Assembly: GCA_958295935.1 (NCBI GenBank)
Contig: OY282385.1
Span: 1,240,001 to 1,304,000, forward strand
DNA length: 64,000 nt
Direction: 5' to 3'
Source: an uncultured Dehalococcoidia bacterium
GTDB lineage: Bacteria > Chloroflexota > Dehalococcoidia > Lucifugimonadales > Lucifugimonadaceae
Shown here: positions 1 to 64,000 of the stretch, piece by piece
Numbering within the stretch: the first letter of the stretch is position 1
Layout: each line of letters opens with the position of its first letter
Made by a program: the position numbers and the translations under genes
The notes under the pieces: model-generated
Told to the model about the DNA's origin: nothing
Seen by the model: only the letters and a program-made list of their open reading frames with translations
Database searches by the model: none

Positions 1-837
1 GGAGCTTTGCACGTTACCAATTGGGACTCCTACAGGCCGGCCTACGAAGGCGACCCGGTCGACGCCGCAGTGAAATGCGCCAACGAGTTCGAAACGGTCA
101 TCCTGCACCAGGGGCCGGAAACAGTCGCAGCGATCATCGCAGAGCCGGTGTCCGCCGCCGCAGGCATTCACTTCCCGCCCGCAGAGTACTGGCAGAGACT
201 CCGAGAAATCGCAGATCTGTACGACGTGGTCCTGATAGCGGACGAGGTGATAACCGGATTCGGGCGGCTAGGAACATGGTTCGGACCAATGAACTGGGAC
301 GTACAACCAGACGTCACCGCAGTGGCCAAGGCCATCACTAGCGGATACGTACCCCTTGGAGCAGCCATCGCCACCAAGAAGGTCGCAGACGCCTTCACCG
401 GGTCGGACGCGGAAACCTTCCGACACCTCATCACCTTCGGCGGACATCCCGTGTCCACCGCCGCCGCGCTCGCCAATCTCGAAATAATGGAAAGCGAAGA
501 CCTCGTCGGAAACTCTCGCCGAATGGGCGACTACCTCTACAGCCAGCTGCAGCGGCTAAGGGAGCACGAAATCGTAGGAGACGTAAGGGGTGGCCTGGGG
601 CTGTTGGCCGCTGTGGAGTTGGTGAAGGATAGGGACTCCAAAGAGCGCTTTCCGGCAGCCGCGGGGCTGGCCAAGCGACTGCCAAAGATACTCTACGAAC
701 GAAACCTCGTCAGCTTCAGGGCCGGAGACGTGATTTCCATATGCCCCCCCCTGATTATCGACCGAGACGAGATCGATTTCCTCGTAGACGCGCTGGACGG
801 GGCGCTCGAACAGATGTCAAAGGAACTCTCCGCCTAA
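1..837 (+). CDS. Class III PLP-dependent aminotransferase (C-terminal part, 5' end outside window)
   Basis: This is the C-terminal ~278 residues of a fold-type I, class III aminotransferase (the omega-transaminase, GSA aminomutase and acetylornithine aminotransferase group). The cofactor-binding stretch IADEVITGFGR carries the Asp that contacts the PLP ring nitrogen. The motif AKAITSGYVPLGA carries the Schiff-base lysine, and TFGGHPVS follows as usual for the family. The reading frame is open to base 1, so the start lies upstream. Substrate cannot be told from this part. It is followed after 168 bp by two oligopeptide-type ABC ATPases on the same strand, so a role in use of imported amines or amino acids is possible but only inferred. 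Confidence 0.9.
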   Translation, partial: GALHVTNWDSYRPAYEGDPVDAAVKCANEFETVILHQGPETVAAIIAEPVSAAAGIHFPPAEYWQRLREIADLYDVVLIADEVITGFGRLGTWFGPMNWDVQPDVTAVAKAITSGYVPLGAAIATKKVADAFTGSDAETFRHLITFGGHPVSTAAALANLEIMESEDLVGNSRRMGDYLYSQLQRLREHEIVGDVRGGLGLLAAVELVKDRDSKERFPAAAGLAKRLPKILYERNLVSFRAGDVISICPPLIIDRDEIDFLVDALDGALEQMSKELSA

Positions 838-1005
838 CAATGCTATCCTTGCCCCGGATAGTGCCCGCAGATACTAGTGTGGTATAGTTCCCGCCACTTG
901 AATAAGTGACGATAGGCGGCGGCTTTGGATCGAGCGCGCCGGAATGCCTACCTAGGTTCAGGCAAACGCAAACTGCGGTAACCAGATCAAGCGGCAGGAG
1001 CCGAC

Positions 1006-2097
1006 ATGGACCAAACTACAAGCACTCCCGAGGCCGAAGTCGAACAGGCAAACGTCTCACCGAAGACGTATGACCGATTCGGACCCGACACCGTAGGCGA
1101 AGAGGTCGTACTCGACGTCAAGGAACTACGAACCTACTTCACCACCCGTTGGGGCACCGTTAAAGCGGTCGACGGCGTTAGCTACCGGGTGCACAGAGGC
1201 GAAACCCTCGGCATAGTCGGCGAGTCCGGCTCCGGCAAGTCTGTACAGGCCCTGTCGGTCATGCGCCTGGTCCCGTCACCTCCCGGACACATCGTCGGCG
1301 GAGAGGTGCGCCTTGCCATAACGGAGGACGGTAAGACCACCGTAAAAGACGTCCTCCAAGTCTCCGAATCGGAGATGACCAAGATCAGGGGCGGAGAGAT
1401 CGCAATGATCCTCCAGGACCCCATGACAGCCCTCAACCCCGTCTTCACCATCGAAAATCAGGTGGGCGAGGCGATCACCATCCACCAGGGACTCAAGGGC
1501 AAGCCGCTCTGGGAGAAGATCATTGAGGCGCTCCGACACGTCCGCATACCCGCAGCTGAGCAGCGAGCCAAAGACTATCCCCATCAGCTATCAGGCGGAA
1601 TGCGCCAGCGCGTGGTCGGCGCCATCGGCATATCCTCTACCCCCTCGGTAATCATCGCCGACGAGCCCACAACCTCCTTGGACGTGACCATTCAGGCCGC
1701 GTATCTCAGGCTGCTAAAGCAGCTGCAGGCTGAGGACGGCGTATCTATCATCTTCATCACCCACGACTTCGGCATCGTCGCCAAGATGTGCGACCGAGTC
1801 GCAGTCATGTATGCCGGGCGCATAGTCGAGTCCGGAGACGTCCGGCAGATCTTCAACTCGCCGAGGCACCCATACACACAGGCGCTCATCGAATCCGTGC
1901 CCAAACTCGAAGTCAAGACCGGACGACTCCGGCAAATCGATGGGCAGCCCCCTTTGCTCTACAATCTCCCACCCGGTTGTCCTTTCGCCCCGCGCTGTCC
2001 CAACGTGCAGGAGCGATGCCGGGAGGAATATCCACACTCTGAACAGGCGGGAGAAAACCATCACTTCCACTGCTGGAACCCGGTGACGCAGCAATGA
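1006..2097 (+). CDS. Oligopeptide/dipeptide ABC transporter ATP-binding protein (DppD/OppD type)
   Basis: First of two paired ATPases of a peptide/nickel-type ABC importer; it hydrolyses ATP on the cytoplasmic face. Walker A GESGSGKS lies at residues 72-79, the signature is LSGGMRQR, and Walker B is VIIADEPTTSLD. The C-terminal Cys-rich oligopeptide-transporter tail (CPFAPRCPNVQERC) separates it from other ABC ATPases. An AGGAG ribosome site stands just ahead of the ATG. It has about 35 residues before the ABC core. It overlaps the next gene by 4 bp. No permease or binding protein is adjacent here; the matching kinds of gene lie at 60.4-64 kb on the other strand. Confidence 0.93.
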   Translation: MDQTTSTPEAEVEQANVSPKTYDRFGPDTVGEEVVLDVKELRTYFTTRWGTVKAVDGVSYRVHRGETLGIVGESGSGKSVQALSVMRLVPSPPGHIVGGEVRLAITEDGKTTVKDVLQVSESEMTKIRGGEIAMILQDPMTALNPVFTIENQVGEAITIHQGLKGKPLWEKIIEALRHVRIPAAEQRAKDYPHQLSGGMRQRVVGAIGISSTPSVIIADEPTTSLDVTIQAAYLRLLKQLQAEDGVSIIFITHDFGIVAKMCDRVAVMYAGRIVESGDVRQIFNSPRHPYTQALIESVPKLEVKTGRLRQIDGQPPLLYNLPPGCPFAPRCPNVQERCREEYPHSEQAGENHHFHCWNPVTQQ

Positions 2098-3215
2098 CAA
2101 CAACACTCGAACCCATAAAGGTCGCAGACGCTCCCGGAGGAGCCGCCGGAGGCGACGCGATCATTCAGATCCGCGACCTGAAGAAGCACTTTCCGGTCGG
2201 GGGAGGCTTCCTCGGTCTCGGCGGACAACGGCAGTGGCTCAAGGCCATAGACGGCATCAGCTTCGACGTTGAAGCCGGAAAGACCTTTGGCCTCGTGGGA
2301 GAGTCGGGCTGTGGCAAGACCACCACCGCAAAGGTGCTGCTAGGCCTCGAAGTCCCGACCGCGGGCCAAATAATCTTCGAGGGTCAAGACGCATCCACTC
2401 TGACCCGTGAAGGGCGTCGAGAGTTCCGAAAGTCCATTCAGGCGGTGTTCCAGGACCCATGGTCCTCACTAAATCCCAGGATGCGCGTCATGTCCATCGT
2501 GGGAGAGCCGCTCGAAATCGCCACTACCATGACCCGAGCGCAGATAAGGACCCGCGTCTCCGAACTACTCACAGAGGTCGGGCTAAACCCATACCAGGCC
2601 AACCTGTACCCGCACGAGTTTTCGGGCGGGCAGAGGCAGCGTATCGGCATCGCACGCGCCCTTGCCCTCAATCCACGCGTCATCGTGCTCGACGAGCCCG
2701 TATCCGCTCTCGACGTATCCATCCGGGCACAGATCATGAACCTGTTGGTCGACCTGCAAGATCAATACGGCTTGGCCTATCTGCTAATCGCACACAACCT
2801 CGCCACTGTGCGGTACATGTGCCACAAGGTGGGCGTGATGTACCTCGGTCTCATCAGGGAGATCGGGGACACCGAGGACGTTTTCAACGACCCGCAGCAC
2901 CCCTACACCATGGCCCTCATCTCCGCGGCCCTGCCGTCGCACCCCGACATACAGAGAGAGGAAATCATTCTCCCCGGCGAGGTTCCCTCACCGGTGAACC
3001 CCCCTGAGGGTTGCAGCTTCAACCCTCGTTGCTTCCTCAAGATCGGCGATGTGTGTGAAACACGCTTCCCCTCTTTGCAGGAACAGCACCAGAAGAACCA
3101 CTGGGTGGCGTGCCATCTCTACGACGAGTCCGGCTCGCCATCGAACTGGGATGGGCGCACCAAACCGGCAGAGTTCACTATAGCCGGAGCCATGGCCGAA
3201 ACCTCGTCCACCTGA
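2094..3215 (+). CDS. Oligopeptide ABC transporter ATP-binding protein (DppF/OppF type)
   Basis: Second ATPase of the pair. Walker A is GESGCGKT, the signature FSGGQRQR, Walker B VIVLDEPVSALD, and the tail GCSFNPRCF is the oligopeptide-transporter C-terminal signature. Its ATG overlaps the stop of the preceding ATPase (ATGA), which indicates translational coupling and probably a heterodimer of the two. An insert near residues 38-48 (VGGGFLGLGGQ) precedes the A-loop region, which is common in OppF. The last ~30 residues extend beyond the family core and look unstructured. Confidence 0.93.
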   Translation: MTTTLEPIKVADAPGGAAGGDAIIQIRDLKKHFPVGGGFLGLGGQRQWLKAIDGISFDVEAGKTFGLVGESGCGKTTTAKVLLGLEVPTAGQIIFEGQDASTLTREGRREFRKSIQAVFQDPWSSLNPRMRVMSIVGEPLEIATTMTRAQIRTRVSELLTEVGLNPYQANLYPHEFSGGQRQRIGIARALALNPRVIVLDEPVSALDVSIRAQIMNLLVDLQDQYGLAYLLIAHNLATVRYMCHKVGVMYLGLIREIGDTEDVFNDPQHPYTMALISAALPSHPDIQREEIILPGEVPSPVNPPEGCSFNPRCFLKIGDVCETRFPSLQEQHQKNHWVACHLYDESGSPSNWDGRTKPAEFTIAGAMAETSST

Positions 3216-3339
3216 CAAAGGCGACGCAGGGGCGATGAGGGAGAGATAGAACTCTCGGCCTCGTCGCTTTCCGCTGCGATTGCGGGGGCTGCCCGGCCGG
3301 GTGGACGCCGCGGCCCGAATAAGTGGGCCGCTCGCCGGG

Positions 3340-3753
3340 ATGAAACGCTCGGCTGCACCGACGGCCCACGAGTTCGACGACAGAAAGGCAGTCGCGTCGG
3401 CAGCGGCGGAACGAATGCAAGCCGAAAGAAGGCTGTCAGGCGTGAGGCTAGGCTATAGCAACTACGGGATGCGGACCGTGGATGTCTTTGCGGCGCTGCC
3501 GAGGCTCCAGTCCATGGGCTACGGAGCCATCGAGATCTGCGCCAGAGACGGCTGGCAAACGGCGGCAGACCGCTTTGGCGCCTCAGAGAGAAGAAGGCTG
3601 GCAGCCCTGTTGCGAAAGACTGGGTTTCCGCCTGCCCCTGTCATGGAGTCCCTGTCCGTCTGCGCAATGGGGCGCGACGCGACCGCAATGCTGCGCCGGG
3701 CAGAAGATACGTTCGCCCTGGCCCGCGCCATGCTCCGTAGGGGCCGTTCCTGA
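3340..3753 (+). pseudogene. Truncated sugar-phosphate isomerase/epimerase-like gene
   Basis: The protein contains LGYSNYGMRTVDVFAALPRLQSMG followed by GAIEICARDGW, which resembles strands 1-2 of a xylose-isomerase-like TIM barrel (sugar phosphate isomerase/epimerase family). The frame stops after about 137 residues, whereas the family is usually 250-300 residues, so strands for the metal-binding and catalytic half are missing. The break falls just before the convergent TusA-MetE fusion gene, suggesting that a deletion or rearrangement removed the 3' part. The start is uncertain; ATG at 3340 is used, and an upstream start at 3280 is also open. I read this as a gene remnant rather than a short functional protein. 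Confidence 0.5.
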
Positions 3754-3795
3754 ACCGCCCTCCCCATCAACAACTTCAGTAGCGGGTCGAGCGCT

Positions 3796-5319
3796 TCAGC
3801 CGCGTAGCAGGTCGCGCGCATGGACGATTGCTCTCAACTTGTCTTCGGAAGTTTTCGCAGAAGATACCGGATTGTCCGCAAAAGTCGCGAACCCGCAATC
3901 GGGCGTCAGAAGGACTCTCTCCTCACCGAAAAGATCGATCGATTGCGAAATTCGACTTCGTATGGTCTCTACCGACTCCACAAAGTCGAGTTTCTGGTTG
4001 ACGACGCCGACACCAATGCGCTTGTCATCGGGAAGACCCCCCAGCACCGCGGCATCGCCTGCGCGGGCTGTGCAAAGCTCGAGAAGCAAAACCCCCACGC
4101 CGACCCGCCTCAATAGTCCCAACAAGGGTTGATAATCCCCGGAAAGGGCGGCTGACTCATCGCGCGTCCAGTTGCCACGGCAAACGTGCAACCCAAGACG
4201 CTCCGCCGGGAGACCATCTACCACCTCGTTCAACAGCCCCAGCGCAAAGTCGAGCTCAACCGCGGGTTCAAGCTTTTCGCTCAATGCCCCGCACATGAAA
4301 CTGCGCCGTCGGTTCGCCCCTCCGAACACCACCTCAGTCAGTACCGGCTCGTCGAACTGCACCAGCGCGGCCCCGCCCGCGAGCAGGAAATGCAGCTCTT
4401 CACGGAGAACGCGTACGACGTCCCGGGCCAGATCATCGCGAGTCTCATAGGGACGCTCGGTCAGACAATCCAGCCACATGGTGCGCGTCAGCAGGTAGGG
4501 ACCGGGCAGCGCCACCTTCACGGGCCTCTGAGTGCAAGCTCTGGCAAACTCAAGCTCGTGGACAGCCAACGGGAGACTTCTTCCCAGCTCCCCGTAGACC
4601 ACTGGATGCCGAACATCCGCGGCCGGCACGTCGAGGGCGCGGAGTTCTTCGGCGAACTTTCCTGGATCGTCAACCATCGCGGTGAGATCGCTCAGCGGAA
4701 TAAGCTGGCAGTTGTCTAGCAGGCCGCCCACGAAACTGGCGTAGCTGTCCCTACGCTGCTCGCCGTCAGTCAGTACGTCCGCGCCTGCTCGAATCTGTGC
4801 CGCGATGCAAAGGCGGGCCGCATCATCCGCGGTAGCCTGAAAATCGGCTTCATCTATCCTGCCCTCAAGACGGTCGTGCATGGTCTGAAGCATCCAGCGC
4901 GGTCTGGGCCAACTGCCAATGCCCATTACTGACAGCGGCTCGATCCTGGGGGCCGAAATTGGCTGTGGAAGCGACTCGGGAATCCTGACCTCCACCCGAA
5001 GTTGCTCCCCTATAGGAGCGGTCGAGGCCAGCGTCTTTCGCCCGCGCGCCCCGCGCGCCTGAAACGGGCCTTTGGAAACAAGGTAGCTGCGCTGCTTGCC
5101 CGTCCTGGTCCAGGAAACCAGTTCGTTGTTGGTCATCCTGCACCACGCAGGCAGCTCGACTTCTACCGTGGAATCGGTGGACAGGATCTCGAGCAGTTCC
5201 CCTTTGCCGATGGGGTCTATGTGCTTGCGAATGAGGAGCAGCAGACCGCCGCCGCAATCCAGGTCGCCGCCGTCGAAACTGACGTCAGGATCGTGAGAGT
5301 GTCGCTCGACGGCGTTCAT
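3796..5319 (-). CDS. TusA-like domain fused to MetE-like methionine synthase catalytic domain
   Basis: This 507-residue protein has two parts. Residues ~10-90 resemble a TusA/SirA sulfurtransferase domain: a Cys followed by GGGLLLLIRKHI, then an acidic strand and PAWCRMTNNELVSW. Residues ~120-507 resemble the C-terminal catalytic barrel of cobalamin-independent methionine synthase (GIGSWPRPRWM near the start). The MetE zinc ligands are visible as H378 and C380 (LHVCRGNW), E414 (LLLELC) and C475 (TPDCGFAT). The MetE N-terminal folate-associated half is absent, as in the short 'core-MetE' enzymes, some of which take methyl groups from donors other than methyl-folate. It is the last gene of a cluster with a DsrE-like and a stand-alone TusA-like gene. 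Metal-dependent methyl transfer to a thiol is well supported; the true acceptor and donor, and the use of the TusA domain, are inference. Confidence 0.82.
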   Translation of the reverse strand: MNAVERHSHDPDVSFDGGDLDCGGGLLLLIRKHIDPIGKGELLEILSTDSTVEVELPAWCRMTNNELVSWTRTGKQRSYLVSKGPFQARGARGRKTLASTAPIGEQLRVEVRIPESLPQPISAPRIEPLSVMGIGSWPRPRWMLQTMHDRLEGRIDEADFQATADDAARLCIAAQIRAGADVLTDGEQRRDSYASFVGGLLDNCQLIPLSDLTAMVDDPGKFAEELRALDVPAADVRHPVVYGELGRSLPLAVHELEFARACTQRPVKVALPGPYLLTRTMWLDCLTERPYETRDDLARDVVRVLREELHFLLAGGAALVQFDEPVLTEVVFGGANRRRSFMCGALSEKLEPAVELDFALGLLNEVVDGLPAERLGLHVCRGNWTRDESAALSGDYQPLLGLLRRVGVGVLLLELCTARAGDAAVLGGLPDDKRIGVGVVNQKLDFVESVETIRSRISQSIDLFGEERVLLTPDCGFATFADNPVSSAKTSEDKLRAIVHARDLLRG

Positions 5320-5347
5320 CAGCAGGGACGGGAGGCGGCTGGGTAGC

Positions 5348-5743
5348 TCAATAGGTAATACATGGACTGCCGTCGGATAGAAACTCGACCAACTTCGCTC
5401 CTCCGACCATCAATGCGCCATCCAGCAGATTGTCCTCGTCGAGGTTCCGCTTCTTGAAGCAGGGAGCGCAGACGTAGATCTTGCCGCCCACGGCAGTGAA
5501 GTTGTCCATGAGGTCCTTCAGCGCCATGAAGCCGTCCTCGTGAACGTCGTCGGCATAACCCTTCTGGGAAAGGCGAACGCCCTCGGTACTAAGAAAGACG
5601 AGGGTGTCCTTCTCGGATCCCAGCGCGGCATTGGCTATCACAAAAGCCACGGTTGCCTTATCCGTATCGTCCTTGGCACAGGTCAGACTGACGCAAAACT
5701 TTCCTGACACGTAGACCTCCTCTTGTTGGCTCCAGGCAATCAA
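5348..5743 (-). CDS. DsrE/DsrF-like family protein
   Basis: This 131-residue protein resembles the DsrE/TusD-like family of small cytoplasmic sulfur-trafficking proteins. It shows an N-terminal strand with FCVSLTCAKDDTDKATVAF, then ANAALGSEKDTLVFLSTEGVRL, and IYVCAPCFKKRNL, whose Cys lies about where persulfide-carrying Cys residues sit in this family. It ends with LVEFLSDGSPCITY. It overlaps the upstream TusA-like gene by 4 bp and lies 28 bp before the TusA-MetE fusion, so the three are almost certainly co-transcribed. The partner order suggests persulfide transfer among the three proteins. The start could be at an internal codon (near VSGKFCVS); the first residues are not conserved-looking. 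Confidence 0.8.
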   Translation of the reverse strand: MIAWSQQEEVYVSGKFCVSLTCAKDDTDKATVAFVIANAALGSEKDTLVFLSTEGVRLSQKGYADDVHEDGFMALKDLMDNFTAVGGKIYVCAPCFKKRNLDEDNLLDGALMVGGAKLVEFLSDGSPCITY

Positions 5744-6111
5744 GCCTCTTTCTGTTCAATCCAGTAATCAGGATGGTCGGTTCGCAGCAAGCGGCGTCCG
5801 GTCATGCGGCACCACGCGGGCAGATCCTCCGGCGCGCCCGGATCGCGGGCAGTCAGCTTGAGGACCTCGCCGGGGCGCAGCTTCTCCATCCGCAGCCTTA
5901 GCAGAATGATGACCTCTCCACAACCCATATCCCCCGCGTCCCACTCGTCGCAGACGGCGATACTCGCTCCTTGTACTTGCTCTCTCGGCACTGCCCGACC
6001 AATTCGATATGGGTTGACGCCGCTGCCCCAATGCGCTCCAACCAATAAAATAATCCTCTCGGAACGTACCCTTAAGCGCCTATGCCAAATTAGCATCAGA
6101 CCAGGCTGCAA
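5740..6111 (-). CDS. TusA-like sulfurtransferase
   Basis: The last ~75 residues match a TusA domain: AGDMGCGEVIILLRLRMEKLRPGEVLKLTARDP and then PAWCRMTGRRLL. The Cys of GCGE sits where the TusA CPxP persulfide Cys sits, but the Pro is lost, and a second Cys is present in PAWCR. The first ~45 residues do not look like TusA, so the real start may be a GTG at about residue 40 (before PREQVQGAS). The TusA-like part of the downstream MetE fusion has the same altered motif and the same PAWCRMT stretch, so the two TusA-like units are probably paralogs. First gene of the sulfur-relay-like cluster. Confidence 0.75.
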   Translation of the reverse strand: MQPGLMLIWHRRLRVRSERIILLVGAHWGSGVNPYRIGRAVPREQVQGASIAVCDEWDAGDMGCGEVIILLRLRMEKLRPGEVLKLTARDPGAPEDLPAWCRMTGRRLLRTDHPDYWIEQKEA

Positions 6112-6233
6112 ACACCCGTAGCGCCATCCGCCCGCCTGGAAGTCCCCACTGGCGAACTGCTTTCCGCCATCGCCTACGATTGAACCTGCGCCTATGTCAG
6201 GGAATCAGGACGGCGCCGCGATCGATCGCGGCC

Positions 6234-6307
6234 TGGCTCCCGGGCCAGGATTCGAACCTGGATTGGAGGATTCAAAGTCCTCAGTCCTACCATTGAACGA
6301 CCCGGGA
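6234..6307 (-). tRNA. tRNA-Gln (TTG)
   Basis: On the minus strand the acceptor arm TCCCGGG pairs with CCCGGGA, followed by discriminator G and an encoded CCA. The anticodon arm is GAGGA-CTTTGAA-TCCTC, with TTG at positions 34-36, and the T arm is CCAGG-TTCGAAT-CCTGG. All four arms can be drawn. Confidence 0.95.
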
Positions 6308-6520
6308 AGACGGCGCTGCGCTCTATTCAACCAGCTTTCAACCAGCTTGAGACATATCCCTCTTCATCCCAACATACACGCGAAATCACAACATGGCCCA
6401 TGCGTTTGCCGCCGCCGCAGTCGTACACTTACGGAAAGAAGATACCTGTGTACGGGCCAGTAGACCAAGCCCGGCGCTCGCGTACACCACAGGACAGGCC
6501 CTCTCAAAAGTCATCATCCC

Positions 6521-9500
6521 ATGAAAGAACATTCCGACAAAAGAAGCTTCGACCCCGTAGAACCCAGAGTCGATTTTGTAGCAATGGAAGAGCGGCTGCT
6601 CAGCTGGTGGTACAAGTCCGGGATCGTCGAGCAGTACCTGCGCCGCAACGAATCCTCAGAAAAGCGCTTTTCCTTTATAGACGGCCCAATAACCGCTAAC
6701 AACCCCATGGGAGTGCACCACGCCTGGGGCCGCACATACAAGGACCTCTTCCTACGCTTCAGGAACATGCAGGGATATCGCCAGAGATTCCAGAACGGGT
6801 TCGACGGGCAGGGGCTTTGGGTTGAAGTAGAAGTCGAGAAAGAAAAGGGGTTCAACTCCAAACGGGATATCGAGGACTACGGGGTCGGCCGATTCGTTGA
6901 AGACTGCAAGGCACGTGTACGACACTTCGCCGCGGTTCAGACCGAACAGTCCAAGCGCCTCGGCTATTTCATGGACTGGGAAAACTCGTATCACACCATG
7001 TCGGACGAGAACAATTACACGATATGGCGCTTTCTCAAGCTGTGCCACGAGCGCGGTTGGCTCTACGAGGGTACCGACTCCATGCCATGGTGCCCTCGTT
7101 GCGGAACCGGTCTGTCACAGCACGAAATCGTCACCGAGGGATACCGGGAAATCACTCACGACGGGGTCTACCTGAAACTGCCCCTTCTGGACCGGCCCGG
7201 GGAAGCGCTTCTCATATGGACCACCACCCCCTGGACGTTGGCCGCAAACGTCGCCGCCGCAGTCCATCCCGACCACGAATACGTAAAAGTTCGAGACGCC
7301 AACGAGGCACTGTGGCTGGGATCCGGCAGGATCGACGCCCTGGAGGGCGGCCATGAAGTTCTGGAACGCGCGCGCGGCAGCACGCTTGCCGGTTGGCGAT
7401 ACCGCGGCCCGTTCGACGAACTTCCAGCCCAAAGCGACGCGCGAGACCGACACCGCGTCCTGCTCTGGAACGAGGTTAGCGAGGAAGAAGGTACCGGCAT
7501 CGTCCACATAGCCCCGGGCGGCGGATCGGAAGACTTTGCACTTGGCAAGGAACACGGCCTACCGGTCATAGCGCCTCTCGACGAGTCAGGGCGCTACCTC
7601 GAGGGTTTCGGACGGTTCAGCGGCCTCTCCGCTTCAGAAGTCAACTCAGACATCTACGAGTCGCTCAGATCCAAGGGCGTCTTGTACAAGGTCGAGGAGT
7701 ACCGGCACCGCTATCCCGTGTGCTGGCGCTGCAACACCGAACTCGTGTTTCGCGTTGTGGATGAGTGGTTCATCTCGATGGACCAGTTGCGAGAGCCCAT
7801 GATGGAGGCGACGAACCGCATACGATGGGAACCTCCCTTTGGCCGGGAGAGGGAGTTGGACTGGCTCCGCAACATGCACGACTGGATGATCTCGAAGAAG
7901 CGCTACTGGGGACTGGCTCTACCCATATACAAATGCTCGAACTGCCGGAAAGTAGACGTCATCGGAAGCGAAACGGAACTCGAGGAGCGCGCCGTAGAGG
8001 GTTGGGACGAGTTCCAGGGCCACTCGCCCCACCGTCCATGGCTCGACGCGGTCAAGATCGCCTGCAGCGAGTGCGGCGCTTCGGTCAGCCGAATCCCGGA
8101 CGTCGGCAACCCATGGCTCGACGCAGGAATCGTTACCTTCTCCACACTGGGTTACCGCAACGACCCGGCTTACTGGAGTCAGTGGTATCCGGCCGACTGG
8201 ATATCAGAAAGCTTCCCCGGCCAGTTTCGCAACTGGTTCTACTCCCTTCTGGCCATGAGCGCGGCCCTGAAGAATCAGGAACCCACCCGCGCCATCTTCT
8301 CCTACGCCCTCATGCGAGACCAAGACGGGGAGGAAATGCACAAGTCCAAGGGAAACGCCATATGGTTCGAGGACGCCGCGGAAAAGATGGGCGTGGACGT
8401 GATGCGCTGGCTCTACTCCCGGCAGAACCCTTCCTCGAACCTGAACTTCGGCTACGGGCCCGGAGATGAGGTCCGCAGAAGGTTTCTGATCCCGCTTTGG
8501 AACGTCTACTCCTTCTTCGTCACCTACGCCAACCTGGACGGCTGGACACCCCTGCAAGAGGAGGGGAAGGTCAACCGCTCCGAGCTAGACCGCTGGATAC
8601 TTTCCGAGCTAAACCGGCTCAACCTCCGCATGACCGACTACCTCGAAAACTGGCGCCCGGACTACGCGGCTCACGCCGCAGAGGAATTTCTGGACGGCCT
8701 GTCCAACTGGTACGTGCGAAGGTCACGCCGACGCTTCTGGAAGGGAGAGGACGATGACGACAAGCGCGCCGCATACTCGACCCTGTACACCTGCCTCACC
8801 ACTTTCTCAAGGCTCATCGCACCCTTCACACCCTTCGTAGCAGAGGAAATGCACCGCAACCTCACAGCCGGCTGGGGCGTGGAATCCAGAGGCAGCGTGC
8901 ACCTGGAAGACTGGCCCACTCCCAACCAAAGCCTGATAGACGAGCAGCTGTCTCAGCGCACACGCCTCGCGATGCGCCTGGCCAGCCTCGGAAGGTCTGC
9001 CCGGGCATCGGCAAGGATCCGGGTTCGACAACCCCTATCCGAACTCTCCGTAGAGTTGCGAGAAGAGCGAGAAAAAGAGTATCTGCCAAGCATAGAGACG
9101 CAACTACTCGAAGAGCTGAACGTCAAACGCGTCGTAGACGCCACAGGTACGGGCCGCCTGTCGGCTTGGTCGGTCAGGCCCAATCTACCGGTATTAGGCC
9201 CCAAGTACGGCCGACAGGCAACGGAGATACGCGCACTGTTGGAAGAGGCCGACGCATCGAGGATCGCCTCACTGGTGGAGAGCGGCGAGCCCGTATCACT
9301 GCCAGGCTTTGTGCTCGATCCCGGCGAGGTGCTGGTAGAGCGCACCGTCCCCGACGGCTACGCCGTAGCTGCGGACGCCGGATACGCGGCCGCGGTCAAC
9401 ACCGTACTGACAGACCCCCTGCGAGCGGAGGGGTTGGCCCGTGAGGTGGTGCGCCTCGTGCAAAACCTACGCAAGTCCACAGGGTTGGAAATATCCGACC

Positions 9501-9697
9501 GCATCGCTCTGGGAGTAAAGGGCCCGCAAGCCGTGGAATCGGCCATTTCAGACTTCGCCGAATACGTCAAGCAGGAAACCCTGGCCGTCGAGTTGAGTTG
9601 CGATGCGGTCACTGACGCCCAGGGCAGCCAAACCCGCGACGTGGACGGCCACAAAGTCTCCATCACTCTGGCAAGACGCGCCGTCTCCCAGGAGTAG
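6521..9697 (+). CDS. ileS: Isoleucyl-tRNA synthetase
   Basis: This 1058-residue class I synthetase charges tRNA-Ile. The HIGH-box region is GPITANNPMGVHHAWGRT, the form seen in IleRS of several Gram-positive and Chloroflexota lineages. The KMSKS loop is present as MHKSKGN. Metal-binding Cys pairs occur in WCPRCGTG, CWRCNTEL, CSNCRK and CSECGAS, and the editing domain carries TTTPWTLAANVA. Length fits the ~1040-residue long IleRS type. It is transcribed away from tRNA-Gln. I see no T-box element in the 200 bp upstream. Confidence 0.97.
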   Translation: MKEHSDKRSFDPVEPRVDFVAMEERLLSWWYKSGIVEQYLRRNESSEKRFSFIDGPITANNPMGVHHAWGRTYKDLFLRFRNMQGYRQRFQNGFDGQGLWVEVEVEKEKGFNSKRDIEDYGVGRFVEDCKARVRHFAAVQTEQSKRLGYFMDWENSYHTMSDENNYTIWRFLKLCHERGWLYEGTDSMPWCPRCGTGLSQHEIVTEGYREITHDGVYLKLPLLDRPGEALLIWTTTPWTLAANVAAAVHPDHEYVKVRDANEALWLGSGRIDALEGGHEVLERARGSTLAGWRYRGPFDELPAQSDARDRHRVLLWNEVSEEEGTGIVHIAPGGGSEDFALGKEHGLPVIAPLDESGRYLEGFGRFSGLSASEVNSDIYESLRSKGVLYKVEEYRHRYPVCWRCNTELVFRVVDEWFISMDQLREPMMEATNRIRWEPPFGRERELDWLRNMHDWMISKKRYWGLALPIYKCSNCRKVDVIGSETELEERAVEGWDEFQGHSPHRPWLDAVKIACSECGASVSRIPDVGNPWLDAGIVTFSTLGYRNDPAYWSQWYPADWISESFPGQFRNWFYSLLAMSAALKNQEPTRAIFSYALMRDQDGEEMHKSKGNAIWFEDAAEKMGVDVMRWLYSRQNPSSNLNFGYGPGDEVRRRFLIPLWNVYSFFVTYANLDGWTPLQEEGKVNRSELDRWILSELNRLNLRMTDYLENWRPDYAAHAAEEFLDGLSNWYVRRSRRRFWKGEDDDDKRAAYSTLYTCLTTFSRLIAPFTPFVAEEMHRNLTAGWGVESRGSVHLEDWPTPNQSLIDEQLSQRTRLAMRLASLGRSARASARIRVRQPLSELSVELREEREKEYLPSIETQLLEELNVKRVVDATGTGRLSAWSVRPNLPVLGPKYGRQATEIRALLEEADASRIASLVESGEPVSLPGFVLDPGEVLVERTVPDGYAVAADAGYAAAVNTVLTDPLRAEGLAREVVRLVQNLRKSTGLEISDRIALGVKGPQAVESAISDFAEYVKQETLAVELSCDAVTDAQGSQTRDVDGHKVSITLARRAVSQE

Positions 9698-10274
9698 CGT
9701 CCAATAAGTCCCTGGCTCCTTCCCCCATTGAGGGGAGAGGCTCAAGCCGCCGAGCAGGCAAGGGATGCGCGAAGTGGCAGGGCGTGAGACGCGCCGACGT
9801 CGCAAAAGGTCTCCGACGAAGGAAAGAGCTCCTGGGCGTTCCCTACCAAGAGATGGCATAGAGAGCAGGAAGGGGCGCACACCGCGCCAATCCCGGTTCG
9901 CGGCCATTCGGCAAGGCGGTCCAAGAGGGCCGCTTCCCATCTCGAAACCCTTGCACAATCCCGCACTCCACGACGAAACTCCTCATATCCCACTCACTGC
10001 GCCCCTGGTCACTGCGCCGAAAAGCTAGCGGTGCCTCCAAGCGACTCCATTCGTCCGAGAAACTCATTTGATACCCTTCGCACGCCGTTCCACTACGGGA
10101 AGGAATCAAAAGAGACGCTCCCATGAACCTGTTCGCTACAGGGCTGCCGCCGGCGCCAATGGCCCATCCCACACGACCAATCAGGTCGAGGCCGTCTCAT
10201 ACGTTCCACCCAACCGTGAAATGCGTTGTCAGCGCGTCATACCCTGCTTGACGAATGCGATTTGATACTACACA
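9698..10274. other. Intergenic region, 577 bp, no gene recognised
   Basis: Short open frames are present on both strands, but none has recognisable protein features or a good ribosome site. An imperfect G/C-rich stem near 9718-9745 (CCCC, ATTGA, GGGG) may be the ileS terminator, but it lacks a U tract. The last bases before the next ATG contain TTGACG and GATACT, which could be part of a promoter with a very short leader. Nothing else is supported. Confidence 0.5.
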
Positions 10275-11621
10275 ATGACGGGCCAAGACTCTGATAATGG
10301 CAAGGACGTTTCGTCCGGGCAACCTTTGAGCGCGCCTGCCGAAACAAACATGGAGCATGCGACCGTGCCCCCAACAAACAAGAGACCCCTTAGGTCTAGG
10401 TCAGGTTTGATGAGATTGAGATTCATCCGCGCACTGGATGCTGAGGAACTTTCTATACTCGTCGCCTTGGCCGCCGTAGGGATCGTCATCGCGGCGTTTA
10501 TGGTGAGTGCGATGGGAGATACCCAGTCGGTCTCTGCCCAGGAAGTCGCGACCGCGTCTACCACTCCGACCGCCACCCCGACCCCCACGCCCATCCCCGA
10601 CCCGGAATTGAGGCTGTCGACCACTCTCGACGTGGACGTCGCCCCGCAGAATCTGGTGCTCCTGCCCGGCAGAAGCGTAGAACTAAGGGCAACCGCCTAC
10701 AACTCCGAGGACGACGAACTGCCTACTGACGCTCCGATTTCCTACGAGTGGTCAATCTCCTCAGGCGGAGGCTCGATTACAGGAAGTGGTGACTCAGCCA
10801 CCCTGACCGCTCCCGCTTCTGGAAGAGGCACAGTGACAGTCACCGTTACCCAAGGCGACGCCGAGGCCACCGGTACAACCAGTTTCGAGGTTCAGGTCAG
10901 CGCGCCAGTCCCCACTAGGGAAATCACTGACCCCTCCGGCGCAAGACCCACGATCCCATTCGAAAGCGACGTGCAAGGAATCTTGGTCTCCCCCACCGGC
11001 GGCGGCTCGATCGAAACTCCCGATGGAGTCACGGTTGAAGTCCTCAGGGGCGCCATCAACAACAGGTGGGCCGGACTGACAGTCAAGGTGCTTGATCCCT
11101 CCAGCGTGACCATCCCCAACTTCGTGGTGGGAAGCTTTGCAGCCGATATCAGGTTTACCGACTCGACGGGGCAGACGATACCTATCCGGACAGACGTTCC
11201 GGTAAAGGTCTGCCTGCCGTTCACCGAAGCCGACGTTAGCGCTGCATACGGCCAAATCAGGGGTATCCACGTGGCCCACCAGGTGGTCCCGGGGCAGTGG
11301 GTACACCACCCGCCGAACAACGATCCAGTGACGATGCGTACGTGCGCACAAGTCTCAGGCTTTAGTACTTTCTCAGTCACTCTCGACGTTGACCCGAACC
11401 CAACGCCGACGCCAACACCCGCGCCGCCCACGCCTACGCCGACGCCAACACCCACGCCTACGCCCACGCCAACACCTACGCCCGTGCCGCCGCCAACCGG
11501 TGACGCCACGGCAGGGCCGAACCTACTTGGCCTGTTTGCCGTAACCGGCACGCTAATGGTCATCATCGGGCTATTGGCCCTAAGGTGGACTATTCGCACT
11601 GGGCGAAGGCAAGAGGCCTAA
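10275..11621 (+). CDS. Membrane-anchored surface protein with Ig-like region and Pro-Thr stalk
   Basis: 448 residues, function unknown. A hydrophobic segment near residues 60-80 (ILVALAAVGIVIAAFMVSAM) follows a basic stretch and acts as a signal or anchor. A short PTPTP linker is next. An Ig-like region follows (SVELRATAYNSEDDELPTD...YEWSISSGGGSITGSG...TVTVTVTQGDAEATGTTSF), resembling bacterial Big-type domains. A second beta-rich region (SPTGGGSIETPDGVTVEV...FSTFSVTLDV) recalls ZU5-like extracellular domains. Then comes a ~45-residue Pro-Thr repeat stalk and a C-terminal transmembrane helix (LLGLFAVTGTLMVIIGLLAL) with a basic tail. The protein is probably exposed outside the membrane. A strong terminator hairpin follows. 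Confidence 0.75.
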   Translation: MTGQDSDNGKDVSSGQPLSAPAETNMEHATVPPTNKRPLRSRSGLMRLRFIRALDAEELSILVALAAVGIVIAAFMVSAMGDTQSVSAQEVATASTTPTATPTPTPIPDPELRLSTTLDVDVAPQNLVLLPGRSVELRATAYNSEDDELPTDAPISYEWSISSGGGSITGSGDSATLTAPASGRGTVTVTVTQGDAEATGTTSFEVQVSAPVPTREITDPSGARPTIPFESDVQGILVSPTGGGSIETPDGVTVEVLRGAINNRWAGLTVKVLDPSSVTIPNFVVGSFAADIRFTDSTGQTIPIRTDVPVKVCLPFTEADVSAAYGQIRGIHVAHQVVPGQWVHHPPNNDPVTMRTCAQVSGFSTFSVTLDVDPNPTPTPTPAPPTPTPTPTPTPTPTPTPTPVPPPTGDATAGPNLLGLFAVTGTLMVIIGLLALRWTIRTGRRQEA

Positions 11622-11662
11622 CGCAAAACGCAAAGCCTGTAGAACACAAGGCCGAGTGACGT

Positions 11663-11692
11663 AAGAGGGACCCGGATATCCGGGTCCCTCTT
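11663..11692 (+). terminator. Perfect 30-bp palindrome, likely intrinsic terminator
   Basis: Bases 11663-11692 form a perfect inverted repeat with centre GGATATCC, flanked by AAGAGGGACCC and its complement. It lies 42 bp after the stop of the surface-protein gene and is followed by a weak T-rich stretch (CTTCAGTTTTG). The placement between two genes of the same strand fits a terminator. Confidence 0.7.
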
Positions 11693-11819
11693 CAGTTTTG
11701 AGAACTAACCAGCGATAGAAGACTCCGCACAGGCCAGAAGCCGAAACCCCAAGCACGCGCACGCCTGTATCATCCTATGGCACGCGAACAACGGGAAACG
11801 ATGAGACGGAGCGACCCCC

Positions 11820-12575
11820 ATGACCAGCCGATTTGAGGTCTTGGCCGTCGAGGGCATCGGAGAGGTCAGGCAGGGAGACGACATAGCATCGCTCATTTCC
11901 AGCGCCGCACAGGGAACCGGTATCACAATATCCCCCGGAGACATAGTGGTCGTCGCACAGAAGATAGTCTCCAAGGCCGAAGGAGCCGTCCGCAGGCTCT
12001 CAGAAGCCAAGCCCGCGGCAGAGGCGCTCAGCCTCTCCAAACAGACCGGGAAAGACCCGGGATTGGTGCAAATCGTCCTCGACCAAGCCGTAAGAGTCGT
12101 GAGGGCCGTGAACGGGGTCCTCATAGTGGAGACCCGTCACGGCCTGATATGCGCCAACGCCGGGGTTGATTCCTCCAACGTCCCGGGAGACGACTGGGTA
12201 ACAGTCCTGCCCGCCAATCCAGACCGCTCCGCGGCTCTCATTCGCAAACGCATCGAAACGGAGTCGGGCGGCAGACTGGCCGTAATCATTTCCGATTCCT
12301 TCAACCGCCCTTGGCGAGAAGGCTCCATGAACATAGCCATAGGCGTAAGCGGATTTGAGCCTCTAACCGACCTGCGAGGCCGACCCGACGACAACGGGAG
12401 GGTCCTCAAGGCGACAGTGGTCTCGCTTGCCGATGAACTGGCGGCCGCAGCCCAAATAGTAATGGGAGAAACCGGGCGCACGCCTGTAGCAGTTATACGC
12501 GGCGTGGATTTCCTCCCTGCCGACGCTAACTCCGAAGTACTCCTAAGAAAGCCAGAGCGGGACCTGTTCCGATAG
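11820..12575 (+). CDS. cofE: Coenzyme F420-0:L-glutamate ligase
   Basis: 251 residues, full length for CofE, which adds gamma-linked glutamates to F420-0 using GTP. Visible family features are ISPGDIVVVAQKIVSKAEG near residue 38, the Asn/Ser-rich GVDSSNVPG (NAGVDxSN motif), IISDSFNRPWREG (the SDTFGRPWR motif that binds metal) and the C-terminal GVDFLPADANSEVLLRKPERDLFR. It implies F420 synthesis, but no other F420 gene is in this window. It stands alone between a terminator and the convergent small zinc protein gene, whose stop is only ~10 bp away. Confidence 0.93.
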   Translation: MTSRFEVLAVEGIGEVRQGDDIASLISSAAQGTGITISPGDIVVVAQKIVSKAEGAVRRLSEAKPAAEALSLSKQTGKDPGLVQIVLDQAVRVVRAVNGVLIVETRHGLICANAGVDSSNVPGDDWVTVLPANPDRSAALIRKRIETESGGRLAVIISDSFNRPWREGSMNIAIGVSGFEPLTDLRGRPDDNGRVLKATVVSLADELAAAAQIVMGETGRTPVAVIRGVDFLPADANSEVLLRKPERDLFR

Positions 12576-12584
12576 ACCCCTGGA

Positions 12585-12806
12585 TTACTTCGACTGGTTC
12601 GATTGGTCCGTGTTCCTGGTACCGTACCAGGAAGAATACTCAATAGAGTTCTTGAACTCTCGATTCTCGCCGCACTTACGGCAACGCCCCACGCTTACCG
12701 CACCGTTTGGCGGGTCGATGATCCAGTGATGAGTGCAACCATCCCCCCGCGCCTGCTTCTTGCGGCTGCCCCGCGTCCTGCTCGATCCCTTAGCCGGCGA
12801 ACTCAT
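12585..12806 (-). CDS. Small putative zinc-binding protein (HHW...CxxC)
   Basis: 73 residues. A basic N terminus rich in Ser, Arg and Lys is followed by CTHHWIIDPPNG, then VGRCRKCGENREFKNSIEYSSW. The Cys/His residues (C, H, H, then CxxC) could hold one zinc. I recognise similar short proteins (HHW-I-PNG...CxxCG...R-FxN) from memory of Chloroflexota genomes, where their role is unknown; this could not be checked here. The basic tail suggests a nucleic acid or ribosome partner, but that is a guess. The reading is much more protein-like than its antisense frames. Confidence 0.65.
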   Translation of the reverse strand: MSSPAKGSSRTRGSRKKQARGDGCTHHWIIDPPNGAVSVGRCRKCGENREFKNSIEYSSWYGTRNTDQSNQSK

Positions 12807-13012
12807 ACGCTAGTCCTCCCCAGACATTCTATCGATGGCTGCGGCGCCGCGGCTTGCCCGGCCCATCAGTACCCACAAAGTTGGCTGACACGACCCCACA
12901 AGATTTCGCCCGCACCCGCTCCATCGAACTTCCAATCTTCATTCTACCGCAGCAGCCGAGGACAGGGGGGAAATCAGGCCGAAGGGTATGACCCGCCAAA
13001 GAAATCCCCATG

Positions 13013-13042
13013 TTGACACTCTCCAATTTTTGCCTGTAATCT
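13013..13042 (+). promoter_or_regulatory. Sigma-70-type promoter ahead of the B12 riboswitch
   Basis: TTGACA at 13013-13018 matches the -35 consensus. TAATCT at 13037-13042 is a fair -10, with an 18-bp spacer. Transcription would begin near 13050, just ahead of the riboswitch. Confidence 0.65.
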
Positions 13043-13054
13043 CGCCCCAGTCAC

Positions 13055-13240
13055 GAATGCCAACCCAGCCCGGCGCTTTTCGAGAAACGAAAGGCCAAGA
13101 GGGAAAACGGTGAAAAATCCGTTGCGGTGGCGCCACTGTGACCGGTTAGCCGACCGCTGATGCCACTGTCCCTAAACCCACGGGGATGGGAAGGCGCGGG
13201 ACAGGCGATGATCCGGGAGCCAGGAGACCTGCCGGGCAGG
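13055..13240 (+). ncRNA. Cobalamin riboswitch controlling btuCFD
   Basis: The conserved core is easily read: AAGAGGGAA, then ACGGTGAAAAATCCGT, GCGGTGGCGCCACTGTGACC, a G-rich peripheral stem (GGGATGGGAAGGCGCGGGACA), GATGATCCGGGAGCC and the B12 box AGCCAGGAGACCTGCC at 13218-13233. It ends about 10 bases before the putative GTG start of btuC, so it can hide the ribosome site when cobalamin is bound. Confidence 0.95.
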
Positions 13241-13245
13241 GCTGA

Positions 13246-14490
13246 GTGGCCGCTCCTCGCCTAGGGAGCGACTCAGGTAGCGGCTCTGCACCCATACCCC
13301 GCGGCGCAGGTCAAGCCTCCGTCCCCTGGCGCGATTCGGCCAGGGATTTGCAATTGCAGGCAGGACGGATCAGCGTTCCGGACCCGCAACCGGACAAGAG
13401 CGGCGCTTCGCCGCGCCGCGCCAAGGGCATAGTCTCATCACGCGGGCTCATCGGCTCTCCGGTACTCCGCCGGCTAGCCGCCGGATCGGCCTTGCTAGCC
13501 GCCGCCGTAGCGGTTCTTGCAGTTATCGCAGCCTCGATAGGTCCCTACTCGATACCACCCTCGCACACCATAGACGTCCTGCTGGATCAGTTCGGACTGG
13601 CCGAAAGCCAAGCCAGCAACACCGAGCAGGCCATCATTCAAACCATAAGGCTGCCCCGCATTGCCCTGGCGATCATAGTCGGCGCGGCCCTCGGAGTCGC
13701 AGGGGCAATCATGCAAGGGCTGTTCAGGAACCCAATGGCCGACCCCGGCATCATCGGCGTCTCCACCGGCGGCGCGCTGGGCGCCGTTGCAGCCATAGCG
13801 GTGGGAGCCCAAGCCGCATTCTCTCTGGCCCTTCCCGCCATGGCCTTCGCCGGAGCAGGCGGCGCACTGGCCTTGGTATACGCGGTGGCTTCCGCGGGAG
13901 GAAGATTTTCCATGGCCGCACTGCTGCTCGCCGGCGTAGCCGTCAGTGCATTCATCGCGGCAATCATCTCCGCCATCGTCCTCTTCACGGAAAATCGCGA
14001 TGCTCAGCGGGAGATGATCTTCTGGCTCGCAGGAGGACTCGATGCCTCCAGATGGAATGAGGTGCGCCTGGCCGGGCCTCTGGTCCTGGGCGGCGTAGCG
14101 GCCGCCGTGCTCCTGTCCAGAGACCTGAACTTGCTGATGGTGAGCGAGGAGGAGGCGCGGGCGCTGGGTGTGCGAGTCGGGCTGACCAGGAACGTATTGC
14201 TCGTGGCCGCATCCCTCATCACCGGTACCGCAGTGGCTTTCTCCGGGACTATCGCATTCGTAGGCCTCGTCGTTCCCCACGCGCTCCGGCTGGTAACCGG
14301 CGCAGACCACCGCGTACTAGTGCCTCTAAGCGCTCTCGGAGGCGCCCTCTTTCTGCTCGCAGCGGATACGGCAGCGCGAGTCCTGATAGCCCCTGCGGAA
14401 GTGAGGGTCGGAATAATCACCGCCTTTGCGGGAGCCCCGTTCTTTCTCTTTCTCCTGATCCGCAACAAGTCGCGAGCAAGCCTGCTCTAG
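13246..14490 (+). CDS. btuC: Vitamin B12 ABC transporter permease (BtuC/FecCD family)
   Basis: 414 residues. From about residue 80 the protein is a FecCD-family permease of about ten helices: IRLPRIALAIIVGAALGVAGAIMQGLFRNPMADPGIIGVSTGGALG is the classic N-terminal signature, and FSGTIAFVGLVVPHALRLVTGADHR is the cytoplasmic coupling region. The first ~65 residues are extra and polar. A GTG just after the riboswitch is taken as start, but an internal TTG (at LQLQAG) could be used instead. The cobalamin riboswitch upstream and btuF/btuD downstream assign B12 or cobinamide as substrate. Confidence 0.92.
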   Translation: MAAPRLGSDSGSGSAPIPRGAGQASVPWRDSARDLQLQAGRISVPDPQPDKSGASPRRAKGIVSSRGLIGSPVLRRLAAGSALLAAAVAVLAVIAASIGPYSIPPSHTIDVLLDQFGLAESQASNTEQAIIQTIRLPRIALAIIVGAALGVAGAIMQGLFRNPMADPGIIGVSTGGALGAVAAIAVGAQAAFSLALPAMAFAGAGGALALVYAVASAGGRFSMAALLLAGVAVSAFIAAIISAIVLFTENRDAQREMIFWLAGGLDASRWNEVRLAGPLVLGGVAAAVLLSRDLNLLMVSEEEARALGVRVGLTRNVLLVAASLITGTAVAFSGTIAFVGLVVPHALRLVTGADHRVLVPLSALGGALFLLAADTAARVLIAPAEVRVGIITAFAGAPFFLFLLIRNKSRASLL

Positions 14491-14530
14491 CCGAGCAAGG
14501 AATGAGCCGCCTGCCGGAAGGCGATGACCT

Positions 14531-15694
14531 TTGAAGACGATCAACCGCTTTCGCATCCCCGTCCTGGCCGTTGCCATAGCTTGCGCAATGCTTGCAAGCG
14601 CCGCGTCATGCGGGGGAAATTCTCCCATGCCGGATGAGGCCGTCAGCAATCCAACGGCCGCGCCCCCGGCCACCGCGACCCCGGTTCTCACGCCAACACA
14701 GAAGCCAACCCCAAAGCCAACGCCAAAGCCAACCCCCACTACACCCCCTTCCCAAACTCCTGCGCCCTACCCGGCAGTGGCAGGAATCGTGGACGCCTCG
14801 AACCTCGGATGGCCGCGACAGGTCGAAACCTCCGAAGGGGTCGTGACCATCGAGTCGCCCCCGCAACGGATACATACTCTCTCACTCGGACACGACGAGA
14901 TCATCGCCGCGCTCGTCGGGCCGAGGCGATTCTCAGGAATCGGATCGTTCACCGCCAATCCGACCTACTCCAATATCGCGGACGAGGTTGTTGGCCTCGA
15001 GAAAGTAACGCGGGACGCGGAAGAGGTATTGGGACTGGAGCCGGACCTCGTAGTCGCCTCCAAATTCTCCAAGGCCGACCTCATCGACCTCATTGAAGAG
15101 GCCGGGGTTCCGGTGGTACGCGCCGCGCTGGAAAGTTCCGCAGAGGGAAACATCCCCAACATCCTACTGCTGGGCTACCTGCTCGGAGCGGAAGAGAGAG
15201 CGCTGCAACTCGCCGCCGAGATACAAGAGCGGCTGTCCATCGTTTCGGAAAAAGTTCCGCAACCTGGAGACCCTGACAGGCCGGCCGTTCTTTCCATTGC
15301 GCGCTTCGCGGACGCTATCAGCGCAGCCGGAGACGGCTCGACAGAGGGCGGAATCATCTCAGCCGCGGGCGCGGTCAATGCGGCTGCACGAGACGGCATC
15401 TCAGGCCATCAGACGGTAAGCATAGAATCCATCGCAGCCATGAACCCAAACCTCATACTCATCACCCAGCCCGAACCCGGCGCGTCCCGGCTGAGGGAAG
15501 AACTGCTCCGCGACCCCGCTCTTGCAAACGTGCCCGCAATAGCGGATGAACGAGTGGTCATTGCCGACCCGCGACGCTACACGACGCTGTCTCATTGGAA
15601 CGTGCGGGGCGTAGAGCAGACCGCCGTGCTGCTATACCCGGAACGATTCCGCGACGTTCGCTTCGAAGATTTCGATCCCTTCCAAGGCAAGTAA
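14531..15694 (+). CDS. btuF: Cobalamin-binding lipoprotein of the B12 ABC transporter
   Basis: 387 residues, TTG start. The N-terminal signal ends in a lipobox (ASAASC) so the protein is probably lipid-anchored outside the membrane. A Pro-Thr-Lys repeat linker (TPKPTPKPTP) follows. The binding domain begins near residue 90 and fits the BtuF/FepB periplasmic-binding family: VTIESPPQRIHTLSLGHDEIIAALVG, LGLEPDLVVASKFSKADLIDLIEEAGVPV, and IAAMNPNLILITQP. It lies 40 bp after btuC and just before btuD, under the same riboswitch. Confidence 0.9.
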   Translation: MKTINRFRIPVLAVAIACAMLASAASCGGNSPMPDEAVSNPTAAPPATATPVLTPTQKPTPKPTPKPTPTTPPSQTPAPYPAVAGIVDASNLGWPRQVETSEGVVTIESPPQRIHTLSLGHDEIIAALVGPRRFSGIGSFTANPTYSNIADEVVGLEKVTRDAEEVLGLEPDLVVASKFSKADLIDLIEEAGVPVVRAALESSAEGNIPNILLLGYLLGAEERALQLAAEIQERLSIVSEKVPQPGDPDRPAVLSIARFADAISAAGDGSTEGGIISAAGAVNAAARDGISGHQTVSIESIAAMNPNLILITQPEPGASRLREELLRDPALANVPAIADERVVIADPRRYTTLSHWNVRGVEQTAVLLYPERFRDVRFEDFDPFQGK

Positions 15695-15708
15695 GTGTCC
15701 GAAGAACT

Positions 15709-16989
15709 ATGAGCGCGGCCCAGCCAGGGAAGGCCCCGGTGTTGGCAGCCCGCAACCTGTGCGTAAAGCTGGGCCGCGCCACGGTTCTCCAATCCGTGTC
15801 CTTTGAGGCGAGGCCGGGCGAACTCGCCGGCTTGATCGGTCCCAACGGCGCCGGCAAGAGCACCCTGCTTCGAGCGCTCGCCGGGCTGCTTGACGCCGAC
15901 ACAGGATCCGTACGGTTCGGACAGACCGAGTTGAGCCGCGTGCCCGCGCGCGAACGGGCGCGAAGCATATCCTTCATGCCGCAGCGCGAAGCCACACACC
16001 CCTTCACCGCGCTCGAAACCGTCCTCATGGGTAGATATCCCCACCTCGGCCGCTTTGAACTGGAAGGAATCAACGACCGCCGGATCGCCCGCGAGGAGAT
16101 GAGAAAAACGCGTACCGACGGCTTCGAGAACCGGCAAATGGACACCCTCTCCGGCGGAGAGAAGCAGCGCGTGATGCTGGCCCGAACTATTGCACAGCAA
16201 GCCCAGGTGATGCTGCTAGACGAGCCTACCGCCAGCCTCGACCTCAAATACCGCCTGGAGATGATGGAGTTGCTGCGCTCTGAAACTGCCCGAGGCAAAC
16301 TAGCGGTGGTCGCAGCCCTGCACGACCTGTCCCTGGCCGCCAGGTACTGCGACCGGCTGACGTTGATGTCCCGCGGCGCCATCGCGGCCGAGGGCCCCCC
16401 GGCTGAGGCGCTCACGCCGGAGAATCTGCGGACGGCCTTCGGAATAGAGGCCATCATCGAGCCCGACCCCGTCACCGGCAGGCCCCAGGTGTCACTGCTC
16501 GGCCCGTCAGACCCGCAATCCGGGGCCAACCGCCAAAAGGACGTACGCGTGCATCTGATCTGCGGAGCAGGATCCGGAAGAGACTTGATGCGGCAACTCG
16601 TCAGCGCCGGATACGCCGTCACCGCAGGCGTGCTCGGCCTTGGTGACACCGACCGCGAGACTGCGGAAATTCTGGGCGTGCCTTTCGTTCCAGCCCCGCC
16701 CTTTTCGCCAATCGAGGACGCACAACATGAAAGGCATCTCGCGCTTGTCCGCTCCGCGGACATCGCGGCCCTGTGCAGCATGGCCGTCGGCCCAAACAAT
16801 CTTCGCAATCTGAAGGCCGCGCACTCCGCGAAGCAATTGGTGATCATCGAAGGGCCGCCGTTCCAGGAACTCGACTACACCGACGGGGCCGCGACCGCCC
16901 TGCGAAGCAGGTTGGCGGAGCGATGGCCCGTGGAACAGGGGAGCCAACTGCTGCGCCGCCTCGCGAGGGAACTTACCCCGGAGCCTTGA
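15709..16989 (+). CDS. btuD: B12 ABC transporter ATPase with an extra C-terminal domain
   Basis: About 426 residues from the ATG at 15709; an upstream start would overlap btuF. The first ~250 residues are a FecE/BtuD-type ATPase: Walker A GPNGAGKS, signature LSGGEKQRV, Walker B VMLLDEPTASLD, switch His in ALHDLS. The remaining ~170 residues form a second domain: VHLICGAGSGRDLMRQLVSAGYAVTAGVLGLGDTD...EILGVPFVPAPPFSPI...LVIIEGPPFQELDYTDG. Such tails occur on some B12 transporter ATPases, and I do not know a proven function for them. Its last 17 bp overlap the convergent cobU gene. Confidence 0.88.
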   Translation: MSAAQPGKAPVLAARNLCVKLGRATVLQSVSFEARPGELAGLIGPNGAGKSTLLRALAGLLDADTGSVRFGQTELSRVPARERARSISFMPQREATHPFTALETVLMGRYPHLGRFELEGINDRRIAREEMRKTRTDGFENRQMDTLSGGEKQRVMLARTIAQQAQVMLLDEPTASLDLKYRLEMMELLRSETARGKLAVVAALHDLSLAARYCDRLTLMSRGAIAAEGPPAEALTPENLRTAFGIEAIIEPDPVTGRPQVSLLGPSDPQSGANRQKDVRVHLICGAGSGRDLMRQLVSAGYAVTAGVLGLGDTDRETAEILGVPFVPAPPFSPIEDAQHERHLALVRSADIAALCSMAVGPNNLRNLKAAHSAKQLVIIEGPPFQELDYTDGAATALRSRLAERWPVEQGSQLLRRLARELTPEP

Positions 16990-17542
16990 TCCGATTCGGT
17001 ATCCCGGCCACCACCTGCCAGACGATATCCGCTCGACTCGCAACCGCCTGATTCACCTCACCCTGGAGGTCCGCAAAAACCGCCCCCAGTCGCGTCGGAG
17101 GCGCAACGCCGCACCCCGCCTCGTTCGTCACGATGACGACCGGCCGCTCCGAATCGCGAAGAGCGGCAAACAAGCTCGCAAGGCCATTCTCTACCCCGGA
17201 ACGCGCTCGCTCCTCGAATCCCGGCGCATCCGAATCCCCGCACTCCAACATGATGTTGCTGATCCATACGCTCAGGCAATCGGCTATCGCAGCCGCCTCA
17301 TCCCCCGGCTTCAGCAGGGCATCCCCAATATCCAACGGCGCCTCTATGGTGCGCCAATGACCGGGCCGTTCGCTGCGGTGCCGATCGATGCGCATCGAAA
17401 GGTGCGATGAAGCATCCGCGCGGGCGGTCGCGATGAAGCGCACCGCCTTATCCTCCGCAAACCGGGAAGCCAGAGAGGCCGCAAAGCCACTCTTGCCAGA
17501 GCGCACCCCTCCGATGACGAGCGCGACCGTTGCAACCATCAT
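16973..17542 (-). CDS. cobU: Adenosylcobinamide kinase / adenosylcobinamide-phosphate guanylyltransferase
   Basis: About 189 residues from the ATG at 17542, which overlaps the cobQ stop (ATGATG/TGA). The P-loop GGVRSGKS near residue 11, the ATARADASSHLSMRIDRHRSERP region (with the guanylylated His of the family) and VIVTNEAGCGVAP are typical of CobU/CobP. It phosphorylates and then activates cobinamide with GTP for joining to the lower ligand. Last gene of the cob operon, convergent with btuD. A longer reading that starts at 17749 has a low-complexity N terminus and is unlikely. Confidence 0.93.
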   Translation of the reverse strand: MMVATVALVIGGVRSGKSGFAASLASRFAEDKAVRFIATARADASSHLSMRIDRHRSERPGHWRTIEAPLDIGDALLKPGDEAAAIADCLSVWISNIMLECGDSDAPGFEERARSGVENGLASLFAALRDSERPVVIVTNEAGCGVAPPTRLGAVFADLQGEVNQAVASRADIVWQVVAGIPNRIKAPG

Positions 17543-19140
17543 CCGCCGCCCCGGTCCACCAGGGAATACACCAACTCCATATCCAGGCTTCCCCGCACCG
17601 CGTCCGCCAGACGGTCCAACTCCGCCTCCAGGGAGAATGACGGCGCCGATGGCGCGGGCAAACCGTGCCGACGAGCCGCGTTCCCAATGATCTTCCCCGC
17701 AACCTCCGGTGAGTCGAGAAGGCCATGAACGTACGTGCCCAGCGTCCATCCCGATCTGCTGATCCCGCCGTCGCCTTCAGCCGCGTCGCCATCCCCCCTG
17801 AGCGTGAGCGGATGATCCCCGTTCGTCGTAGTCACGCCTGTGTGAATTTCATACCCCGCGCCGCTTACGGGCGCATCGCCGTCCAGCAACCCGACCCCCC
17901 GGTGCAAGCGGAAGTCGACGCGCCGGGTGCGCTTATGCGCGGCAAAGGTGGTTGAGCAATCCAAAAGGCCAAGCCCCTCTTCCCAGTCGCCTTTCCAGGA
18001 ATCAGATCCGTGAGGATCTTCGAGCAGCGTGCCCAGCATCTGGAAACCTCCGCAAATCCCCAGAATGGCCGCGCCCCGTTCCGAGGCTGCCTTCACCGCC
18101 TCATCCATACCCCCCGACTTCATCCACCTCAAGTCCGCTATCGCGCTCTTCGTTCCCGGCAATATCACCATATGCGACTTGTCCATTTGACGGGCAGAGG
18201 TCACAAAGTCAACCGTAACCCCGCAGCGCGTCAGAGGATCGAAGTCGTCGAAGTTGGATATGTGCGGTAACCGCACCACTGCCGCGCGCAGGCTGCCGTC
18301 GATGCTCGAACTGGAATCCCCAGAGCCGCCAAGCGTCGCAGCGTCTTCATCAGGAAGCCTGAGGTCCCGGATCATAGGCGCCACGCCGACCACTGGAACT
18401 CCCGTTCGCTCCGCAATCATCCGCGGCAGAGGATCCAGTATCGCAGGATCTCCCCTGAAACGGTTGATCACAAGCCCGCCAACCAGATCGCGCTCTTCCG
18501 CGTCGAGAAGCTCCAGAGTGCCCAGCAGAGAAGCGAACACTCCGCCGCGGTCTATGTCTCCCACAAGGATTACCGGCGAGCGGGCGTATAGCGCCACGCT
18601 CATGTTGACGATGTCGTTGGCACGGAGGTTCGGCTCAGCCGGACTGCCGGCTCCCTCCATGATCACCACGTCATGGCACGCTCTAAGACGGTCCAAAGCG
18701 CCTGTTACGTGCGGCCAGAGACGCTGCTTGGAGCGGTAGTAGTCTCTCGCAGACACGCTCCCCTCCGCGCGTCCGTCGAGAACCACCTGGGAACGGCTGT
18801 CGGACTCCGGCTTCAGGAGCACCGGGTTCATGTCCGTAGATACTTCAACGCCGGCAGCAGCAGCCTGAACGGCTTGCGCACGGCCCAACTCACCGCCCTC
18901 GGGCGTAACCCAGGAGTTGTTCGACATGTTCTGAGCCTTGAACGGCGCCACCGAGTAGCCGTCCTGGCTGAATATGCGGCACAACGCGGCGGTCAGTACA
19001 CTCTTCCCCACCGAGGAGGAGGTGCCCTGCACCATCAACGTCGCCGATCTATGGCCGCCGTCTGCCCTGCCCTCCAACGTCACGGCTCTGCCCTCAGCCG
19101 TGGCCGCCGAGCCCCAACGCGCCCAGGTGACCGGCTTCAT
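17539..19140 (-). CDS. cobQ: Cobyric acid synthase
   Basis: Up to 533 residues. It amidates four side chains of adenosylcobyrinic a,c-diamide using glutamine. The N-terminal ATP-binding part has VQGTSSSVGKS, FKAQNMSNNSWVTPEGGELGRAQ and the VGDIDRGGVFAS motif. The C-terminal glutamine amidotransferase domain has the nucleophile in GICGGFQMLG and the His in GTYVHGLLDSP. The first ~35 residues are not family-like; a GTG at 19083, just inside the end of cobC, or the Met of MVQGTSS at 19035 are alternative starts. The presence of cobQ without the earlier ring genes here suggests salvage, or synthesis genes elsewhere. Confidence 0.95.
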   Translation of the reverse strand: MKPVTWARWGSAATAEGRAVTLEGRADGGHRSATLMVQGTSSSVGKSVLTAALCRIFSQDGYSVAPFKAQNMSNNSWVTPEGGELGRAQAVQAAAAGVEVSTDMNPVLLKPESDSRSQVVLDGRAEGSVSARDYYRSKQRLWPHVTGALDRLRACHDVVIMEGAGSPAEPNLRANDIVNMSVALYARSPVILVGDIDRGGVFASLLGTLELLDAEERDLVGGLVINRFRGDPAILDPLPRMIAERTGVPVVGVAPMIRDLRLPDEDAATLGGSGDSSSSIDGSLRAAVVRLPHISNFDDFDPLTRCGVTVDFVTSARQMDKSHMVILPGTKSAIADLRWMKSGGMDEAVKAASERGAAILGICGGFQMLGTLLEDPHGSDSWKGDWEEGLGLLDCSTTFAAHKRTRRVDFRLHRGVGLLDGDAPVSGAGYEIHTGVTTTNGDHPLTLRGDGDAAEGDGGISRSGWTLGTYVHGLLDSPEVAGKIIGNAARRHGLPAPSAPSFSLEAELDRLADAVRGSLDMELVYSLVDRGGG

Positions 19141-19699
19141 TCATCGAGTTGAGGCGAATCATCCCCGGCGCGATCTCCACAACAGTGACGCTGGCGTTCC
19201 CCAAGTAAAATTTGCTCATGGCTCGAACCGGCAGGCCAAGCATCGCCACGATGAGGGCCTTCAGGGATCCGCCGTGGCCCACCACGATCACGTCCCGGGC
19301 GGCCTCGGAGAGATTTGCCTCTTCCATGAAGCGCCGGCCACGCTCCACTACGTCGCTAAGCAGCTCGCCGCCCGGTATGCGAAACGAGGGGTCGGCCTCG
19401 AAGTACCGCCGAGCCATCTCCGGAAATTCCTCCTGCAACTCCATCCACACTTTGCCTTCCCAATCGCCCAGGTCGACTTCCCGCAGGCTAGGCGCGCGGC
19501 GAAATGGCAGGCCGAACGCCTCGGCCGTCTGGACGCAGCGCAGCAAGTCGCTGGACCATATCTCCGAGGTATCGAACCGCGTCCCGGCATGTTCCGCAAC
19601 CAGGCGCGCCTGAGACCGCCCAATCTCGTTCAATGGACGGTCGCTCATACCCTGGATACGCTGCTCCACGTTCCAATCCGTTTGCCCGTGTCGTATCAA
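19094..19699 (-). CDS. cobC: Histidine phosphatase family, probable alpha-ribazole phosphatase
   Basis: About 201 residues. The catalytic motif IRHGQTDWN, the second Arg/Glu region SSDLLRCVQTAEAFG, LREVDLGDWEG and the second catalytic His in VVGHGGSLKALI define the phosphoglycerate-mutase-like phosphatases. Position inside the cob operon points to CobC, which dephosphorylates alpha-ribazole phosphate or cobalamin phosphate. The start is odd: the TTG at 19699 begins right at the catalytic motif and cuts into the first strand. A GGAGG lies at 19723-19727, 8 nt ahead of an in-frame ATC at 19714, giving a more natural N terminus (xGRAVLIRHG). An in-frame stop lies further upstream. Confidence 0.85.
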   Translation of the reverse strand: MIRHGQTDWNVEQRIQGMSDRPLNEIGRSQARLVAEHAGTRFDTSEIWSSDLLRCVQTAEAFGLPFRRAPSLREVDLGDWEGKVWMELQEEFPEMARRYFEADPSFRIPGGELLSDVVERGRRFMEEANLSEAARDVIVVGHGGSLKALIVAMLGLPVRAMSKFYLGNASVTVVEIAPGMIRLNSMNEAGHLGALGLGGHG

Positions 19700-19801
19700 T
19701 ACCGCTCTGCCGATTTTCCAATCCTCCGTTCCGTGCCAACGTTAGCCGCTTCTCATGATACCTGTAGCCCTTGAACTCATCGCCAGGCGCCGCGTCCCTT
19801 C

Positions 19802-20725
19802 TCAACCGCGCCTGGCGATGATCAGCCCCGCCGCTATGCCCGCGGCCACGAGAGCCGCGCCGGCAAACAGTCGGTTGGCCCTACGGATGTCCCGCGACGT
19901 TGGCCTTGCGTTCTTTGGGCCGAGCTTGTAGCGCCCCACTTTTTCCACCTCCACCCCCAGCGCGCCCGCCATCGCACCTATCGGCCAGCCTCCGTTCGGG
20001 CTGCCGGTACGACCATGCTGCTCGATCATAGTACGTGCAGACCCCGCCGCATCATGGCCAGCGAGGAACGCCGAGGCCGTCACGACCGCGCCGCCGGCCA
20101 CGCGGGCCGGCAGGTAGGCGGCCGCGTCGTCGAGCCGAGCTGCCGCCGAGCCGAGATTCTCATACTCGCCTCGATAGCCGATCATCGAGTCCAAAGTGTC
20201 AATCGCCCTGTAAGCCGCAGCGCCAGGCAACCCAAACATTCCGTAGGCCAGCAGCGGCCCTGCGACGCTGTCCGTAACGTTCTCAGCCACCGAACTGATA
20301 GTCGCGCTGGCAATCCCCGATTCGTCAAGACCGGACACGTCACGCGATACGATCCGAGACAGTGAATCCCGAGCCTCATCAGGCGAATCCGCCGACAGAT
20401 TGCGCTCTACCTCGCCCGCCTCATCGGTCATCGCCCGGATGGCGAACATGCTCTTGAGCAAGAATGCGCCGCCCGCGAGCGACAGCAAGGGGCCCGCTCG
20501 GTTCAGAACACGGGTCGCCAGTTCCGCCGAAGCCGCTGAAACGACAGGCAAGGCAACCGCGGCAAACAGACCACGACGGAAATCCAAACGCCGATCCCCC
20601 GTCGGCCGGCCCAACACACTGGCCGCCCGGCCCATCCAGACCACCGGATGCAAGGCGCCGGGCGGCTCGCCCAACTGCCGGTCCCATACCAACGCCAACC
20701 CCAGAGTGAGAAGTCGCTTCCACAT
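19802..20725 (-). CDS. cbiB: Adenosylcobinamide-phosphate synthase (CbiB/CobD)
   Basis: 307 residues, full length. It joins the aminopropanol arm to adenosylcobyric acid. Family marks are WDRQLGEPPGALHPVVWMGR at the N terminus, IVSRDVSGLDESGIASATISSVAENVTDSVAGPLL in the middle and AAAYRAIDTLDSMIGYRGEYENLGSAAARLDD. Several hydrophobic segments indicate a membrane protein. It ends about 100 bp before cobC and starts 2 bp after the cobS stop. Confidence 0.95.
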   Translation of the reverse strand: MWKRLLTLGLALVWDRQLGEPPGALHPVVWMGRAASVLGRPTGDRRLDFRRGLFAAVALPVVSAASAELATRVLNRAGPLLSLAGGAFLLKSMFAIRAMTDEAGEVERNLSADSPDEARDSLSRIVSRDVSGLDESGIASATISSVAENVTDSVAGPLLAYGMFGLPGAAAYRAIDTLDSMIGYRGEYENLGSAAARLDDAAAYLPARVAGGAVVTASAFLAGHDAAGSARTMIEQHGRTGSPNGGWPIGAMAGALGVEVEKVGRYKLGPKNARPTSRDIRRANRLFAGAALVAAGIAAGLIIARRG

Positions 20726-20727
20726 AC

Positions 20728-21495
20728 CTAACTACCCCACAGAGGGCCGACCGCCAACCCCGCGCCGAACATGCCGGCGAAAGCGATCAGCGCAAAGCTC
20801 TCCCCAAGCTCTATAGATGCTCCGTACACGTCGCCCGTAACTCCGCCCCCCAAACGGTGGGATGCAAAGGCCGAGAATCCCAGACCCGCGAGCGCAGAGC
20901 CGCCAACGATAGCCAGCCCATACGGCCCGGCTATGACGAAACCCGCTCCGAACGCGAACACCGCCGCAGCGACGTTTATAGGGCGTGAAGCCGCTCTATA
21001 GGGAGTCCCCAGGCCCGCTGTCCGCAGGTAGCGGTAACTGGAGATAGACGCCACGGCAGCTCCCCGCCCAGCCATCGCCGAGACCGCAATAGCCGCCCAA
21101 CCATGTGCATCCGGCAGCGACGAAATGGCCCCCCACTTGATCAGCAGTGCAAGTGTCACCGCCGCGACGCCATACACGCCAATCGCCGGATCCCTCATGA
21201 TCTCAAGACGGCGCTGTGGATCGTGGCCCCCGAACAGACCATCGAAGGTATCTGCCAGACCGTCGAGGTGCAGCGCGCCGGTAAGCGCAGCACCGGCTGC
21301 AAGGGCCAGCGCCGCGGCCGGTAGATCGGGCATCGCAAGACGCGCTAGCCAGTTCACCAGGGCCGAGGACCCGCCGATAGCAAGACCAACCACGGGAAAG
21401 AAGAGCACAGACCTCGTAAACGCCCTGGCGTTCCACTCCCCGGTTCCCGCCGGAATGATGGTCAGCAGCCGAATCGCGGCGGAAAGGGCGCTCAC
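20728..21495 (-). CDS. cobS: Adenosylcobinamide-GDP ribazoletransferase (cobalamin synthase)
   Basis: 255 residues, hydrophobic throughout, as expected for this integral membrane enzyme, which joins adenosylcobinamide-GDP to alpha-ribazole. The metal-binding motif HLDGLADTFDGLFGG at about residue 95 and the RLEIMRDPAIGVYG stretch are diagnostic. It overlaps cobT by 4 bp and is followed closely by cbiB. Confidence 0.95.
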   Translation of the reverse strand: MSALSAAIRLLTIIPAGTGEWNARAFTRSVLFFPVVGLAIGGSSALVNWLARLAMPDLPAAALALAAGAALTGALHLDGLADTFDGLFGGHDPQRRLEIMRDPAIGVYGVAAVTLALLIKWGAISSLPDAHGWAAIAVSAMAGRGAAVASISSYRYLRTAGLGTPYRAASRPINVAAAVFAFGAGFVIAGPYGLAIVGGSALAGLGFSAFASHRLGGGVTGDVYGASIELGESFALIAFAGMFGAGLAVGPLWGS

Positions 21496-22547
21496 GGATC
21501 CCCCCGAACCCGGCCTGAGACCGCGGCCTCCTCGAACGTGGACATTTCGTTATGCAATTTGACCGCTGCCTCTATGATCATGATGCCCAGCGCTGCCCCG
21601 GACCCCTCACCCAACCGAAGCTTGAGGTCCAGCAACGGTTCCAGCCCCAGACGATCCAGCCCAACCCTGTGCCCGGGCTCGGCCGACAGGTGGCACGCAA
21701 ACATGTAGTCAGCCGAGCGAGGCTCCAAGGCATGGGCGATCAGCGCCGCGGAGGTGACGATGTATCCGTCCAAGGCTATCGCTATCCGCCGCTCAGAAGC
21801 GCCAAGCATCAGGCCCGCGAGAAACCCGATCTCGAAACCCCCGACCAAAGACAGCACGCCCAACGGATCGTCAGGGTCCGGTCCGTGCAATTCCAGAGCA
21901 GCCCGGATCGTCGCAGCCTTCCGATCCAGTCCAGCGTCATCCAGACCGGCCCCCCGGCCAGTGATGAGAGCCGGGTCCGTTCCAGTCATGGCCGCGGTTA
22001 TCGCCGTCGCAGACGCGGTATTGCCTATACCCATGTCACCAAGAGCAACGATATGGGCGCGGTTTTCCCCCAGTTCCTCCGCAACCTCCGCCCCGTTTGA
22101 GACGCAAAGCTCAGCCTGGCCGCGGCTCATGGCCGGAGCGCGGGCGAAATTGGCAGTCCCCCTACCGGCCGACGTGGAACGAAACCCCGGACTGCCGGAA
22201 GCAACCGGTGACCGAATCCCGGCATCCACTACGATGAGCGAAGCGCCTGCCTGACGCGCAAGAACGTTTATAGCCGCGCCGCCATTCAGGAAGTTGTGCA
22301 CCATCTGAGCGGTCACCTCCGGCGGATAGGCGCTCACCCCCTCCTCCGTCACTCCATGGTCCGACGCGGCAACCACTATCCAGCGGTTCGACGCGGAAGG
22401 CGTCGCGCTGCCCTGGATTCCTGCCATACGGCAAGCCGCGTCCTCCAAGAGTCCCAGGCTGCCGAGCGGCTTGGTAAGCCGAGCCTGTCTGACCGCAGCG
22501 GCTTCCGCCGCGGCCTCCACAAGCGGCGGTATCTTGAATTTGCGCAT
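21492..22547 (-). CDS. cobT: Nicotinate-nucleotide--dimethylbenzimidazole phosphoribosyltransferase
   Basis: About 351 residues from the Met at 22547 (MRKFKIPPL); an earlier start at 22568 is possible. It makes alpha-ribazole phosphate, the lower-ligand nucleotide. Family marks are LTKPLGSLGLLEDAACRMAGIQG, VVAASDHGVTEEGVSAYPPEVTAQMVHNFLNGGAAINVLAR, and GDMGIGNTASATAI. The catalytic Glu region near the C terminus is the expected GEGSGAALG. First gene of the cobT-cobS-cbiB-cobC-cobQ-cobU operon, preceded by a cobalamin-riboswitch-like leader. Confidence 0.95.
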   Translation of the reverse strand: MRKFKIPPLVEAAAEAAAVRQARLTKPLGSLGLLEDAACRMAGIQGSATPSASNRWIVVAASDHGVTEEGVSAYPPEVTAQMVHNFLNGGAAINVLARQAGASLIVVDAGIRSPVASGSPGFRSTSAGRGTANFARAPAMSRGQAELCVSNGAEVAEELGENRAHIVALGDMGIGNTASATAITAAMTGTDPALITGRGAGLDDAGLDRKAATIRAALELHGPDPDDPLGVLSLVGGFEIGFLAGLMLGASERRIAIALDGYIVTSAALIAHALEPRSADYMFACHLSAEPGHRVGLDRLGLEPLLDLKLRLGEGSGAALGIMIIEAAVKLHNEMSTFEEAAVSGRVRGDP

Positions 22548-22624
22548 GTAAGACGTTCCGGCAGGCACAGGCCGCGCCTCGCCGGTCAGAACCCGACCTC
22601 AGGCTGCGCCATGAGGTTTTGGAT

Positions 22625-22720
22625 ATGGCCGAGGAGCCTGACTCTCTTCCTGTTCGCAGTCGCGGCCTCTGCCGAGCATGGCGTGCACCATAGAACCGGT
22701 TGCCGAGCCGTCCCGGGTTT
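22625..22720 (-). ncRNA. Divergent cobalamin-riboswitch-like leader of the cob operon
   Basis: On the minus strand one reads an ATGG-TGCACG-CCAT hairpin at 22678-22691 (like the L5 GGTG loop), then CTCGGC, GCCGCGACTGCGA at 22654-22666 (like the conserved CCCGCNACTGTGA) and AGTCAGGCTCCTCGGCC at 22627-22643 (like the B12 box AGCCAGGAGACCTGCC). The peripheral P7-P10 part is almost absent, so this would be a compact form. The match is much weaker than for the riboswitch at 13.1 kb, but the place, upstream of cobT, supports it. Confidence 0.55.
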
Positions 22721-23038
22721 TGCCAGGAGGCGTTGCCTGCCCCTGAACGGTACGCCCGCGCGTTTTCCGACGGCTCAAGGGCCTCAATATAAGTCCGGCC
22801 CGCCAACCGCGCCAGCGCTCTTTACCGAAAGGGAAACCGCACCGCACCTTGAATCGTACTTCGTAGAGACGTACAAACCGACTTGCGCTGACCGGCGCAG
22901 GCAAAGCACATCCTGGTCAACCTCGTAAACCGGAGTATGAGCCGCAGTCTGCCGGTGTTAACATGCAGGGGTGCGGTCTTGGGCGCGGCGGGATCGCCGC
23001 GCCACCGAATTGGCCTCATGCCTTACGGAGGAACGTGG

Positions 23039-23740
23039 TTGGAACAGGAACCAATAATCATTGCAGACAAGCTGGTCAAGACCTACAAGTCACGCACTCT
23101 GTCCGTAGCCGCGCTGCGAGGAGTCGACCTGGCCGTCAATCGGGGCGAGATGGTTGCCGTCATGGGCCCCTCCGGCTCGGGAAAGACGACCCTCCTCAAC
23201 TGCATGTCAGGCCTGGACATCATCGATTCCGGGAGCGTCACCATTGCGGGGCAGGCACTCGCCGATCTGCCCGACGACGCACTCAGCGAGTACCGCGCAC
23301 GGTCAATGGGGTTCATATTCCAGCTATACAACCTCCTACCCGTGCTGAGCGCGCTGGAAAACGTCGAAATGCCCCTCCTCGTGTCCGGCGAAAAGCCCGC
23401 GCACGCACGGAAGCTTGCACTCGACAAACTCGCCGAGGTCGGAATGGCCGACTGGGCCGATCACAAACCCAGCGAGTTGTCCGGTGGTCAGCAGCAGAGA
23501 GTCACCATCGCCCGGGCGCTGGTAAACACACCCTCCATAGTCTGGGCCGACGAGCCGACCGGCAACCTCGATAGCGAAAACGCCAACGACGTGATGGACC
23601 TACTCTGCCGGCTCAACCAGGTCAACAACCAGACCTTCGTCATCGTCACTCACACACAGGAAGTCGGCGACCGCGCAGAGCGCATCATCCACATGCGAGA
23701 CGGAATGATCGAAAACGACACTGACGACGGGGCAGGATAG
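23039..23740 (+). CDS. ABC transporter ATPase, LolD/MacB type
   Basis: About 234 residues. GGAGG stands 7 nt before the TTG at 23039, so this start is preferred over the ATG at 23018. Walker A is GPSGSGKT, the Q-loop FIFQLYNLLPVLSALENVEMPLL is typical for LolD/MacB, the signature is LSGGQQQRV and Walker B is IVWADEPTGNLD. It lies 6 bp before a large FtsX-family permease gene and surely works with it. Such pairs move lipoproteins or drugs, or transmit mechanical force across the membrane; the substrate here is unknown. Confidence 0.93.
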   Translation: MEQEPIIIADKLVKTYKSRTLSVAALRGVDLAVNRGEMVAVMGPSGSGKTTLLNCMSGLDIIDSGSVTIAGQALADLPDDALSEYRARSMGFIFQLYNLLPVLSALENVEMPLLVSGEKPAHARKLALDKLAEVGMADWADHKPSELSGGQQQRVTIARALVNTPSIVWADEPTGNLDSENANDVMDLLCRLNQVNNQTFVIVTHTQEVGDRAERIIHMRDGMIENDTDDGAG

Positions 23741-23746
23741 TCGAGC

Positions 23747-26700
23747 ATGGAAAATCTGTTCGGCGTTCCAATGGGCGGGCTCACCATCGGCATGACGGTG
23801 ACCTTGCTCCTCTTCTTGGCAATCCTGGCCATCTTCGCCAGCCGAAACCGGGTACTGCTCAAACTCGGCATCCGAAACATACCCAGGCGCCGCGCTCAGA
23901 CCGTGCTGATCATCATTGGCCTAATGCTCAGCACCGCCATCATCGCTTCCGCCCTCGCTCTTGGCGATACCGTCAGCTCCTCCATTCGCAACAGCGCCCT
24001 CGATTCACTCGGCGCAACCGACATAACCATTGAACCCCCCCAGTTCGGCGAACGAGTCGGCGAATATCTCACTCCCGAACAGACTCATAGCGTCCTCGAC
24101 TTGGTCGACGACGACCCCCGCGTCGACGGCGCAATGCCGCAGGTTCGCACCGAACTCCCCATCCTCAATCCAGCCAACCAAAGAGCATCCGTCGGATCTT
24201 CTGTCGTAGGGGTCGATACCGCGCGAATGGCCGGGTTTGACCAGTTCAGGACGGACCGAGGAGAGGTCTTCCCCATCTCCTCACTGGGACGCATGGACCT
24301 CCTTCTCAACGAGGACATGGCGGATGAATTAAAGGCCAATGCCGGAGATGAACTTACCGTCGTCACCCCCACCGGACGCCAACAGTTCACCGTCGCCGCA
24401 GTAGTCGAAAGCAAGGGGCTCGCCGGCGTCAGAGGAAATCCATCCTCGAGAGCCGTCGGCGTCATGCATCTCTCCACACTTCAAGAAGCCCTCGACATAC
24501 AGGATTCTGTAAACCGCATCGAAATATCGATCCAGGGCGGACTCCGGCCTTCCGATGACCTTTCCGATCAAGTCGCCGGTGACCTCCAACTCGACTTCAT
24601 AAATAGCGAGGTTGCAGACCAACTCTTCATGACCTTCAGCGACCCTGAGGTGTTGGGACTGATCGAAGATTACGTGGCGGAAAACGAAACCAGCCTGCAA
24701 GCAGACCTCAGAGCCAACCTCCAAGACCTTATCGACCAGCTCAAGACAGGCGACGCAGCAGCAAGGGACTTCCGTTCCCAGATTACAGACTCCCGCGTAG
24801 TCGCCACTGTGGCCCTCGTCCTCGGCAACGCGGGACGCTCCGACCTCACCTTGGGCGCCACCCTTCTACTCGCTCAGCTTGAAGTTCTCAACGTCTCAGA
24901 GGTCAAGACAAACCTCCTGGAAATCGCCAACACGGTGGGATCCCTCTTCACCACCATTTTTGGAATCTTCGGCTCCTTCTCCATAATGGTCGGGTTGCTG
25001 CTCATCTTCCTCGTCTTCGTAATGCTTGCCGCCTCCAGAACCACCGAAATGGGCATAGCAAGAGCTATCGGAACCAAACGACGACACCTTGTCCAGTCCT
25101 TCGTCTTCGAAGGAGCCGTCTACGCCTTCGCATCCTCCATCGCCGGCGTCGGCCTCGGGTTACTCGCAAGCCTCGCGTTGATACAGATACTCGCGCGGAT
25201 AGTCCCTGACGACGTGAACTTCTCTATCAGTTACGGTTTGCAGCCCAGATCCGTACTCCTTTCCTTCGCCGCGGGTATGGTCATCACACTCATCACCGTA
25301 TCGATCTCCGCCTACCGCGTCAGCAGGCTAAACATCGCAGTCGCTATACGGGGACTGCCCGAAGAATTCGTACCGAATCCCACACTGACTCTAAAAAACC
25401 GACTCATCCAACTGCTACTCGCTCTGATCGCCCCCTTCTACCAGTTCTACTTGCTGGTTGCCAAGTCCAACACCCGGGCATTGTACGTCGGCCTGCTGCA
25501 ACTGATTCCTCTCGTCTGGGGCATAGTGATTGTAATTGCCGTAATCAGATTGCTCTCCCCATACGTCAGGTGGGGATGGACGGTCTCCGCCGTTGGAGTC
25601 TTGATAACCATCTTCGGCGTCAACCAGTTATCCGAAGCCATATTCTCCACGGGCGCATCCGTCATTGTCATAGGCCTGGGTATGTTGATCAGCTTCATAC
25701 TCCACAAGACCGCGCTCAGAGACGAAGTCGTTTCGAGAATCTCATACTCCATTATGGGGGCCCTCCTCCTCGTCTTCTGGCTCCTCCCTTCCAACGCACT
25801 CGATTCGCTGACAGGAGAACTTAACGGCAATATCGAGATGTTCGTACTGTCCGGGGTCTTCGTCACCGCCGCAGCCGTCTGGGTCGTTATGTACAACTCG
25901 GAAATAGTCCTCTGGCCTATCAACAAGTCCCTGGGATCCATCGGCGGGCTGCGGCCTGTGCTCAAGGCCGCCCTGGCATACCCCATGGAATCCAGATTCC
26001 GCACCGGACTCACCGTGGCCATGTTCGCCCTCATCGTCTTCACACTCATGGTCTTCGCCGTAATCAACCGGGCCTTCAGCAACACCACCGTGGACAATAC
26101 CGACCGGATAACCGGCGGGTACGACATCGTCGCCGGGATCAGCGGAGATTTGCCCATCGACGACATTGACGAGGCTATCGCCGAAGCCCCCAATCTGGAT
26201 CCTGGAGACTTCCTCGTCGTAGGAGGTTCCACCGGGCTGCCCTCTGAAGCCAGGCAGCTTGGCCCCTACCTCGGCGAGGAAATAAGCGAACTCGGCTTCC
26301 AGCCCGTCAACGTCTCCATATTCCAGGTCTCGATTCTGACCACCAACCTCTGGGAACTCTCCCATTTCGACCCCGAATACGGGAACACAGATGCCGAGAT
26401 ATGGGCCGCACTCGCCAACGATCCCGACCTCGTTGTAGCAGGCGCCGGAGTACTCCCCTCCGACGACCCCTTTGGAGGCGACTTCGGACAGCAGTTCACC
26501 GTACAGGGCATAGAAGCAAGCGACCCGCAATCCATCAAAGCCTTTGACGTCGAACTCAGCTCACCGTTCGGCGCCCAGGAGCCGGTCACGAAGAAGGTCA
26601 TAGGCATCGCCGACCCCCTCCGCTTTCAGGAATCCTCCCTTATAGGAAACACAGACCTCATAGCAGATCTGGTCCCCAGAGACCCCCCGCTAACCACTTA

Positions 26701-27232
26701 TCGCTTCCGCCTGGCCCCAGGCGTCGATCCGGATGCCGTTTCCGCCGCTCTCGAGACCGCCTTCCTAGATAACAACTTCGACGCCATACTAACCGCCGAC
26801 CAGATCAACGACCAGGTGAGCGCGAACCAGGCCTTCAACCTGCTCTTCCAGGGATACATGGGGCTAGGATTGCTCGTAGGCGTAGCCTCTTTGGGCGTCG
26901 TCTCCTTCAGGGCCGTCGTCGAACGGAGACAAGCTATCGGAATGCTCCGGGCCATAGGATTCAGAGCCTCCATGATCCGCACCAGCTTCCTCGTAGAATC
27001 GTCCATCATCGCCCTCATAGGTATCGGGCTTGGTCTCGCATTGGGCGCAGTCGTCTCCTGGAACCTACTCAACGACATCAACGAGAACTTCGAGGGCATC
27101 AGATTCTCCGTGCCGTGGCTGACAGTGGCCATAATAGTGGCCGTCGCGTGGATCTTCTCCCTCGTCACCACCTACTTCCCCGCAATGCAGGCATCGAGAA
27201 TCTACCCCGCAGAGGCCCTTCGATACGAATAG
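23747..27232 (+). CDS. Large FtsX/MacB-family ABC permease, 1161 residues
   Basis: An N-terminal helix pair is followed by FASRNRVLLKLGIRNIPRRRAQTVLIIIGLMLSTAIIASALALGDTV, the usual start of FtsX-type permeases. A large extracellular domain follows (about residues 80-400). The first FtsX core (MVGLLLIFLVFVMLAASRTTEMGIARAIGTKRRHLVQSFVFEG) comes next. Six or more further helices and a second extracellular domain follow. The second FtsX core (VSFRAVVERRQAIGMLRAIGFRASMIRTSFLVESS) ends in PAMQASRIYPAEALRYE. Two FtsX cores in one chain give the full permease of a LolE/YtrF-like exporter without need of a partner. Confidence 0.92.
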   Translation: MENLFGVPMGGLTIGMTVTLLLFLAILAIFASRNRVLLKLGIRNIPRRRAQTVLIIIGLMLSTAIIASALALGDTVSSSIRNSALDSLGATDITIEPPQFGERVGEYLTPEQTHSVLDLVDDDPRVDGAMPQVRTELPILNPANQRASVGSSVVGVDTARMAGFDQFRTDRGEVFPISSLGRMDLLLNEDMADELKANAGDELTVVTPTGRQQFTVAAVVESKGLAGVRGNPSSRAVGVMHLSTLQEALDIQDSVNRIEISIQGGLRPSDDLSDQVAGDLQLDFINSEVADQLFMTFSDPEVLGLIEDYVAENETSLQADLRANLQDLIDQLKTGDAAARDFRSQITDSRVVATVALVLGNAGRSDLTLGATLLLAQLEVLNVSEVKTNLLEIANTVGSLFTTIFGIFGSFSIMVGLLLIFLVFVMLAASRTTEMGIARAIGTKRRHLVQSFVFEGAVYAFASSIAGVGLGLLASLALIQILARIVPDDVNFSISYGLQPRSVLLSFAAGMVITLITVSISAYRVSRLNIAVAIRGLPEEFVPNPTLTLKNRLIQLLLALIAPFYQFYLLVAKSNTRALYVGLLQLIPLVWGIVIVIAVIRLLSPYVRWGWTVSAVGVLITIFGVNQLSEAIFSTGASVIVIGLGMLISFILHKTALRDEVVSRISYSIMGALLLVFWLLPSNALDSLTGELNGNIEMFVLSGVFVTAAAVWVVMYNSEIVLWPINKSLGSIGGLRPVLKAALAYPMESRFRTGLTVAMFALIVFTLMVFAVINRAFSNTTVDNTDRITGGYDIVAGISGDLPIDDIDEAIAEAPNLDPGDFLVVGGSTGLPSEARQLGPYLGEEISELGFQPVNVSIFQVSILTTNLWELSHFDPEYGNTDAEIWAALANDPDLVVAGAGVLPSDDPFGGDFGQQFTVQGIEASDPQSIKAFDVELSSPFGAQEPVTKKVIGIADPLRFQESSLIGNTDLIADLVPRDPPLTTYRFRLAPGVDPDAVSAALETAFLDNNFDAILTADQINDQVSANQAFNLLFQGYMGLGLLVGVASLGVVSFRAVVERRQAIGMLRAIGFRASMIRTSFLVESSIIALIGIGLGLALGAVVSWNLLNDINENFEGIRFSVPWLTVAIIVAVAWIFSLVTTYFPAMQASRIYPAEALRYE

Positions 27233-27441
27233 ACCTCTGTTTCGCGCCGGAGAGGGTTGAAAGGCCGTACCAAAGCCCAACTTGCCCGGTAGAACTTCCT
27301 TGCACCCGGGATACCGAAAGCCGCCATCCCCCGGACCAGCAGATAGCCGCCTCCGGCTGCCCGTCGTGTCTCCCGAAATGACGCTCGTAATCGGCTTCGC
27401 CGAGAAATTACGTGCAGCTCCTCCAAGGTAGATCCAAAAAC

Positions 27442-28119
27442 TCAGCCGATATTGCAGGCCATGCGCCTGGCGCGCTCTAGATCCTCTAACGTGTCCACGT
27501 CCAGGAAGCTCAGCATCTCAGGATCCCGCCCGGCGATCTGATCTTCCGAGATTGTGACAACCGCAGGGCGGCTAATCGCGATAGCCTCTTTGATCATCGC
27601 AGTTGGCGACCTCTCCCCTCCGGCCAGACATTCTCCTGAGCGGCGGCCCCACGGACCCGACGGATAGACTGCCAAGGTCGGTTGCAACTTGCCGCCTACT
27701 TCTGGAACGACGGCCCGCAGCTCGCCGCTGCCCAAGTGAGCCTCCGAAATCAAAAAGCCAAGCAGCGAGGCCGATACGAAGGGGTGGTCAACCGCCAGCG
27801 CTAATCCCAGGGGGTGCCTCGCTGACGACAATCCGGCCTGAAGCCCAGCGAGCGGCCCCCCGTAACCTTCCGCGTCGCCTACCACGCGCATACCAAGAGC
27901 CGCGCCGGCAGCCGCTATCTCGCCGCCCAACTCCGGCCTCAGCGCCAATATCAACTCGCCGCACAGTGGCCGCAGGACGGAAGCCGCGCGCTCCAACAAC
28001 ATCCTCCCCCCAACCTTGACCAGCGGCTTCGACCTACCCAGTCGCTCCGACCTCCCGCCAGCCAACACGATGCCGCTCAGCGGAACGGCCTTGCCAACGT
28101 AATCAGGCTTCACTCTCAT
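27442..28119 (-). CDS. MobA-like nucleotidyltransferase (molybdenum cofactor guanylyltransferase family)
   Basis: About 225 residues from the Met at 28119, overlapping the end of the DUF3179 gene by 17 bp. The N-terminal NTP-binding motif GIVLAGGRSERLGRSKPLVKVGG is typical of MobA. The Asp-containing LALAVDHPFVSASLLGFL is the metal-binding region, where MobA usually has DxPF/DMPF. The C terminus (FLDVDTLEDLERAR) matches the family end FxNINTPEDL. MobA attaches GMP to molybdopterin; related enzymes such as MocA or CofC use other substrates. The family call is firm and the substrate is not proven. Confidence 0.82.
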   Translation of the reverse strand: MRVKPDYVGKAVPLSGIVLAGGRSERLGRSKPLVKVGGRMLLERAASVLRPLCGELILALRPELGGEIAAAGAALGMRVVGDAEGYGGPLAGLQAGLSSARHPLGLALAVDHPFVSASLLGFLISEAHLGSGELRAVVPEVGGKLQPTLAVYPSGPWGRRSGECLAGGERSPTAMIKEAIAISRPAVVTISEDQIAGRDPEMLSFLDVDTLEDLERARRMACNIG

Positions 28120-29452
28120 CAGGAAGCAGCAACAACTCGGCCTGCGGATAGAAACGGGACCAAACAAACCAGAACCCCGTCTGACCGTTCAGCATACGCA
28201 TCTCCTGACCCGCTAACTCCCCCTCCACGCACTGCCCCGTAAGCGCGCGCCACAAACTCCCCGTCTCCCTATCCCGCAGCATCAACGGCTCATACTCGAT
28301 TTGCGGGCCGGACTCCTCCGCCTGCTCCTCACCCTCAAAACTAGCCGAACCCACCTCGCCATCCGTCCTGTTTTCGTCAGGAACGATAGTAGCCCCTTCC
28401 ACCAGTTCCGGCCTGTGCGGATTGTCCGAGGCCGCCTCGAAAGTGAGAACTCGACCTGCAACGATACGGCTGAACGCAGCCGCGGTTGCGCTGATGCGCT
28501 CCAGCAGAACGATTACCGGCTCGCGACCCACCTCCTCATGTACTAGAGGTTCCTCGATGAGAGACCGGTACGGGTACGCCTTCGCAGCGTCTCCCACAAC
28601 TACTCCCAGCACGATCTCCTTGTTCGGCAGACGACGATCCCGCGCGCCCTCGCGGTGCAGGCCGGGACGGTCATTGAAGTAATACCGCTCGAATATGTCC
28701 CACTCCGGCGTACCGGCCGTGGAAAGCGCCTCCGTATCAGGATACGCCGACGACCAGGCGCTCCAGTTCGTCGCCAGCACCGGAATCTGCTCCAAAGACT
28801 CACCCGTACACTCCCCCGACACGGCCTGACCCAAGAACTGAACCCATCTTCCATCCTCGGATTCGTCCCTATACACCGCGGAGTTGAAGATCGTCTTGGC
28901 AACCGGTTCCAGTGTGACCGCGTGACCCGATCTCGTTCTACGACGGAATCCTCGCGCTGCATACGAGACCGCCCACCAAGACACTGCTACGCGCTCACCG
29001 CCAATCTCGAAATTGGCCACTTCTCGCAATGCCATGGCAGAGTTGGGAAACGCCACCGCGTGACCGTTCAGCTCGATCCCTACAACACGGTCCTCACCGC
29101 GCAGCTCCTCATGAGCCTCATCAGCAGAGATCAACCTCTCAGCCTCCGAGGGCGTAAAGCGCCTGCCGCCCTGCGTAGAGCGCATCTTATGCACCGTAAC
29201 CCGGTCATCCCCGTGGATTCTCATGAGGACGCGCTCCGCAAAGTAACCGAACCTAAACAGCAGGTAGAGAACGAACAGCCCTGCATAGACAGCCAACAGG
29301 ACTTCCATGCCGCGGTCCACCTGACCGTCTCGCGCCGCGATGGCAAGGGCAATCCCCGCGACCAGGCAAAAGATCGCCGCAGCACGCAAGCGCGGGTCGA
29401 TCCTATAGACCCAACTCAATTGCGGACGGTTGTCGTTCCGGTCCCTCTGCAA
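28103..29452 (-). CDS. DUF3179 domain protein, membrane-anchored
   Basis: 449 residues, TTG start. Two hydrophobic segments near the N terminus (AAAIFCLVAGIALAIA and VLLAVYAGLFVLYLLFRFGYFA) anchor it. The rest fits DUF3179: VVGIELNGHAVAFPNSAMALREVANFEIGGERVAVSWW, VLGVVVGDAAKAYPY, and DRETGSLWRALTGQCVEGELAG followed by the end FWFVWSRFYPQAELL. DUF3179 has no settled function. It is translationally overlapped with the downstream mobA-like gene, which may or may not mean a shared role. Confidence 0.85.
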   Translation of the reverse strand: MQRDRNDNRPQLSWVYRIDPRLRAAAIFCLVAGIALAIAARDGQVDRGMEVLLAVYAGLFVLYLLFRFGYFAERVLMRIHGDDRVTVHKMRSTQGGRRFTPSEAERLISADEAHEELRGEDRVVGIELNGHAVAFPNSAMALREVANFEIGGERVAVSWWAVSYAARGFRRRTRSGHAVTLEPVAKTIFNSAVYRDESEDGRWVQFLGQAVSGECTGESLEQIPVLATNWSAWSSAYPDTEALSTAGTPEWDIFERYYFNDRPGLHREGARDRRLPNKEIVLGVVVGDAAKAYPYRSLIEEPLVHEEVGREPVIVLLERISATAAAFSRIVAGRVLTFEAASDNPHRPELVEGATIVPDENRTDGEVGSASFEGEEQAEESGPQIEYEPLMLRDRETGSLWRALTGQCVEGELAGQEMRMLNGQTGFWFVWSRFYPQAELLLLPDESEA

Positions 29453-29685
29453 GTCGCGCTCCGCTCAAAGTCCTCGCAGACCCGTCAGCATTTAGCCGCG
29501 GGAGTGGTAAAGAGCAAAATGTTAGCAGAGCGCAGCAAGAACTCGGCGTGTCAAAATGAAACACAACGGCCCGGGCAACTAAGCCGAGAAGAGTCGCCCC
29601 CTCAGTGAAATGCAATACGGCTAGCCAAATCGCCAACGCCGCCCGTTGTTATACTGACGCGTCAACCCATCCCTCACCCGAATTC

Positions 29686-30429
29686 ATGGATCAAACAACT
29701 ACACGAGTCGCCAACGCCGCGCTCCGGAAACTGGACAACGTGTCCGGGGCTACCGTCTTGGGCTGCCTCATGAAGCGAGGATACGTCCACACCTGGATGG
29801 AAGGAGTGCGGCCCCTGGCCTCCGGGAGGCATCTCGTGGGAAGAGCCGTGACTTTGCGCTACCTTCCCGCGAGGCCAGACCTTCAACAGCGTATAGCCCG
29901 GGGCGCAGAAGGTCGAGAGTTCAACGAAACTCCCCGGTGGGACGCCCTCGAAAGACTGGGACCCGGAGACGTTCTCGTTGCCGACGCCATGGGGCGTTCG
30001 CTCACCTCTACCGGTGGAGACGTGGTGTACTCACGCATCCTCACGCGCGGCGCCGCGGGCCTCGTGACCGACGGCGCCGTTCGAGACGGCCACCGTGTCA
30101 CCGCATACGGTTTCCCCGTGTTCGCGGGCGGCTCCACTCCGACCGTCGGAGAACCCTTCATACTCCCCTACAGCGTCAACGAGCCGATACAGTGCGGCGG
30201 CGTGCTGGTCTGCCCAGGTGACGTACTGATCGGCGACGAAGAAGGCGTCGTCGTCCTTCCCGCCCAACTCGCCGATGAGGTCGCAGACGAGGCCATAGAA
30301 CACGAACAGATGGAAGAAGCCCTGCTGGAGCACGTAATGGAACGCCGCATCTCCCCAAAGACGTTCTACCCCTTCAACGACGAAACCAGAAGGATCTACG
30401 AGGAATGGAAAGAGCGGAGGGGCGGGTGA
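29686..30429 (+). CDS. RraA-like / 4-hydroxy-4-methyl-2-oxoglutarate aldolase family protein
   Basis: About 247 residues from the Met at 29686. The RraA/HMG-aldolase fold is shown by NVSGATVLGCLMKRGY, GRAVTLRYLPA, PGDVLVADAMGR, RGAAGLVTDGAVRDGHRVTAYGFPVFAGG (the Gly-rich loop and the Arg-Asp pair that bind pyruvate and metal) and [29 protein letters not shown]. Many members are pyruvate aldolases or oxaloacetate decarboxylases; the substrate here is unknown. It heads the RraA-cyclophilin-TenA cassette, and its 3' part (30208-30290 and the last ~30 bp) is what recurs in the array downstream. Confidence 0.88.
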   Translation: MDQTTTRVANAALRKLDNVSGATVLGCLMKRGYVHTWMEGVRPLASGRHLVGRAVTLRYLPARPDLQQRIARGAEGREFNETPRWDALERLGPGDVLVADAMGRSLTSTGGDVVYSRILTRGAAGLVTDGAVRDGHRVTAYGFPVFAGGSTPTVGEPFILPYSVNEPIQCGGVLVCPGDVLIGDEEGVVVLPAQLADEVADEAIEHEQMEEALLEHVMERRISPKTFYPFNDETRRIYEEWKERRGG

Positions 30430-30460
30430 CCGCTCGGCCTCGGCCTCCTTGCACAGCATC

Positions 30461-30844
30461 ATGCAAAGTACTGAACAGCGGAGAATACGGATAGAAGTAG
30501 CAGGGGTGACCGTCTTCGGCGAGCTAAACGGCTCCACCACCTCCAGCGCACTGTGGGACGTCCTGCCCATCACGGCCAGGGCGCAGACGTGGGGCGACGA
30601 GATCTATTTTTCGATTCCCGTCACCGCAGACGAAGAAGACGCACGGGAAACCGTGGAACTCGGCGCCATCGGCTATTGGCCGCCAGGTACTGCGCTCTGC
30701 CTCTTCTTCGGCCCTACCCCGGCCAGCCGCCGAGGTGAAATCAGACCTGCCAGCCCCGTTAACCTGCTCGGCATGATCGAAAGAGACGCGACCGCGCTCA
30801 AAGCCGCGCGCGCCGGCGCCGAGATTACGGTACAGCGCGCATGA
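30461..30844 (+). CDS. Cyclophilin-fold protein, copy 1 (intact)
   Basis: About 127 residues. RIRIEVAGVTVFGELNGS...ALWDVLPITARAQTWGDEIYFSIPV and [22 protein letters not shown] match the cyclophilin-like family of TM1367-type bacterial proteins (Pfam Cyclophil_like). They have the fold of peptidyl-prolyl isomerases but no proven enzyme activity. Its stop overlaps the tenA start by 4 bp. Copy 1 of eight full or partial versions in the following 7 kb; it gives the reference for the decayed ones. Confidence 0.85.
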   Translation: MQSTEQRRIRIEVAGVTVFGELNGSTTSSALWDVLPITARAQTWGDEIYFSIPVTADEEDARETVELGAIGYWPPGTALCLFFGPTPASRRGEIRPASPVNLLGMIERDATALKAARAGAEITVQRA

Positions 30845-31530
30845 ATCCCACCGGCATGGCCCTGCGGTTCTCTGAACAACTGAAACTGTCATGCTCCTCG
30901 GAATGGCAGAGAGCGCATGAAACACATCCGTTCCTAACGGCCATGGGCGACGGTTCCCTTTCACTCGAACGCTTCAGCTACTTCATGCGCCAGGACTACC
31001 TGTTCCTGATCGACTACTGCCGGGTGGTATCCCTGGCCTGCGCAAAGTGCCCCGACCTCGACTCCATGGGATGGTGGGCAAAGCTCCTCGACGAGACCCT
31101 CAACTCTGAAATGGAGCTGCACCGGGGATTTTGCGCCGATTTTGGCGTTCCCATAGACGACCTCGAAGCGACTGAGCCAGCGCCCGCGACCTCCGCTTAC
31201 ACCTCGCATCTACTCCGCCTCGCATATGAGGAAACCATAGGGGTCATATCAGCGGCCCTGCTGCCCTGCCAGTGGGGCTACGACGAGGTTGGGCAGATGC
31301 TAGGAGCCTCGATGGCCGCGCCCGCCGATTCGTTCCACGCCCGATGGATCGCCGGATACAACGCTCCGGAATATCGCGAACTCACCGCATGGCTGCGCCG
31401 ATTCGTCGATAGATTGGGCCAAAGCGCAAGCGGCGAAGAAAAGGAACGCATGAGGCAGGCATTTCACGCCAGCACCCGGTATGAGTATCTGTTCTGGGAC
31501 GCCGCTTGGCGGCTTGAACTCTGGCCCTGA
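30841..31530 (+). CDS. tenA: TenA/thiaminase II family protein, copy 1 (intact)
   Basis: 229 residues, normal for TenA, which hydrolyses degraded thiamin (aminopyrimidine salvage) and in some cases thiamin. Key family residues are visible: Asp in RQDYLFLIDYC, the catalytic Cys in SAALLPCQWGYDEVG, the Tyr following it, and the C-terminal Glu in RYEYLFWDAAW. It overlaps the cyclophilin-fold gene by 4 bp. The 98-bp segment at 31040-31137 is in its normal orientation here and codes for [20 protein letters not shown]. Some TenA-like proteins act on other substrates, so the exact reaction is open. Confidence 0.9.
   Translation: MNPTGMALRFSEQLKLSCSSEWQRAHETHPFLTAMGDGSLSLERFSYFMRQDYLFLIDYCRVVSLACAKCPDLDSMGWWAKLLDETLNSEMELHRGFCADFGVPIDDLEATEPAPATSAYTSHLLRLAYEETIGVISAALLPCQWGYDEVGQMLGASMAAPADSFHARWIAGYNAPEYRELTAWLRRFVDRLGQSASGEEKERMRQAFHASTRYEYLFWDAAWRLELWP
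31040..31137 (+). repeat. 98-bp inverted-repeat-bounded segment, forward state (tenA copy 1)
   Basis: The left end GCGCAAAGTGCCCCG (31040-31054) and right end CGGGGATTTTGCGCC (31123-31137) are imperfect inverted repeats around a 68-bp interior. In four of the later tenA copies the interior is the reverse complement. The segment has the same 98-bp length in all seven copies where it is complete. Forward copies are also at 32963-33060 and 36532-36629. Confidence 0.85.
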
Positions 31531-31647
31531 GATGAGAAGCGAAAAGTAGAAACCGGGGGGCAGAGGATCGGGGTGAACAGGACGCCGGAGGGTTAGGCAA
31601 ATGCCCTCCACGGCCAGAATGTCCTTACCCTGTCAGGCGCTGGAAAC

Positions 31648-32358
31648 CTGGTCTGCCCAGGTGACGTACTGATCGGCGACGAAGAGGGCGTCGTCGTCCT
31701 TCCCGCCCAACTCGCCGATGAGGTCGCAGACCAAGAGGACGTACGGGAAACCGTGGAACTCGGCGCCATCGGCTATTGGCCGCCAGGCGCTGCGCTCTGC
31801 CTCTTCTTCGGCCCCACCCCGGCCAGCCGCCGAGGTGAAATAAGACCTGCCAGCCCCGTTAACCTGCTCGGCATGATCGAAAGAGACGCGACCGCGCTGA
31901 AAGCCGCGCGTGCCGGCGCCGAGATTACGGTCCAGCGCGCGTGAATCCCACCGGCATGGCCCTGCGGTTCTCTGAACAACTGAAACTGTCATGCTCCTCG
32001 GACTGGCAGAGAGCGCATGAAACCCATTCGTTCCTAACGGCCCATGGGCGACGGTTCGCTTTCAATCGAACGCTTCAGCTACTTCATGCGCCAGGACTGC
32101 CTGTTCCTGATCGACTACTGCCGGGTGGTATCCCTGGCCTGCGCAAAATGCCCGATGCAATTCCATTTCAGAGTTGAGGGTCTCGTCCAGCAGCTTTGCC
32201 CACCATCCCATCAAGTCGAGGTCGGGGCATTTTGCGCCGATTTTGGCGTTCCCATAGACGACCTCGAATCGACTGAGCCAGCGCCCGCGACCTCGGCTTA
32301 CACCTCGCATCTACTCCGCCTCGCATATGAGGAATGGAAAGAGCGGCGGGGCGGGTGA
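31648..32358 (+). pseudogene. Array unit 2a: RraA piece, cyclophilin 3' part, tenA 5' half, RraA tail
   Basis: RraA bases ([28 protein letters not shown]) run into the cyclophilin C-terminal half at GCAGACxAAGA. The cyclophilin stop overlaps a tenA start at 31941 as in copy 1. An extra C near 32043 shifts the tenA frame, but a second frame from ATG 32044 runs on through the inverted 98-bp segment and ends as TenA (LLRLAYEE) fused to the RraA tail WKERRGG at 32358. The catalytic Cys half of TenA is missing. Probably non-functional. Confidence 0.8.
32141..32238 (-). repeat. 98-bp segment, inverted state (tenA copy 2)
   Basis: The interior is the reverse complement of the copy 1 segment, with small changes shared by all inverted copies (GATGCAATTCC where simple inversion predicts GGTGCAGCTCC). 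The frame stays open: [20 protein letters not shown] in place of [13 protein letters not shown]. Confidence 0.85.
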
Positions 32359-32383
32359 CCGCTCGGCCTCCTTGCACGGCATC

Positions 32384-32767
32384 ATGCAAAGTACTGAACA
32401 GCGGAGAATACGGATCGAAGTAGCAGGGGTGACCGTGTTCGGCGAGCTGAACGGCTCCGCCACCTCCAGCGCACTGTGGGACGTCCTGCCCATCACGGCC
32501 AGGGCGCAGACGTGGGGCGACGAGATCTATTTTTCGATTCCTGTCACCGCAGACGAAGAAGACGCACGGGAAACCGTGGAACTCGGCGCCATCGGCTATT
32601 GGCCGCCAGGCGCTGCACTGTGCCTCTTCTTCGGCCCCACCCCGGCCAGCCGCCGAGGTGAAATAAGACCTGCCAGCCCCGTTAACCTGCTCGGCATGAT
32701 CGAAAGAGACGCGACCGCGCTCAAAGCCGCGCGTGCCGGCGCCGAGATTACGGTCCAGCGCGCATGA
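32384..32767 (+). CDS. Cyclophilin-fold protein, copy 3 (intact)
   Basis: 127 residues, full length and differing from copy 1 at only a few sites (for example SATSS in place of STTSS). It follows the RraA-tail fragment of unit 2 and overlaps the next tenA by 4 bp, so the original gene coupling is kept. The upstream leader with CGGGTGACCGCTCGGCCTCC is also as in copy 1. It may be functional. Confidence 0.75.
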   Translation: MQSTEQRRIRIEVAGVTVFGELNGSATSSALWDVLPITARAQTWGDEIYFSIPVTADEEDARETVELGAIGYWPPGAALCLFFGPTPASRRGEIRPASPVNLLGMIERDATALKAARAGAEITVQRA

Positions 32768-33528
32768 ATCCCACCGGCATGGCCCTGCGGTTCTCTGAAC
32801 AACTGAAACTGTCATGCTCCTCGGACTGGCAGAAAGCGCATGAAACCCATCCGTTCCTAACGGCTATGGGCGACGGTTCGCTTTCACTCGAACGCTTCAG
32901 CTACTTCATGCGCCAGGACTATCTGTTCCTGATCGACTACTGCCGGGTGGTATCTCTGGCCTGCGCAAAATGCCCCGACCTCGACTCCATGGGATGGTGG
33001 GCAAAGCTCCTCGACGAGACCCTCAACTCTGAAATGGAGCTGCACCGGGGATTTTGCGCCGATTTTGGCGTTCCCATGGACGATCTCGAAGCGACTGAGC
33101 CAGCGCCCGCGACCTCCGCTTACACCTCGCATCTATCGCGCCTCGCATATGAGGAAACGATAGGGGTCATATCCGCGGCCCTGCTGCCCTGCCAGTGGGG
33201 CTACGACGAGGTTGGGCAGATGCTCGGAGCCTCGATGACCGCGCCCGCCGATTCGTTCCACGCCCGATGGATCGCCGGATACAACGCTCCGGAATATCGC
33301 GAACTCACCGCATGGCTGCGCCGATTCGTCGATAGATTGGGCGAAAGCGCAAGCGACGAAGAAGAACGCATGAGGCAGGCATTTCACGCCAGCGCCCGGT
33401 ATGAGTATCTGTTCTGGGACGCCGCTTGGCGGCTTGAACTCTGGCCCTCAGATGAGAAGCGAAAAGTAGAAACCGGGGCAGAGGATCGGGGTGAACAGGG
33501 CAGCGTGGGGAGACGCGCCGGGGGTTAG
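32764..33528 (+). CDS. TenA family protein, copy 3 (intact, stop codon lost)
   Basis: Residues 1-229 match TenA copy 1 closely, including the catalytic Cys in LPCQWGYDEVG and the C-terminal YEYLFWDAAW. The 98-bp segment is in the normal state. The original TGA after ELWP is changed to TCA, so the frame runs 25 codons into the tail (SDEKRKVETGAEDRG) before a TAG. Internal changes are small (GESASDEEER, one codon shorter than copy 1). The only other full-length TenA besides copy 1. Confidence 0.75.
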   Translation: MNPTGMALRFSEQLKLSCSSDWQKAHETHPFLTAMGDGSLSLERFSYFMRQDYLFLIDYCRVVSLACAKCPDLDSMGWWAKLLDETLNSEMELHRGFCADFGVPMDDLEATEPAPATSAYTSHLSRLAYEETIGVISAALLPCQWGYDEVGQMLGASMTAPADSFHARWIAGYNAPEYRELTAWLRRFVDRLGESASDEEERMRQAFHASARYEYLFWDAAWRLELWPSDEKRKVETGAEDRGEQGSVGRRAGG

Positions 33529-33577
33529 GCAAATGCCATCCACGGCGAGAATGTCCTTACCCTGTCAGGCGCTGGAA

Positions 33578-34199
33578 ACCTGGTCTGCCCGGGTGACGTA
33601 CTGATCGGCGACCAAGAGGGCGTCGTCGTCCTTCCCGCCCAACTCGCCGATGAGGTCGCAGACGAAGAAGACGCACGGGAAACCGTGGAACTCGGCGCCA
33701 TCGGCTATTGGCCGCCAGGCGCTGCGCTCTGCCTCTTCTTCGGCCCCACCCCGGCCAGCCGCCGCGGTGAGATAAAACCGGCAAGTTTGTACACCGGCAT
33801 GGCCCGCGGTTCTCTGAACAACTGAAGCTGTCATGCTCCTCAGACTCGCAGAGAGCGCATGAAACACATCCGTTCCTAACGGCCATGGGCGACGGTTCCC
33901 TTTCACTCGAACGCTTCAGCTACTTCACGCGCCAGGACTGCCTGTTCCTGATCGACTACTGCCGGGTGGTATCCCTGGCCTGCCCGAAATGCCCGATGCA
34001 ATTCCATTTCAGAGTTGAGGGTCTCGTCCAGCAGCTTTGCCCACCATCCCATCGAGTCGAGGTCGGGGCATTTTGCGCCGATTTTGGCGTTCCCATAGAT
34101 GATCTCGAAGCGACTGAGCCAGCGCCCGCGACCTCCGCTTACACCTCTCATCTACCGCGCCTCGCATATGAGGAATGGAAAGAGCGAAGGGGCGGGTGA
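33578..34199 (+). pseudogene. Array unit 3a: RraA piece, cyclophilin 3' part, frameshifted tenA 5' half
   Basis: Same order as unit 2a. The cyclophilin part is cut short and joined directly to tenA through AAGTTTGTACACCGGCATGG, removing the last ~40 cyclophilin codons and the usual tenA start. A one-base loss in the next codons (GGCCCGCGG for GGCCCTGCGG) breaks the frame. A reading from ATG 33885 goes through the inverted 98-bp segment and ends in the RraA tail at 34199. Decayed. Confidence 0.75.
33982..34079 (-). repeat. 98-bp segment, inverted state (tenA copy 4)
   Basis: Same inverted interior as copy 2, with the left end changed to GCCCGAAATGCCCG. The right end CGGGGCATTTTGCGCC is intact. 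Reading frame open across it. Confidence 0.85.
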
Positions 34200-34230
34200 C
34201 CGCTCGGCCTCAGCCCGCTTGCACAGCATC

Positions 34231-35210
34231 ATGCAAAGTACTGAACAGCGGAGAATACGGATAGAAGTAGCAGGGGTGAAGGTGTTCTGCGAGCTAAACG
34301 GCTCCGCCATCTCTGGTGCCTTGTGGGATGTCCTGCCCATCACGGCCAGGACGCAGACGTGGGGCGACGAGATCTATTTTTCGATTCCTGTCACCGCAGA
34401 CGAAGAAGACGCAGGTAAACCGTGGAACTCGGCGCAATCGGCTATTGGCCGCCAGGCGCTGCGCTCTGCCTCTTCTTCGGCCCCACCCCGGCCAGCCGCC
34501 GAGGTGAAATGAAACCAGCAAGTTTGTACACCGGCATGGCCCTGCGGTTCTCTGAACAACTGAAACTGTCATGCTCCTCAGACTCGCAGAGAGCGCATGA
34601 AACACATCCGTTCCTAACGGCCATGGGCGACGGTTCCCTTTCACTCGAACGCTTCAGCTACTTCATGCGCCAGGACTGCCTGTTCCTCATCGACTACTGC
34701 CGGGTGGTATCCCTGGCCTGCGCAAAATCCCCGATGCAATTCCATTTCAGAGTTGAGGGCCTCGTACAGCAGCTTTGCCCACCATCCCATTGAGTCGAGG
34801 TCGGGGCATTTTGCGCCGATTTTGGCGTTTCCATAGACGATCCCGAAGCGACTGAGCCCGCGCCCGCGACCTCCGCTTACACCTCGCATCTACTCCGCCT
34901 CGCATATGAGGAAACGATAGGGGTCATATCCGCGGCGCTGCTGCCCTGCCAGTGGGGCTACGACGAGGTTGGGCAGATGCTCGGAGCCTCGATGACCGCG
35001 CCCGACGATTCGTTCCACGCCCGATGGATCGCCGGATACAACGCTCCGGAATATCGCGAACTCACCGCATGGCTGCGCCGATTCGTCGATAGATTGGGCC
35101 AAAGCGCAAGCGACGAAGAAGAAGAACGCATGAGGCAGGCATTTCACGCCAGCGCCCGGTATGAGTATCTGTTCTGGGACGCCGCTTGGCGGCTTGAACT
35201 CTGGCCCTGA
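34231..35210 (+). pseudogene. Array unit 3b: frameshifted cyclophilin and nearly full-length tenA
   Basis: The cyclophilin copy begins normally at 34231 but shifts frame at GACGCAGGTAAACC (copy 1: GACGCACGGGAAACC). Its C terminus continues in another frame and joins tenA (from ATG 34536) through the same AAGTTTGTACACCGGC link as unit 3a. The tenA copy carries the inverted 98-bp segment, in which CATTGAGTC creates a stop at 34791-34793. Beyond it the sequence is open to the normal TenA end at 35210, including the catalytic Cys stretch. Not functional as a single protein. Confidence 0.75.
34720..34817 (-). repeat. 98-bp segment, inverted state (tenA copy 5)
   Basis: The left end GCGCAAAATCCCCG is exactly what inversion of the original right end predicts, so the crossover took in the inverted repeats themselves. 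One base change gives an in-frame TGA at 34791. Confidence 0.85.
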
Positions 35211-35339
35211 GATGAGAAGCGAAAAGTAGAAACCGGGGGCAGAGGATCGGGGTAAACAGGGCAGCGTGGGGAGACGCGCCGGGGGTTAGGCAAATGCCCT
35301 CCACGGCGAGAATGTCCTTACCCTGTCAGGCGCTGGAAA

Positions 35340-36009
35340 CCTCGTCTGCCCAGGTGACGTACTGATCGGCGACCAAGAGGGCGTCGTCGTCCTTCCCGCC
35401 CAACTCGCCGATGAGGTCACAGACGAAGAAGACGCACGGGAAACCGTGGAACTCGGCGCCATCGGCTATTGGCCGCCAGGCGCTGCGCTCTGCCTCTTCT
35501 TCGGCCCTACCCCGGCCAGCCGCCGAGGTGAGATAAAACCTGCCAGCCCCGTTAACCTGCTCGGCATGATCGAAAGAGACGCCACCGCGCTGAAAGCCGC
35601 GCGCGCCGGCGCCGAGATTACGGTCCAGCGCGCGTGAATCCCACCGGCATGGCCCTGCGGTTCTCTGAACAACTGAAACTGTCATGCTCCTCGGAATGGC
35701 AGAGAGCGCATGAAACACATCCGTTCCTAACGGCCATGGGCGACGGTTCGCTTTCACTCGAACGCTTCAGCTACTTCACGCGCCAGGACTGCCTGTTCCT
35801 GATCGACTACTGCCGGGTGGTATCTCTGGCCTGCGCAAAATGCCCCGACCTCGACGAAACCCTCAACTCTGAAATGGAGCTGCACCGGGGATTTTGGCGT
35901 TCCCATAGACGACCTCGAAGCGACTGAGCCAGCGCCCGCGACCTTCGCTTACACCTCGCATCTACTCCGCCTCGCATATGAGGAATGGAAAGAGCGGAGG
36001 GGCGGGTGA
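35340..36009 (+). pseudogene. Array unit 4a: RraA piece, cyclophilin 3' part, tenA 5' half with internal deletion
   Basis: Starts with the RraA piece and cyclophilin C-terminal half, whose stop overlaps a tenA start at 35634 as in copy 1. In tenA, bases for [10 protein letters not shown] and for part of CADFG are missing from the 98-bp segment region, and the frame breaks after MELHRGFW. The join TATGAGGAA to the RraA tail follows, ending at 36009. The segment that remains is in the forward state. Confidence 0.75.
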
Positions 36010-36040
36010 CCGCTCGGCCTCAGCCCGCTTGTACAGCATC

Positions 36041-36749
36041 ATGCAAAGTACTGAACAGCGGAGAATACGGATCGAAGTAGCAGGGGTGACCGTGTTCGGC
36101 GAGCTAAACGGCTCCGCCACCTTCAGCGCCGGAGTGGGACGTCCTGCCCATCACGGCCAGGGCGCAGACGTGGGGCGACGAGATCTATTTTGCGATTCCT
36201 GTCACCGCAGACCAAGAAGACGCACGGGAAACCGTGGAACTCGGCGCCATCGGCTATTGGCCGCCAGGCGCTGCGCTCTGCCTCTTCTTCGGCCCCACCC
36301 CGGCCAGCCGCCGAGGTGAAATAAAACCGGCAAGTTTGTACACCGGCATGGCCCTGCGGTTCTCTGAACAACTGAAACTGTCATGCTCCTCGGACTGGCA
36401 GAGAGCGCATGAAACACATCCGTTCCTAACGGCCATGGGCGACGGTTCCCTTTCACTCGAACGCTTCAGCTACTTCATGCGCCAGGACTGCCTGTTCCTG
36501 ATCGACTACTGCCGGGTGGTATCCCTGGCCTGCCCGAAATACCCCGACCTCGACTCCATGGGATGGTGGCCGAAGCTCCTCGACGAAACCCTCAACTCTG
36601 AAATGGAGCTGCACCGGGGATTTTGCGCCGATTTTGGCGTTCCCATAGACGACCCCGAATCGACTGAGCCAGCGCCCGCGACCTCCGCATACACCTCGCA
36701 TCTACCGCGCCTCGCATATGAGGAATGGAAAGAGCGGCGGGGCGGGTGA
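36041..36749 (+). pseudogene. Array unit 4b: frameshifted cyclophilin, tenA 5' half fused to RraA tail
   Basis: The cyclophilin copy starts at 36041 and shifts frame near 36130 (CTTCAGCGCCGGAGTGGG for CTCCAGCGCACTGTGGG). Its C-terminal part is open from ATG 36234 and reads straight through the AAGTTTGTACACC link into tenA as one frame, [14 protein letters not shown], ending as TenA-YEEWKERRGG at 36749. The 98-bp segment is in the forward state with a few changes (CPKYPDLD, WWPKLL). A cyclophilin/TenA/RraA chimaeric frame. Confidence 0.75.
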
Positions 36750-36780
36750 CCGCTCGGCCTCGGCCCGCTTGCACAGCATC

Positions 36781-37164
36781 ATGCAAAGTACTGAACAGCG
36801 GAGAATACGGATCGAAGTAGCAGGGGTGACCGTGTTCGGCGAGCTAAACGGCTCCGCCACCTCTGGCGCACTGTGGGACGTCCTGCCCATCACGGCCAGG
36901 GCGCAGACGTGGGGCGACGAGATCTATTTTTCGATTCCTGTCACCGCAGACCAAGAGGACGCACGGGAAACCCTGGAACTCGGCGCCATCGGCTATTGGC
37001 CGCCAGGCGCTGCGCTCTGCCTCTTCTTCGGCCCCACCCCGGCCAGCCGCCGAGGTGAAATAAGACCTGCCAGCCCCGTTAACCTCCTCGGCATGATCGA
37101 AAGAGACGCGACCGCGCTGAAAGCCGCGCGCGCCGGCGCCGAGATTACGGTCCAGCGCGCATGA
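36781..37164 (+). CDS. Cyclophilin-fold protein, copy 8 (intact)
   Basis: 127 residues, full length, like copies 1 and 3 with few changes (DQEDARETLEL). Unlike them it does not lead into a proper tenA: the overlapping ATG reads [11 protein letters not shown] and stops, because both kinds of tenA link (ATGAATCCCACCGGC and AAGTTTGTACACCGGC) are present one after the other. This shows that the two link types recombined with each other. Confidence 0.7.
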   Translation: MQSTEQRRIRIEVAGVTVFGELNGSATSGALWDVLPITARAQTWGDEIYFSIPVTADQEDARETLELGAIGYWPPGAALCLFFGPTPASRRGEIRPASPVNLLGMIERDATALKAARAGAEITVQRA

Positions 37165-37179
37165 ATCCCACCGGCAAGT

Positions 37180-37867
37180 TTGTACACCGGCATGGCTCTG
37201 CGGTTCTCTGAACAACTGAAACTGTCACGCTCCTCAGACTGGCAGAGAGCGCATGAAACCCATCCGTTCCTAACGGCCATGGGTGACGGTTCCCTTTCAC
37301 TCGAACGCTTCAGCTACTTCACGCGCCAGGACTGCCTGTTCCTGATCGACTACTGCCGGGTGGTATCCCTGGCCTGCGCAAAATCCCCGATGCAATTCCA
37401 TTTCAGAGTTGAGGGTCTCGTCCAGCAGCTTTGCCCACCATCCCATCGAGTCGAGGTCGGGGCATTTTGCGCCGATTTTGGCGTTCCCATAGACGACCCC
37501 GAATCGACTGATCCAGCGCCCGCGACTTCGGCTTACACCTCGCATCTACTCCGCCTCGCATATGAAGAAACGATAGGGGTCATATCCGCGGCCCTGCTGC
37601 CCTGCCAGTGGGGCTACGACGAGGTTGGGCAGATGCTCGGAGCCTCGATGACCGCGCCCGCCGATTCGTTCCACGCCCGAATGGACCGCCGGATACAACG
37701 CTCCGGAATATCGCGAACTCACCGCATAGCTGCGCCGATTCGTCGATAGATTGGGCGAAAGCGCAAGCGACGAAGAAGAAGAACGCATGAGGCAGGCATT
37801 TCACGCCAGCGCCCGGTATGAGTATCTGTTCTGGGACGCCGCTTGGCGGCTTGAACTCTGGCCCTGA
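37180..37867 (+). pseudogene. tenA copy 8, frameshifted, with inverted 98-bp segment
   Basis: Open from 37180 ([13 protein letters not shown]) through the inverted segment and the catalytic Cys stretch LPCQWGYDEVG. A one-base change near 37680 (CCCGAATGGACCGCC for CCCGATGGATCGCC) then shifts the frame. The rest of TenA is present in another frame to the TGA at about 37867, followed by the common tail. Last member of the array. Confidence 0.75.
37376..37473 (-). repeat. 98-bp segment, inverted state (tenA copy 8)
   Basis: Left end GCGCAAAATCCCCG and right end CGGGGCATTTTGCGCC, both as predicted for a clean inversion through the inverted repeats. The frame stays open, giving [20 protein letters not shown]. 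Confidence 0.85.
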
Positions 37868-38020
37868 GATGAGAAGCGAAAAGTAGAAACCGGGGGCAGA
37901 GGATCGGGGTAAACAGGGCAGCGTGGGGAGACGCGCCGGGGGTTAGGCAAATGCCCTCGACGGCCAGAATGTCCTTACCCTGTCAGGCGCTGGAAAGACG
38001 ATTCGATAAACTGGCAACGT

Positions 38021-38040
38021 GGTAGGGTATCTGCCCTACC
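38021..38040. terminator. Short perfect hairpin after the array
   Basis: GGTAGGG, a 6-base loop and CCCTACC form a perfect 7-bp stem just after the end of the array and 37 bp before the cupin start. No U tract follows, so a terminator role is only possible; a leader hairpin for the cupin gene is as likely. Confidence 0.35.
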
Positions 38041-38076
38041 CGTCGGCGCCAAACTAGGAATGTGAGGAACTCGGTA

Positions 38077-38820
38077 ATGTCGATTACAAGGAGAGCAGAC
38101 CAGCGGCTCGAGTCCAGAGGCCCGGGCGTCAACCGACTCGTCATGACCGGTCCGTCGACCGGCGCAACTATGCTCTCGGTAAATGACCTCACGATGGCTC
38201 CCGGATCGAAGATCCCCTATCACGTTCACCCAAACACCGAAGAATCCATGTACGTAGCAGAAGGAGAACTCATCGCCGCCTTGGACGGCAAGCGGTTTCG
38301 CTTCACAAAGGGCGACTGCATGGTCGCGGCGCAAGGTAAGGGACACGGCTTCCAGAACAATTCTGACGCGCCGGCGCGCATGATCACCATGTACCCCTCC
38401 GTTTCTCCCGAAATGACGCCTGCCGATGACTCAGACTTGCAAGACGGACGCCCCCAAGGCGGCGTCACGTTTCGACGCGAGGCCGTTCCATATGAGTTTT
38501 TCCCCGGCGTAGCGCGCTACGATATGGTCGGTGACTTTACCGGCGCGGCATCGTCTTACCTCTCCGAGTTGGTCTTCGAACCAGGCGCCGTCGCGACTAA
38601 TCACTATCACCCGGCACACGAGGAATCCATGTTCTGCCTGGACGGCGGACTTACCGCCGTATATGGGGACCAAAAGGACGTACCCCTTAGCGCAGGCGAC
38701 ATGTTCACCTGCGAGATGAGAGTGACCCACGGCGTTTTCTGCAAGGAAGGCACCGGCGGCGGTACGCTCATAGCCTTTCACCCCGTCCTAAACCCGCCAC
38801 CGCGAGTCGACGTCGGCTAG
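38077..38820 (+). CDS. Two-domain cupin protein
   Basis: About 247 residues from ATG 38077, with GAGG 8-10 nt ahead. Two cupin barrels follow each other. The first has PYHVHPNTEESMYVAEGELIAALDG...GDCMVAAQGKGHGFQN; the second has TNHYHPAHEESMFCLDGGLTAVYG...GDMFTCEMRVTHGVF. Both keep the metal-binding HxH...E pattern, and the second His strands support metal use. Such bicupins include dioxygenases, isomerases and oxalate-handling enzymes; no specific reaction can be told. Before the array grew it was probably the next gene after tenA. Confidence 0.85.
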   Translation: MSITRRADQRLESRGPGVNRLVMTGPSTGATMLSVNDLTMAPGSKIPYHVHPNTEESMYVAEGELIAALDGKRFRFTKGDCMVAAQGKGHGFQNNSDAPARMITMYPSVSPEMTPADDSDLQDGRPQGGVTFRREAVPYEFFPGVARYDMVGDFTGAASSYLSELVFEPGAVATNHYHPAHEESMFCLDGGLTAVYGDQKDVPLSAGDMFTCEMRVTHGVFCKEGTGGGTLIAFHPVLNPPPRVDVG

Positions 38821-38985
38821 CCGCGATACAGAGGCCCATATTCCCGTTAGTATGGGGCCGCCCCTGCACCCACTGCCGGCCATCCCGTTGGGATCGTCTC
38901 TACAACCCACTCGGCGGATACCGCTTGCGGATGCTTCCTGCTTCCGCCGCTGTAAACCGCCTTGTACACCGATAACCGGAAACGT

Positions 38986-40587
38986 TCAGCCACGCGCTGA
39001 AGAAACCTTGCTGATCGACCCTCTTATTCCCAACCTGCTGAAGGCAAAAGCAGCCGCGGCGCCGCCAAAGACGCTGATGACCGCCGCCGTCCAGAAAACC
39101 CTGCTCAGCGCAAAGGACAAGCGATTCCTCGCATCCGCCAACTCAGCACGGAACGAATCCTCCCCCAGATTCGGGTTCGCGATGAACTCCAGTCTGATCT
39201 CGTCAAGACGATCCGGCGACACCAGCGTCTCCGGCGAGGCCAAACCCGCTGCCGGGCCATCGAGCGGAGCCGGCCCAAGTTGTGAAAGCAGCACCGCGCT
39301 AAGTACCGCCGCTCCCAGCGCCGTGCCGAACGTCCTCGAAAAATGAAGGCCCGACGTCACCACACCCAAGGCCTCTTCCGGCATCGCGTTCTGCACCGGA
39401 GTGTGCAAATTAGTGAATGAAAACGACATGCCGGTTCCCATGATCAGCATCACCGCGTAGAGCAGCACGTCAGGCGTATCCCCGGACATGGTTGCGATCC
39501 AGGCGAGACCGCCCGCGGATACCAATAACCCCCCGATAGCCATCAAGCCGGCGTAACCAAACCTCGACGCGATCTGGCCCGACAGGTTGGCCCCAAACGC
39601 CACCCCCACGGCCATCGCCATCAGAGGAAATGAGGCCGAAGTAGCCGAACCACCACGCACTCCCTGCACGAACAAAGGCAGGAACACCATGATGACCGCG
39701 AAATTGATCGTTACGGTTAGTGAAGCCGTCAGACCTCCCGAGAAGATGCGCGCCTTGAAGAGGTACAGCGGCGCCATCGGATCTGAGGCTCTCCTCTCGA
39801 TAATTACGAACAGCCCCGTAGCTAAAACTGAAACCGCGAACAGTCCCGCCACCTGTGGAGAGGTCCAGGCGTAGGCCTTGCCACCCACCGAAAAAGCGTA
39901 CAGAGCGGCAGACGCGGCGATTCCAAAGACAATCGCGCCCGCAAAGTCGAAACTGACCGAGCGACGCTTGGTATGCACCTCCGGATACCAGTTGAGCAAC
40001 ATCAGCAGAGCCGCCCCGCAGGTCGGCACGTTGATCCAGAACACCCAACGCCAACTCAGATTGTCTGAAATCACTCCGCCGATTACCGGACCAAGCACCC
40101 CCGATAGAGTGAATCCCGCGGAAATTACCCCGATCCACTTCGCCCTATCCCGCGGTGGCCACAACGCGGCCATGATGATCCAGACGCTGCCCAGAGATCC
40201 CGCGAAGCTGATGCCCTGTACCGCCCGGGCGGCTATAAGCTGCGGCATCGACTGCATACCCCCGGCCACTCCGGACGACAGCACGAACAGGGCCAGCGAA
40301 ACCGTAATAACCCTCTTGCCACCGTAGATGTCCGTCAGCTTGCCAACTATAGGTATGGCGATCGCAGACGTCAGGGAGAACCCGGCAAAGAGCCAGGCGA
40401 ATAACTCGAACCCCCCTATATCCGCCACTATGTTCTGAGCCGAGGTCGCCATGACCGTCATGTTCATAGTCGTCACGAACATCGTTGCGGTCAACGCACC
40501 GACAAGCAGCAACTTCGTCCTGTAGGGAGCCTCCACCAGGGACTCGATTCGGGAGGAGGCCGCAATCTCAGCCTTTGCGGAAGCCAT
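38986..40587 (-). CDS. MFS transporter, DHA2-type (14 helices)
   Basis: 533 residues. The N terminus LLLVGALTATMFVTTMNMTVMATSAQNIVADIGGFELFAWLFAGFSLTSAIAIPIVGKLTDIYGGKRVI carries the MFS motif A (GKLTDIYGGKR). Motif C-like GFTLSGVLGPVIGGVISDNLSWRWVFWINVP marks a drug:H+ antiporter. The number of hydrophobic stretches fits 14 helices. It is probably an efflux pump; the substrate is unknown. A C-terminal loop before the last helix (LVSPDRLDEIRLEFIANPNLGEDSF) resembles that of EmrB-like proteins. Confidence 0.9.
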   Translation of the reverse strand: MASAKAEIAASSRIESLVEAPYRTKLLLVGALTATMFVTTMNMTVMATSAQNIVADIGGFELFAWLFAGFSLTSAIAIPIVGKLTDIYGGKRVITVSLALFVLSSGVAGGMQSMPQLIAARAVQGISFAGSLGSVWIIMAALWPPRDRAKWIGVISAGFTLSGVLGPVIGGVISDNLSWRWVFWINVPTCGAALLMLLNWYPEVHTKRRSVSFDFAGAIVFGIAASAALYAFSVGGKAYAWTSPQVAGLFAVSVLATGLFVIIERRASDPMAPLYLFKARIFSGGLTASLTVTINFAVIMVFLPLFVQGVRGGSATSASFPLMAMAVGVAFGANLSGQIASRFGYAGLMAIGGLLVSAGGLAWIATMSGDTPDVLLYAVMLIMGTGMSFSFTNLHTPVQNAMPEEALGVVTSGLHFSRTFGTALGAAVLSAVLLSQLGPAPLDGPAAGLASPETLVSPDRLDEIRLEFIANPNLGEDSFRAELADARNRLSFALSRVFWTAAVISVFGGAAAAFAFSRLGIRGSISKVSSARG

Positions 40588-40614
40588 GAGCGCAAATACT
40601 TCTGACTCTCAAGG

Positions 40615-41526
40615 TCATTCAGAATGGCCGGGCTTTATTGCACGGCACACGTAAACCGGCCAGGAGAAGTGAAAGTCGTCGGGGTCGAGGGCAATTATCC
40701 GAAACTCGCTCACCGCCTCAGGAGGAGCCTCTTTCCAGTCCAATCGAAGCCGCTCGCACACGTCTGACGGAGTCCCGGATCGGAGAGTCCAGGCGCTGAA
40801 AGTCATTTCGACCCTGGCCAAAGTCTCAAATGTGATCACCAATCCCGCGCTCTCCAGCAGATGCCGCCACTCGGAGGGCGACACGTTCCTGACGTGAGTG
40901 GGATCTCGTCGTATCTCCACGTCATGCTGCCAGGCAGCGGCCGTTGCGTCCTCTGACGCACACGAGTCGGCCAGCAGGAATGCCCCCCCGGTCCTCAATA
41001 CGCGCACCACCTCCCTCACGCTTTCCTCCAGCCTGTGGAAATGATGCGCCGCCGTCCGGCAAGTCACCAGGTCCAGCGAGCCATTCAGGAAGGGCAGGCT
41101 CTCCGCCGCCGCGAAGACTGGAAACACATTCCCCAATCCCCGTTCCGAAGCTATCCGGCGCGTTTCCCCCACCATTCCAGGTGAAATATCCGTAGCCAGC
41201 ACTCGCTCGCAATAGGGCGCCGCCGCAAAAGCCGTGAAACCCGCGCCCGTAGCAACGTCCACCGCCCAGCGATGCCTGCCCTCCGAGGCAAGACGCTCCA
41301 ATATATCCAGGCTCTCCCCGGAAGAATGCGCAGCGCTAACCGCGTACTCCCCTGCCTGACGGCTGAACTGGTCCCGCACACGAGCAGGATGCCCCTCCCC
41401 ACCAGAACCCTCGCCCCAAGCAAAATCCTCGCCCACAGCAGAATCCTCGCCCACAGCAGAATGCTCATCCCCAACAGAATCCTCGCCCCGATGTTGAACC
41501 TCGTTCATATCGCCCTTTTCACCCAA
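40615..41526 (-). CDS. SAM-dependent methyltransferase (type 11) with an acidic repeat N terminus
   Basis: 303 residues. The first ~40 residues are a low-complexity acidic run of repeated AVGED-like units. The SAM-binding core follows: VDVATGAGFTAFAAAPYCERVLATDISPGMVGETRRIA, LPFLNGSLDLVTCRTAAHHFHRLEESVREVVRVLRTGGAFLLAD. This order is that of UbiE/type 11 methyltransferases; the acceptor is unknown. The starting Met may be the second one (41508). It lies 28 bp after the MFS gene start on the same strand, so the two may be co-transcribed. Confidence 0.88.
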   Translation of the reverse strand: MGEKGDMNEVQHRGEDSVGDEHSAVGEDSAVGEDFAWGEGSGGEGHPARVRDQFSRQAGEYAVSAAHSSGESLDILERLASEGRHRWAVDVATGAGFTAFAAAPYCERVLATDISPGMVGETRRIASERGLGNVFPVFAAAESLPFLNGSLDLVTCRTAAHHFHRLEESVREVVRVLRTGGAFLLADSCASEDATAAAWQHDVEIRRDPTHVRNVSPSEWRHLLESAGLVITFETLARVEMTFSAWTLRSGTPSDVCERLRLDWKEAPPEAVSEFRIIALDPDDFHFSWPVYVCRAIKPGHSE

Positions 41527-41611
41527 TCATCTTTCTCCGTATATTCCAGACCCCCACACACCGCACCGCCATCGCGCGATAATAGCCCCATCCAACAGCA
41601 GGAGGACCGGC

Positions 41612-41848
41612 ATGGCGATAAGGGCATATCTGCTCATCGAAGCACAAACAGGCAAGGGGAACTCGATACTCAGAGACCTCCTTGCCCTCAGCGAAACGGT
41701 TCAGGCCGACAGAGTGACCGGGCCATATGACCTCATCTGCATTCTCGAATCCGACGACCTCGACACCCTCGGCGACATCGTTCGCGATACGGTGCACAAG
41801 ATACCGGGCGTAAACCGCACCATGAGTTGCCTCCGATTCACCAGCTAG
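41612..41848 (+). CDS. Stand-alone RAM (Lrp/AsnC ligand-binding) domain protein
   Basis: 78 residues, GGAGG ahead of the ATG. AYLLIEAQTGKGNSILRDLLALSETVQADRVTGPYDLICILESDDLDTLGDIVRDTVHKIPGVNRTMSC matches the RAM domain alone, with no DNA-binding helix-turn-helix. Such single-domain proteins can oligomerise and bind amino acids, perhaps modulating full Lrp-type regulators. Divergent from the methyltransferase gene. Confidence 0.9.
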   Translation: MAIRAYLLIEAQTGKGNSILRDLLALSETVQADRVTGPYDLICILESDDLDTLGDIVRDTVHKIPGVNRTMSCLRFTS

Positions 41849-41897
41849 GCGCAACTGCGTAAGTCTGGCCGCTGCCCCGGTCAAGCATCGATTCGGC

Positions 41898-42569
41898 TCA
41901 GCGCAGGTTTTGGGAAAAGAACTCCAACGTCCTGCTCCATGCCAGACCTGCCGACGCCTCATCGTACACCTCAGGCCGGTCATCGTTGAAGAAGGCGTGC
42001 TCCGTGCCCGGATATACGTGGAACTCTGATTCCACGCCCGCTGCGTTCAGCGCATCCCTCAACTCCGGCAAGCGGTCCGTCGCCCCATCGTGCTCCGCGT
42101 AATGGCCCAACACGGGACACGCCGTATCGCTCCAGTCGGAGGGAAAAAAGGCCGGAACGCCGTAGAAAGGCGCGGCGGCATCGATTGCGCCGGTGGAAGC
42201 CAGATACAACGTCAGCCCTCCGCCCATGCAGAACCCCACGCATCCGATCTTGCCAGGGCAGACCGACCCGTGCCCTCTCAGGAAGTTGACCGCGCCATCC
42301 ATGTCCTGCGCCGCCGTCTCCATGCGCAATTCCATCATGTACTTCTGCGCTTCATCCGGCTCGGAAGTGGACTGGCCGTGGTACAGGTCCGGAGCCAAGG
42401 CGACGTATCCTTCGGCGGCCAGCCTGTCGGCCACGTTCTTTATGTGAGGAACCAGTCCCCACCATTCCTGTATCACGATTACCCCAGGCCCGGAACCCGA
42501 TTCCGGCAGAGCGAGGTAACCGCTTACGGAGTTGCCATTGCTTGAAAATTCGACTGACTGCCCAGCCAT
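41898..42569 (-). CDS. Dienelactone hydrolase family protein
   Basis: About 223 residues from ATG 42569, preceded by GGGAGG. The alpha/beta hydrolase motifs are GVIVIQEWWGLVPHIKNVADRLAAEGYVALAPDLYHG, the nucleophile Cys in GCVGFCMGGGLTLYLA, the Asp in GHYAEHDGATD and the catalytic His in YPGTEHAFFND. The Cys nucleophile is typical for dienelactone hydrolase, which opens the lactone in chlorocatechol breakdown. Many such proteins have other hydrolase roles, so the substrate is not assigned. Confidence 0.9.
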   Translation of the reverse strand: MAGQSVEFSSNGNSVSGYLALPESGSGPGVIVIQEWWGLVPHIKNVADRLAAEGYVALAPDLYHGQSTSEPDEAQKYMMELRMETAAQDMDGAVNFLRGHGSVCPGKIGCVGFCMGGGLTLYLASTGAIDAAAPFYGVPAFFPSDWSDTACPVLGHYAEHDGATDRLPELRDALNAAGVESEFHVYPGTEHAFFNDDRPEVYDEASAGLAWSRTLEFFSQNLR

Positions 42570-42775
42570 GATTCGCCTCCCGATAAGCTTCAAGGCCGCA
42601 TTGCTTTCTCGCACATTCACACACACCTGACGTTAGCGCCGCCGGGCGCAAGGCTCAATATGCGGGGCCGACCAAGCCAAGTGGGCGTTTTGATAAATTT
42701 CACTCAACTGAGGCCACAAAGCGAGAGCCGCTTCTCTGCCCCAAAGCGGCAATCTGCCAGCCCAACCGTCCAACA

Positions 42776-43159
42776 ATGGAAAAAATCATCTGGATCGCGG
42801 TAGCAGGCGGCTTGGGAACCGCCGCCCGCTACGGAATCGTCAGCCTCTTCGAGCGCTTCAACGCCACAGGCACATTCCCCTGGGCCATATTCACCGCAAA
42901 CATGGCAGGATGCTACCTGTTCGGCACGATCTGGCAGGCCACGGATGGGCGAACTTTCCTGAGTGACACGGCGAGGATTGCGATACTAGTGGGCTTCATG
43001 GGCGCGTTCACAACCTTCTCCACTTTTGCCTTCGACAACTCTCAGTTGGTCAAAGCTGGAAGGTGGGGTGCGCTAGCGCTCAATCTGGCGCTGAACAACG
43101 GATTCGGCCTGGCCCTGATCTACGCTGGATTGCGCACAAGCAGGGCTGTATGGCCCTAA
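42776..43159 (+). CDS. crcB: Fluoride channel CrcB/FluC
   Basis: 127 residues with four hydrophobic helices. GGLGTAARYGIVSLFERFNATGTFPWAIFTANMAGCYLFGTIW and GFMGAFTTFSTFAFDN carry the family's Asn in helix 2 and the GxxGxxTTFSTF pore motif with the Phe residues that line the fluoride path. It works as a dual-topology dimer that lets fluoride leave the cell. I see no fluoride riboswitch in the ~150 bp upstream. Confidence 0.92.
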   Translation: MEKIIWIAVAGGLGTAARYGIVSLFERFNATGTFPWAIFTANMAGCYLFGTIWQATDGRTFLSDTARIAILVGFMGAFTTFSTFAFDNSQLVKAGRWGALALNLALNNGFGLALIYAGLRTSRAVWP

Positions 43160-43301
43160 ACGGCTGACCACGCGTCCATCCCGGCGGGCGCTCACCCCGC
43201 TTACCCGCCGGTTGCCCGCACTCAAGTCGCGCGAAGTTCCTGACAAAACCGGTGACCTCGGGCCGCGGGCATCATCTTCCCAAAGCGCCGAGGCGCGCAC
43301 T

Positions 43302-43410
43302 GGCAGTACAGTCGTGCACGGGCGGCTTTCTGCCGCACGTGCAAACGCCGCTCGATAGCTGCGGGACAGACTCCCCGGGGCCTGTCAGTCCGGCTACCAG
43401 GCGGTCAGAC
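43302..43410. repeat. 109-bp direct repeat, copy A
   Basis: Starts at GGCAGTACAG and ends at GGCGGTCAGAC. It is ~93% like copy B at 48363-48471. It holds a 12-bp stem-loop (TGCACG-GCGGC with an AGAAA loop on the minus strand) and a second stem built on GACAG/CTGTC. Copy A stands between crcB and the IS remnant; copy B ends at the rplL stop. Confidence 0.85.
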
Positions 43411-43420
43411 CAGGGCCTGT

Positions 43421-43560
43421 TCACACTAACGTATCGAAGATGAGCGCGAATAGGATGAATCCTGTGAAGAGCGCATCAAGCTTCTCGAATCGAGAGAAGA
43501 TACGGCGAAATCTCTTCACTCGCCGGAACATCACGCCGGCTACGTTCGAGGATGGGGAGA
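43421..43560 (-). mobile_element. Remnant of an IS transposase (C-terminal end)
   Basis: The minus strand reads VMFRRVKRFRRIFSRFEKLDALFTGFILFALIFDTLV and then TGA. This looks like the C-terminal end of IS5-type DDE transposases (R-x-x-x-RFEKLD-x-x-F...). Directly after the stop lies GTGAACAGGCC, as at the end of an IS. The rest of the transposase is gone; upstream sequence is that of the dehydrogenase gene end. Confidence 0.6.
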
Positions 43561-43638
43561 CCACCTCTACGGCATCACCCGACTGCACCCGCTGGAGTTC
43601 GCAACTGGAGAAGCGCGAAGCCTCTCATGCCGCCCCCG

Positions 43639-45726
43639 CTACCGCTCAAGCCCTATCTCCTCCTCCCAGAAGTGGTGGTAGCCGCCGTCCACGGGGACGT
43701 ACTGGCCGGTCCCGATGCGGGCAATGTCATACTCAGGGAGAGCCACCGTCGCCATGCATATCCCGTCGAATATCATGCCGCGCTGGTCGAAGCGGAAGTC
43801 CAGGTTGTCGAAGCCGTGCCGCTTGCGATCGTCGGGAAGGTCGTTCACGTCAAAGGGGTACAAGTGGAGGAAGAACGTCGCCTCCACGTCGGCGCGGGCG
43901 CACGGCTCCCTGACGTACGCCAGCGCATTTTCGCTTAGATAAACGTCGAAGTCAGAGCGGATTGCCGGCTGGCTGTCTCTGACTAACCGGGACAGATGAT
44001 TGAGACTGTTGAGATAGTCGGCTATGGCGCGGGCTTCCGCTTCGCCAATGCCGGGTGACGACATGGATGTGCCTGGGGCAAACCTCTCCGGGTCAGTGAG
44101 AAACCGCGTGATGCTGTTCAGCGTCCAGACGACGTCCAACGAATCGAACGCAGCCGAAAATCGGTAACCTTCGACCTCGCCCGCTCGCCGCCCGATGACG
44201 CCGACCAAGTGCGGACCGGGGCCGTGCCGCTCGGCGTTCAGGTCGTGGCAGGCGCTGCATTGCACACCGAATAGCTGATCGCCTGCCGCCGTGTCCGGGT
44301 CCGGGTTTCCGCTACCGGACGGAACGGCCGGCCCCGTGTATTCCGTATCCGGTGAGGCCGGCGGCGGCAATGCGGGGGCGGACTCGCAGTTGATCGAGTA
44401 GACGTCGCGGCGATTCCGAGATTCCTCATCGCAGTACCTTGGGGAACGGCTCAGGAACGTAACCTGTGATCCATCGCTCAACAGGGCCATGCGTCCGTCT
44501 GGCATGAACGTCAGGTCTCGGATACGGTAGCCGACTTCGATCCGCTCGACGTACTGCACGTCCGTCCCGTGACGGCGGACTCGGAAGAGGGATTGATCTT
44601 TCAGCGAAGCAATCAGCAGATCGTCTTTCCACAGGGGAAACTGCTTCTCGTCGTTGACGGCAATGGCGGAAACGGCTGGCGCCGGGACCCAGGCGAATGC
44701 AGGCCGCAGGAAGCCATCATGCCGGCCCACCTCCTCATCCTCGATGTTCGAGGGAACCTCACCGCCATATTTAACGCCGTAGGAGACCAAGGGCCAGCCA
44801 TAGTCGCCTCCCCGCTCCAGCAGGTTCAACTCGTCGCCGCCTTGCGGCCCGTGGTCCGTCGCCCAGAGGTTGCCGTCGGCATCCCGCGCCAGCCCTTGCG
44901 AGTTGCGAAAACCGACGGCCAGCGCCTCCGCCTCTCCTGTTTCGATGTCAATACGAAGGAGTTTGCCCAAGTGGACGTCAGGATCGGACGTCGGGTCTAT
45001 CCTATGGTCCCCGATTATCGTCAGCAGGTGGTCCGCGCCGTCCGTCAACATCTTCCCGCCTCCCTGGTGCCCTGCGAACCAGGTAAGGGGCAGGCAGGGT
45101 TCCACGTCGAATATCGTCCTCCAATCGGGCAGGATCTTGACGCTCTCTTCGTCCCGTAGAATCGTAGTGGACGACAACCTGAACCGGATGCACGTTCCGG
45201 TAAAGTAATGGTGCGTTGCGAATAACTCGAAACGTCCTTCCTCCAGTTCCTTCAACAGGATGTCGGCAACTCGAAAGATATCGGGCCTGAAAGTTGGGTT
45301 ATCGTAATCCTCATGCTCCTCAAGAGACGCTTCATTCATCGGAACGTTGCCATCGAGATATTTCACGGTCCCGTCCTGAAAGACCAAGGCAAACCTTCCC
45401 TCCGGCGTAACGACGAGCAGGTCGTCACCCATGTTTTCAATGGCTCCCCCGCGCCTGGTGAAACTTTCGAGTCTGACAGGCTCGCTCTCAAGCGCGTACA
45501 GATGAGTGGTGAGAGCCGGTCCCTCTTTGGGAGTAGATGTCGGCATAGGCGAGACCGGCATAGGCGAGACCGGCATAGGCGAGACCGGCATAGGCGAGAC
45601 CGGCATAGGCGAGACCGGCATAGGCGAGACCGGCATGGGCGAGACAGTCATAGGCGAGACCGGCATAGGCGAGACCGGCATAGGCGAGACCGGCACAGGC
45701 GAGACCGGCATAGGCGAGACCGGCAC
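43639..45726 (-). CDS. PQQ-type glucose/sorbosone dehydrogenase-like protein with cytochrome c domain, paralog 1
   Basis: 695 residues as read from an ATG inside the repeat. The order is: a (SPMPV)n pentapeptide stalk; a beta-propeller sugar dehydrogenase region (DADGNLWATDHGPQGGDELNLLERGGDYGWPLVSYG is the family signature); a class I cytochrome c with CSACH and a possible Met ligand in GTSMSSPG; and a ~110-residue C-terminal domain I do not recognise. In the frame just upstream of the repeat a lipobox-like signal (FVCLLAAAAAC) is present, but no ATG/GTG/TTG precedes it. The true start is unresolved; see findings. It probably oxidises sugars outside the membrane with electrons passed to heme. 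Confidence 0.8.
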   Translation of the reverse strand: MPVSPMPVSPVPVSPMPVSPMPVSPMTVSPMPVSPMPVSPMPVSPMPVSPMPVSPMPVSPMPTSTPKEGPALTTHLYALESEPVRLESFTRRGGAIENMGDDLLVVTPEGRFALVFQDGTVKYLDGNVPMNEASLEEHEDYDNPTFRPDIFRVADILLKELEEGRFELFATHHYFTGTCIRFRLSSTTILRDEESVKILPDWRTIFDVEPCLPLTWFAGHQGGGKMLTDGADHLLTIIGDHRIDPTSDPDVHLGKLLRIDIETGEAEALAVGFRNSQGLARDADGNLWATDHGPQGGDELNLLERGGDYGWPLVSYGVKYGGEVPSNIEDEEVGRHDGFLRPAFAWVPAPAVSAIAVNDEKQFPLWKDDLLIASLKDQSLFRVRRHGTDVQYVERIEVGYRIRDLTFMPDGRMALLSDGSQVTFLSRSPRYCDEESRNRRDVYSINCESAPALPPPASPDTEYTGPAVPSGSGNPDPDTAAGDQLFGVQCSACHDLNAERHGPGPHLVGVIGRRAGEVEGYRFSAAFDSLDVVWTLNSITRFLTDPERFAPGTSMSSPGIGEAEARAIADYLNSLNHLSRLVRDSQPAIRSDFDVYLSENALAYVREPCARADVEATFFLHLYPFDVNDLPDDRKRHGFDNLDFRFDQRGMIFDGICMATVALPEYDIARIGTGQYVPVDGGYHHFWEEEIGLER

Positions 45727-45730
45727 AGGA
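45539..45730. repeat. 15-bp minisatellite, about 13 units
   Basis: Unit GGCATAGGCGAGACC (plus strand), repeated head to tail with single-base variants (GGCACA, GGCATG, GTCATA). On the minus strand it codes for Ser-Pro-Met-Pro-Val repeats after the lipid anchor of the dehydrogenase. The paralog at 45.9-47.9 kb has only a short PPVTTPPVP linker there, so the repeat expanded in one copy. Confidence 0.95.
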
Positions 45731-45902
45731 GGATCATCAGAGCAGGCGGCCGCCGCCGCGAGCAGACAGACGAACGCCGCGAGAGTCAGGCGTTGCGCAG
45801 CTGGGAGGAAGGATACCCCCCTTCCCGCACAATTGTTCTGGTAGCGCGCCCAAGGCGCGCAAGAGACTGTTCAGCGCAAAGCCCCTCATGCCGCCCCCGC
45901 GA

Positions 45903-47885
45903 CTACTCATCCAGCCGTATCTCCCCCTCCCAGAAGTGGTTGTAACCGCCGTCCACGGGGACGTACTGGCCCGTCCCGATGCGGGCAATATCATACTCAG
46001 GGAGAGACACCGTCGCCGTACATCCCCCGTCGAATACTCCGCCGAACCAGTAGAAATCGAAGTCCAGGTTGTCGAAGCCGTGCTTCTTGCGACGGTCGGG
46101 GAGGTCCTTCACGTCAACCGGGTACAGGTGGAGGAAGAAAGTCGCCTCGGTGTCGGCGCGGGCGCACGGCTCCTTGACGTACACCAGCGTATTTTCGATG
46201 AGATACACGTCCCAGTCGGAGCGGATTGCCGGCTGGCTGTCTCTGACCAACCGGGACAGATGATTGAGACTATCGAGATAGTCGGCTATAGCGCGGGCTT
46301 CCACTTCGCCAATGCCAGGTGAGGACATCGACGTGCCTGGAGCAAACTGCTCCGGGTCAGTGAGAAACTGCGTGATGCTGTCACGCGTCCAGACGACGTC
46401 CAACGAATCGAACGCAGCCGAAAATCGGTATCCGCCTACCTCGCCCGCTCGCCGCCCGATTACGCCAACGAGGTGCGGACCGACGCCGTGCCGCTCCGCG
46501 TTCAGGTCATGGCAGGCGCTGCACTGCACACCGAATAGCTGAGCGCCGGCCTCCGTATCTGTACCCGAGTCCCCCGCACCCGGTAAGTCCAGCCACGGCA
46601 ATGCCGCGGCAGACTCGCAGTTGACCGAGTAGACGTCGCGGCGATTCCGAGATTCCTCATCGCAGTACCTTGGGGAACGGCTCAGGAAATGAACCCACCC
46701 TCCATCCGACAACAGGGCGATGCGTCCGTCCGGCATGAACGTTAGATCCCGAATACGGTAGCCGACTTCTATCCGCTCGAAATACTGCACGTCCGTCCCA
46801 TGACGGCGGACTCGGAAGAAGGATTGATCTTTCAGCGAAGCAACCAGCAGGTCGTCTTTCCACAGGGGGAAATGCCGCTCGTCGTTGACGGCAATGGCGG
46901 AAACGGCTGGCGCCGGGACCCAGGCGAGGGCAGGCCGCAGGAAACCATCGTGCCGGCCCACCTCCTCTTCCTCCATGGTCGGGGGAACTTCACCGCCATA
47001 TTTAATTCCGTAGGAGACTTGGGGCCAGCCATAGTTGCCGCCCGGCTCCAGAAGGTTCAACTCGTCGCCCCCTTGTGGCCCGTGGTCCGGCGCCCAAAGA
47101 TTGCCGTCCGAATCCCTCACCAGACCTTGTGAGTTGCGAAAACCGATGGCCAGCACCTCCGCCTCTCCTGTTTCGATGTCAATACGAAGGAGTTTGCCCA
47201 AGTGGACGGCAGGATCGAACGTCGGTCGCGCCCGCCATCCGTCTACCCCATGGTCCCCGATTATCGTCAACAGGTGGTCCGCGCCGTCCATCAGCATTTT
47301 CCCGCCTCCCTCGGGCCCGTCGAACCAGGGAAGGCGCAGGCAGGGTTCCGCGTCGAATATCGTCCTCCAGTCCGGCAGGACCGTGACGCCCTCTTCATCT
47401 CGTAGAATTGTCGTGGACGACAACCTGAACCGTATGCACGTTCCAGTAAAGTAATGGTGTGTTGCGAACAATTCGTAACGCCCTTCCCCCATTTCCTTTA
47501 ACAGAATATCGGCAACTCGAAAGGCCATTGGATCGAAAGCGGGATTGTCGTAATCCTCATGCTCCTCAAGAGACGTTTCATTCAGCGGAACGTTGCCATC
47601 GAGATATTCCAGGATCCCGTCATGGAAGACCAGGGCAAACCTTCCCTTCGGCGTAACGACGAGCAGGTCGTCACCCATGTTTTCAATGGCTCCACCGCCC
47701 CTGGTGAAACTTTCGAGTCTGACGGACTCGCTCTCAAGCGCGTACAGATGGGTGGTGAGAGCCGGTCCCTCTTTGGAAGTGGATGCCGGCACAGGCGGGG
47801 TCGTCACAGGCGGGTCATCAGAGCAGGCGGCCGCGAGAACTCCAAATAGGGCGAGCGCGATAGGCCACAATACGAAGCAGAACAC
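45903..47885 (-). CDS. PQQ-type sugar dehydrogenase-like/cytochrome c lipoprotein, paralog 2
   Basis: About 660 residues from the GTG at 47885, which gives a good lipoprotein signal (FCFVLWPIALALFGVLAAAC then SDD). A longer reading from GTG 47945 would start beside a run of Gly codons. It has the same domains as paralog 1: propeller with NLWAPDHGPQGGDELNLLEPGGNYGWPQVSYG, the CSACH heme motif, GTSMSSPG and the same C-terminal domain ending in QYVPVDGGYNHFWEGE. Identity with paralog 1 is high along the whole length, so the pair is a recent tandem duplicate. No PQQ-synthesis genes are in the window. Confidence 0.85.
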   Translation of the reverse strand: MFCFVLWPIALALFGVLAAACSDDPPVTTPPVPASTSKEGPALTTHLYALESESVRLESFTRGGGAIENMGDDLLVVTPKGRFALVFHDGILEYLDGNVPLNETSLEEHEDYDNPAFDPMAFRVADILLKEMGEGRYELFATHHYFTGTCIRFRLSSTTILRDEEGVTVLPDWRTIFDAEPCLRLPWFDGPEGGGKMLMDGADHLLTIIGDHGVDGWRARPTFDPAVHLGKLLRIDIETGEAEVLAIGFRNSQGLVRDSDGNLWAPDHGPQGGDELNLLEPGGNYGWPQVSYGIKYGGEVPPTMEEEEVGRHDGFLRPALAWVPAPAVSAIAVNDERHFPLWKDDLLVASLKDQSFFRVRRHGTDVQYFERIEVGYRIRDLTFMPDGRIALLSDGGWVHFLSRSPRYCDEESRNRRDVYSVNCESAAALPWLDLPGAGDSGTDTEAGAQLFGVQCSACHDLNAERHGVGPHLVGVIGRRAGEVGGYRFSAAFDSLDVVWTRDSITQFLTDPEQFAPGTSMSSPGIGEVEARAIADYLDSLNHLSRLVRDSQPAIRSDWDVYLIENTLVYVKEPCARADTEATFFLHLYPVDVKDLPDRRKKHGFDNLDFDFYWFGGVFDGGCTATVSLPEYDIARIGTGQYVPVDGGYNHFWEGEIRLDE

Positions 47886-47928
47886 ATGCCGACGGAACGC
47901 TGCGCGGTGAACATCTTCGGGCAGCCTT

Positions 47929-47941
47929 CCCCCCCCCCCCC
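47929..47941 (-). repeat. Run of 13 G (minus strand) in the 5' region of paralog 2
   Basis: Thirteen C on the plus strand. It lies between a conserved upstream ATG frame (MRGFALNSLWRALAALLEQLC, from 48004) and the dehydrogenase frame. With 13 G the upstream frame is out of phase; with 14 or 11 it would be in phase. Confidence 0.9.
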
Positions 47942-48076
47942 GCACAATTGTTCTAGTAGCGCGGCCAAGGCGCGCCAGAGACTGTTCAGCGCAAAGCCCC
48001 TCATGCCGCCCCCGCTACTCATCAAAGCGTATTTACCCTCCCCACGCGCCCGCTCCACCGCCGCCCGTTCCCGCCA

Positions 48077-48345
48077 CTACTCATCCAGCCGGAACTCCCC
48101 CTCCCAGAGGTGCTCGAAGCCGCCATCCACCGGTACGTACTGCCCGTCCGAATCGCAGCGATGGCGTATTCCGGTAAAGCCACCTGCACCATACATCTCC
48201 CGTCGAATATCCCGCCGCGACCCTCGAAAACAAAGTCCAGGTTGTCGAATCCGTGCCGATTACGATGGTCGGGGAGAGCATCCACGTCGGCCGGAATCAG
48301 GTGGAGGAAGTACGTCGCCTCGGTGTCCGGCGCGAGCGCACGGCT
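48077..48345 (-). pseudogene. C-terminal remnant of a third dehydrogenase/cytochrome paralog
   Basis: TEATYFLHLIPADVDALPDHRNRHGFDNLDFVFEGRGGIFDGRCMVQVALPEYAIAAIRTG matches the last domain of the two paralogs. A frameshift near 48145 then moves the final QYVPVDGG...LWEGEFRLDE to another frame. The propeller and heme domains are missing. It shows that the locus once had at least three tandem copies. Confidence 0.8.
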
Positions 48346-48362
48346 CCTTGTCCCGCTGCACC

Positions 48363-48471
48363 GGCAGTACAGCCGTGCACGAGCGGCTTTCTGCCGCCCG
48401 TGCAAACGCCGTTAGATAGCTGCGGGACAGACTCTCCGGAGCCTGTCAGTCCGGCTACCCGGCGGTCAGAC
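48363..48471. repeat. 109-bp direct repeat, copy B
   Basis: About 93% like copy A at 43302-43410. It runs up to the stop codon of rplL, so it is the rplL 3' region and its hairpins may serve as the end of the ribosomal operon transcript. The dehydrogenase block lies between the two copies. Confidence 0.85.
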
Positions 48472-48845
48472 TAATCGACGCTGACCACGCCGCCTGCAGA
48501 TTCCAGCTTGGCCTTAGCTTCCTCAGCCTCTTCCTTCGGCACCGCTTCCTTGATGGTGGCAGGAGCGGATTCGACCAGATCCTTGGCTTCCTTCAGTCCG
48601 AGCGGGGTGAGTTCTCGTACTGCCTTGATCACCGTGATCTTGTTGGAGCCGAAGTCCTTCAGCACCACGTCGAACTCCGTCTTCTCCTCCTCCACCGGGG
48701 CGGCCGCGCCATTTCCGCCGGGCGCCACAGCAGCAACGGGCGCCGCGCTGACCCCGAACTCTTCCTCGAGCTGTTTCACTAAGTCAGAAAGTTCGAGGAC
48801 TGACATCCCCTTGATCGCTTCCAGGATATCTTCTTTGGTCGTCAT
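48471..48845 (-). CDS. rplL: Ribosomal protein L7/L12
   Basis: 124 residues from ATG 48845, with GGGAG 8-10 nt ahead. The N-terminal dimer part [28 protein letters not shown], an Ala/Gly/Pro hinge and the C-terminal factor-binding domain [36 protein letters not shown] are typical. It forms the stalk of the large subunit that binds elongation factors. Last gene of its operon. Confidence 0.98.
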
Positions 48846-48902
48846 CGTTGTTTCTCCCAAGACACTTGCGCCGGTGTTCTCAACTTCCGGCTCAGAGGTC
48901 CA

Positions 48903-49445
48903 CTACTCAATTCCTGCCGTTTGAGTCTCGCCAAGTTGTTCTGCACGGCGTTGAAGCACGGTTGCCAATCCGCGAATCGTCCCGGAAAGTACCGTCGCCA
49001 GCCCAGTAATAGGGGCGTTCATCTGCGCGAATAAAATACCCAAGAGTTCGTCCCTGGACGGCAATCTCGCCAACTCTTCCACTCGCTCCGCGTTGAGCGC
49101 ATCGTCGCCCAGAACTCCGCCCACCACCCTCACGTCAAGGCGGTTTTCCTCCGCGTAAGAGACCAGACTCTTGGCCGCAACCGCAGGGTCTCCCTGAGCG
49201 GTCAGAAATCCTATGGGCCCGTCTATTATCGCCGTGAGGTGTGGGCGGCCAGCTTTTTCCGCCGCGATACGCGCGAGGGTATTCTTGGCAACCCGAAAGC
49301 CACCCTTTTCCCGCTTGATGGCGGCACGTAGGCCATTCATCTGAACCACGTTGAGACCGCTGTATTCTGCAGCGACTACCAGTTCAGAACTTTCGAACAG
49401 CTCTTTGAGCTCCTCGACCGTACGTATGCTCTTCTCGTTCGGCAT
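48903..49445 (-). CDS. rplJ: Ribosomal protein L10
   Basis: 180 residues, full length. RTVEELKELFESSELVVAAEYSGLNVVQMNGLRAAIKREKGGFRVAKNTLARIA is the L10 N-terminal domain that binds 23S rRNA. The C-terminal helix that carries L12 dimers follows. It is preceded by an L10 leader and lies just before rplL. Confidence 0.97.
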   Translation of the reverse strand: MPNEKSIRTVEELKELFESSELVVAAEYSGLNVVQMNGLRAAIKREKGGFRVAKNTLARIAAEKAGRPHLTAIIDGPIGFLTAQGDPAVAAKSLVSYAEENRLDVRVVGGVLGDDALNAERVEELARLPSRDELLGILFAQMNAPITGLATVLSGTIRGLATVLQRRAEQLGETQTAGIE

Positions 49446-49480
49446 TTGTCCTTCCGTACCTGCGGAGACCGCAATCCAAC

Positions 49481-49602
49481 AAAAAACCCCGGGCCACAGG
49501 AGCCGGGGTCGAACGCGCGTAGATACCGCCCTTGTTCTGACCTCGGCGGGCGCCTATGGCATTAACCGGAACTTACTGCCCCGGACCCACTGTCTCCAGC
49601 CA
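49481..49602 (-). ncRNA. L10 leader with attenuator
   Basis: The minus strand has GGAGACAGTGGGTCCGG, TTAATGCC and CGCCGAGGTCAGAAC, the conserved kink-turn elements of the bacterial L10 leader, where the L10(L12) complex binds its own message. The 3' end has a G/C-rich hairpin (CCCCGG...CCGGGG) followed by TTTTTTG, a transcription attenuator just ahead of rplJ. Confidence 0.9.
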
Positions 49603-49626
49603 ATCTGATTCGATTGTGGTTTGATT

Positions 49627-50340
49627 CTAGTCCTGATTGGCCAGGGTTTCCAGACTCCCCAAGTCCAATCTTATGCCTGGCCCCATGGTGGTGGTCACAG
49701 TCACCGTCTTGACGAACTGGCCTTTGACACCCCTGGGTTTACCTCTCGATACCGTTCTGTAAACGCTCGTCAGATTCTCCACAAGCTGCTCGTCGGAAAA
49801 TGAGACTCGGCCGATCCTGGCGTGGATATTGGCGGTTCGGTCCAGCCGCACTTCCACTCTGCCCTTCTTCGCGGACTCGATCGCCCTCGGGATGTCCTGC
49901 GGCTGCACCACGGTGCCTGTGCGCGGGTTTGGCATCAGGCCCTTGCGCCCCAAGTAGCGCCCAAGCCGCCCGATCTTACCCATCTGGTCGGGAGTGGCTA
50001 TCGACACTTCGAAGTCGCTCCAGCCGCCCTCGATGCGCTTGACGATTTCCTCGTCCGCTATGTAGTCGGCGCCCGCCCCTTCCGCTACACGGGCAGCGTC
50101 GCCCTGGGCGAAAGCAAGAACCCTTACACGCTTACCGGTACCGTGCGGCAGTTCGGCGACCTCTCGCATCTGCTGGTCGGCGTGACGGGGGTCTGCGCTG
50201 GTCGAGATGTGTACCTCGACCGCTTCGTCGAAACCTGCGAAACAAATCTCTCTGGCCAGCCTCACGGCCTCATCTGCCGGTGTGGGCCGCGTATTGTCGA
50301 TCTTGCTCCTGGCCTCGAGATACTTCCGGCTTCTCTTCAT
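49627..50340 (-). CDS. rplA: Ribosomal protein L1
   Basis: 237 residues. KYLEARSKIDNTRPTPADEAVRLAREICFAGFDEAVEVHISTSADPRHADQQMRE and the signature IGRLGRYLGRKGLMPNPRTGTVV identify L1, a protein of the E-site stalk. It follows rplK by ~40 bp and ends just before the L10 leader. Confidence 0.98.
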   Translation of the reverse strand: MKRSRKYLEARSKIDNTRPTPADEAVRLAREICFAGFDEAVEVHISTSADPRHADQQMREVAELPHGTGKRVRVLAFAQGDAARVAEGAGADYIADEEIVKRIEGGWSDFEVSIATPDQMGKIGRLGRYLGRKGLMPNPRTGTVVQPQDIPRAIESAKKGRVEVRLDRTANIHARIGRVSFSDEQLVENLTSVYRTVSRGKPRGVKGQFVKTVTVTTTMGPGIRLDLGSLETLANQD

Positions 50341-50380
50341 ACTTTCGATCTCCCATGGCTGCGCCCTCCGGCTGCCGTCC

Positions 50381-50806
50381 TCAACCCGTGACCGTCACCC
50401 CCATGCTGCGAGCGGTGCCCTCGATGATTTTCATGGCAGCCTCGACGTCTGTTGCGTTAAGGTCCTCCAACTTGGCACGCGCAATATCGCGCACCTGGTT
50501 GCGAGTAACCGATCCCGCTATCTGTAGTCCGGGAGTCGCAGACGCCCTCTCAAGACCCGCCGCCTTTCGCAGCAGGTCGGACGCTGGCGGGCTCTTGGTC
50601 TCGAACGTGAAGGAGCGGTCTGCGTATACCGTCAATTCCACAGGAATGATGTTGCCGGCTTGACGAGACGTCCTCTCGTTGTACTCCTTGACGAACTGCA
50701 TGATGTTGACGCCGTGCTGGCCCAACGCCGGTCCTACAGGCGGCGCCGGGCTAGCGCTTCCCGCGGGAAGCTGCAGCTTCAACGTTGTCCTTACTTTCTT
50801 GGCCAA
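50381..50806 (-). CDS. rplK: Ribosomal protein L11
   Basis: 141 residues from the TTG at 50806, exactly the family length, beginning [46 protein letters not shown]. An upstream ATG (50887) would add 27 residues with no L11 likeness. The N-terminal [17 protein letters not shown] and C-terminal rRNA-binding [10 protein letters not shown] are typical. Confidence 0.96.
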
Positions 50807-50913
50807 CTGTCTCTGCCCTGAGCCTTTATGAAAGATTGCCTTTACGGGCCGGATGCGTCCCGCAAAGTTGGGGCGCGTCAAGTTCACCGCACATGATTGA
50901 ATTTTCGACGGGG

Positions 50914-51501
50914 CTAAGTCTTTTCTACCTGTAGGAAGTCGAGTTCCACAGGCGTTTCACGTCCAAAGAAGGAGACCAGCACCTGCATCTTCCCGCGCTC
51001 CTCGTTCACAGCGTTCACCGTGCCCATGAAGTCAGCAAACGGCCCGTCCTTGATACGCACCGCGTCCCCCGTGTCGAATCCGATACGCACACGCGGCGCG
51101 TCCGATTCCATCCTCCGCATGATGCGATCAACCTCTACGTCCTCCAGAGGCACCGGCTTGGGGCGTTTCTCAAGCTCGTCCTCAGCGGAGATGAAGCCGG
51201 TCACCCCGGGAGTGTTTCGCACTGCGTACCAACTCTGATCGTCCATCTCCATGTTTACGATCAGGTACCCCGCGTACATCTTCTTCTGCACTGTCCGGCG
51301 TTGACCATCGCGAATCTCTACCTCTTCCTCGGTAGGGACGACTACCCGGTAGATCTTGTCCCTCAGGTCCATGGTCTCGATTCGCTGTTCGAGGTTCTTC
51401 CTGACCCGGTCTTCCTGGCCGGAATAGGTGTGCACGATATACCAGCGCCCAGGATCCTGCGCGCCCACGCCCTCACTATTGGCCGCGTTCTGCGTAGTCA
51501 T
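50914..51501 (-). CDS. nusG: Transcription termination/antitermination factor NusG
   Basis: 195 residues. The NGN domain [28 protein letters not shown]...[28 protein letters not shown] and the KOW domain [53 protein letters not shown] are complete. It binds RNA polymerase and couples it with the ribosome or Rho. Just after secE. Confidence 0.98.
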
Positions 51502-51504
51502 GGG

Positions 51505-51747
51505 TCAGGTTCCGGCAAACAACTGAAGCATGCGGTTGAACACCCAGTCCACGGAACTGAGAATGACGCCGATCACAGCGGACACCACTATCACCAACTG
51601 GGTCAGCCTCAGCGTCTCTTGTCGCGTGGGCCAATGCACGCGCCGGAGTTCGGAAATGATGTCACCGAAGAAACCGCCTATGGTTCCTCCGCGGGACCTG
51701 GTACCGACGTTCTGCACGCGGGGCGCAGTGCGGCCTGTGTTGCGCAT
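51505..51747 (-). CDS. secE: Protein translocase subunit SecE
   Basis: 80 residues from ATG 51747. FFGDIISELRRVHWPTRQETLRLTQLVIVVSAVIGVILSSVDWVFNRMLQLF is the single-helix SecE form with the amphipathic stretch and WPTRQE motif. A GTG at 51795 would add 16 residues but overlap rpmG by 37 bp. It is part of the SecYEG channel. Confidence 0.93.
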   Translation of the reverse strand: MRNTGRTAPRVQNVGTRSRGGTIGGFFGDIISELRRVHWPTRQETLRLTQLVIVVSAVIGVILSSVDWVFNRMLQLFAGT

Positions 51748-51758
51748 GGCCTTAAGAC

Positions 51759-51926
51759 CTACCTGATCTCCCGGTGCAGATACCTCGACCTGCACCGGCG
51801 GCAGTATTTCCTGAATTCAAGGCGGTCAGGATCGTTTCGCCTGTTCTTCTCGGTATGGTAATTGCGAGAGCGGCACTCCGTACATTGGAGCGTAACCAGT
51901 ATTCTGGCGCCTGTCTTCCTTGCCAT
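51759..51926 (-). CDS. rpmG: Ribosomal protein L33
   Basis: 55 residues: [54 protein letters not shown] read in pieces, typical L33. The two CxxC pairs (CTEC and CRRC) are the zinc-binding form. It fills the space between tuf and secE, as in many bacteria. ATG at 51926; stop TAG at 51759. Confidence 0.95.
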
Positions 51927-51985
51927 GGTCCTCGCCGTCGTTCCGGAAAGGGAGGCCGGCTAATGGCCCGTCCCCGCGCTCGATA

Positions 51986-53194
51986 CTACGCCGCTACTTC
52001 GATGATCACGCCTGATCCCACGGTTCGGCCGCCCTCGCGGATCGCAAACCGCAAGTTCCTTTCCAAAGCCACCGGATACATCAGTTCGATGTCCATCTCA
52101 GTGTTGTCGCCAGGCATCACCATCTCGATGCCCTCGGAAAGCTTGATCTCGCCCGTCACGTCGGTAGTGCGGATGTAGAACTGCGGCTTATATCCGCTGA
52201 AGAACGGCGTATGCCGTCCGCCCTCTTCCTTGGTGAGCACGTAGACCTGCGCCCTAGCCTTCGTGAATGGGGTTATAGACCCCGGTTTTGCCAAAACGGC
52301 GCCTCGAGCTATCTCCCCGCGTTCAACGCCGCGCAGCAACGCCCCGACGGCGTCTCCGGGCAGGCCTTCGCTCAGAGTCTTCTTGAACATCTCCACACCG
52401 GTCACAACCGTGCGCTCGGTCTTGCCAAAACCCACGATCTCAACCTCATCACCCACGGTCACCTGGCCGCGCTCGATACGGCCCGTCACAACGGTGCCGC
52501 GGCCCTTGATACCGAACACGTCCTCAACAGGCATCAGGAAGGGTTGATCCACGGGGCGTTCAGGTATGGGAATGTAATCGTCCACTGCCTCCATCAACTC
52601 CAGGATCTGCTTGACGGCCGGGTGCTCGAAGTTAGAGGCGTTTTCCATGGCCTCCAGAGCGCTTACCCGCACCAGTGGAATATCGTCGCCAGGGAAGCCG
52701 TAGCCGCTGAGCAATTCCCGGATTTCCAGCTCCACCAGTTCCAGCAGTTCCTCGTCGTCCATCATGTCAACTTTGTTGAGAGCTACGACCACGCGCGGCA
52801 CGTTGACCTGACGCGCCAGAAGGATGTGCTCTCTGGTCTGTGGCATCGGACCGTCGGGCGCGCTAACAACCAGTACCGCTCCGTCCATCTGTGCGGCGCC
52901 GGTAATCATGTTCTTGATGTAGTCCGCGTGACCCGGGCAATCCACGTGGGCGTAGTGGCGGTTCTCCGTCTCATACTCCACGTGTGTGATGGCGATGGTT
53001 ACGCCTCGTTCACGCTCTTCAGGAGCGTTGTCGATCTCATCGAAGCCCTTGACTTCGACCGTTTGTCCTGCCGTCTTCAGATGGCCTAGAACATTCGAAA
53101 TCGCTGCCGTCAGCGTCGTCTTCCCGTGGTCTACGTGACCGATGGTTCCCACGTTTACATGGGGCTTGGTGCGGTCAAAAGCCTGCTTTGCCAT
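51986..53194 (-). CDS. tuf: Elongation factor Tu
   Basis: 402 residues from ATG 53194, preceded by GGGAGAGA; an earlier start at 53218 is less likely. The GTP-binding motifs are [23 protein letters not shown] and NKVDM, and the effector region [13 protein letters not shown] is complete. The C-terminal barrels end with [15 protein letters not shown]. It carries aminoacyl-tRNA to the ribosome. First gene of the tuf-rpmG-secE-nusG-rplKA-rplJL cluster, with tRNA genes just upstream. Confidence 0.98.
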
Positions 53195-53295
53195 TCTCTC
53201 CCGGGCCTCCGATCCCAATTCTTCGGGGATCCTTGCCTTGATCAGTAACTCTCATTGTAACGCCAACCAGTAACCTGGTCCTGACTTTCCGGTTG

Positions 53296-53370
53296 TGGAG
53301 CCCACACCCAGACTTGAACTGGGGACCTCGTTCTTACCAAGAACGCGCTCTACCACTGAGCTATGTGGGC
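53296..53370 (-). tRNA. tRNA-Thr (GGT)
   Basis: Acceptor GCCCACA pairs with TGTGGGC, then T and encoded CCA. Anticodon arm CGTTC-TTGGTAA-GAACG gives GGT. T arm CCCAG-TTCAAGT-CTGGG. Confidence 0.95.
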
Positions 53371-53402
53371 CCTCGGTCCGTCTCATCAGTATGGACATTC
53401 TC

Positions 53403-53489
53403 TGGTGCAGGGGGCAGGATTCGAACCTGCGTAGCCATTCAGGCGGCAGATTTACAGTCTGCTGGTTTTAACCGCTCACCCACCCCTGC
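53403..53489 (-). tRNA. tRNA-Tyr (GTA)
   Basis: Acceptor GCAGGGG pairs with CCCCTGC, then A and encoded CCA. Anticodon arm GCAGA-CTGTAAA-TCTGC gives GTA, and the long variable arm typical of bacterial tRNA-Tyr follows. T arm GCAGG-TTCGAAT-CCTGC. Confidence 0.95.
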
Positions 53490-53648
53490 CCAAGCCTTCA
53501 TATTAACATACCAAGAAACCGGAACGCAGTTCAAATAACGAATTTCGTACTGCGTAAAATCGCGTATTGCATGGATCCTTCCCTGTGAACTACGTGGGTA
53601 GCGCCCAATACCGGGCACTTGTCACAAGGGGCTATTACAGAGCTGGGG

Positions 53649-53724
53649 TGGAGCCCCGGGGGGGATTCGAACCCACCGACCTGGCGATTACAAATCGCCT
53701 GCGCTACCGCTGCGCCACCGGGGC
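53649..53724 (-). tRNA. tRNA-Thr (TGT)
   Basis: Acceptor GCCCCGG pairs with CCGGGGC, then T and encoded CCA. Anticodon arm GGCGA-TTTGTAA-TCGCC gives TGT. One pair of the T stem is mismatched (GTGGG/CCCCC). Upstream of the tRNA-Tyr, tRNA-Thr(GGT) and tuf group, same strand. Confidence 0.93.
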
Positions 53725-53880
53725 AAGACCCGCGCCGCGGCCTCTTCTTCGATGTTAGACACGCGCACGGAGGCCAGTCAACGCAACCTTTGATTCCATT
53801 CCAGGGCCTTTGACTGAGGTTCTCCTATGCCGATCCTTTGCCAGAGCGATAGGGTCGTCGTCAAGTACCAAAAGCCGTTT

Positions 53881-55101
53881 TCATGCATCCGCTTGGCATC
53901 GACTCCTGGCTTCCTCGCGCACCCTCTCCATCACCTCACCCAATGCAAGGCCGCCAGATAAGGCTATCCGCCTACAGTCCTCGTACTCGGGCGCGAAGTG
54001 TACCGACTCTCCATCCAGTTTCTTTACTTTGACTCGCACCCGTCCCAAGGACGAGTCGAGATCCACGGTCTCCCTGTCCGCCTCATACCTCTCGACCAGC
54101 CTGCGCCTGACACCGAAAGTCGAAGTTTCAGCCAATATCAACCGCGCTGCGGCGTCCGTAACATCGTCCCGCACAAGAGCCGACAGCATCACGCCCGGCC
54201 GATTTTTCTTCATCTGAACCGGCGTCATCCAAACGTCCAACGCGCCAAGCCGGAAGAGCTTGTCCTGCACGTGGCCGAACATCTCCCCGGGCATATCGTC
54301 TATGTTCGTCTCCAGGAGCGTAAGACCACCCGCTGCAGGGCCCAAGCCCGCAGGATGCATCTGCAGCTCCTTGCCCAACCACAGCCCCACGACGTTGGCG
54401 TGCGATTGCGGGTCGCGTTCACCGGCGCCATAGCCCGATCGTTCAACGTCCATAGTCAGCGGAGTGAAACTGGCCAGTTCCGCCACGATAGCCGCTCCCG
54501 TGGGTGTCACCGCCTCGCCCAAAAGCATCCCTGCGCCCCCAGTTCGGACCGGAGCTCCGGATGCGCGGTAAATCGCCAGAGCCGCGGGCGACACCCCGCC
54601 CATCGCGCCGTGCTCCGTTCTCGCCGTGCCGCATCCAGCAGGAAACGGCGAGGCATGAAATTTCTTTACCCCGAGCAACTCAAGACCAACCACCGCCCCT
54701 ACCACGTCCACCAGCGTGTCCACAGTCGCCAACTCGTGCAAGTGTCCAGGTTCGCCGCCATGCGCCGCGCTCTCAGCGCGAAGCAACGAACCGAAGATCG
54801 CCTTGGACCTGGACTTGACGCCAACGGAAAGAGACGACCGACTGACTGATTCCAGGAAATCGCCGAAGCCGCGCGGGCGGCGTCCCTCATCGTTCAGGCA
54901 AACGCGAAGAAGCGTGGCATACAGTGCGCCTCGCTTTACGCGTTCAGCCGATAGTTCGTAGCCACCATCGGGGAGTTTCGCCAGTTCGCTGCGCAGGGCG
55001 TCAAGATGGAGACCTGCGTCCACCATCGAGCCAAGCAGCATATCGCCGCTCGCCCCGCCGATCATGTCGAGGTAGGCGACTGTTGCAGCACCGCCCGGCA
55101 T
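53881..55101 (-). CDS. larC: Nickel insertion protein for the nickel-pincer cofactor
   Basis: 406 residues. AYLDMIGGASGDMLLGSMVDAG, HLHELATVDTLVDVVGAVVGLELLGV, GAMGGVSPAALAI...GEAVTPTGAAIVAEL and TNIDDMPGEMFGHVQDKLFRLGALDVWMTPVQMKKNRPGVML are the LarC family. It puts nickel into the pyridinium-dithiocarboxylate cofactor of lactate racemase and related enzymes, using CTP. In Lactobacillus LarC is made by a programmed frameshift; here the frame is continuous. Next to larE; neither larA nor larB is in the window. Confidence 0.93.
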   Translation of the reverse strand: MPGGAATVAYLDMIGGASGDMLLGSMVDAGLHLDALRSELAKLPDGGYELSAERVKRGALYATLLRVCLNDEGRRPRGFGDFLESVSRSSLSVGVKSRSKAIFGSLLRAESAAHGGEPGHLHELATVDTLVDVVGAVVGLELLGVKKFHASPFPAGCGTARTEHGAMGGVSPAALAIYRASGAPVRTGGAGMLLGEAVTPTGAAIVAELASFTPLTMDVERSGYGAGERDPQSHANVVGLWLGKELQMHPAGLGPAAGGLTLLETNIDDMPGEMFGHVQDKLFRLGALDVWMTPVQMKKNRPGVMLSALVRDDVTDAAARLILAETSTFGVRRRLVERYEADRETVDLDSSLGRVRVKVKKLDGESVHFAPEYEDCRRIALSGGLALGEVMERVREEARSRCQADA

Positions 55102-55118
55102 CGCAGGGTATGCCCGAA

Positions 55119-56078
55119 TCAGTTCGCAGCCAACGCCGCGTCACGCGCACCCGCGCGACCGGTTATGACCGCGTTGAGCTTCCCGGAACGAAACCCCTCC
55201 GGGTCGATTTCCACGCTGGCGTAACCAGCCGACCGCACAGCCGAGATCACACGCTCCGGTACTCCCTGTTCCTCAAGCGCCGCCATCTCAGAGGGGCTGA
55301 TCTCTACACGCGCAGACTCCCCATAGTGGCGCACCCGCAACTCCCTGAATCCCAGACTCTTCAGCGCCCGCTCAGCGCGCCCTATTCTCGATAGAGCCTC
55401 GACCGTCACCCTTGTCCCATAGGGGATCCGAGAGGATAAACACGGCTGAGCCGGCTTGTCCCACGTCGGCAGGCCGCGCGCTCGGGAGAGGACCCGTATC
55501 GCGTTCTTGTTCAACCCGGCTTCAACCAGCGGCGAGCGTACGCTGTAATTGGCCGCCGCAGTCAGCCCGGGACGGTAGTCTCCAAGATCGTCGGTATTGG
55601 CGCCGTTTACAATAACCGAGATACCGGCCTCCGACGCCAGCGAGCCGAGTTGGACGTAAAGCTCCGTCTTGCAGAAGAAGCAACGCCTTGGGCCGTTCTC
55701 GGCATATCCGGGTTCGTCGAGTTCGCTCGTCGAAATTACTCTGTGACGCCAACCTCGCTCACTGGCAAGATATATCGCAGCTTCAAGCTCATCAGGCGCA
55801 ACGCTCGCAGAAGCCGCGGTGACGGCAAGTGAACGATCGCCCAACGCCTCTTGCGCAACGTCCGCCAGATAAGCGGAGTCCACTCCCCCGGAGTACGCCA
55901 CCACTACAGACCCCATTTGGCGCAGCAGATCAGCCAGAGCCTTTTCCCTGTCCTCCACTCCGGCAGGTCGATCAGGCTCTTCCGCAGTCAGCGGCCCGGG
56001 TAGAAGCCTGTCACCGGCTCCCGCCCCTTCGCGTGCGCGACGCAAAGCGACCGGGTCAGTTATATGCCCCTGTTGGAC
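55119..56078 (-). CDS. larE: Sulfur transferase of nickel-pincer cofactor synthesis (LarE)
   Basis: About 319 residues from the ATG at 56078; 56147 is an alternative and the first ~40 residues are not family-like. The PP-loop ATPase motif VVVAYSGGVDSAYLA, the PRRCFFCKTELY motif and QPCLSSRIPYGT are typical. The Cys in QPCLSSR is where LarE of Lactobacillus gives up its own sulfur; the extra Cys pair RCFFC is common in the family. It adenylates and sulfurates the pyridinium precursor. It sits 17 bp ahead of larC on the same strand. Confidence 0.92.
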   Translation of the reverse strand, partial: VQQGHITDPVALRRAREGAGAGDRLLPGPLTAEEPDRPAGVEDREKALADLLRQMGSVVVAYSGGVDSAYLADVAQEALGDRSLAVTAASASVAPDELEAAIYLASERGWRHRVISTSELDEPGYAENGPRRCFFCKTELYVQLGSLASEAGISVIVNGANTDDLGDYRPGLTAAANYSVRSPLVEAGLNKNAIRVLSRARGLPTWDKPAQPCLSSRIPYGTRVTVEALSRIGRAERALKSLGFRELRVRHYGESARVEISPSEMAALEEQGVPERVISAVRSAGYASVEIDPEGFRSGKLNAVITGRAGARDAALAAN

Positions 56079-56173
56079 CATATCGAGTCCCCATCTCCGC
56101 CACATAGGGCCCAGAGTACCGCCGGAAGCGTAGAACCCGACTGCCAACGATACTTCCGACTTGGCGATAGATA

Positions 56174-56197
56174 GCCGTACCCTTCAGCGGGTACGGC
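56174..56197 (-). terminator. Hairpin between clpC and larE
   Basis: GCCGTACCC, a 6-base loop and GGGTACGGC form a perfect 9-bp stem 40 bp after the clpC stop. It is followed on the minus strand by TATCTATC, not a clear U tract. A weak terminator or processing hairpin. Confidence 0.45.
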
Positions 56198-56237
56198 GCG
56201 AGCCAGTGGAACCTGCCGCCGGCAGTCTATCGACAAC

Positions 56238-58715
56238 CTAGCTTGTCGCAGCTTCCTTCTTCCGGCGCGGGGGCTTGGGCGTAGTGATCAACACCTGTCC
56301 GGCATCGTCTACGTCCACTTCCACCACGTCGCCGGGCCTGAACTTGTCCCGCAGTAAGTCTTCGGACAGTTGGTCCTCAAGCTTGTCCTGTATCAATCTG
56401 CGCAGTGGACGCGCTCCGAATTTGGGGTCAAACCCGTTGTCCGCAATCCACTCACGCATAGCGTCCGTGACTTGAAGCACCAAGCCTTTCTCCAGAACTT
56501 TCGCCTGGAGTTCTTGAAGCATCAGGTCCACTATTTCCAGGATGTGATCCCGGTTCAATGCGTGGAACACGACGGTGGAGTCTATCCGGTTCAGGAACTC
56601 CGGCCGGAAATGGCGTTTCACCTCTTCCAGCACCTTGTCCCTCATGCGCTCGTAGTCGCGAGTCGTCGATTCTTCCTGGGCGGCGCCCGAAAAGCCGAGG
56701 AAGCTATCGCGCCTGATCAGGTCAGATCCCAAGTTCGAGGTCATGATGATCAGCGTGTTCTTGAAGTCTACCCGCCTGCCCTTCGAGTCGGTCAGTTGCC
56801 CGTCCTCGAATATCTGCAACAGCACGTTGAACACGTCCTCGTGCGCCTTCTCTATCTCGTCCAGCAGGATGGCAGTGTAAGAGTGCCTTCTGACCGCCTC
56901 TGTCAACTGGCCGCCCTCGTCGAAACCAATGTACCCGGGCGGAGCTCCAACCAGACGGGACACCGAGTGGCGCTCCATGTATTCCGACATGTCCAGCCGG
57001 AGCATGTTGTCCTCGGATCCGAACATGAACTCGGCAAGCCTCTTCACCACGTGGGTCTTGCCAACACCGGTTGGGCCCAGGAACAGGAACGCGCCGATGG
57101 GGCGCTTGGGGTCCTTGATCCCCGCGCGAGCGCGCCGCACTGCGCGAGCGATCATATTTATAGCCTCATCCTGACCCACGACCTGGCCATGAAGAGTTTC
57201 CTCCATGTGCAACAACCGCTCGCTCTCCTCTATGTCCAAGCGGGTAACCGGTATGCGGGTCCACATACTGACCACCTCTGCTATGTCCTCAGAGGTCACC
57301 TGGGTCGCCTGTTCCGGCTTGGCTTCTTTCCACTCTTTGCTAAGGCTCTCGACCACGGTCACCTGGTTTAGTTCCTTGTCCCTCAGCTGAGCGGCAACCT
57401 CGTATTCCTGATCGGCGATGGCCTGGTCTTTTTCTCGCTGGATCTCCTTCAGCATCTTATTGGCCTCTTTCAGTGGCGGAGGCGTCATGCTGTTTCTGAT
57501 ACGAACACGCGAGGCGGCCTCGTCGATCAGGTCTATCGCCTTGTCCGGCATCTGCCGGTCCGCGATGTAGCGCTCAGCCAGTGAGGCAGCCGTTTCAAGC
57601 GCTTCCTTCGATATGGCCAACCCGTGGTGTTCTTCGTAACGGGCCACCACGCCTCGGAGAATTTCAACGGTATCCGTAACGTCCGGCGGGTCCACGTACA
57701 CCGGCTGGAAGCGTCGTTCCAACGCCGGATCGCGCTCAACGTATTTGCGGTAGTCGTCTGCGGTAGTCGCGCCAACCACCTGCAGTTCACCGCGAGCAAG
57801 CGAAGGCTTCAGAATGTTGGCAGCGTCCACAGCCCCTTCCGCAGCGCCTGCGCCCACCATGGTGTGCATCTCGTCGATGAACAACACGCAATTCCCGGAC
57901 GACTTGAGCTCGTTGATCACCTTCTTAAGGCGTTCCTCGAACTCCCCCCGGTACTTGGTTCCGGCCACCAAGGCGCCCATGTCCAAGGTCACCACGCGCT
58001 TGCCGGAAAGAGTTTCCGGAACGTCGCCGTCCACAACCAATTGCGCAAGCTTCTCGACGATAGCAGTCTTGCCAACGCCGGGGTCGCCGATCAGCACCGG
58101 GTTGTTCTTCGTCCGGCGACTCAGGATTTGAACCACGCGCTCCAATTCGGTGTCCCGCCCGATCACGGGATCGAGTTCGTCGTCACGCGCCAGCGCAGTC
58201 AGGTCGGAACCCAGCTCATCCAGTGCCGGAGTGCGATTGCTCTGCTTCGTTTGAGAACTAGACTGGCTCGCGCTTTGAGACAGAATCCTGTTCGTCTCGT
58301 GTCTAACCTTGTCAAGCGAAACGCCGAGGTTTTCAAGGACGCCCGCGGCTACGCCTTCACCCTCGCGCATCAGCCCGATCAGCAGGTGCTCCGTACCGAT
58401 GTAGTGGTGGCTCAACCGTCTGGCTTCATCAACTGCCAGCTCTATCACCTTCTTGGCGCGAGGCGTTAGCCCGATCTCTCCGGGCGTTGGGCGTTCCCCG
58501 CGGCCAATGATGAACTCCACTGCCGAGCGCACCTTGACCAACTCGACGTTGAGGGCGGCCAGCACCTTCGCCGCAACCCCCTCGGTCTCACGCACAAGTC
58601 CCAGAAGGATGTGCTCCGTACCGATGTAGTTGTGGTTGAAGCGCTGCGCTTCCTCCTGCGCCAAAGACAGGACTCTGCGCGCCCTTTCAGAGAATTTTTC
58701 GAACCTGCTGGCCAT
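56238..58715 (-). CDS. clpC: ATP-dependent Clp protease ATP-binding subunit ClpC
   Basis: About 825 residues from the ATG at 58715. The double Clp N-domain ([36 protein letters not shown]), first AAA domain (Walker [23 protein letters not shown]), a UVR-like middle domain ([11 protein letters not shown]), and second AAA domain ([16 protein letters not shown]) are complete. It unfolds proteins for ClpP in the cytoplasm. The C-terminal ClpP-binding loop (LGF-like LGFSG) is present. Confidence 0.97.
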
Positions 58716-58782
58716 AGTCAACCTCCCCTGCGGGATGTCCGGCCATAGTAGCCGCCTCTGTCATCAGTTCGATAACTCGATA

Positions 58783-60153
58783 CTAACCCTGATCCCTGAA
58801 AATGTCTGCAAACTCATTTCCACCCCGACGGGAATCCGAAACCTCCAAAGAAATCGGATCCGGCGCCGCTGCCTGCTTCAAGGACAGGCCCAGCCGGCGA
58901 CGTTCGGGCTCGATCCTGATTATACGCAAGTCGAACTCGTCACCCTCCGAAACAACGTCCCGAGGGTGCTTGATGACCTGCGCGCTCAGTTCCGAAATGT
59001 GTATGAGCCCCTCGATCCCGCCGCCTATGCGGGCGAAGGCCCCAAAGTTGGCAAGCTTCGTTACCTTGCCCTTCACCACCTGGCCCACGTGGAACTTCGC
59101 CTCGATCTCATCCCAGGGCTCCGGCTGCAGCCGCCGCAGGCTCAAGGCGATCTTCAGATTTTCCCTGTCAACCTTGAGGACGAACACGTCCAACTCCTGA
59201 CCCACCTTTACCACGTCCTCGGGGGAGTTCACCTGTTCCCAGGACAGCTCGGATATGTGCACCAAGCCGTCCGCTCCTCCCAGGTCTACGAAAGCTCCGA
59301 AACTCGATATGCCTGCCACACGGCCTCTTCGTATTTCACCCTCGGAGAGTTCCTGCACCAGACGCATCTTCTGGATCTGCTTCCACGCCTGAAGCGCGGC
59401 GCGTTCGGAGAAGATCGCACGGTTCCTGCGCCTGTTGAGTTCGATGATCTTGAACTCAACTTCCATCCCGATGAACCCTTCCTTAGGCGGCTCGCCGCCC
59501 GAAACATACAGATCGCGAGCCGGCCCTACCAACTGGGATAACGGAATGAAGCCCTGCACACCCTCCGACTCGACAACCGCGCCGCCGCGATTCGACCCGA
59601 TGAGCCGGCCCGTAACCGTCTCCCCGGCATCCATCGACTTCTCCAGAATTCGCCAACCCTGCTCACCGCGCGCACGGTCTACAGACAAAATAGATGAGCC
59701 GTCCTGACCCTCCGGATTGATTACGTAGACTATAACCTCGTCACCGGGACTCAAATTCTCTACGGCCTCCGGCGGAAGGGTTTTCATCTCTCTGCCCGGC
59801 ACAAACCCCTCGGACTTGTAGCCGATGGTGACCAGCAGACCCTCTGGCCCCTTGCTCATCACCTTGCCGTCGATGATCTCGCCGCGGCGAAGGGCTTTCG
59901 AGGGCACGAACTCCTCGAGCAGGTTCGCCATCGTCTCGACGGTCTGCCCTTCAGCCTCCGCTCCTTCTTCTACAGACTGGCCCGCAGCAACTTCCGGGGC
60001 TGCAGATGCCGTTTCCTGATGGGTAATTTCTACGGATGGAGCCGCCTCGCTAGCCGCCGCCTCAACAGTGTCAACCGACCCGGTGGAGGGCTGGTCATCA
60101 GACGATGCCACAGTGATCTGCTGATCTGTAGGTGTGTCAGTACTGGAAATCAA
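58783..60153 (-). CDS. rpsA: S1-domain RNA-binding protein, ribosomal protein S1 homolog
   Basis: 456 residues, TTG start with only a weak ribosome site. An acidic, Ala/Glu/Ser-rich N terminus of ~90 residues is followed by four S1 domains (LRRGEIIDGKVMSKGPEGLLVTIGYKSEGFVPGRE; GETVTGRLIGSNRGGAVVESEGVQGFIPLSQL; EIRRGRVAGISSFGAFVDLGGADGLVHISELSW; VVKGKVTKLANFGAFARIGGGIEGLIHISELS). Four-domain S1 proteins are usual in Gram-positive-like bacteria. It binds mRNA at the ribosome. Confidence 0.92.
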   Translation of the reverse strand: MISSTDTPTDQQITVASSDDQPSTGSVDTVEAAASEAAPSVEITHQETASAAPEVAAGQSVEEGAEAEGQTVETMANLLEEFVPSKALRRGEIIDGKVMSKGPEGLLVTIGYKSEGFVPGREMKTLPPEAVENLSPGDEVIVYVINPEGQDGSSILSVDRARGEQGWRILEKSMDAGETVTGRLIGSNRGGAVVESEGVQGFIPLSQLVGPARDLYVSGGEPPKEGFIGMEVEFKIIELNRRRNRAIFSERAALQAWKQIQKMRLVQELSEGEIRRGRVAGISSFGAFVDLGGADGLVHISELSWEQVNSPEDVVKVGQELDVFVLKVDRENLKIALSLRRLQPEPWDEIEAKFHVGQVVKGKVTKLANFGAFARIGGGIEGLIHISELSAQVIKHPRDVVSEGDEFDLRIIRIEPERRRLGLSLKQAAAPDPISLEVSDSRRGGNEFADIFRDQG

Positions 60154-60371
60154 AATGTCTCTCGTTATCCCGCATTCGCCGCAATGTGCACATTATAAGC
60201 AGGGCGCGCCGTGAATGTATTGCAAGTGACCGGCGGAAAACGCCATTTGCCGTTACAACGCTGCACCAAGGAACCATGTTCGCTCTCGTCCCGGCCAGGC
60301 CGAAAGCGGGAGTTGGCCGGCTCGGACAAATAATCTAGAGGCAAGCATACTACACACCCGAACGCAAGACT

Positions 60372-61280
60372 TTAGTCATTCAGTTGCCTCAGCCGGGGAT
60401 CGAACCGGTCGCGCAGCCAATCCCCAATGAAGTTGAACGCCAGCACAGTCAGGAAGATAGCCATACCCGGGAAAAGAGCGATCCACCATGCCGTGTCCAG
60501 GTAGTCTCTGCCATCAGAGACCATCAGCCCCCACGCCGGCGTTGGCGCCTGCACCCCGACACCCAGGAAACTCAGGATCGACTCCGTAAGTATGAGAGAG
60601 CCTACCTGCAGTGTGGCGACCACGATGATCGTATTGACCACGCCCGGCAGAATGTGCTTGTACAGTATCAACGTCGTCCCGGCGCCAGCTACCTTGGCAA
60701 GTGAAATGTAGTCCAGGGTACGCAAGGACAAGGTTTCTGCGCGGACCTGCCGCGCAAATCCTCCCCAACTGAACAAGATCAGCAAGGCGATGATTACCTC
60801 AAGGCTCTGACCAAGCACGATCAGCACAGTCAGGGCAACGAGAATGAACGGAATCGCAAGCGACAGATCGACGAACCGCATCAGCACTTCGTCCACCTGT
60901 CCTCCCAAATAGCCCGAAACAAGGCCTACAACCGTTCCCCCCACCGCGCCGAATACCAGCACTATCGCGGCCACCTGCAGCGATATGCGGGCGCCGTAGA
61001 TGATCCGGCTCAACAAATCACGCCCAAGGTTGTCGGTACCCAACAGGTACTTCGCGCTCCCCCCTTCCAACCACGCCGGCGGGACGTTCGGAGCTCTCAG
61101 GTCTCCCCACAAATGGTTGTGCGGAGCCAGCAAAGGGGCGAATATCGCACACGCCACCAGAACCACCAGGATAACGGCCGGTATCACAGGCCACCGCCGC
61201 ATGAACCGCCAAGATCGCGTAGCTATGCTCTGCTGCCCAGAGGCATCCTCAAAAGAAACGGAATCCGCCAAGCTTGCCAT
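60372..61280 (-). CDS. Peptide-type ABC transporter permease (DppC type)
   Basis: 302 residues. A first helix (VIPAVILVVLVACAIFAPLLAPHNHL) and then YLLGTDNLGRDLLSRIIYGARISLQVA identify the DppC/OppC group. The EAA-loop stretch FARQVRAETLSLRTLDYISLAKVAGAGTTLILYKHILPGVVNTIIV contacts the ATPase. It lies 4 bp after the DppB-type gene. Substrate is a peptide or related molecule. Confidence 0.93.
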   Translation of the reverse strand: MASLADSVSFEDASGQQSIATRSWRFMRRWPVIPAVILVVLVACAIFAPLLAPHNHLWGDLRAPNVPPAWLEGGSAKYLLGTDNLGRDLLSRIIYGARISLQVAAIVLVFGAVGGTVVGLVSGYLGGQVDEVLMRFVDLSLAIPFILVALTVLIVLGQSLEVIIALLILFSWGGFARQVRAETLSLRTLDYISLAKVAGAGTTLILYKHILPGVVNTIIVVATLQVGSLILTESILSFLGVGVQAPTPAWGLMVSDGRDYLDTAWWIALFPGMAIFLTVLAFNFIGDWLRDRFDPRLRQLND

Positions 61281-61283
61281 TCC

Positions 61284-62210
61284 CTAGTGGTACCGGATGC
61301 GGGGGTCCAGGTACGCATACGCAATATCCACGATGAAGTTCATACCCACGTACACCACGGCAAACAGCATCACCACTCCGGTCATTACCGGAAAATCATT
61401 CGCCTTCACCGACTGTACCGCCAGCCTCCCCAGGCCAGGCCACGCGAAAACCGTCTCGGTTACCACCGTGCCCGTGATCAGCCCAGCCAGAAGAAGACCC
61501 GCGTAAGTCAACGGCGCCAGCATCGCGTTTCGGAGCGCATGCTTCCACAGAATCCAACCCGAACTCACTCCCTTGGCGCGGGCGAACTTGACGAACTCAG
61601 AGTCCAGAACCTCGAGCATGGAGGACCTCATGAGACGCAGGAAACCCGAGGCCGCAAGCCAGCCCAGAGTCACAGATGGCAAGATGTAATGAGATATACC
61701 GCCGCGACCATAAGGCGGCAGCAACTCGAACTGTACCGCAAAGATCAGGATCAGCATGATCCCCAACCAGAACGGCGGCAAAGCCTGCCCGAACAGAGCG
61801 AATACCCGCCCGGTATAGTCCAGGATCGAGCCGCGTCTGACCGCAGAAAGCACGCCCAACGGCACTCCCACGAGGAACGCGAAGATGAACGCCCCCACAG
61901 TCAACTGCAAGGTGCCGGGAATGCGTTGGCGGATTACGTCGAACGAGTTAGTCCTTTGAGATAGAGACTGTCCAAAATCACCTCGCGCCGCGTTCGCTAC
62001 CCATATCCCATACTGCACCACCAAGGGACGATCCAGCCCCATCTTCTTGCCCCAAGCCTCATACTGCTCCAGCGACGTGTACTCATCGAGAAGCACGTTC
62101 CGCGGGTCTCCGGTCAGACGGGACAACACAAAGACGAGAGCGGTCGTAGCAAACACGACGACCGCCATGTATATGAACCGCCGAATTGCGAAGTTCCGCA
62201 ATGGCCTCAA
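61284..62210 (-). CDS. Peptide-type ABC transporter permease (DppB type)
   Basis: 308 residues. FIYMAVVVFATTALVFVLSRLTGDPRNVLLDE and then GLDRPLVVQYGIWVANAARGDFGQSLSQR are the DppB N-terminal signature. The EAA region is FLRLMRSSMLEVLDSEFVKFARAKGVSSGWILWKHALRNAMLAPLTYAG. It sits between the binding-protein gene and the DppC-type gene; no ATPase follows, so the ATPases at 1-3.2 kb or others must serve. Confidence 0.93.
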   Translation of the reverse strand: MRPLRNFAIRRFIYMAVVVFATTALVFVLSRLTGDPRNVLLDEYTSLEQYEAWGKKMGLDRPLVVQYGIWVANAARGDFGQSLSQRTNSFDVIRQRIPGTLQLTVGAFIFAFLVGVPLGVLSAVRRGSILDYTGRVFALFGQALPPFWLGIMLILIFAVQFELLPPYGRGGISHYILPSVTLGWLAASGFLRLMRSSMLEVLDSEFVKFARAKGVSSGWILWKHALRNAMLAPLTYAGLLLAGLITGTVVTETVFAWPGLGRLAVQSVKANDFPVMTGVVMLFAVVYVGMNFIVDIAYAYLDPRIRYH

Positions 62211-62397
62211 TTACCTCGAACTGCCAAGGCTCTCAGGACGAGCGCCGCAGTTCAACGCCGTTCACGCGTTCCGATAAGCGCCCGCAGCGAATCTTTCCAA
62301 CCGCTCACCCCGCGCCGAACGCCCGCGCAGGCGGCCCCAAGCCGGTCGGCTGCGGCCTGTAGCAGCCGACCGGCGATAATTCCTTCGCGTGTGTTCG

Positions 62398-64000
62398 CTA
62401 GCGAATCACCACGGTCTCAGGTGAGTTGAACCCGCCGAAGTGAGGCGCCCATTCCGCCACTTCAGGCCGCACGGCCCAGTACAGCACCCGCTGCACTATC
62501 GGCGCCACCAAGCGATTGTGCGAAAGCCAATTCTGCACCCGCGCATTGTTCGTTATGAGAGCCGTTTGGCTGATGATCTCGCGGTTCTCATACCACGGCG
62601 ATGCCACGTCGTTGGGCAACTCGATCCCATAATTGAAACCCGCAGAAGGCACCATTGAGTGGAACTTCGACTGGTACAGGAAACCATACGATTCCGACTG
62701 CATCAGCCAAGGGTTGTCCATCGAACGGTCAACCAGCCTGGGACGGTTGGCTGAGTAGGCAACGTTGGATATCTCAACGTTGCATCCCAGCGCGGTCCAC
62801 ATCTGCGCCACCACGTTGCCCACGTCCGGCGTGATCAGCGACGGCAGGTCAGGCGCTATCTGGAAGGTGAATGGGAAGCAGTTCGGGTACCCCGCCTCGG
62901 CCAGCATAGACCTCGCGCCGTCGGGGTCGTACGCGATGAGCCAGTCGTCACTCCAACCTGGGTCGCCAGGCAGGAAGCCGGCGTTCGTGTACGTGGGAAA
63001 GCCGCGCCCGTCAAGAGCCACGTCGTTCACGAGATCCCGGTCTATCGCCATGGAAAGCGCCCAACGCACCTGCCGCGCTTTCTCGTACTGTGCAGGGTCG
63101 CGAGGGTCGCCGATCCATGGGTGATCGTCATCCGGCTTGAAACCATCCCTAGGGAATATCGACTCGCCTGTGTCAGGCCAAACCTCGGCATAGTAGTTGC
63201 CGCTGAATATGGCCGACTGACCCGTGCCGCGGTCCGTTTGAACCGTGTAGGAGCCTGAAACCGATTCCAGGGTCGGCGTCAGGAACTTGAGCGAAGGCCG
63301 GATTATGTGCACGTCGCCCGTCTCGAACGCGGCCCGCTGGATCGACTCCTCAGGGAGCTCAACGTAGCGCACCGTGTCTATGTTCGGACGCTTGCGCCAA
63401 TGGTCCTTGACCGCATCGGCTACAAGCTCTTCGCCGCCAACCCACGACTGCACCTCGAACGGGCCGGTCGCAACCATCGAAGTCACTGACGCGGCCTGTC
63501 CGTTGTCGTCGAAGAACTTCTTGCTGACAAGCGGAACGTGGTTGCCGTTGGTCTGCGCCTGGGCCTGCCACCAGTTGGGGTCTATGACGTCCTTCAGGTA
63601 CAGCGTGACGGTGTTCTCGTCCACCACCTCCCACCGGTCCATGTACCGCTTCAGTTCACCCGCGCGTCCAAAGTTGCTCTCGTCCGAGATGGCGTCGTTG
63701 AAGCTGAACGCCACGTCCTCGGCAGTGAGCTCTCCATAGCCTTTGTGGAACATCACGCCGTCGCGAATCGTGTACGTGATGGTACCGCTTGGAACGTCGT
63801 ACACCCAGTCCGTAGCGATGCCCTGAGAACTCTGTTCCCCAAGATCCGGCGGCTCCACGTAGGTGTATCGGACCAGGCTCTCGAACACTCCGGATGATGC
63901 ATTGAACACCGCAGAGGAGAACGCCGACTGTGAAGGAAGGAATATCGGGGGGTCTACCTTGGCCAAACCTACGACCAGCGTGCCTCCCCCGCCCTCAGGT
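62398..64000 (-). CDS. Peptide ABC transporter substrate-binding protein, family 5 (5' end outside window)
   Basis: At least 534 residues; the frame is open to the end of the window and the N-terminal signal is not seen. GGGGTLVVGLAKVDPPIFLPS is near the start, then FESLVRYTY, VYDVPSGTITYTIRDGVMFHKGYGELTAEDVAFSFND (the family 5 signature), and AIDRDLVNDVALDGRGFPTYTNAGFLPGDPG. It binds peptides or other solutes outside the membrane and passes them to the two permeases just downstream. Confidence 0.92.
   Translation of the reverse strand, partial: PEGGGGTLVVGLAKVDPPIFLPSQSAFSSAVFNASSGVFESLVRYTYVEPPDLGEQSSQGIATDWVYDVPSGTITYTIRDGVMFHKGYGELTAEDVAFSFNDAISDESNFGRAGELKRYMDRWEVVDENTVTLYLKDVIDPNWWQAQAQTNGNHVPLVSKKFFDDNGQAASVTSMVATGPFEVQSWVGGEELVADAVKDHWRKRPNIDTVRYVELPEESIQRAAFETGDVHIIRPSLKFLTPTLESVSGSYTVQTDRGTGQSAIFSGNYYAEVWPDTGESIFPRDGFKPDDDHPWIGDPRDPAQYEKARQVRWALSMAIDRDLVNDVALDGRGFPTYTNAGFLPGDPGWSDDWLIAYDPDGARSMLAEAGYPNCFPFTFQIAPDLPSLITPDVGNVVAQMWTALGCNVEISNVAYSANRPRLVDRSMDNPWLMQSESYGFLYQSKFHSMVPSAGFNYGIELPNDVASPWYENREIISQTALITNNARVQNWLSHNRLVAPIVQRVLYWAVRPEVAEWAPHFGGFNSPETVVIR

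Follow-up and report, generated by a model that had tools for sequence, protein, structure and literature searches.

What does a methionine-synthase-type barrel do when a sulfur-carrier domain is built into the same polypeptide and two further carrier proteins are encoded beside it? The question is raised by a three-gene cassette on the minus strand of a 64,000-nucleotide stretch of DNA from an uncultured Dehalococcoidia bacterium, here called the window. The features of the cassette are as follows:

5740..5991, minus strand: TusA/SirA-like carrier gene; frame open to 6111, likely start GTG 5991; PF01206, E 1e-9
5348..5710, minus strand: DsrE-like gene; frame 5348-5743; PF02635, E 7.8e-13; CAPC (CxxC) motif
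3796..5319, minus strand: TusA–core-MetE fusion, 507 aa; PF01206 and PF01717
5068..5283, minus strand: TusA-like domain of the fusion, residues 13-84; C22 and C60 invariant
3799..4938, minus strand: MetE catalytic barrel of the fusion, residues 128-507; zinc ligands H378/C380/E414/C475; homocysteine triad S136/E187/D323

The set of TusA-like protein, DsrE-like protein and TusA–MetE fusion proposed in an earlier note is real: an open reading frame check of the window returned minus-strand frames at 3796-5319, 5348-5743 and 5740-6111, and Pfam agrees, with the fusion matching PF01717 (E 1.1e-26) and PF01206 (E 9.7e-6, slightly under the gathering score). That note also had the genes overlapping, which the likely start sites do not bear out. 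A GAGGAGG ribosome-binding site precedes GTG 5710, most likely the start of dsrE, and the free tusA gene probably begins at GTG 5991; with these starts, the intergenic gaps are 29 and 28 bp, so that the genes would be closely spaced without overlap. The cassette is flanked in the window by a truncated convergent reading frame on one side and a tRNA-Gln gene on the other. The short plus-strand frame at 3280-3753, convergent with the cassette, has very weak HMGL-like and xylose-isomerase-like barrel matches and is probably a gene remnant.

The carrier parts retain the TusA sulfurtransferase fold and its catalytic Cys. The TusA domain of the fusion matches the E. coli TusA structures 1dcj and 3lvj by profile, which supports the Pfam assignment independently, and its C22 and C60 are invariant among 38 aligned fusions. 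Both TusA domains carry C-G-x-G/E where classical TusA has CPxP, with the catalytic Cys position aligned to that of E. coli TusA; in the free protein, this residue lies within MGCGE and aligns with the Cys of the E. coli CPEP. The CPxP motif itself is absent, and neither domain reaches the TusA equivalog NF001423 (26 and 32.2 bits against a cut-off of 78). The DsrE-like protein has the PF02635 fold and an active Cys, aligned with that of 3mc3. In some loci, the separate TusA bears a Cys-rich N-terminal extension of approximately 130-190 residues without a Pfam match (L093:4393-5127, L084:2700-3317, L132:5551-6201 and L109:4743-5540), and some cassette loci contain a second DsrE-like gene. No selenocysteine codon was found in the cassette; some copies of the fusion or the carriers contain in-frame stops, but these are either TAG or not at Cys positions. 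Two such stops, in fusion copies from metagenome-assembled genomes (MAGs) at residue 305 of L110 (TAG) and about residue 43 of L098, look more likely to be assembly errors or decay than recoding.

The catalytic half of the fusion is equally well kept. It combines a MetE-type barrel fold with the H-C-E-C zinc set and the S/E/D triad. All four zinc ligands named in the earlier note (H378, C380, E414 and C475) are present and invariant in the 38 fusions, as is the homocysteine triad S136/E187/D323, which corresponds to S433/E484/D599 of E. coli MetE; the published list of homocysteine-binding and zinc residues of MetE served for this comparison (PMC7857596). Three further Cys residues of the barrel, C204, C285 and C343, are invariant as well; the first two are so only among the fusions, and C343 is common to the fused and unfused clades. 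The predicted structure of the fusion (mean pLDDT 83.9) matches MetE structures at Z 33-36, including the MesD-type 3rpd (Z 35.6) and, at Z 33.0, the zinc- and homocysteine-bound MetE of T. maritima (1xdj). The N-terminal folate-binding domain of full-length MetE is not found in the fusion (PF08267 only at E 0.15), the N-terminus being occupied by the TusA domain. The barrel is of MetE type and not of the UROD/MtaA family to which Mlp and Sdm belong, and no corrinoid gene was seen in the cassettes inspected.

A search for TusA–MetE fusions and their neighbours found them widely. Among 84,980 genomes of a species-genome collection, 366 places encode a relative of the fusion; the 80 kept are 57-79% identical to the query and all align with it from residue 1-7 on, so that the TusA domain is covered too. 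Their records are labelled Chloroflexota, Latescibacterota, Acidobacteria, Verrucomicrobia, Planctomycetes, Binatota, Rokubacteria, Obscuribacterales, Actinomycetota, Gemmatimonadota and Alpha-, Beta- and Deltaproteobacteria. The fusion is spread over about a dozen bacterial phyla, with Paracoccus, Nitrospirillum and Duganella as cultured hosts; many carriers are MAGs, so that an individual phylum label may reflect a binning error. In the tree, all fusions group in a single clade (support 99/100), apart from a sister group of unfused barrels. Among the 62 fusion loci with at least 3.5 kb of upstream sequence, 61 contain dsrE and 55 a separate tusA; six of the seven lacking the latter belong to one Binatota-like group. 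Other families of the window's order have the same gene order, tusA-dsrE-tusA/metE, amid different flanking genes, a recurrence far beyond chance. As read from these alignments and neighbourhoods, the coupling of a chalcogen relay to a zinc methyltransferase barrel has been conserved as a unit in which every relevant residue is kept.

The cassette also accommodates additional genes. Between dsrE and the fusion, 13-16 proteobacterial loci have genes for an ABC transporter with an HtxB-like binding protein (E 1.4e-82 to 5me4) and PhnE- and PhnC-like partners. Eight to ten other loci carry, at the same position, genes for a membrane protein of 170-180 residues and an exported protein of about 520 residues. 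This pair is seen at L185 9853-11937 and in L112, L116, L119, L123, L125 and L129, the large protein being exported and membrane-anchored; neither Pfam nor the PDB yields a match for the 522-aa exported protein, and Pfam yields none for the membrane protein.

Which chalcogen, then, might the relay carry? In Paracoccus ferrooxidans, the gene order is selB ... sufS-type cysteine desulfurase – tusA – dsrE – two ORFs – fusion – selA – trxB, with SelA confirmed at E 1.4e-169. A verrucomicrobial locus (L093) reads tusA – dsrE – fusion – mop – selB – selA – oxidoreductase–SelD fusion, each selenium protein scoring above its NCBIfam cut-off, and five Chloroflexota loci (L071, L076, L077, L086 and L096) have selB 3.4 kb upstream of the cassette on the same strand. 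Physical linkage to selA, selB or selD genes is therefore seen in three lineages. The window's own locus is not among them: no sel genes were found within its 64 kb, beside the cassette or elsewhere, and most cassette loci have none within 6 kb. A selB-like match at 52-53 kb of the window was rejected, being an EF-Tu-like frame amid ribosomal and nusG/secE-like genes.

Co-occurrence gives a mixed picture. Of 50 carrier genomes drawn from many phyla, 38 have SelA above cut-off, and SelD is present in 10 of the 12 carriers without SelA, so that 48 of 50 have one or the other and two carrier MAGs have neither. The genome of the window's own organism has SelA and a TGA-containing SelD. Bacterial base rates are 24.7% for selenocysteine (Sec) decoding and 38.3% for SelD (PMC5322559); the binomial p of 4e-14 for SelA (38/50 against 24.7%) ignores phylogeny and is not to be taken at face value. 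Within Burkholderiales (300 genomes, 215 with SelD), carriers show no SelD enrichment (8/10 against 207/290 others, Fisher p 0.73), and in the window's order SelD is above cut-off in 170 of 197 genomes, a near-universal presence that offers no contrast. The linkage in three lineages is the real selenium evidence; the co-occurrence is compatible with it, not decisive. On balance, we lean towards a link between the cassette and selenium, whatever the mechanism.

As for that mechanism, the kept homocysteine pocket together with a fused chalcogen carrier suggests that the carrier presents the substrate, and the nearby selenium genes make demethylation of carrier-bound methyl-selenium the most economical reading. 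In the scheme that we infer, from its selenium cargo and carrier-bound substrate to the direction of methyl transfer and every relay step, the barrel would bind homocysteine as a zinc-thiolate, as MetE does, and the fused TusA domain would act as a built-in arm bringing a methylated chalcogen to the zinc/homocysteine site. The best guess for the carried group is a methylselenenyl on C22 (TusA-S-Se-CH3). Its methyl group would pass to homocysteine, yielding methionine and leaving the selenium on the carrier as a perselenide, which might then move via DsrE to the free TusA and on towards SelD for selenophosphate synthesis. Published work offers several parallels: YedF, a TusA-like/DsrE-like protein, tracks SelD (PMC5322559); in Methanococcus, a lack of selenium raises the transcripts of TusAD as well as those of SdmABC, a methyl-selenide methyltransferase (PMC11097638); and zinc methyltransferases of the Mlp/MtaA family act on selenide, SdmABC/Mlp being tied to the Sec machinery (PMC10418091). 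The cassette could well be a chalcogen-handling unit operating this demethylation scheme with selenium as its likely cargo, a reading that we hold tentatively. Its fullest form is possible but doubtful, namely a selenium-salvage pathway of mostly aerobic bacteria in which a corrinoid-free fusion passes the methyl group to homocysteine and perselenide travels through DsrE and TusA to SelD, with an HtxB-like importer of a small selenium anion (for instance selenite or methylseleninate) in some Proteobacteria. Against the selenium model stand the common background of selenium use in the groups examined (SelD in 170/197 and 215/300), the missing enrichment in Burkholderiales carriers, the two MAGs without SelA and SelD, the window's cassette and most other loci without a nearby sel gene, the lack of a selenocysteine codon in the cassette, and the equal ability of TusA and DsrE to carry sulfur.

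This last point leads to the leading alternative, which comes close to the reading of the earlier note and in which the same carrier-arm chemistry acts on sulfane sulfur or a methyl-thiol without a special tie to selenium, for example by demethylating methanethiol-type groups or methylating a persulfide. TusA, DsrE, OsmC and rhodanese are classical sulfur carriers, a sufS-type desulfurase adjoins the Paracoccus cassette, and OsmC and rhodanese adjoin the unfused sister clade. The barrels of that clade are approximately 40-41% identical to the fusion barrel and share an FMC motif with it. One of their settings, with OsmC and a tandem rhodanese, i.e., sulfur-transfer-type proteins, is found at L054, L052, L053, L058, L059 and L177-L180 in the window's order. 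The other combines OsmC, an acyl-CoA-dehydrogenase-type protein and an Rv1680-type binding-protein-like gene, the last adjoining only part of the unfused clade. The Rv1680-type gene stands beside OsmC and acyl-CoA-dehydrogenase-like genes in L164, L165, G041 and G001, with the unfused barrel also present in L165, G041 and G001. The neighbourhood resembles the M. tuberculosis Rv1679-Rv1680-Rv1681 arrangement, with MetE replacing the radical SAM protein; a search found no literature on Rv1680/Rv1681 function. A pure sulfur role leaves the adjacency of selA, selB or selD in three lineages without a reason, and 48 of the 50 carriers with SelA or SelD also speak against it; we consider it unlikely.

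Could the fusion instead be an alternative methionine synthase, using a methyl donor other than the known ones (cf. core-MetE/MesA-D), with TusA merely docking or regulating? Its zinc and homocysteine sites are complete, and no MetH activation domain was found in the window's own genome. That genome does encode a BHMT-type homocysteine methyltransferase with an adjoining B12-binding protein, an MtaA/CmuA-family methyltransferase and a RACo-type reactivator; this corrinoid methyltransferase operon (L037 5740-11439; G000:C1 about 448.7-454.4 kb) is a candidate methionine or methyl-chalcogen route. A second MetE-type barrel lies at L038 4698-5798 (G000:C1 about 6.7-7.8 kb), where it adjoins dipeptide-type ABC permease genes and an epimerase-like gene. 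Two relatives, G154 and G181, have the fusion together with the MetH activation domain, in G154 within a full-length frame of 1179 aa, and the fusion falls far under the cut-offs of the core-methionine-synthase equivalogs PRK04326 (137.8 against 406 bits) and PRK09121 (87.4 against 392). Because of these complete MetH proteins and low scores, methionine supply is, as far as gene content tells, not the general purpose of the fusion. An alternative synthase would also leave the invariant carrier Cys and the near-constant DsrE and TusA unexplained, and is improbable. The earlier note had read the locus as possibly a sulfur relay feeding methionine or homocysteine synthesis. What stands of this is the conserved carrier–zinc-methyltransferase unit, with an unfused sister beside OsmC and rhodanese; sulfur as cargo and the feeding of methionine or homocysteine are unsupported, because of the sel-gene linkage, the complete MetH in two relatives and the BHMT-type/corrinoid system of the window's own genome. 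The note had also held that complete MetH together with loss of the reactive TusA Cys would make a sulfur-relay role unlikely; complete MetH does occur in two carriers, and the Cys is not lost but invariant.

Selenium methylation is a known detoxification route, and the same parts run in reverse might methylate an excess of carrier-bound (per)selenide or sulfide to a volatile methyl-chalcogenide, but the linkage is to selenium-utilising selA, selB and selD rather than to resistance genes, and the conserved homocysteine site favours homocysteine as the methyl acceptor, making this quite improbable.

If the selenium model is right, the cassette would add a new branch to selenium metabolism. It is unsettled by what means bacteria take up selenium and direct it, in preference to the far more abundant sulfur, to SelD; according to a 2026 review, a high-affinity transport system specific for selenium has yet to be identified in any prokaryote (PMC13188914). 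The model would further imply a new use of the methionine-synthase barrel, with its substrate carried on its own fused arm. The cassette is widespread, present in cultured hosts and small enough for testing. We found no paper on a TusA–MetE fusion in the open-access literature, which is no proof of novelty; for PhnD with TusA or DsrE, only general sulfur papers were found.

Among known systems, the TusABCDE and DsrE3A-TusA relays share the carrier folds and active Cys positions but contain no methyltransferase, whereas the cassette enzyme is fused to its carrier. YedF likewise ties TusA-like and DsrE-like parts to selenium use, with a CxxC-type motif in both DsrE-like parts; it too has no methyltransferase, whereas in the cassette TusA and DsrE are separate proteins, the TusA lacks CPxP, and MetE is fused to a second TusA. 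The HtxBCDE/PhnDEC importers resemble the transporter of the 13-16 proteobacterial loci in their HtxB-like binding protein and PhnE-/PhnC-like partners, but the setting of the cassette importer is sulfur/selenium carriers and not phosphorus metabolism. MesA, MesB, MesC and MesD (PMC7857596; PMC7005905) are also MetE barrels free of the folate domain that keep the zinc and homocysteine residues, the nearest structure being the MesD-type 3RPD; no fused carrier is described for them, TusA, rhodanese and OsmC go unmentioned in the two core-MetE papers, and the fusion scores far under the family cut-offs and coexists with complete MetH. The closest published analogue is Sdm/Mlp (type I MGC; PMC10418091, PMC11097638), which shares a zinc-dependent barrel methyltransferase, linkage to selA/selB/selD and Sec-using genomes, and whose Sdm is induced together with TusAD by selenium depletion in M. 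maripaludis. Those enzymes are of UROD/MtaA type, work with corrinoid proteins and were described from anoxic environments, whereas the cassette has a MetE-type barrel, a fused TusA, no corrinoid gene of its own and many aerobic hosts. By mechanism, the cassette is a new form of carrier-linked, zinc-dependent methyl transfer and, if the selenium model holds, would be an oxygen-tolerant counterpart of the corrinoid methyl-selenide systems.
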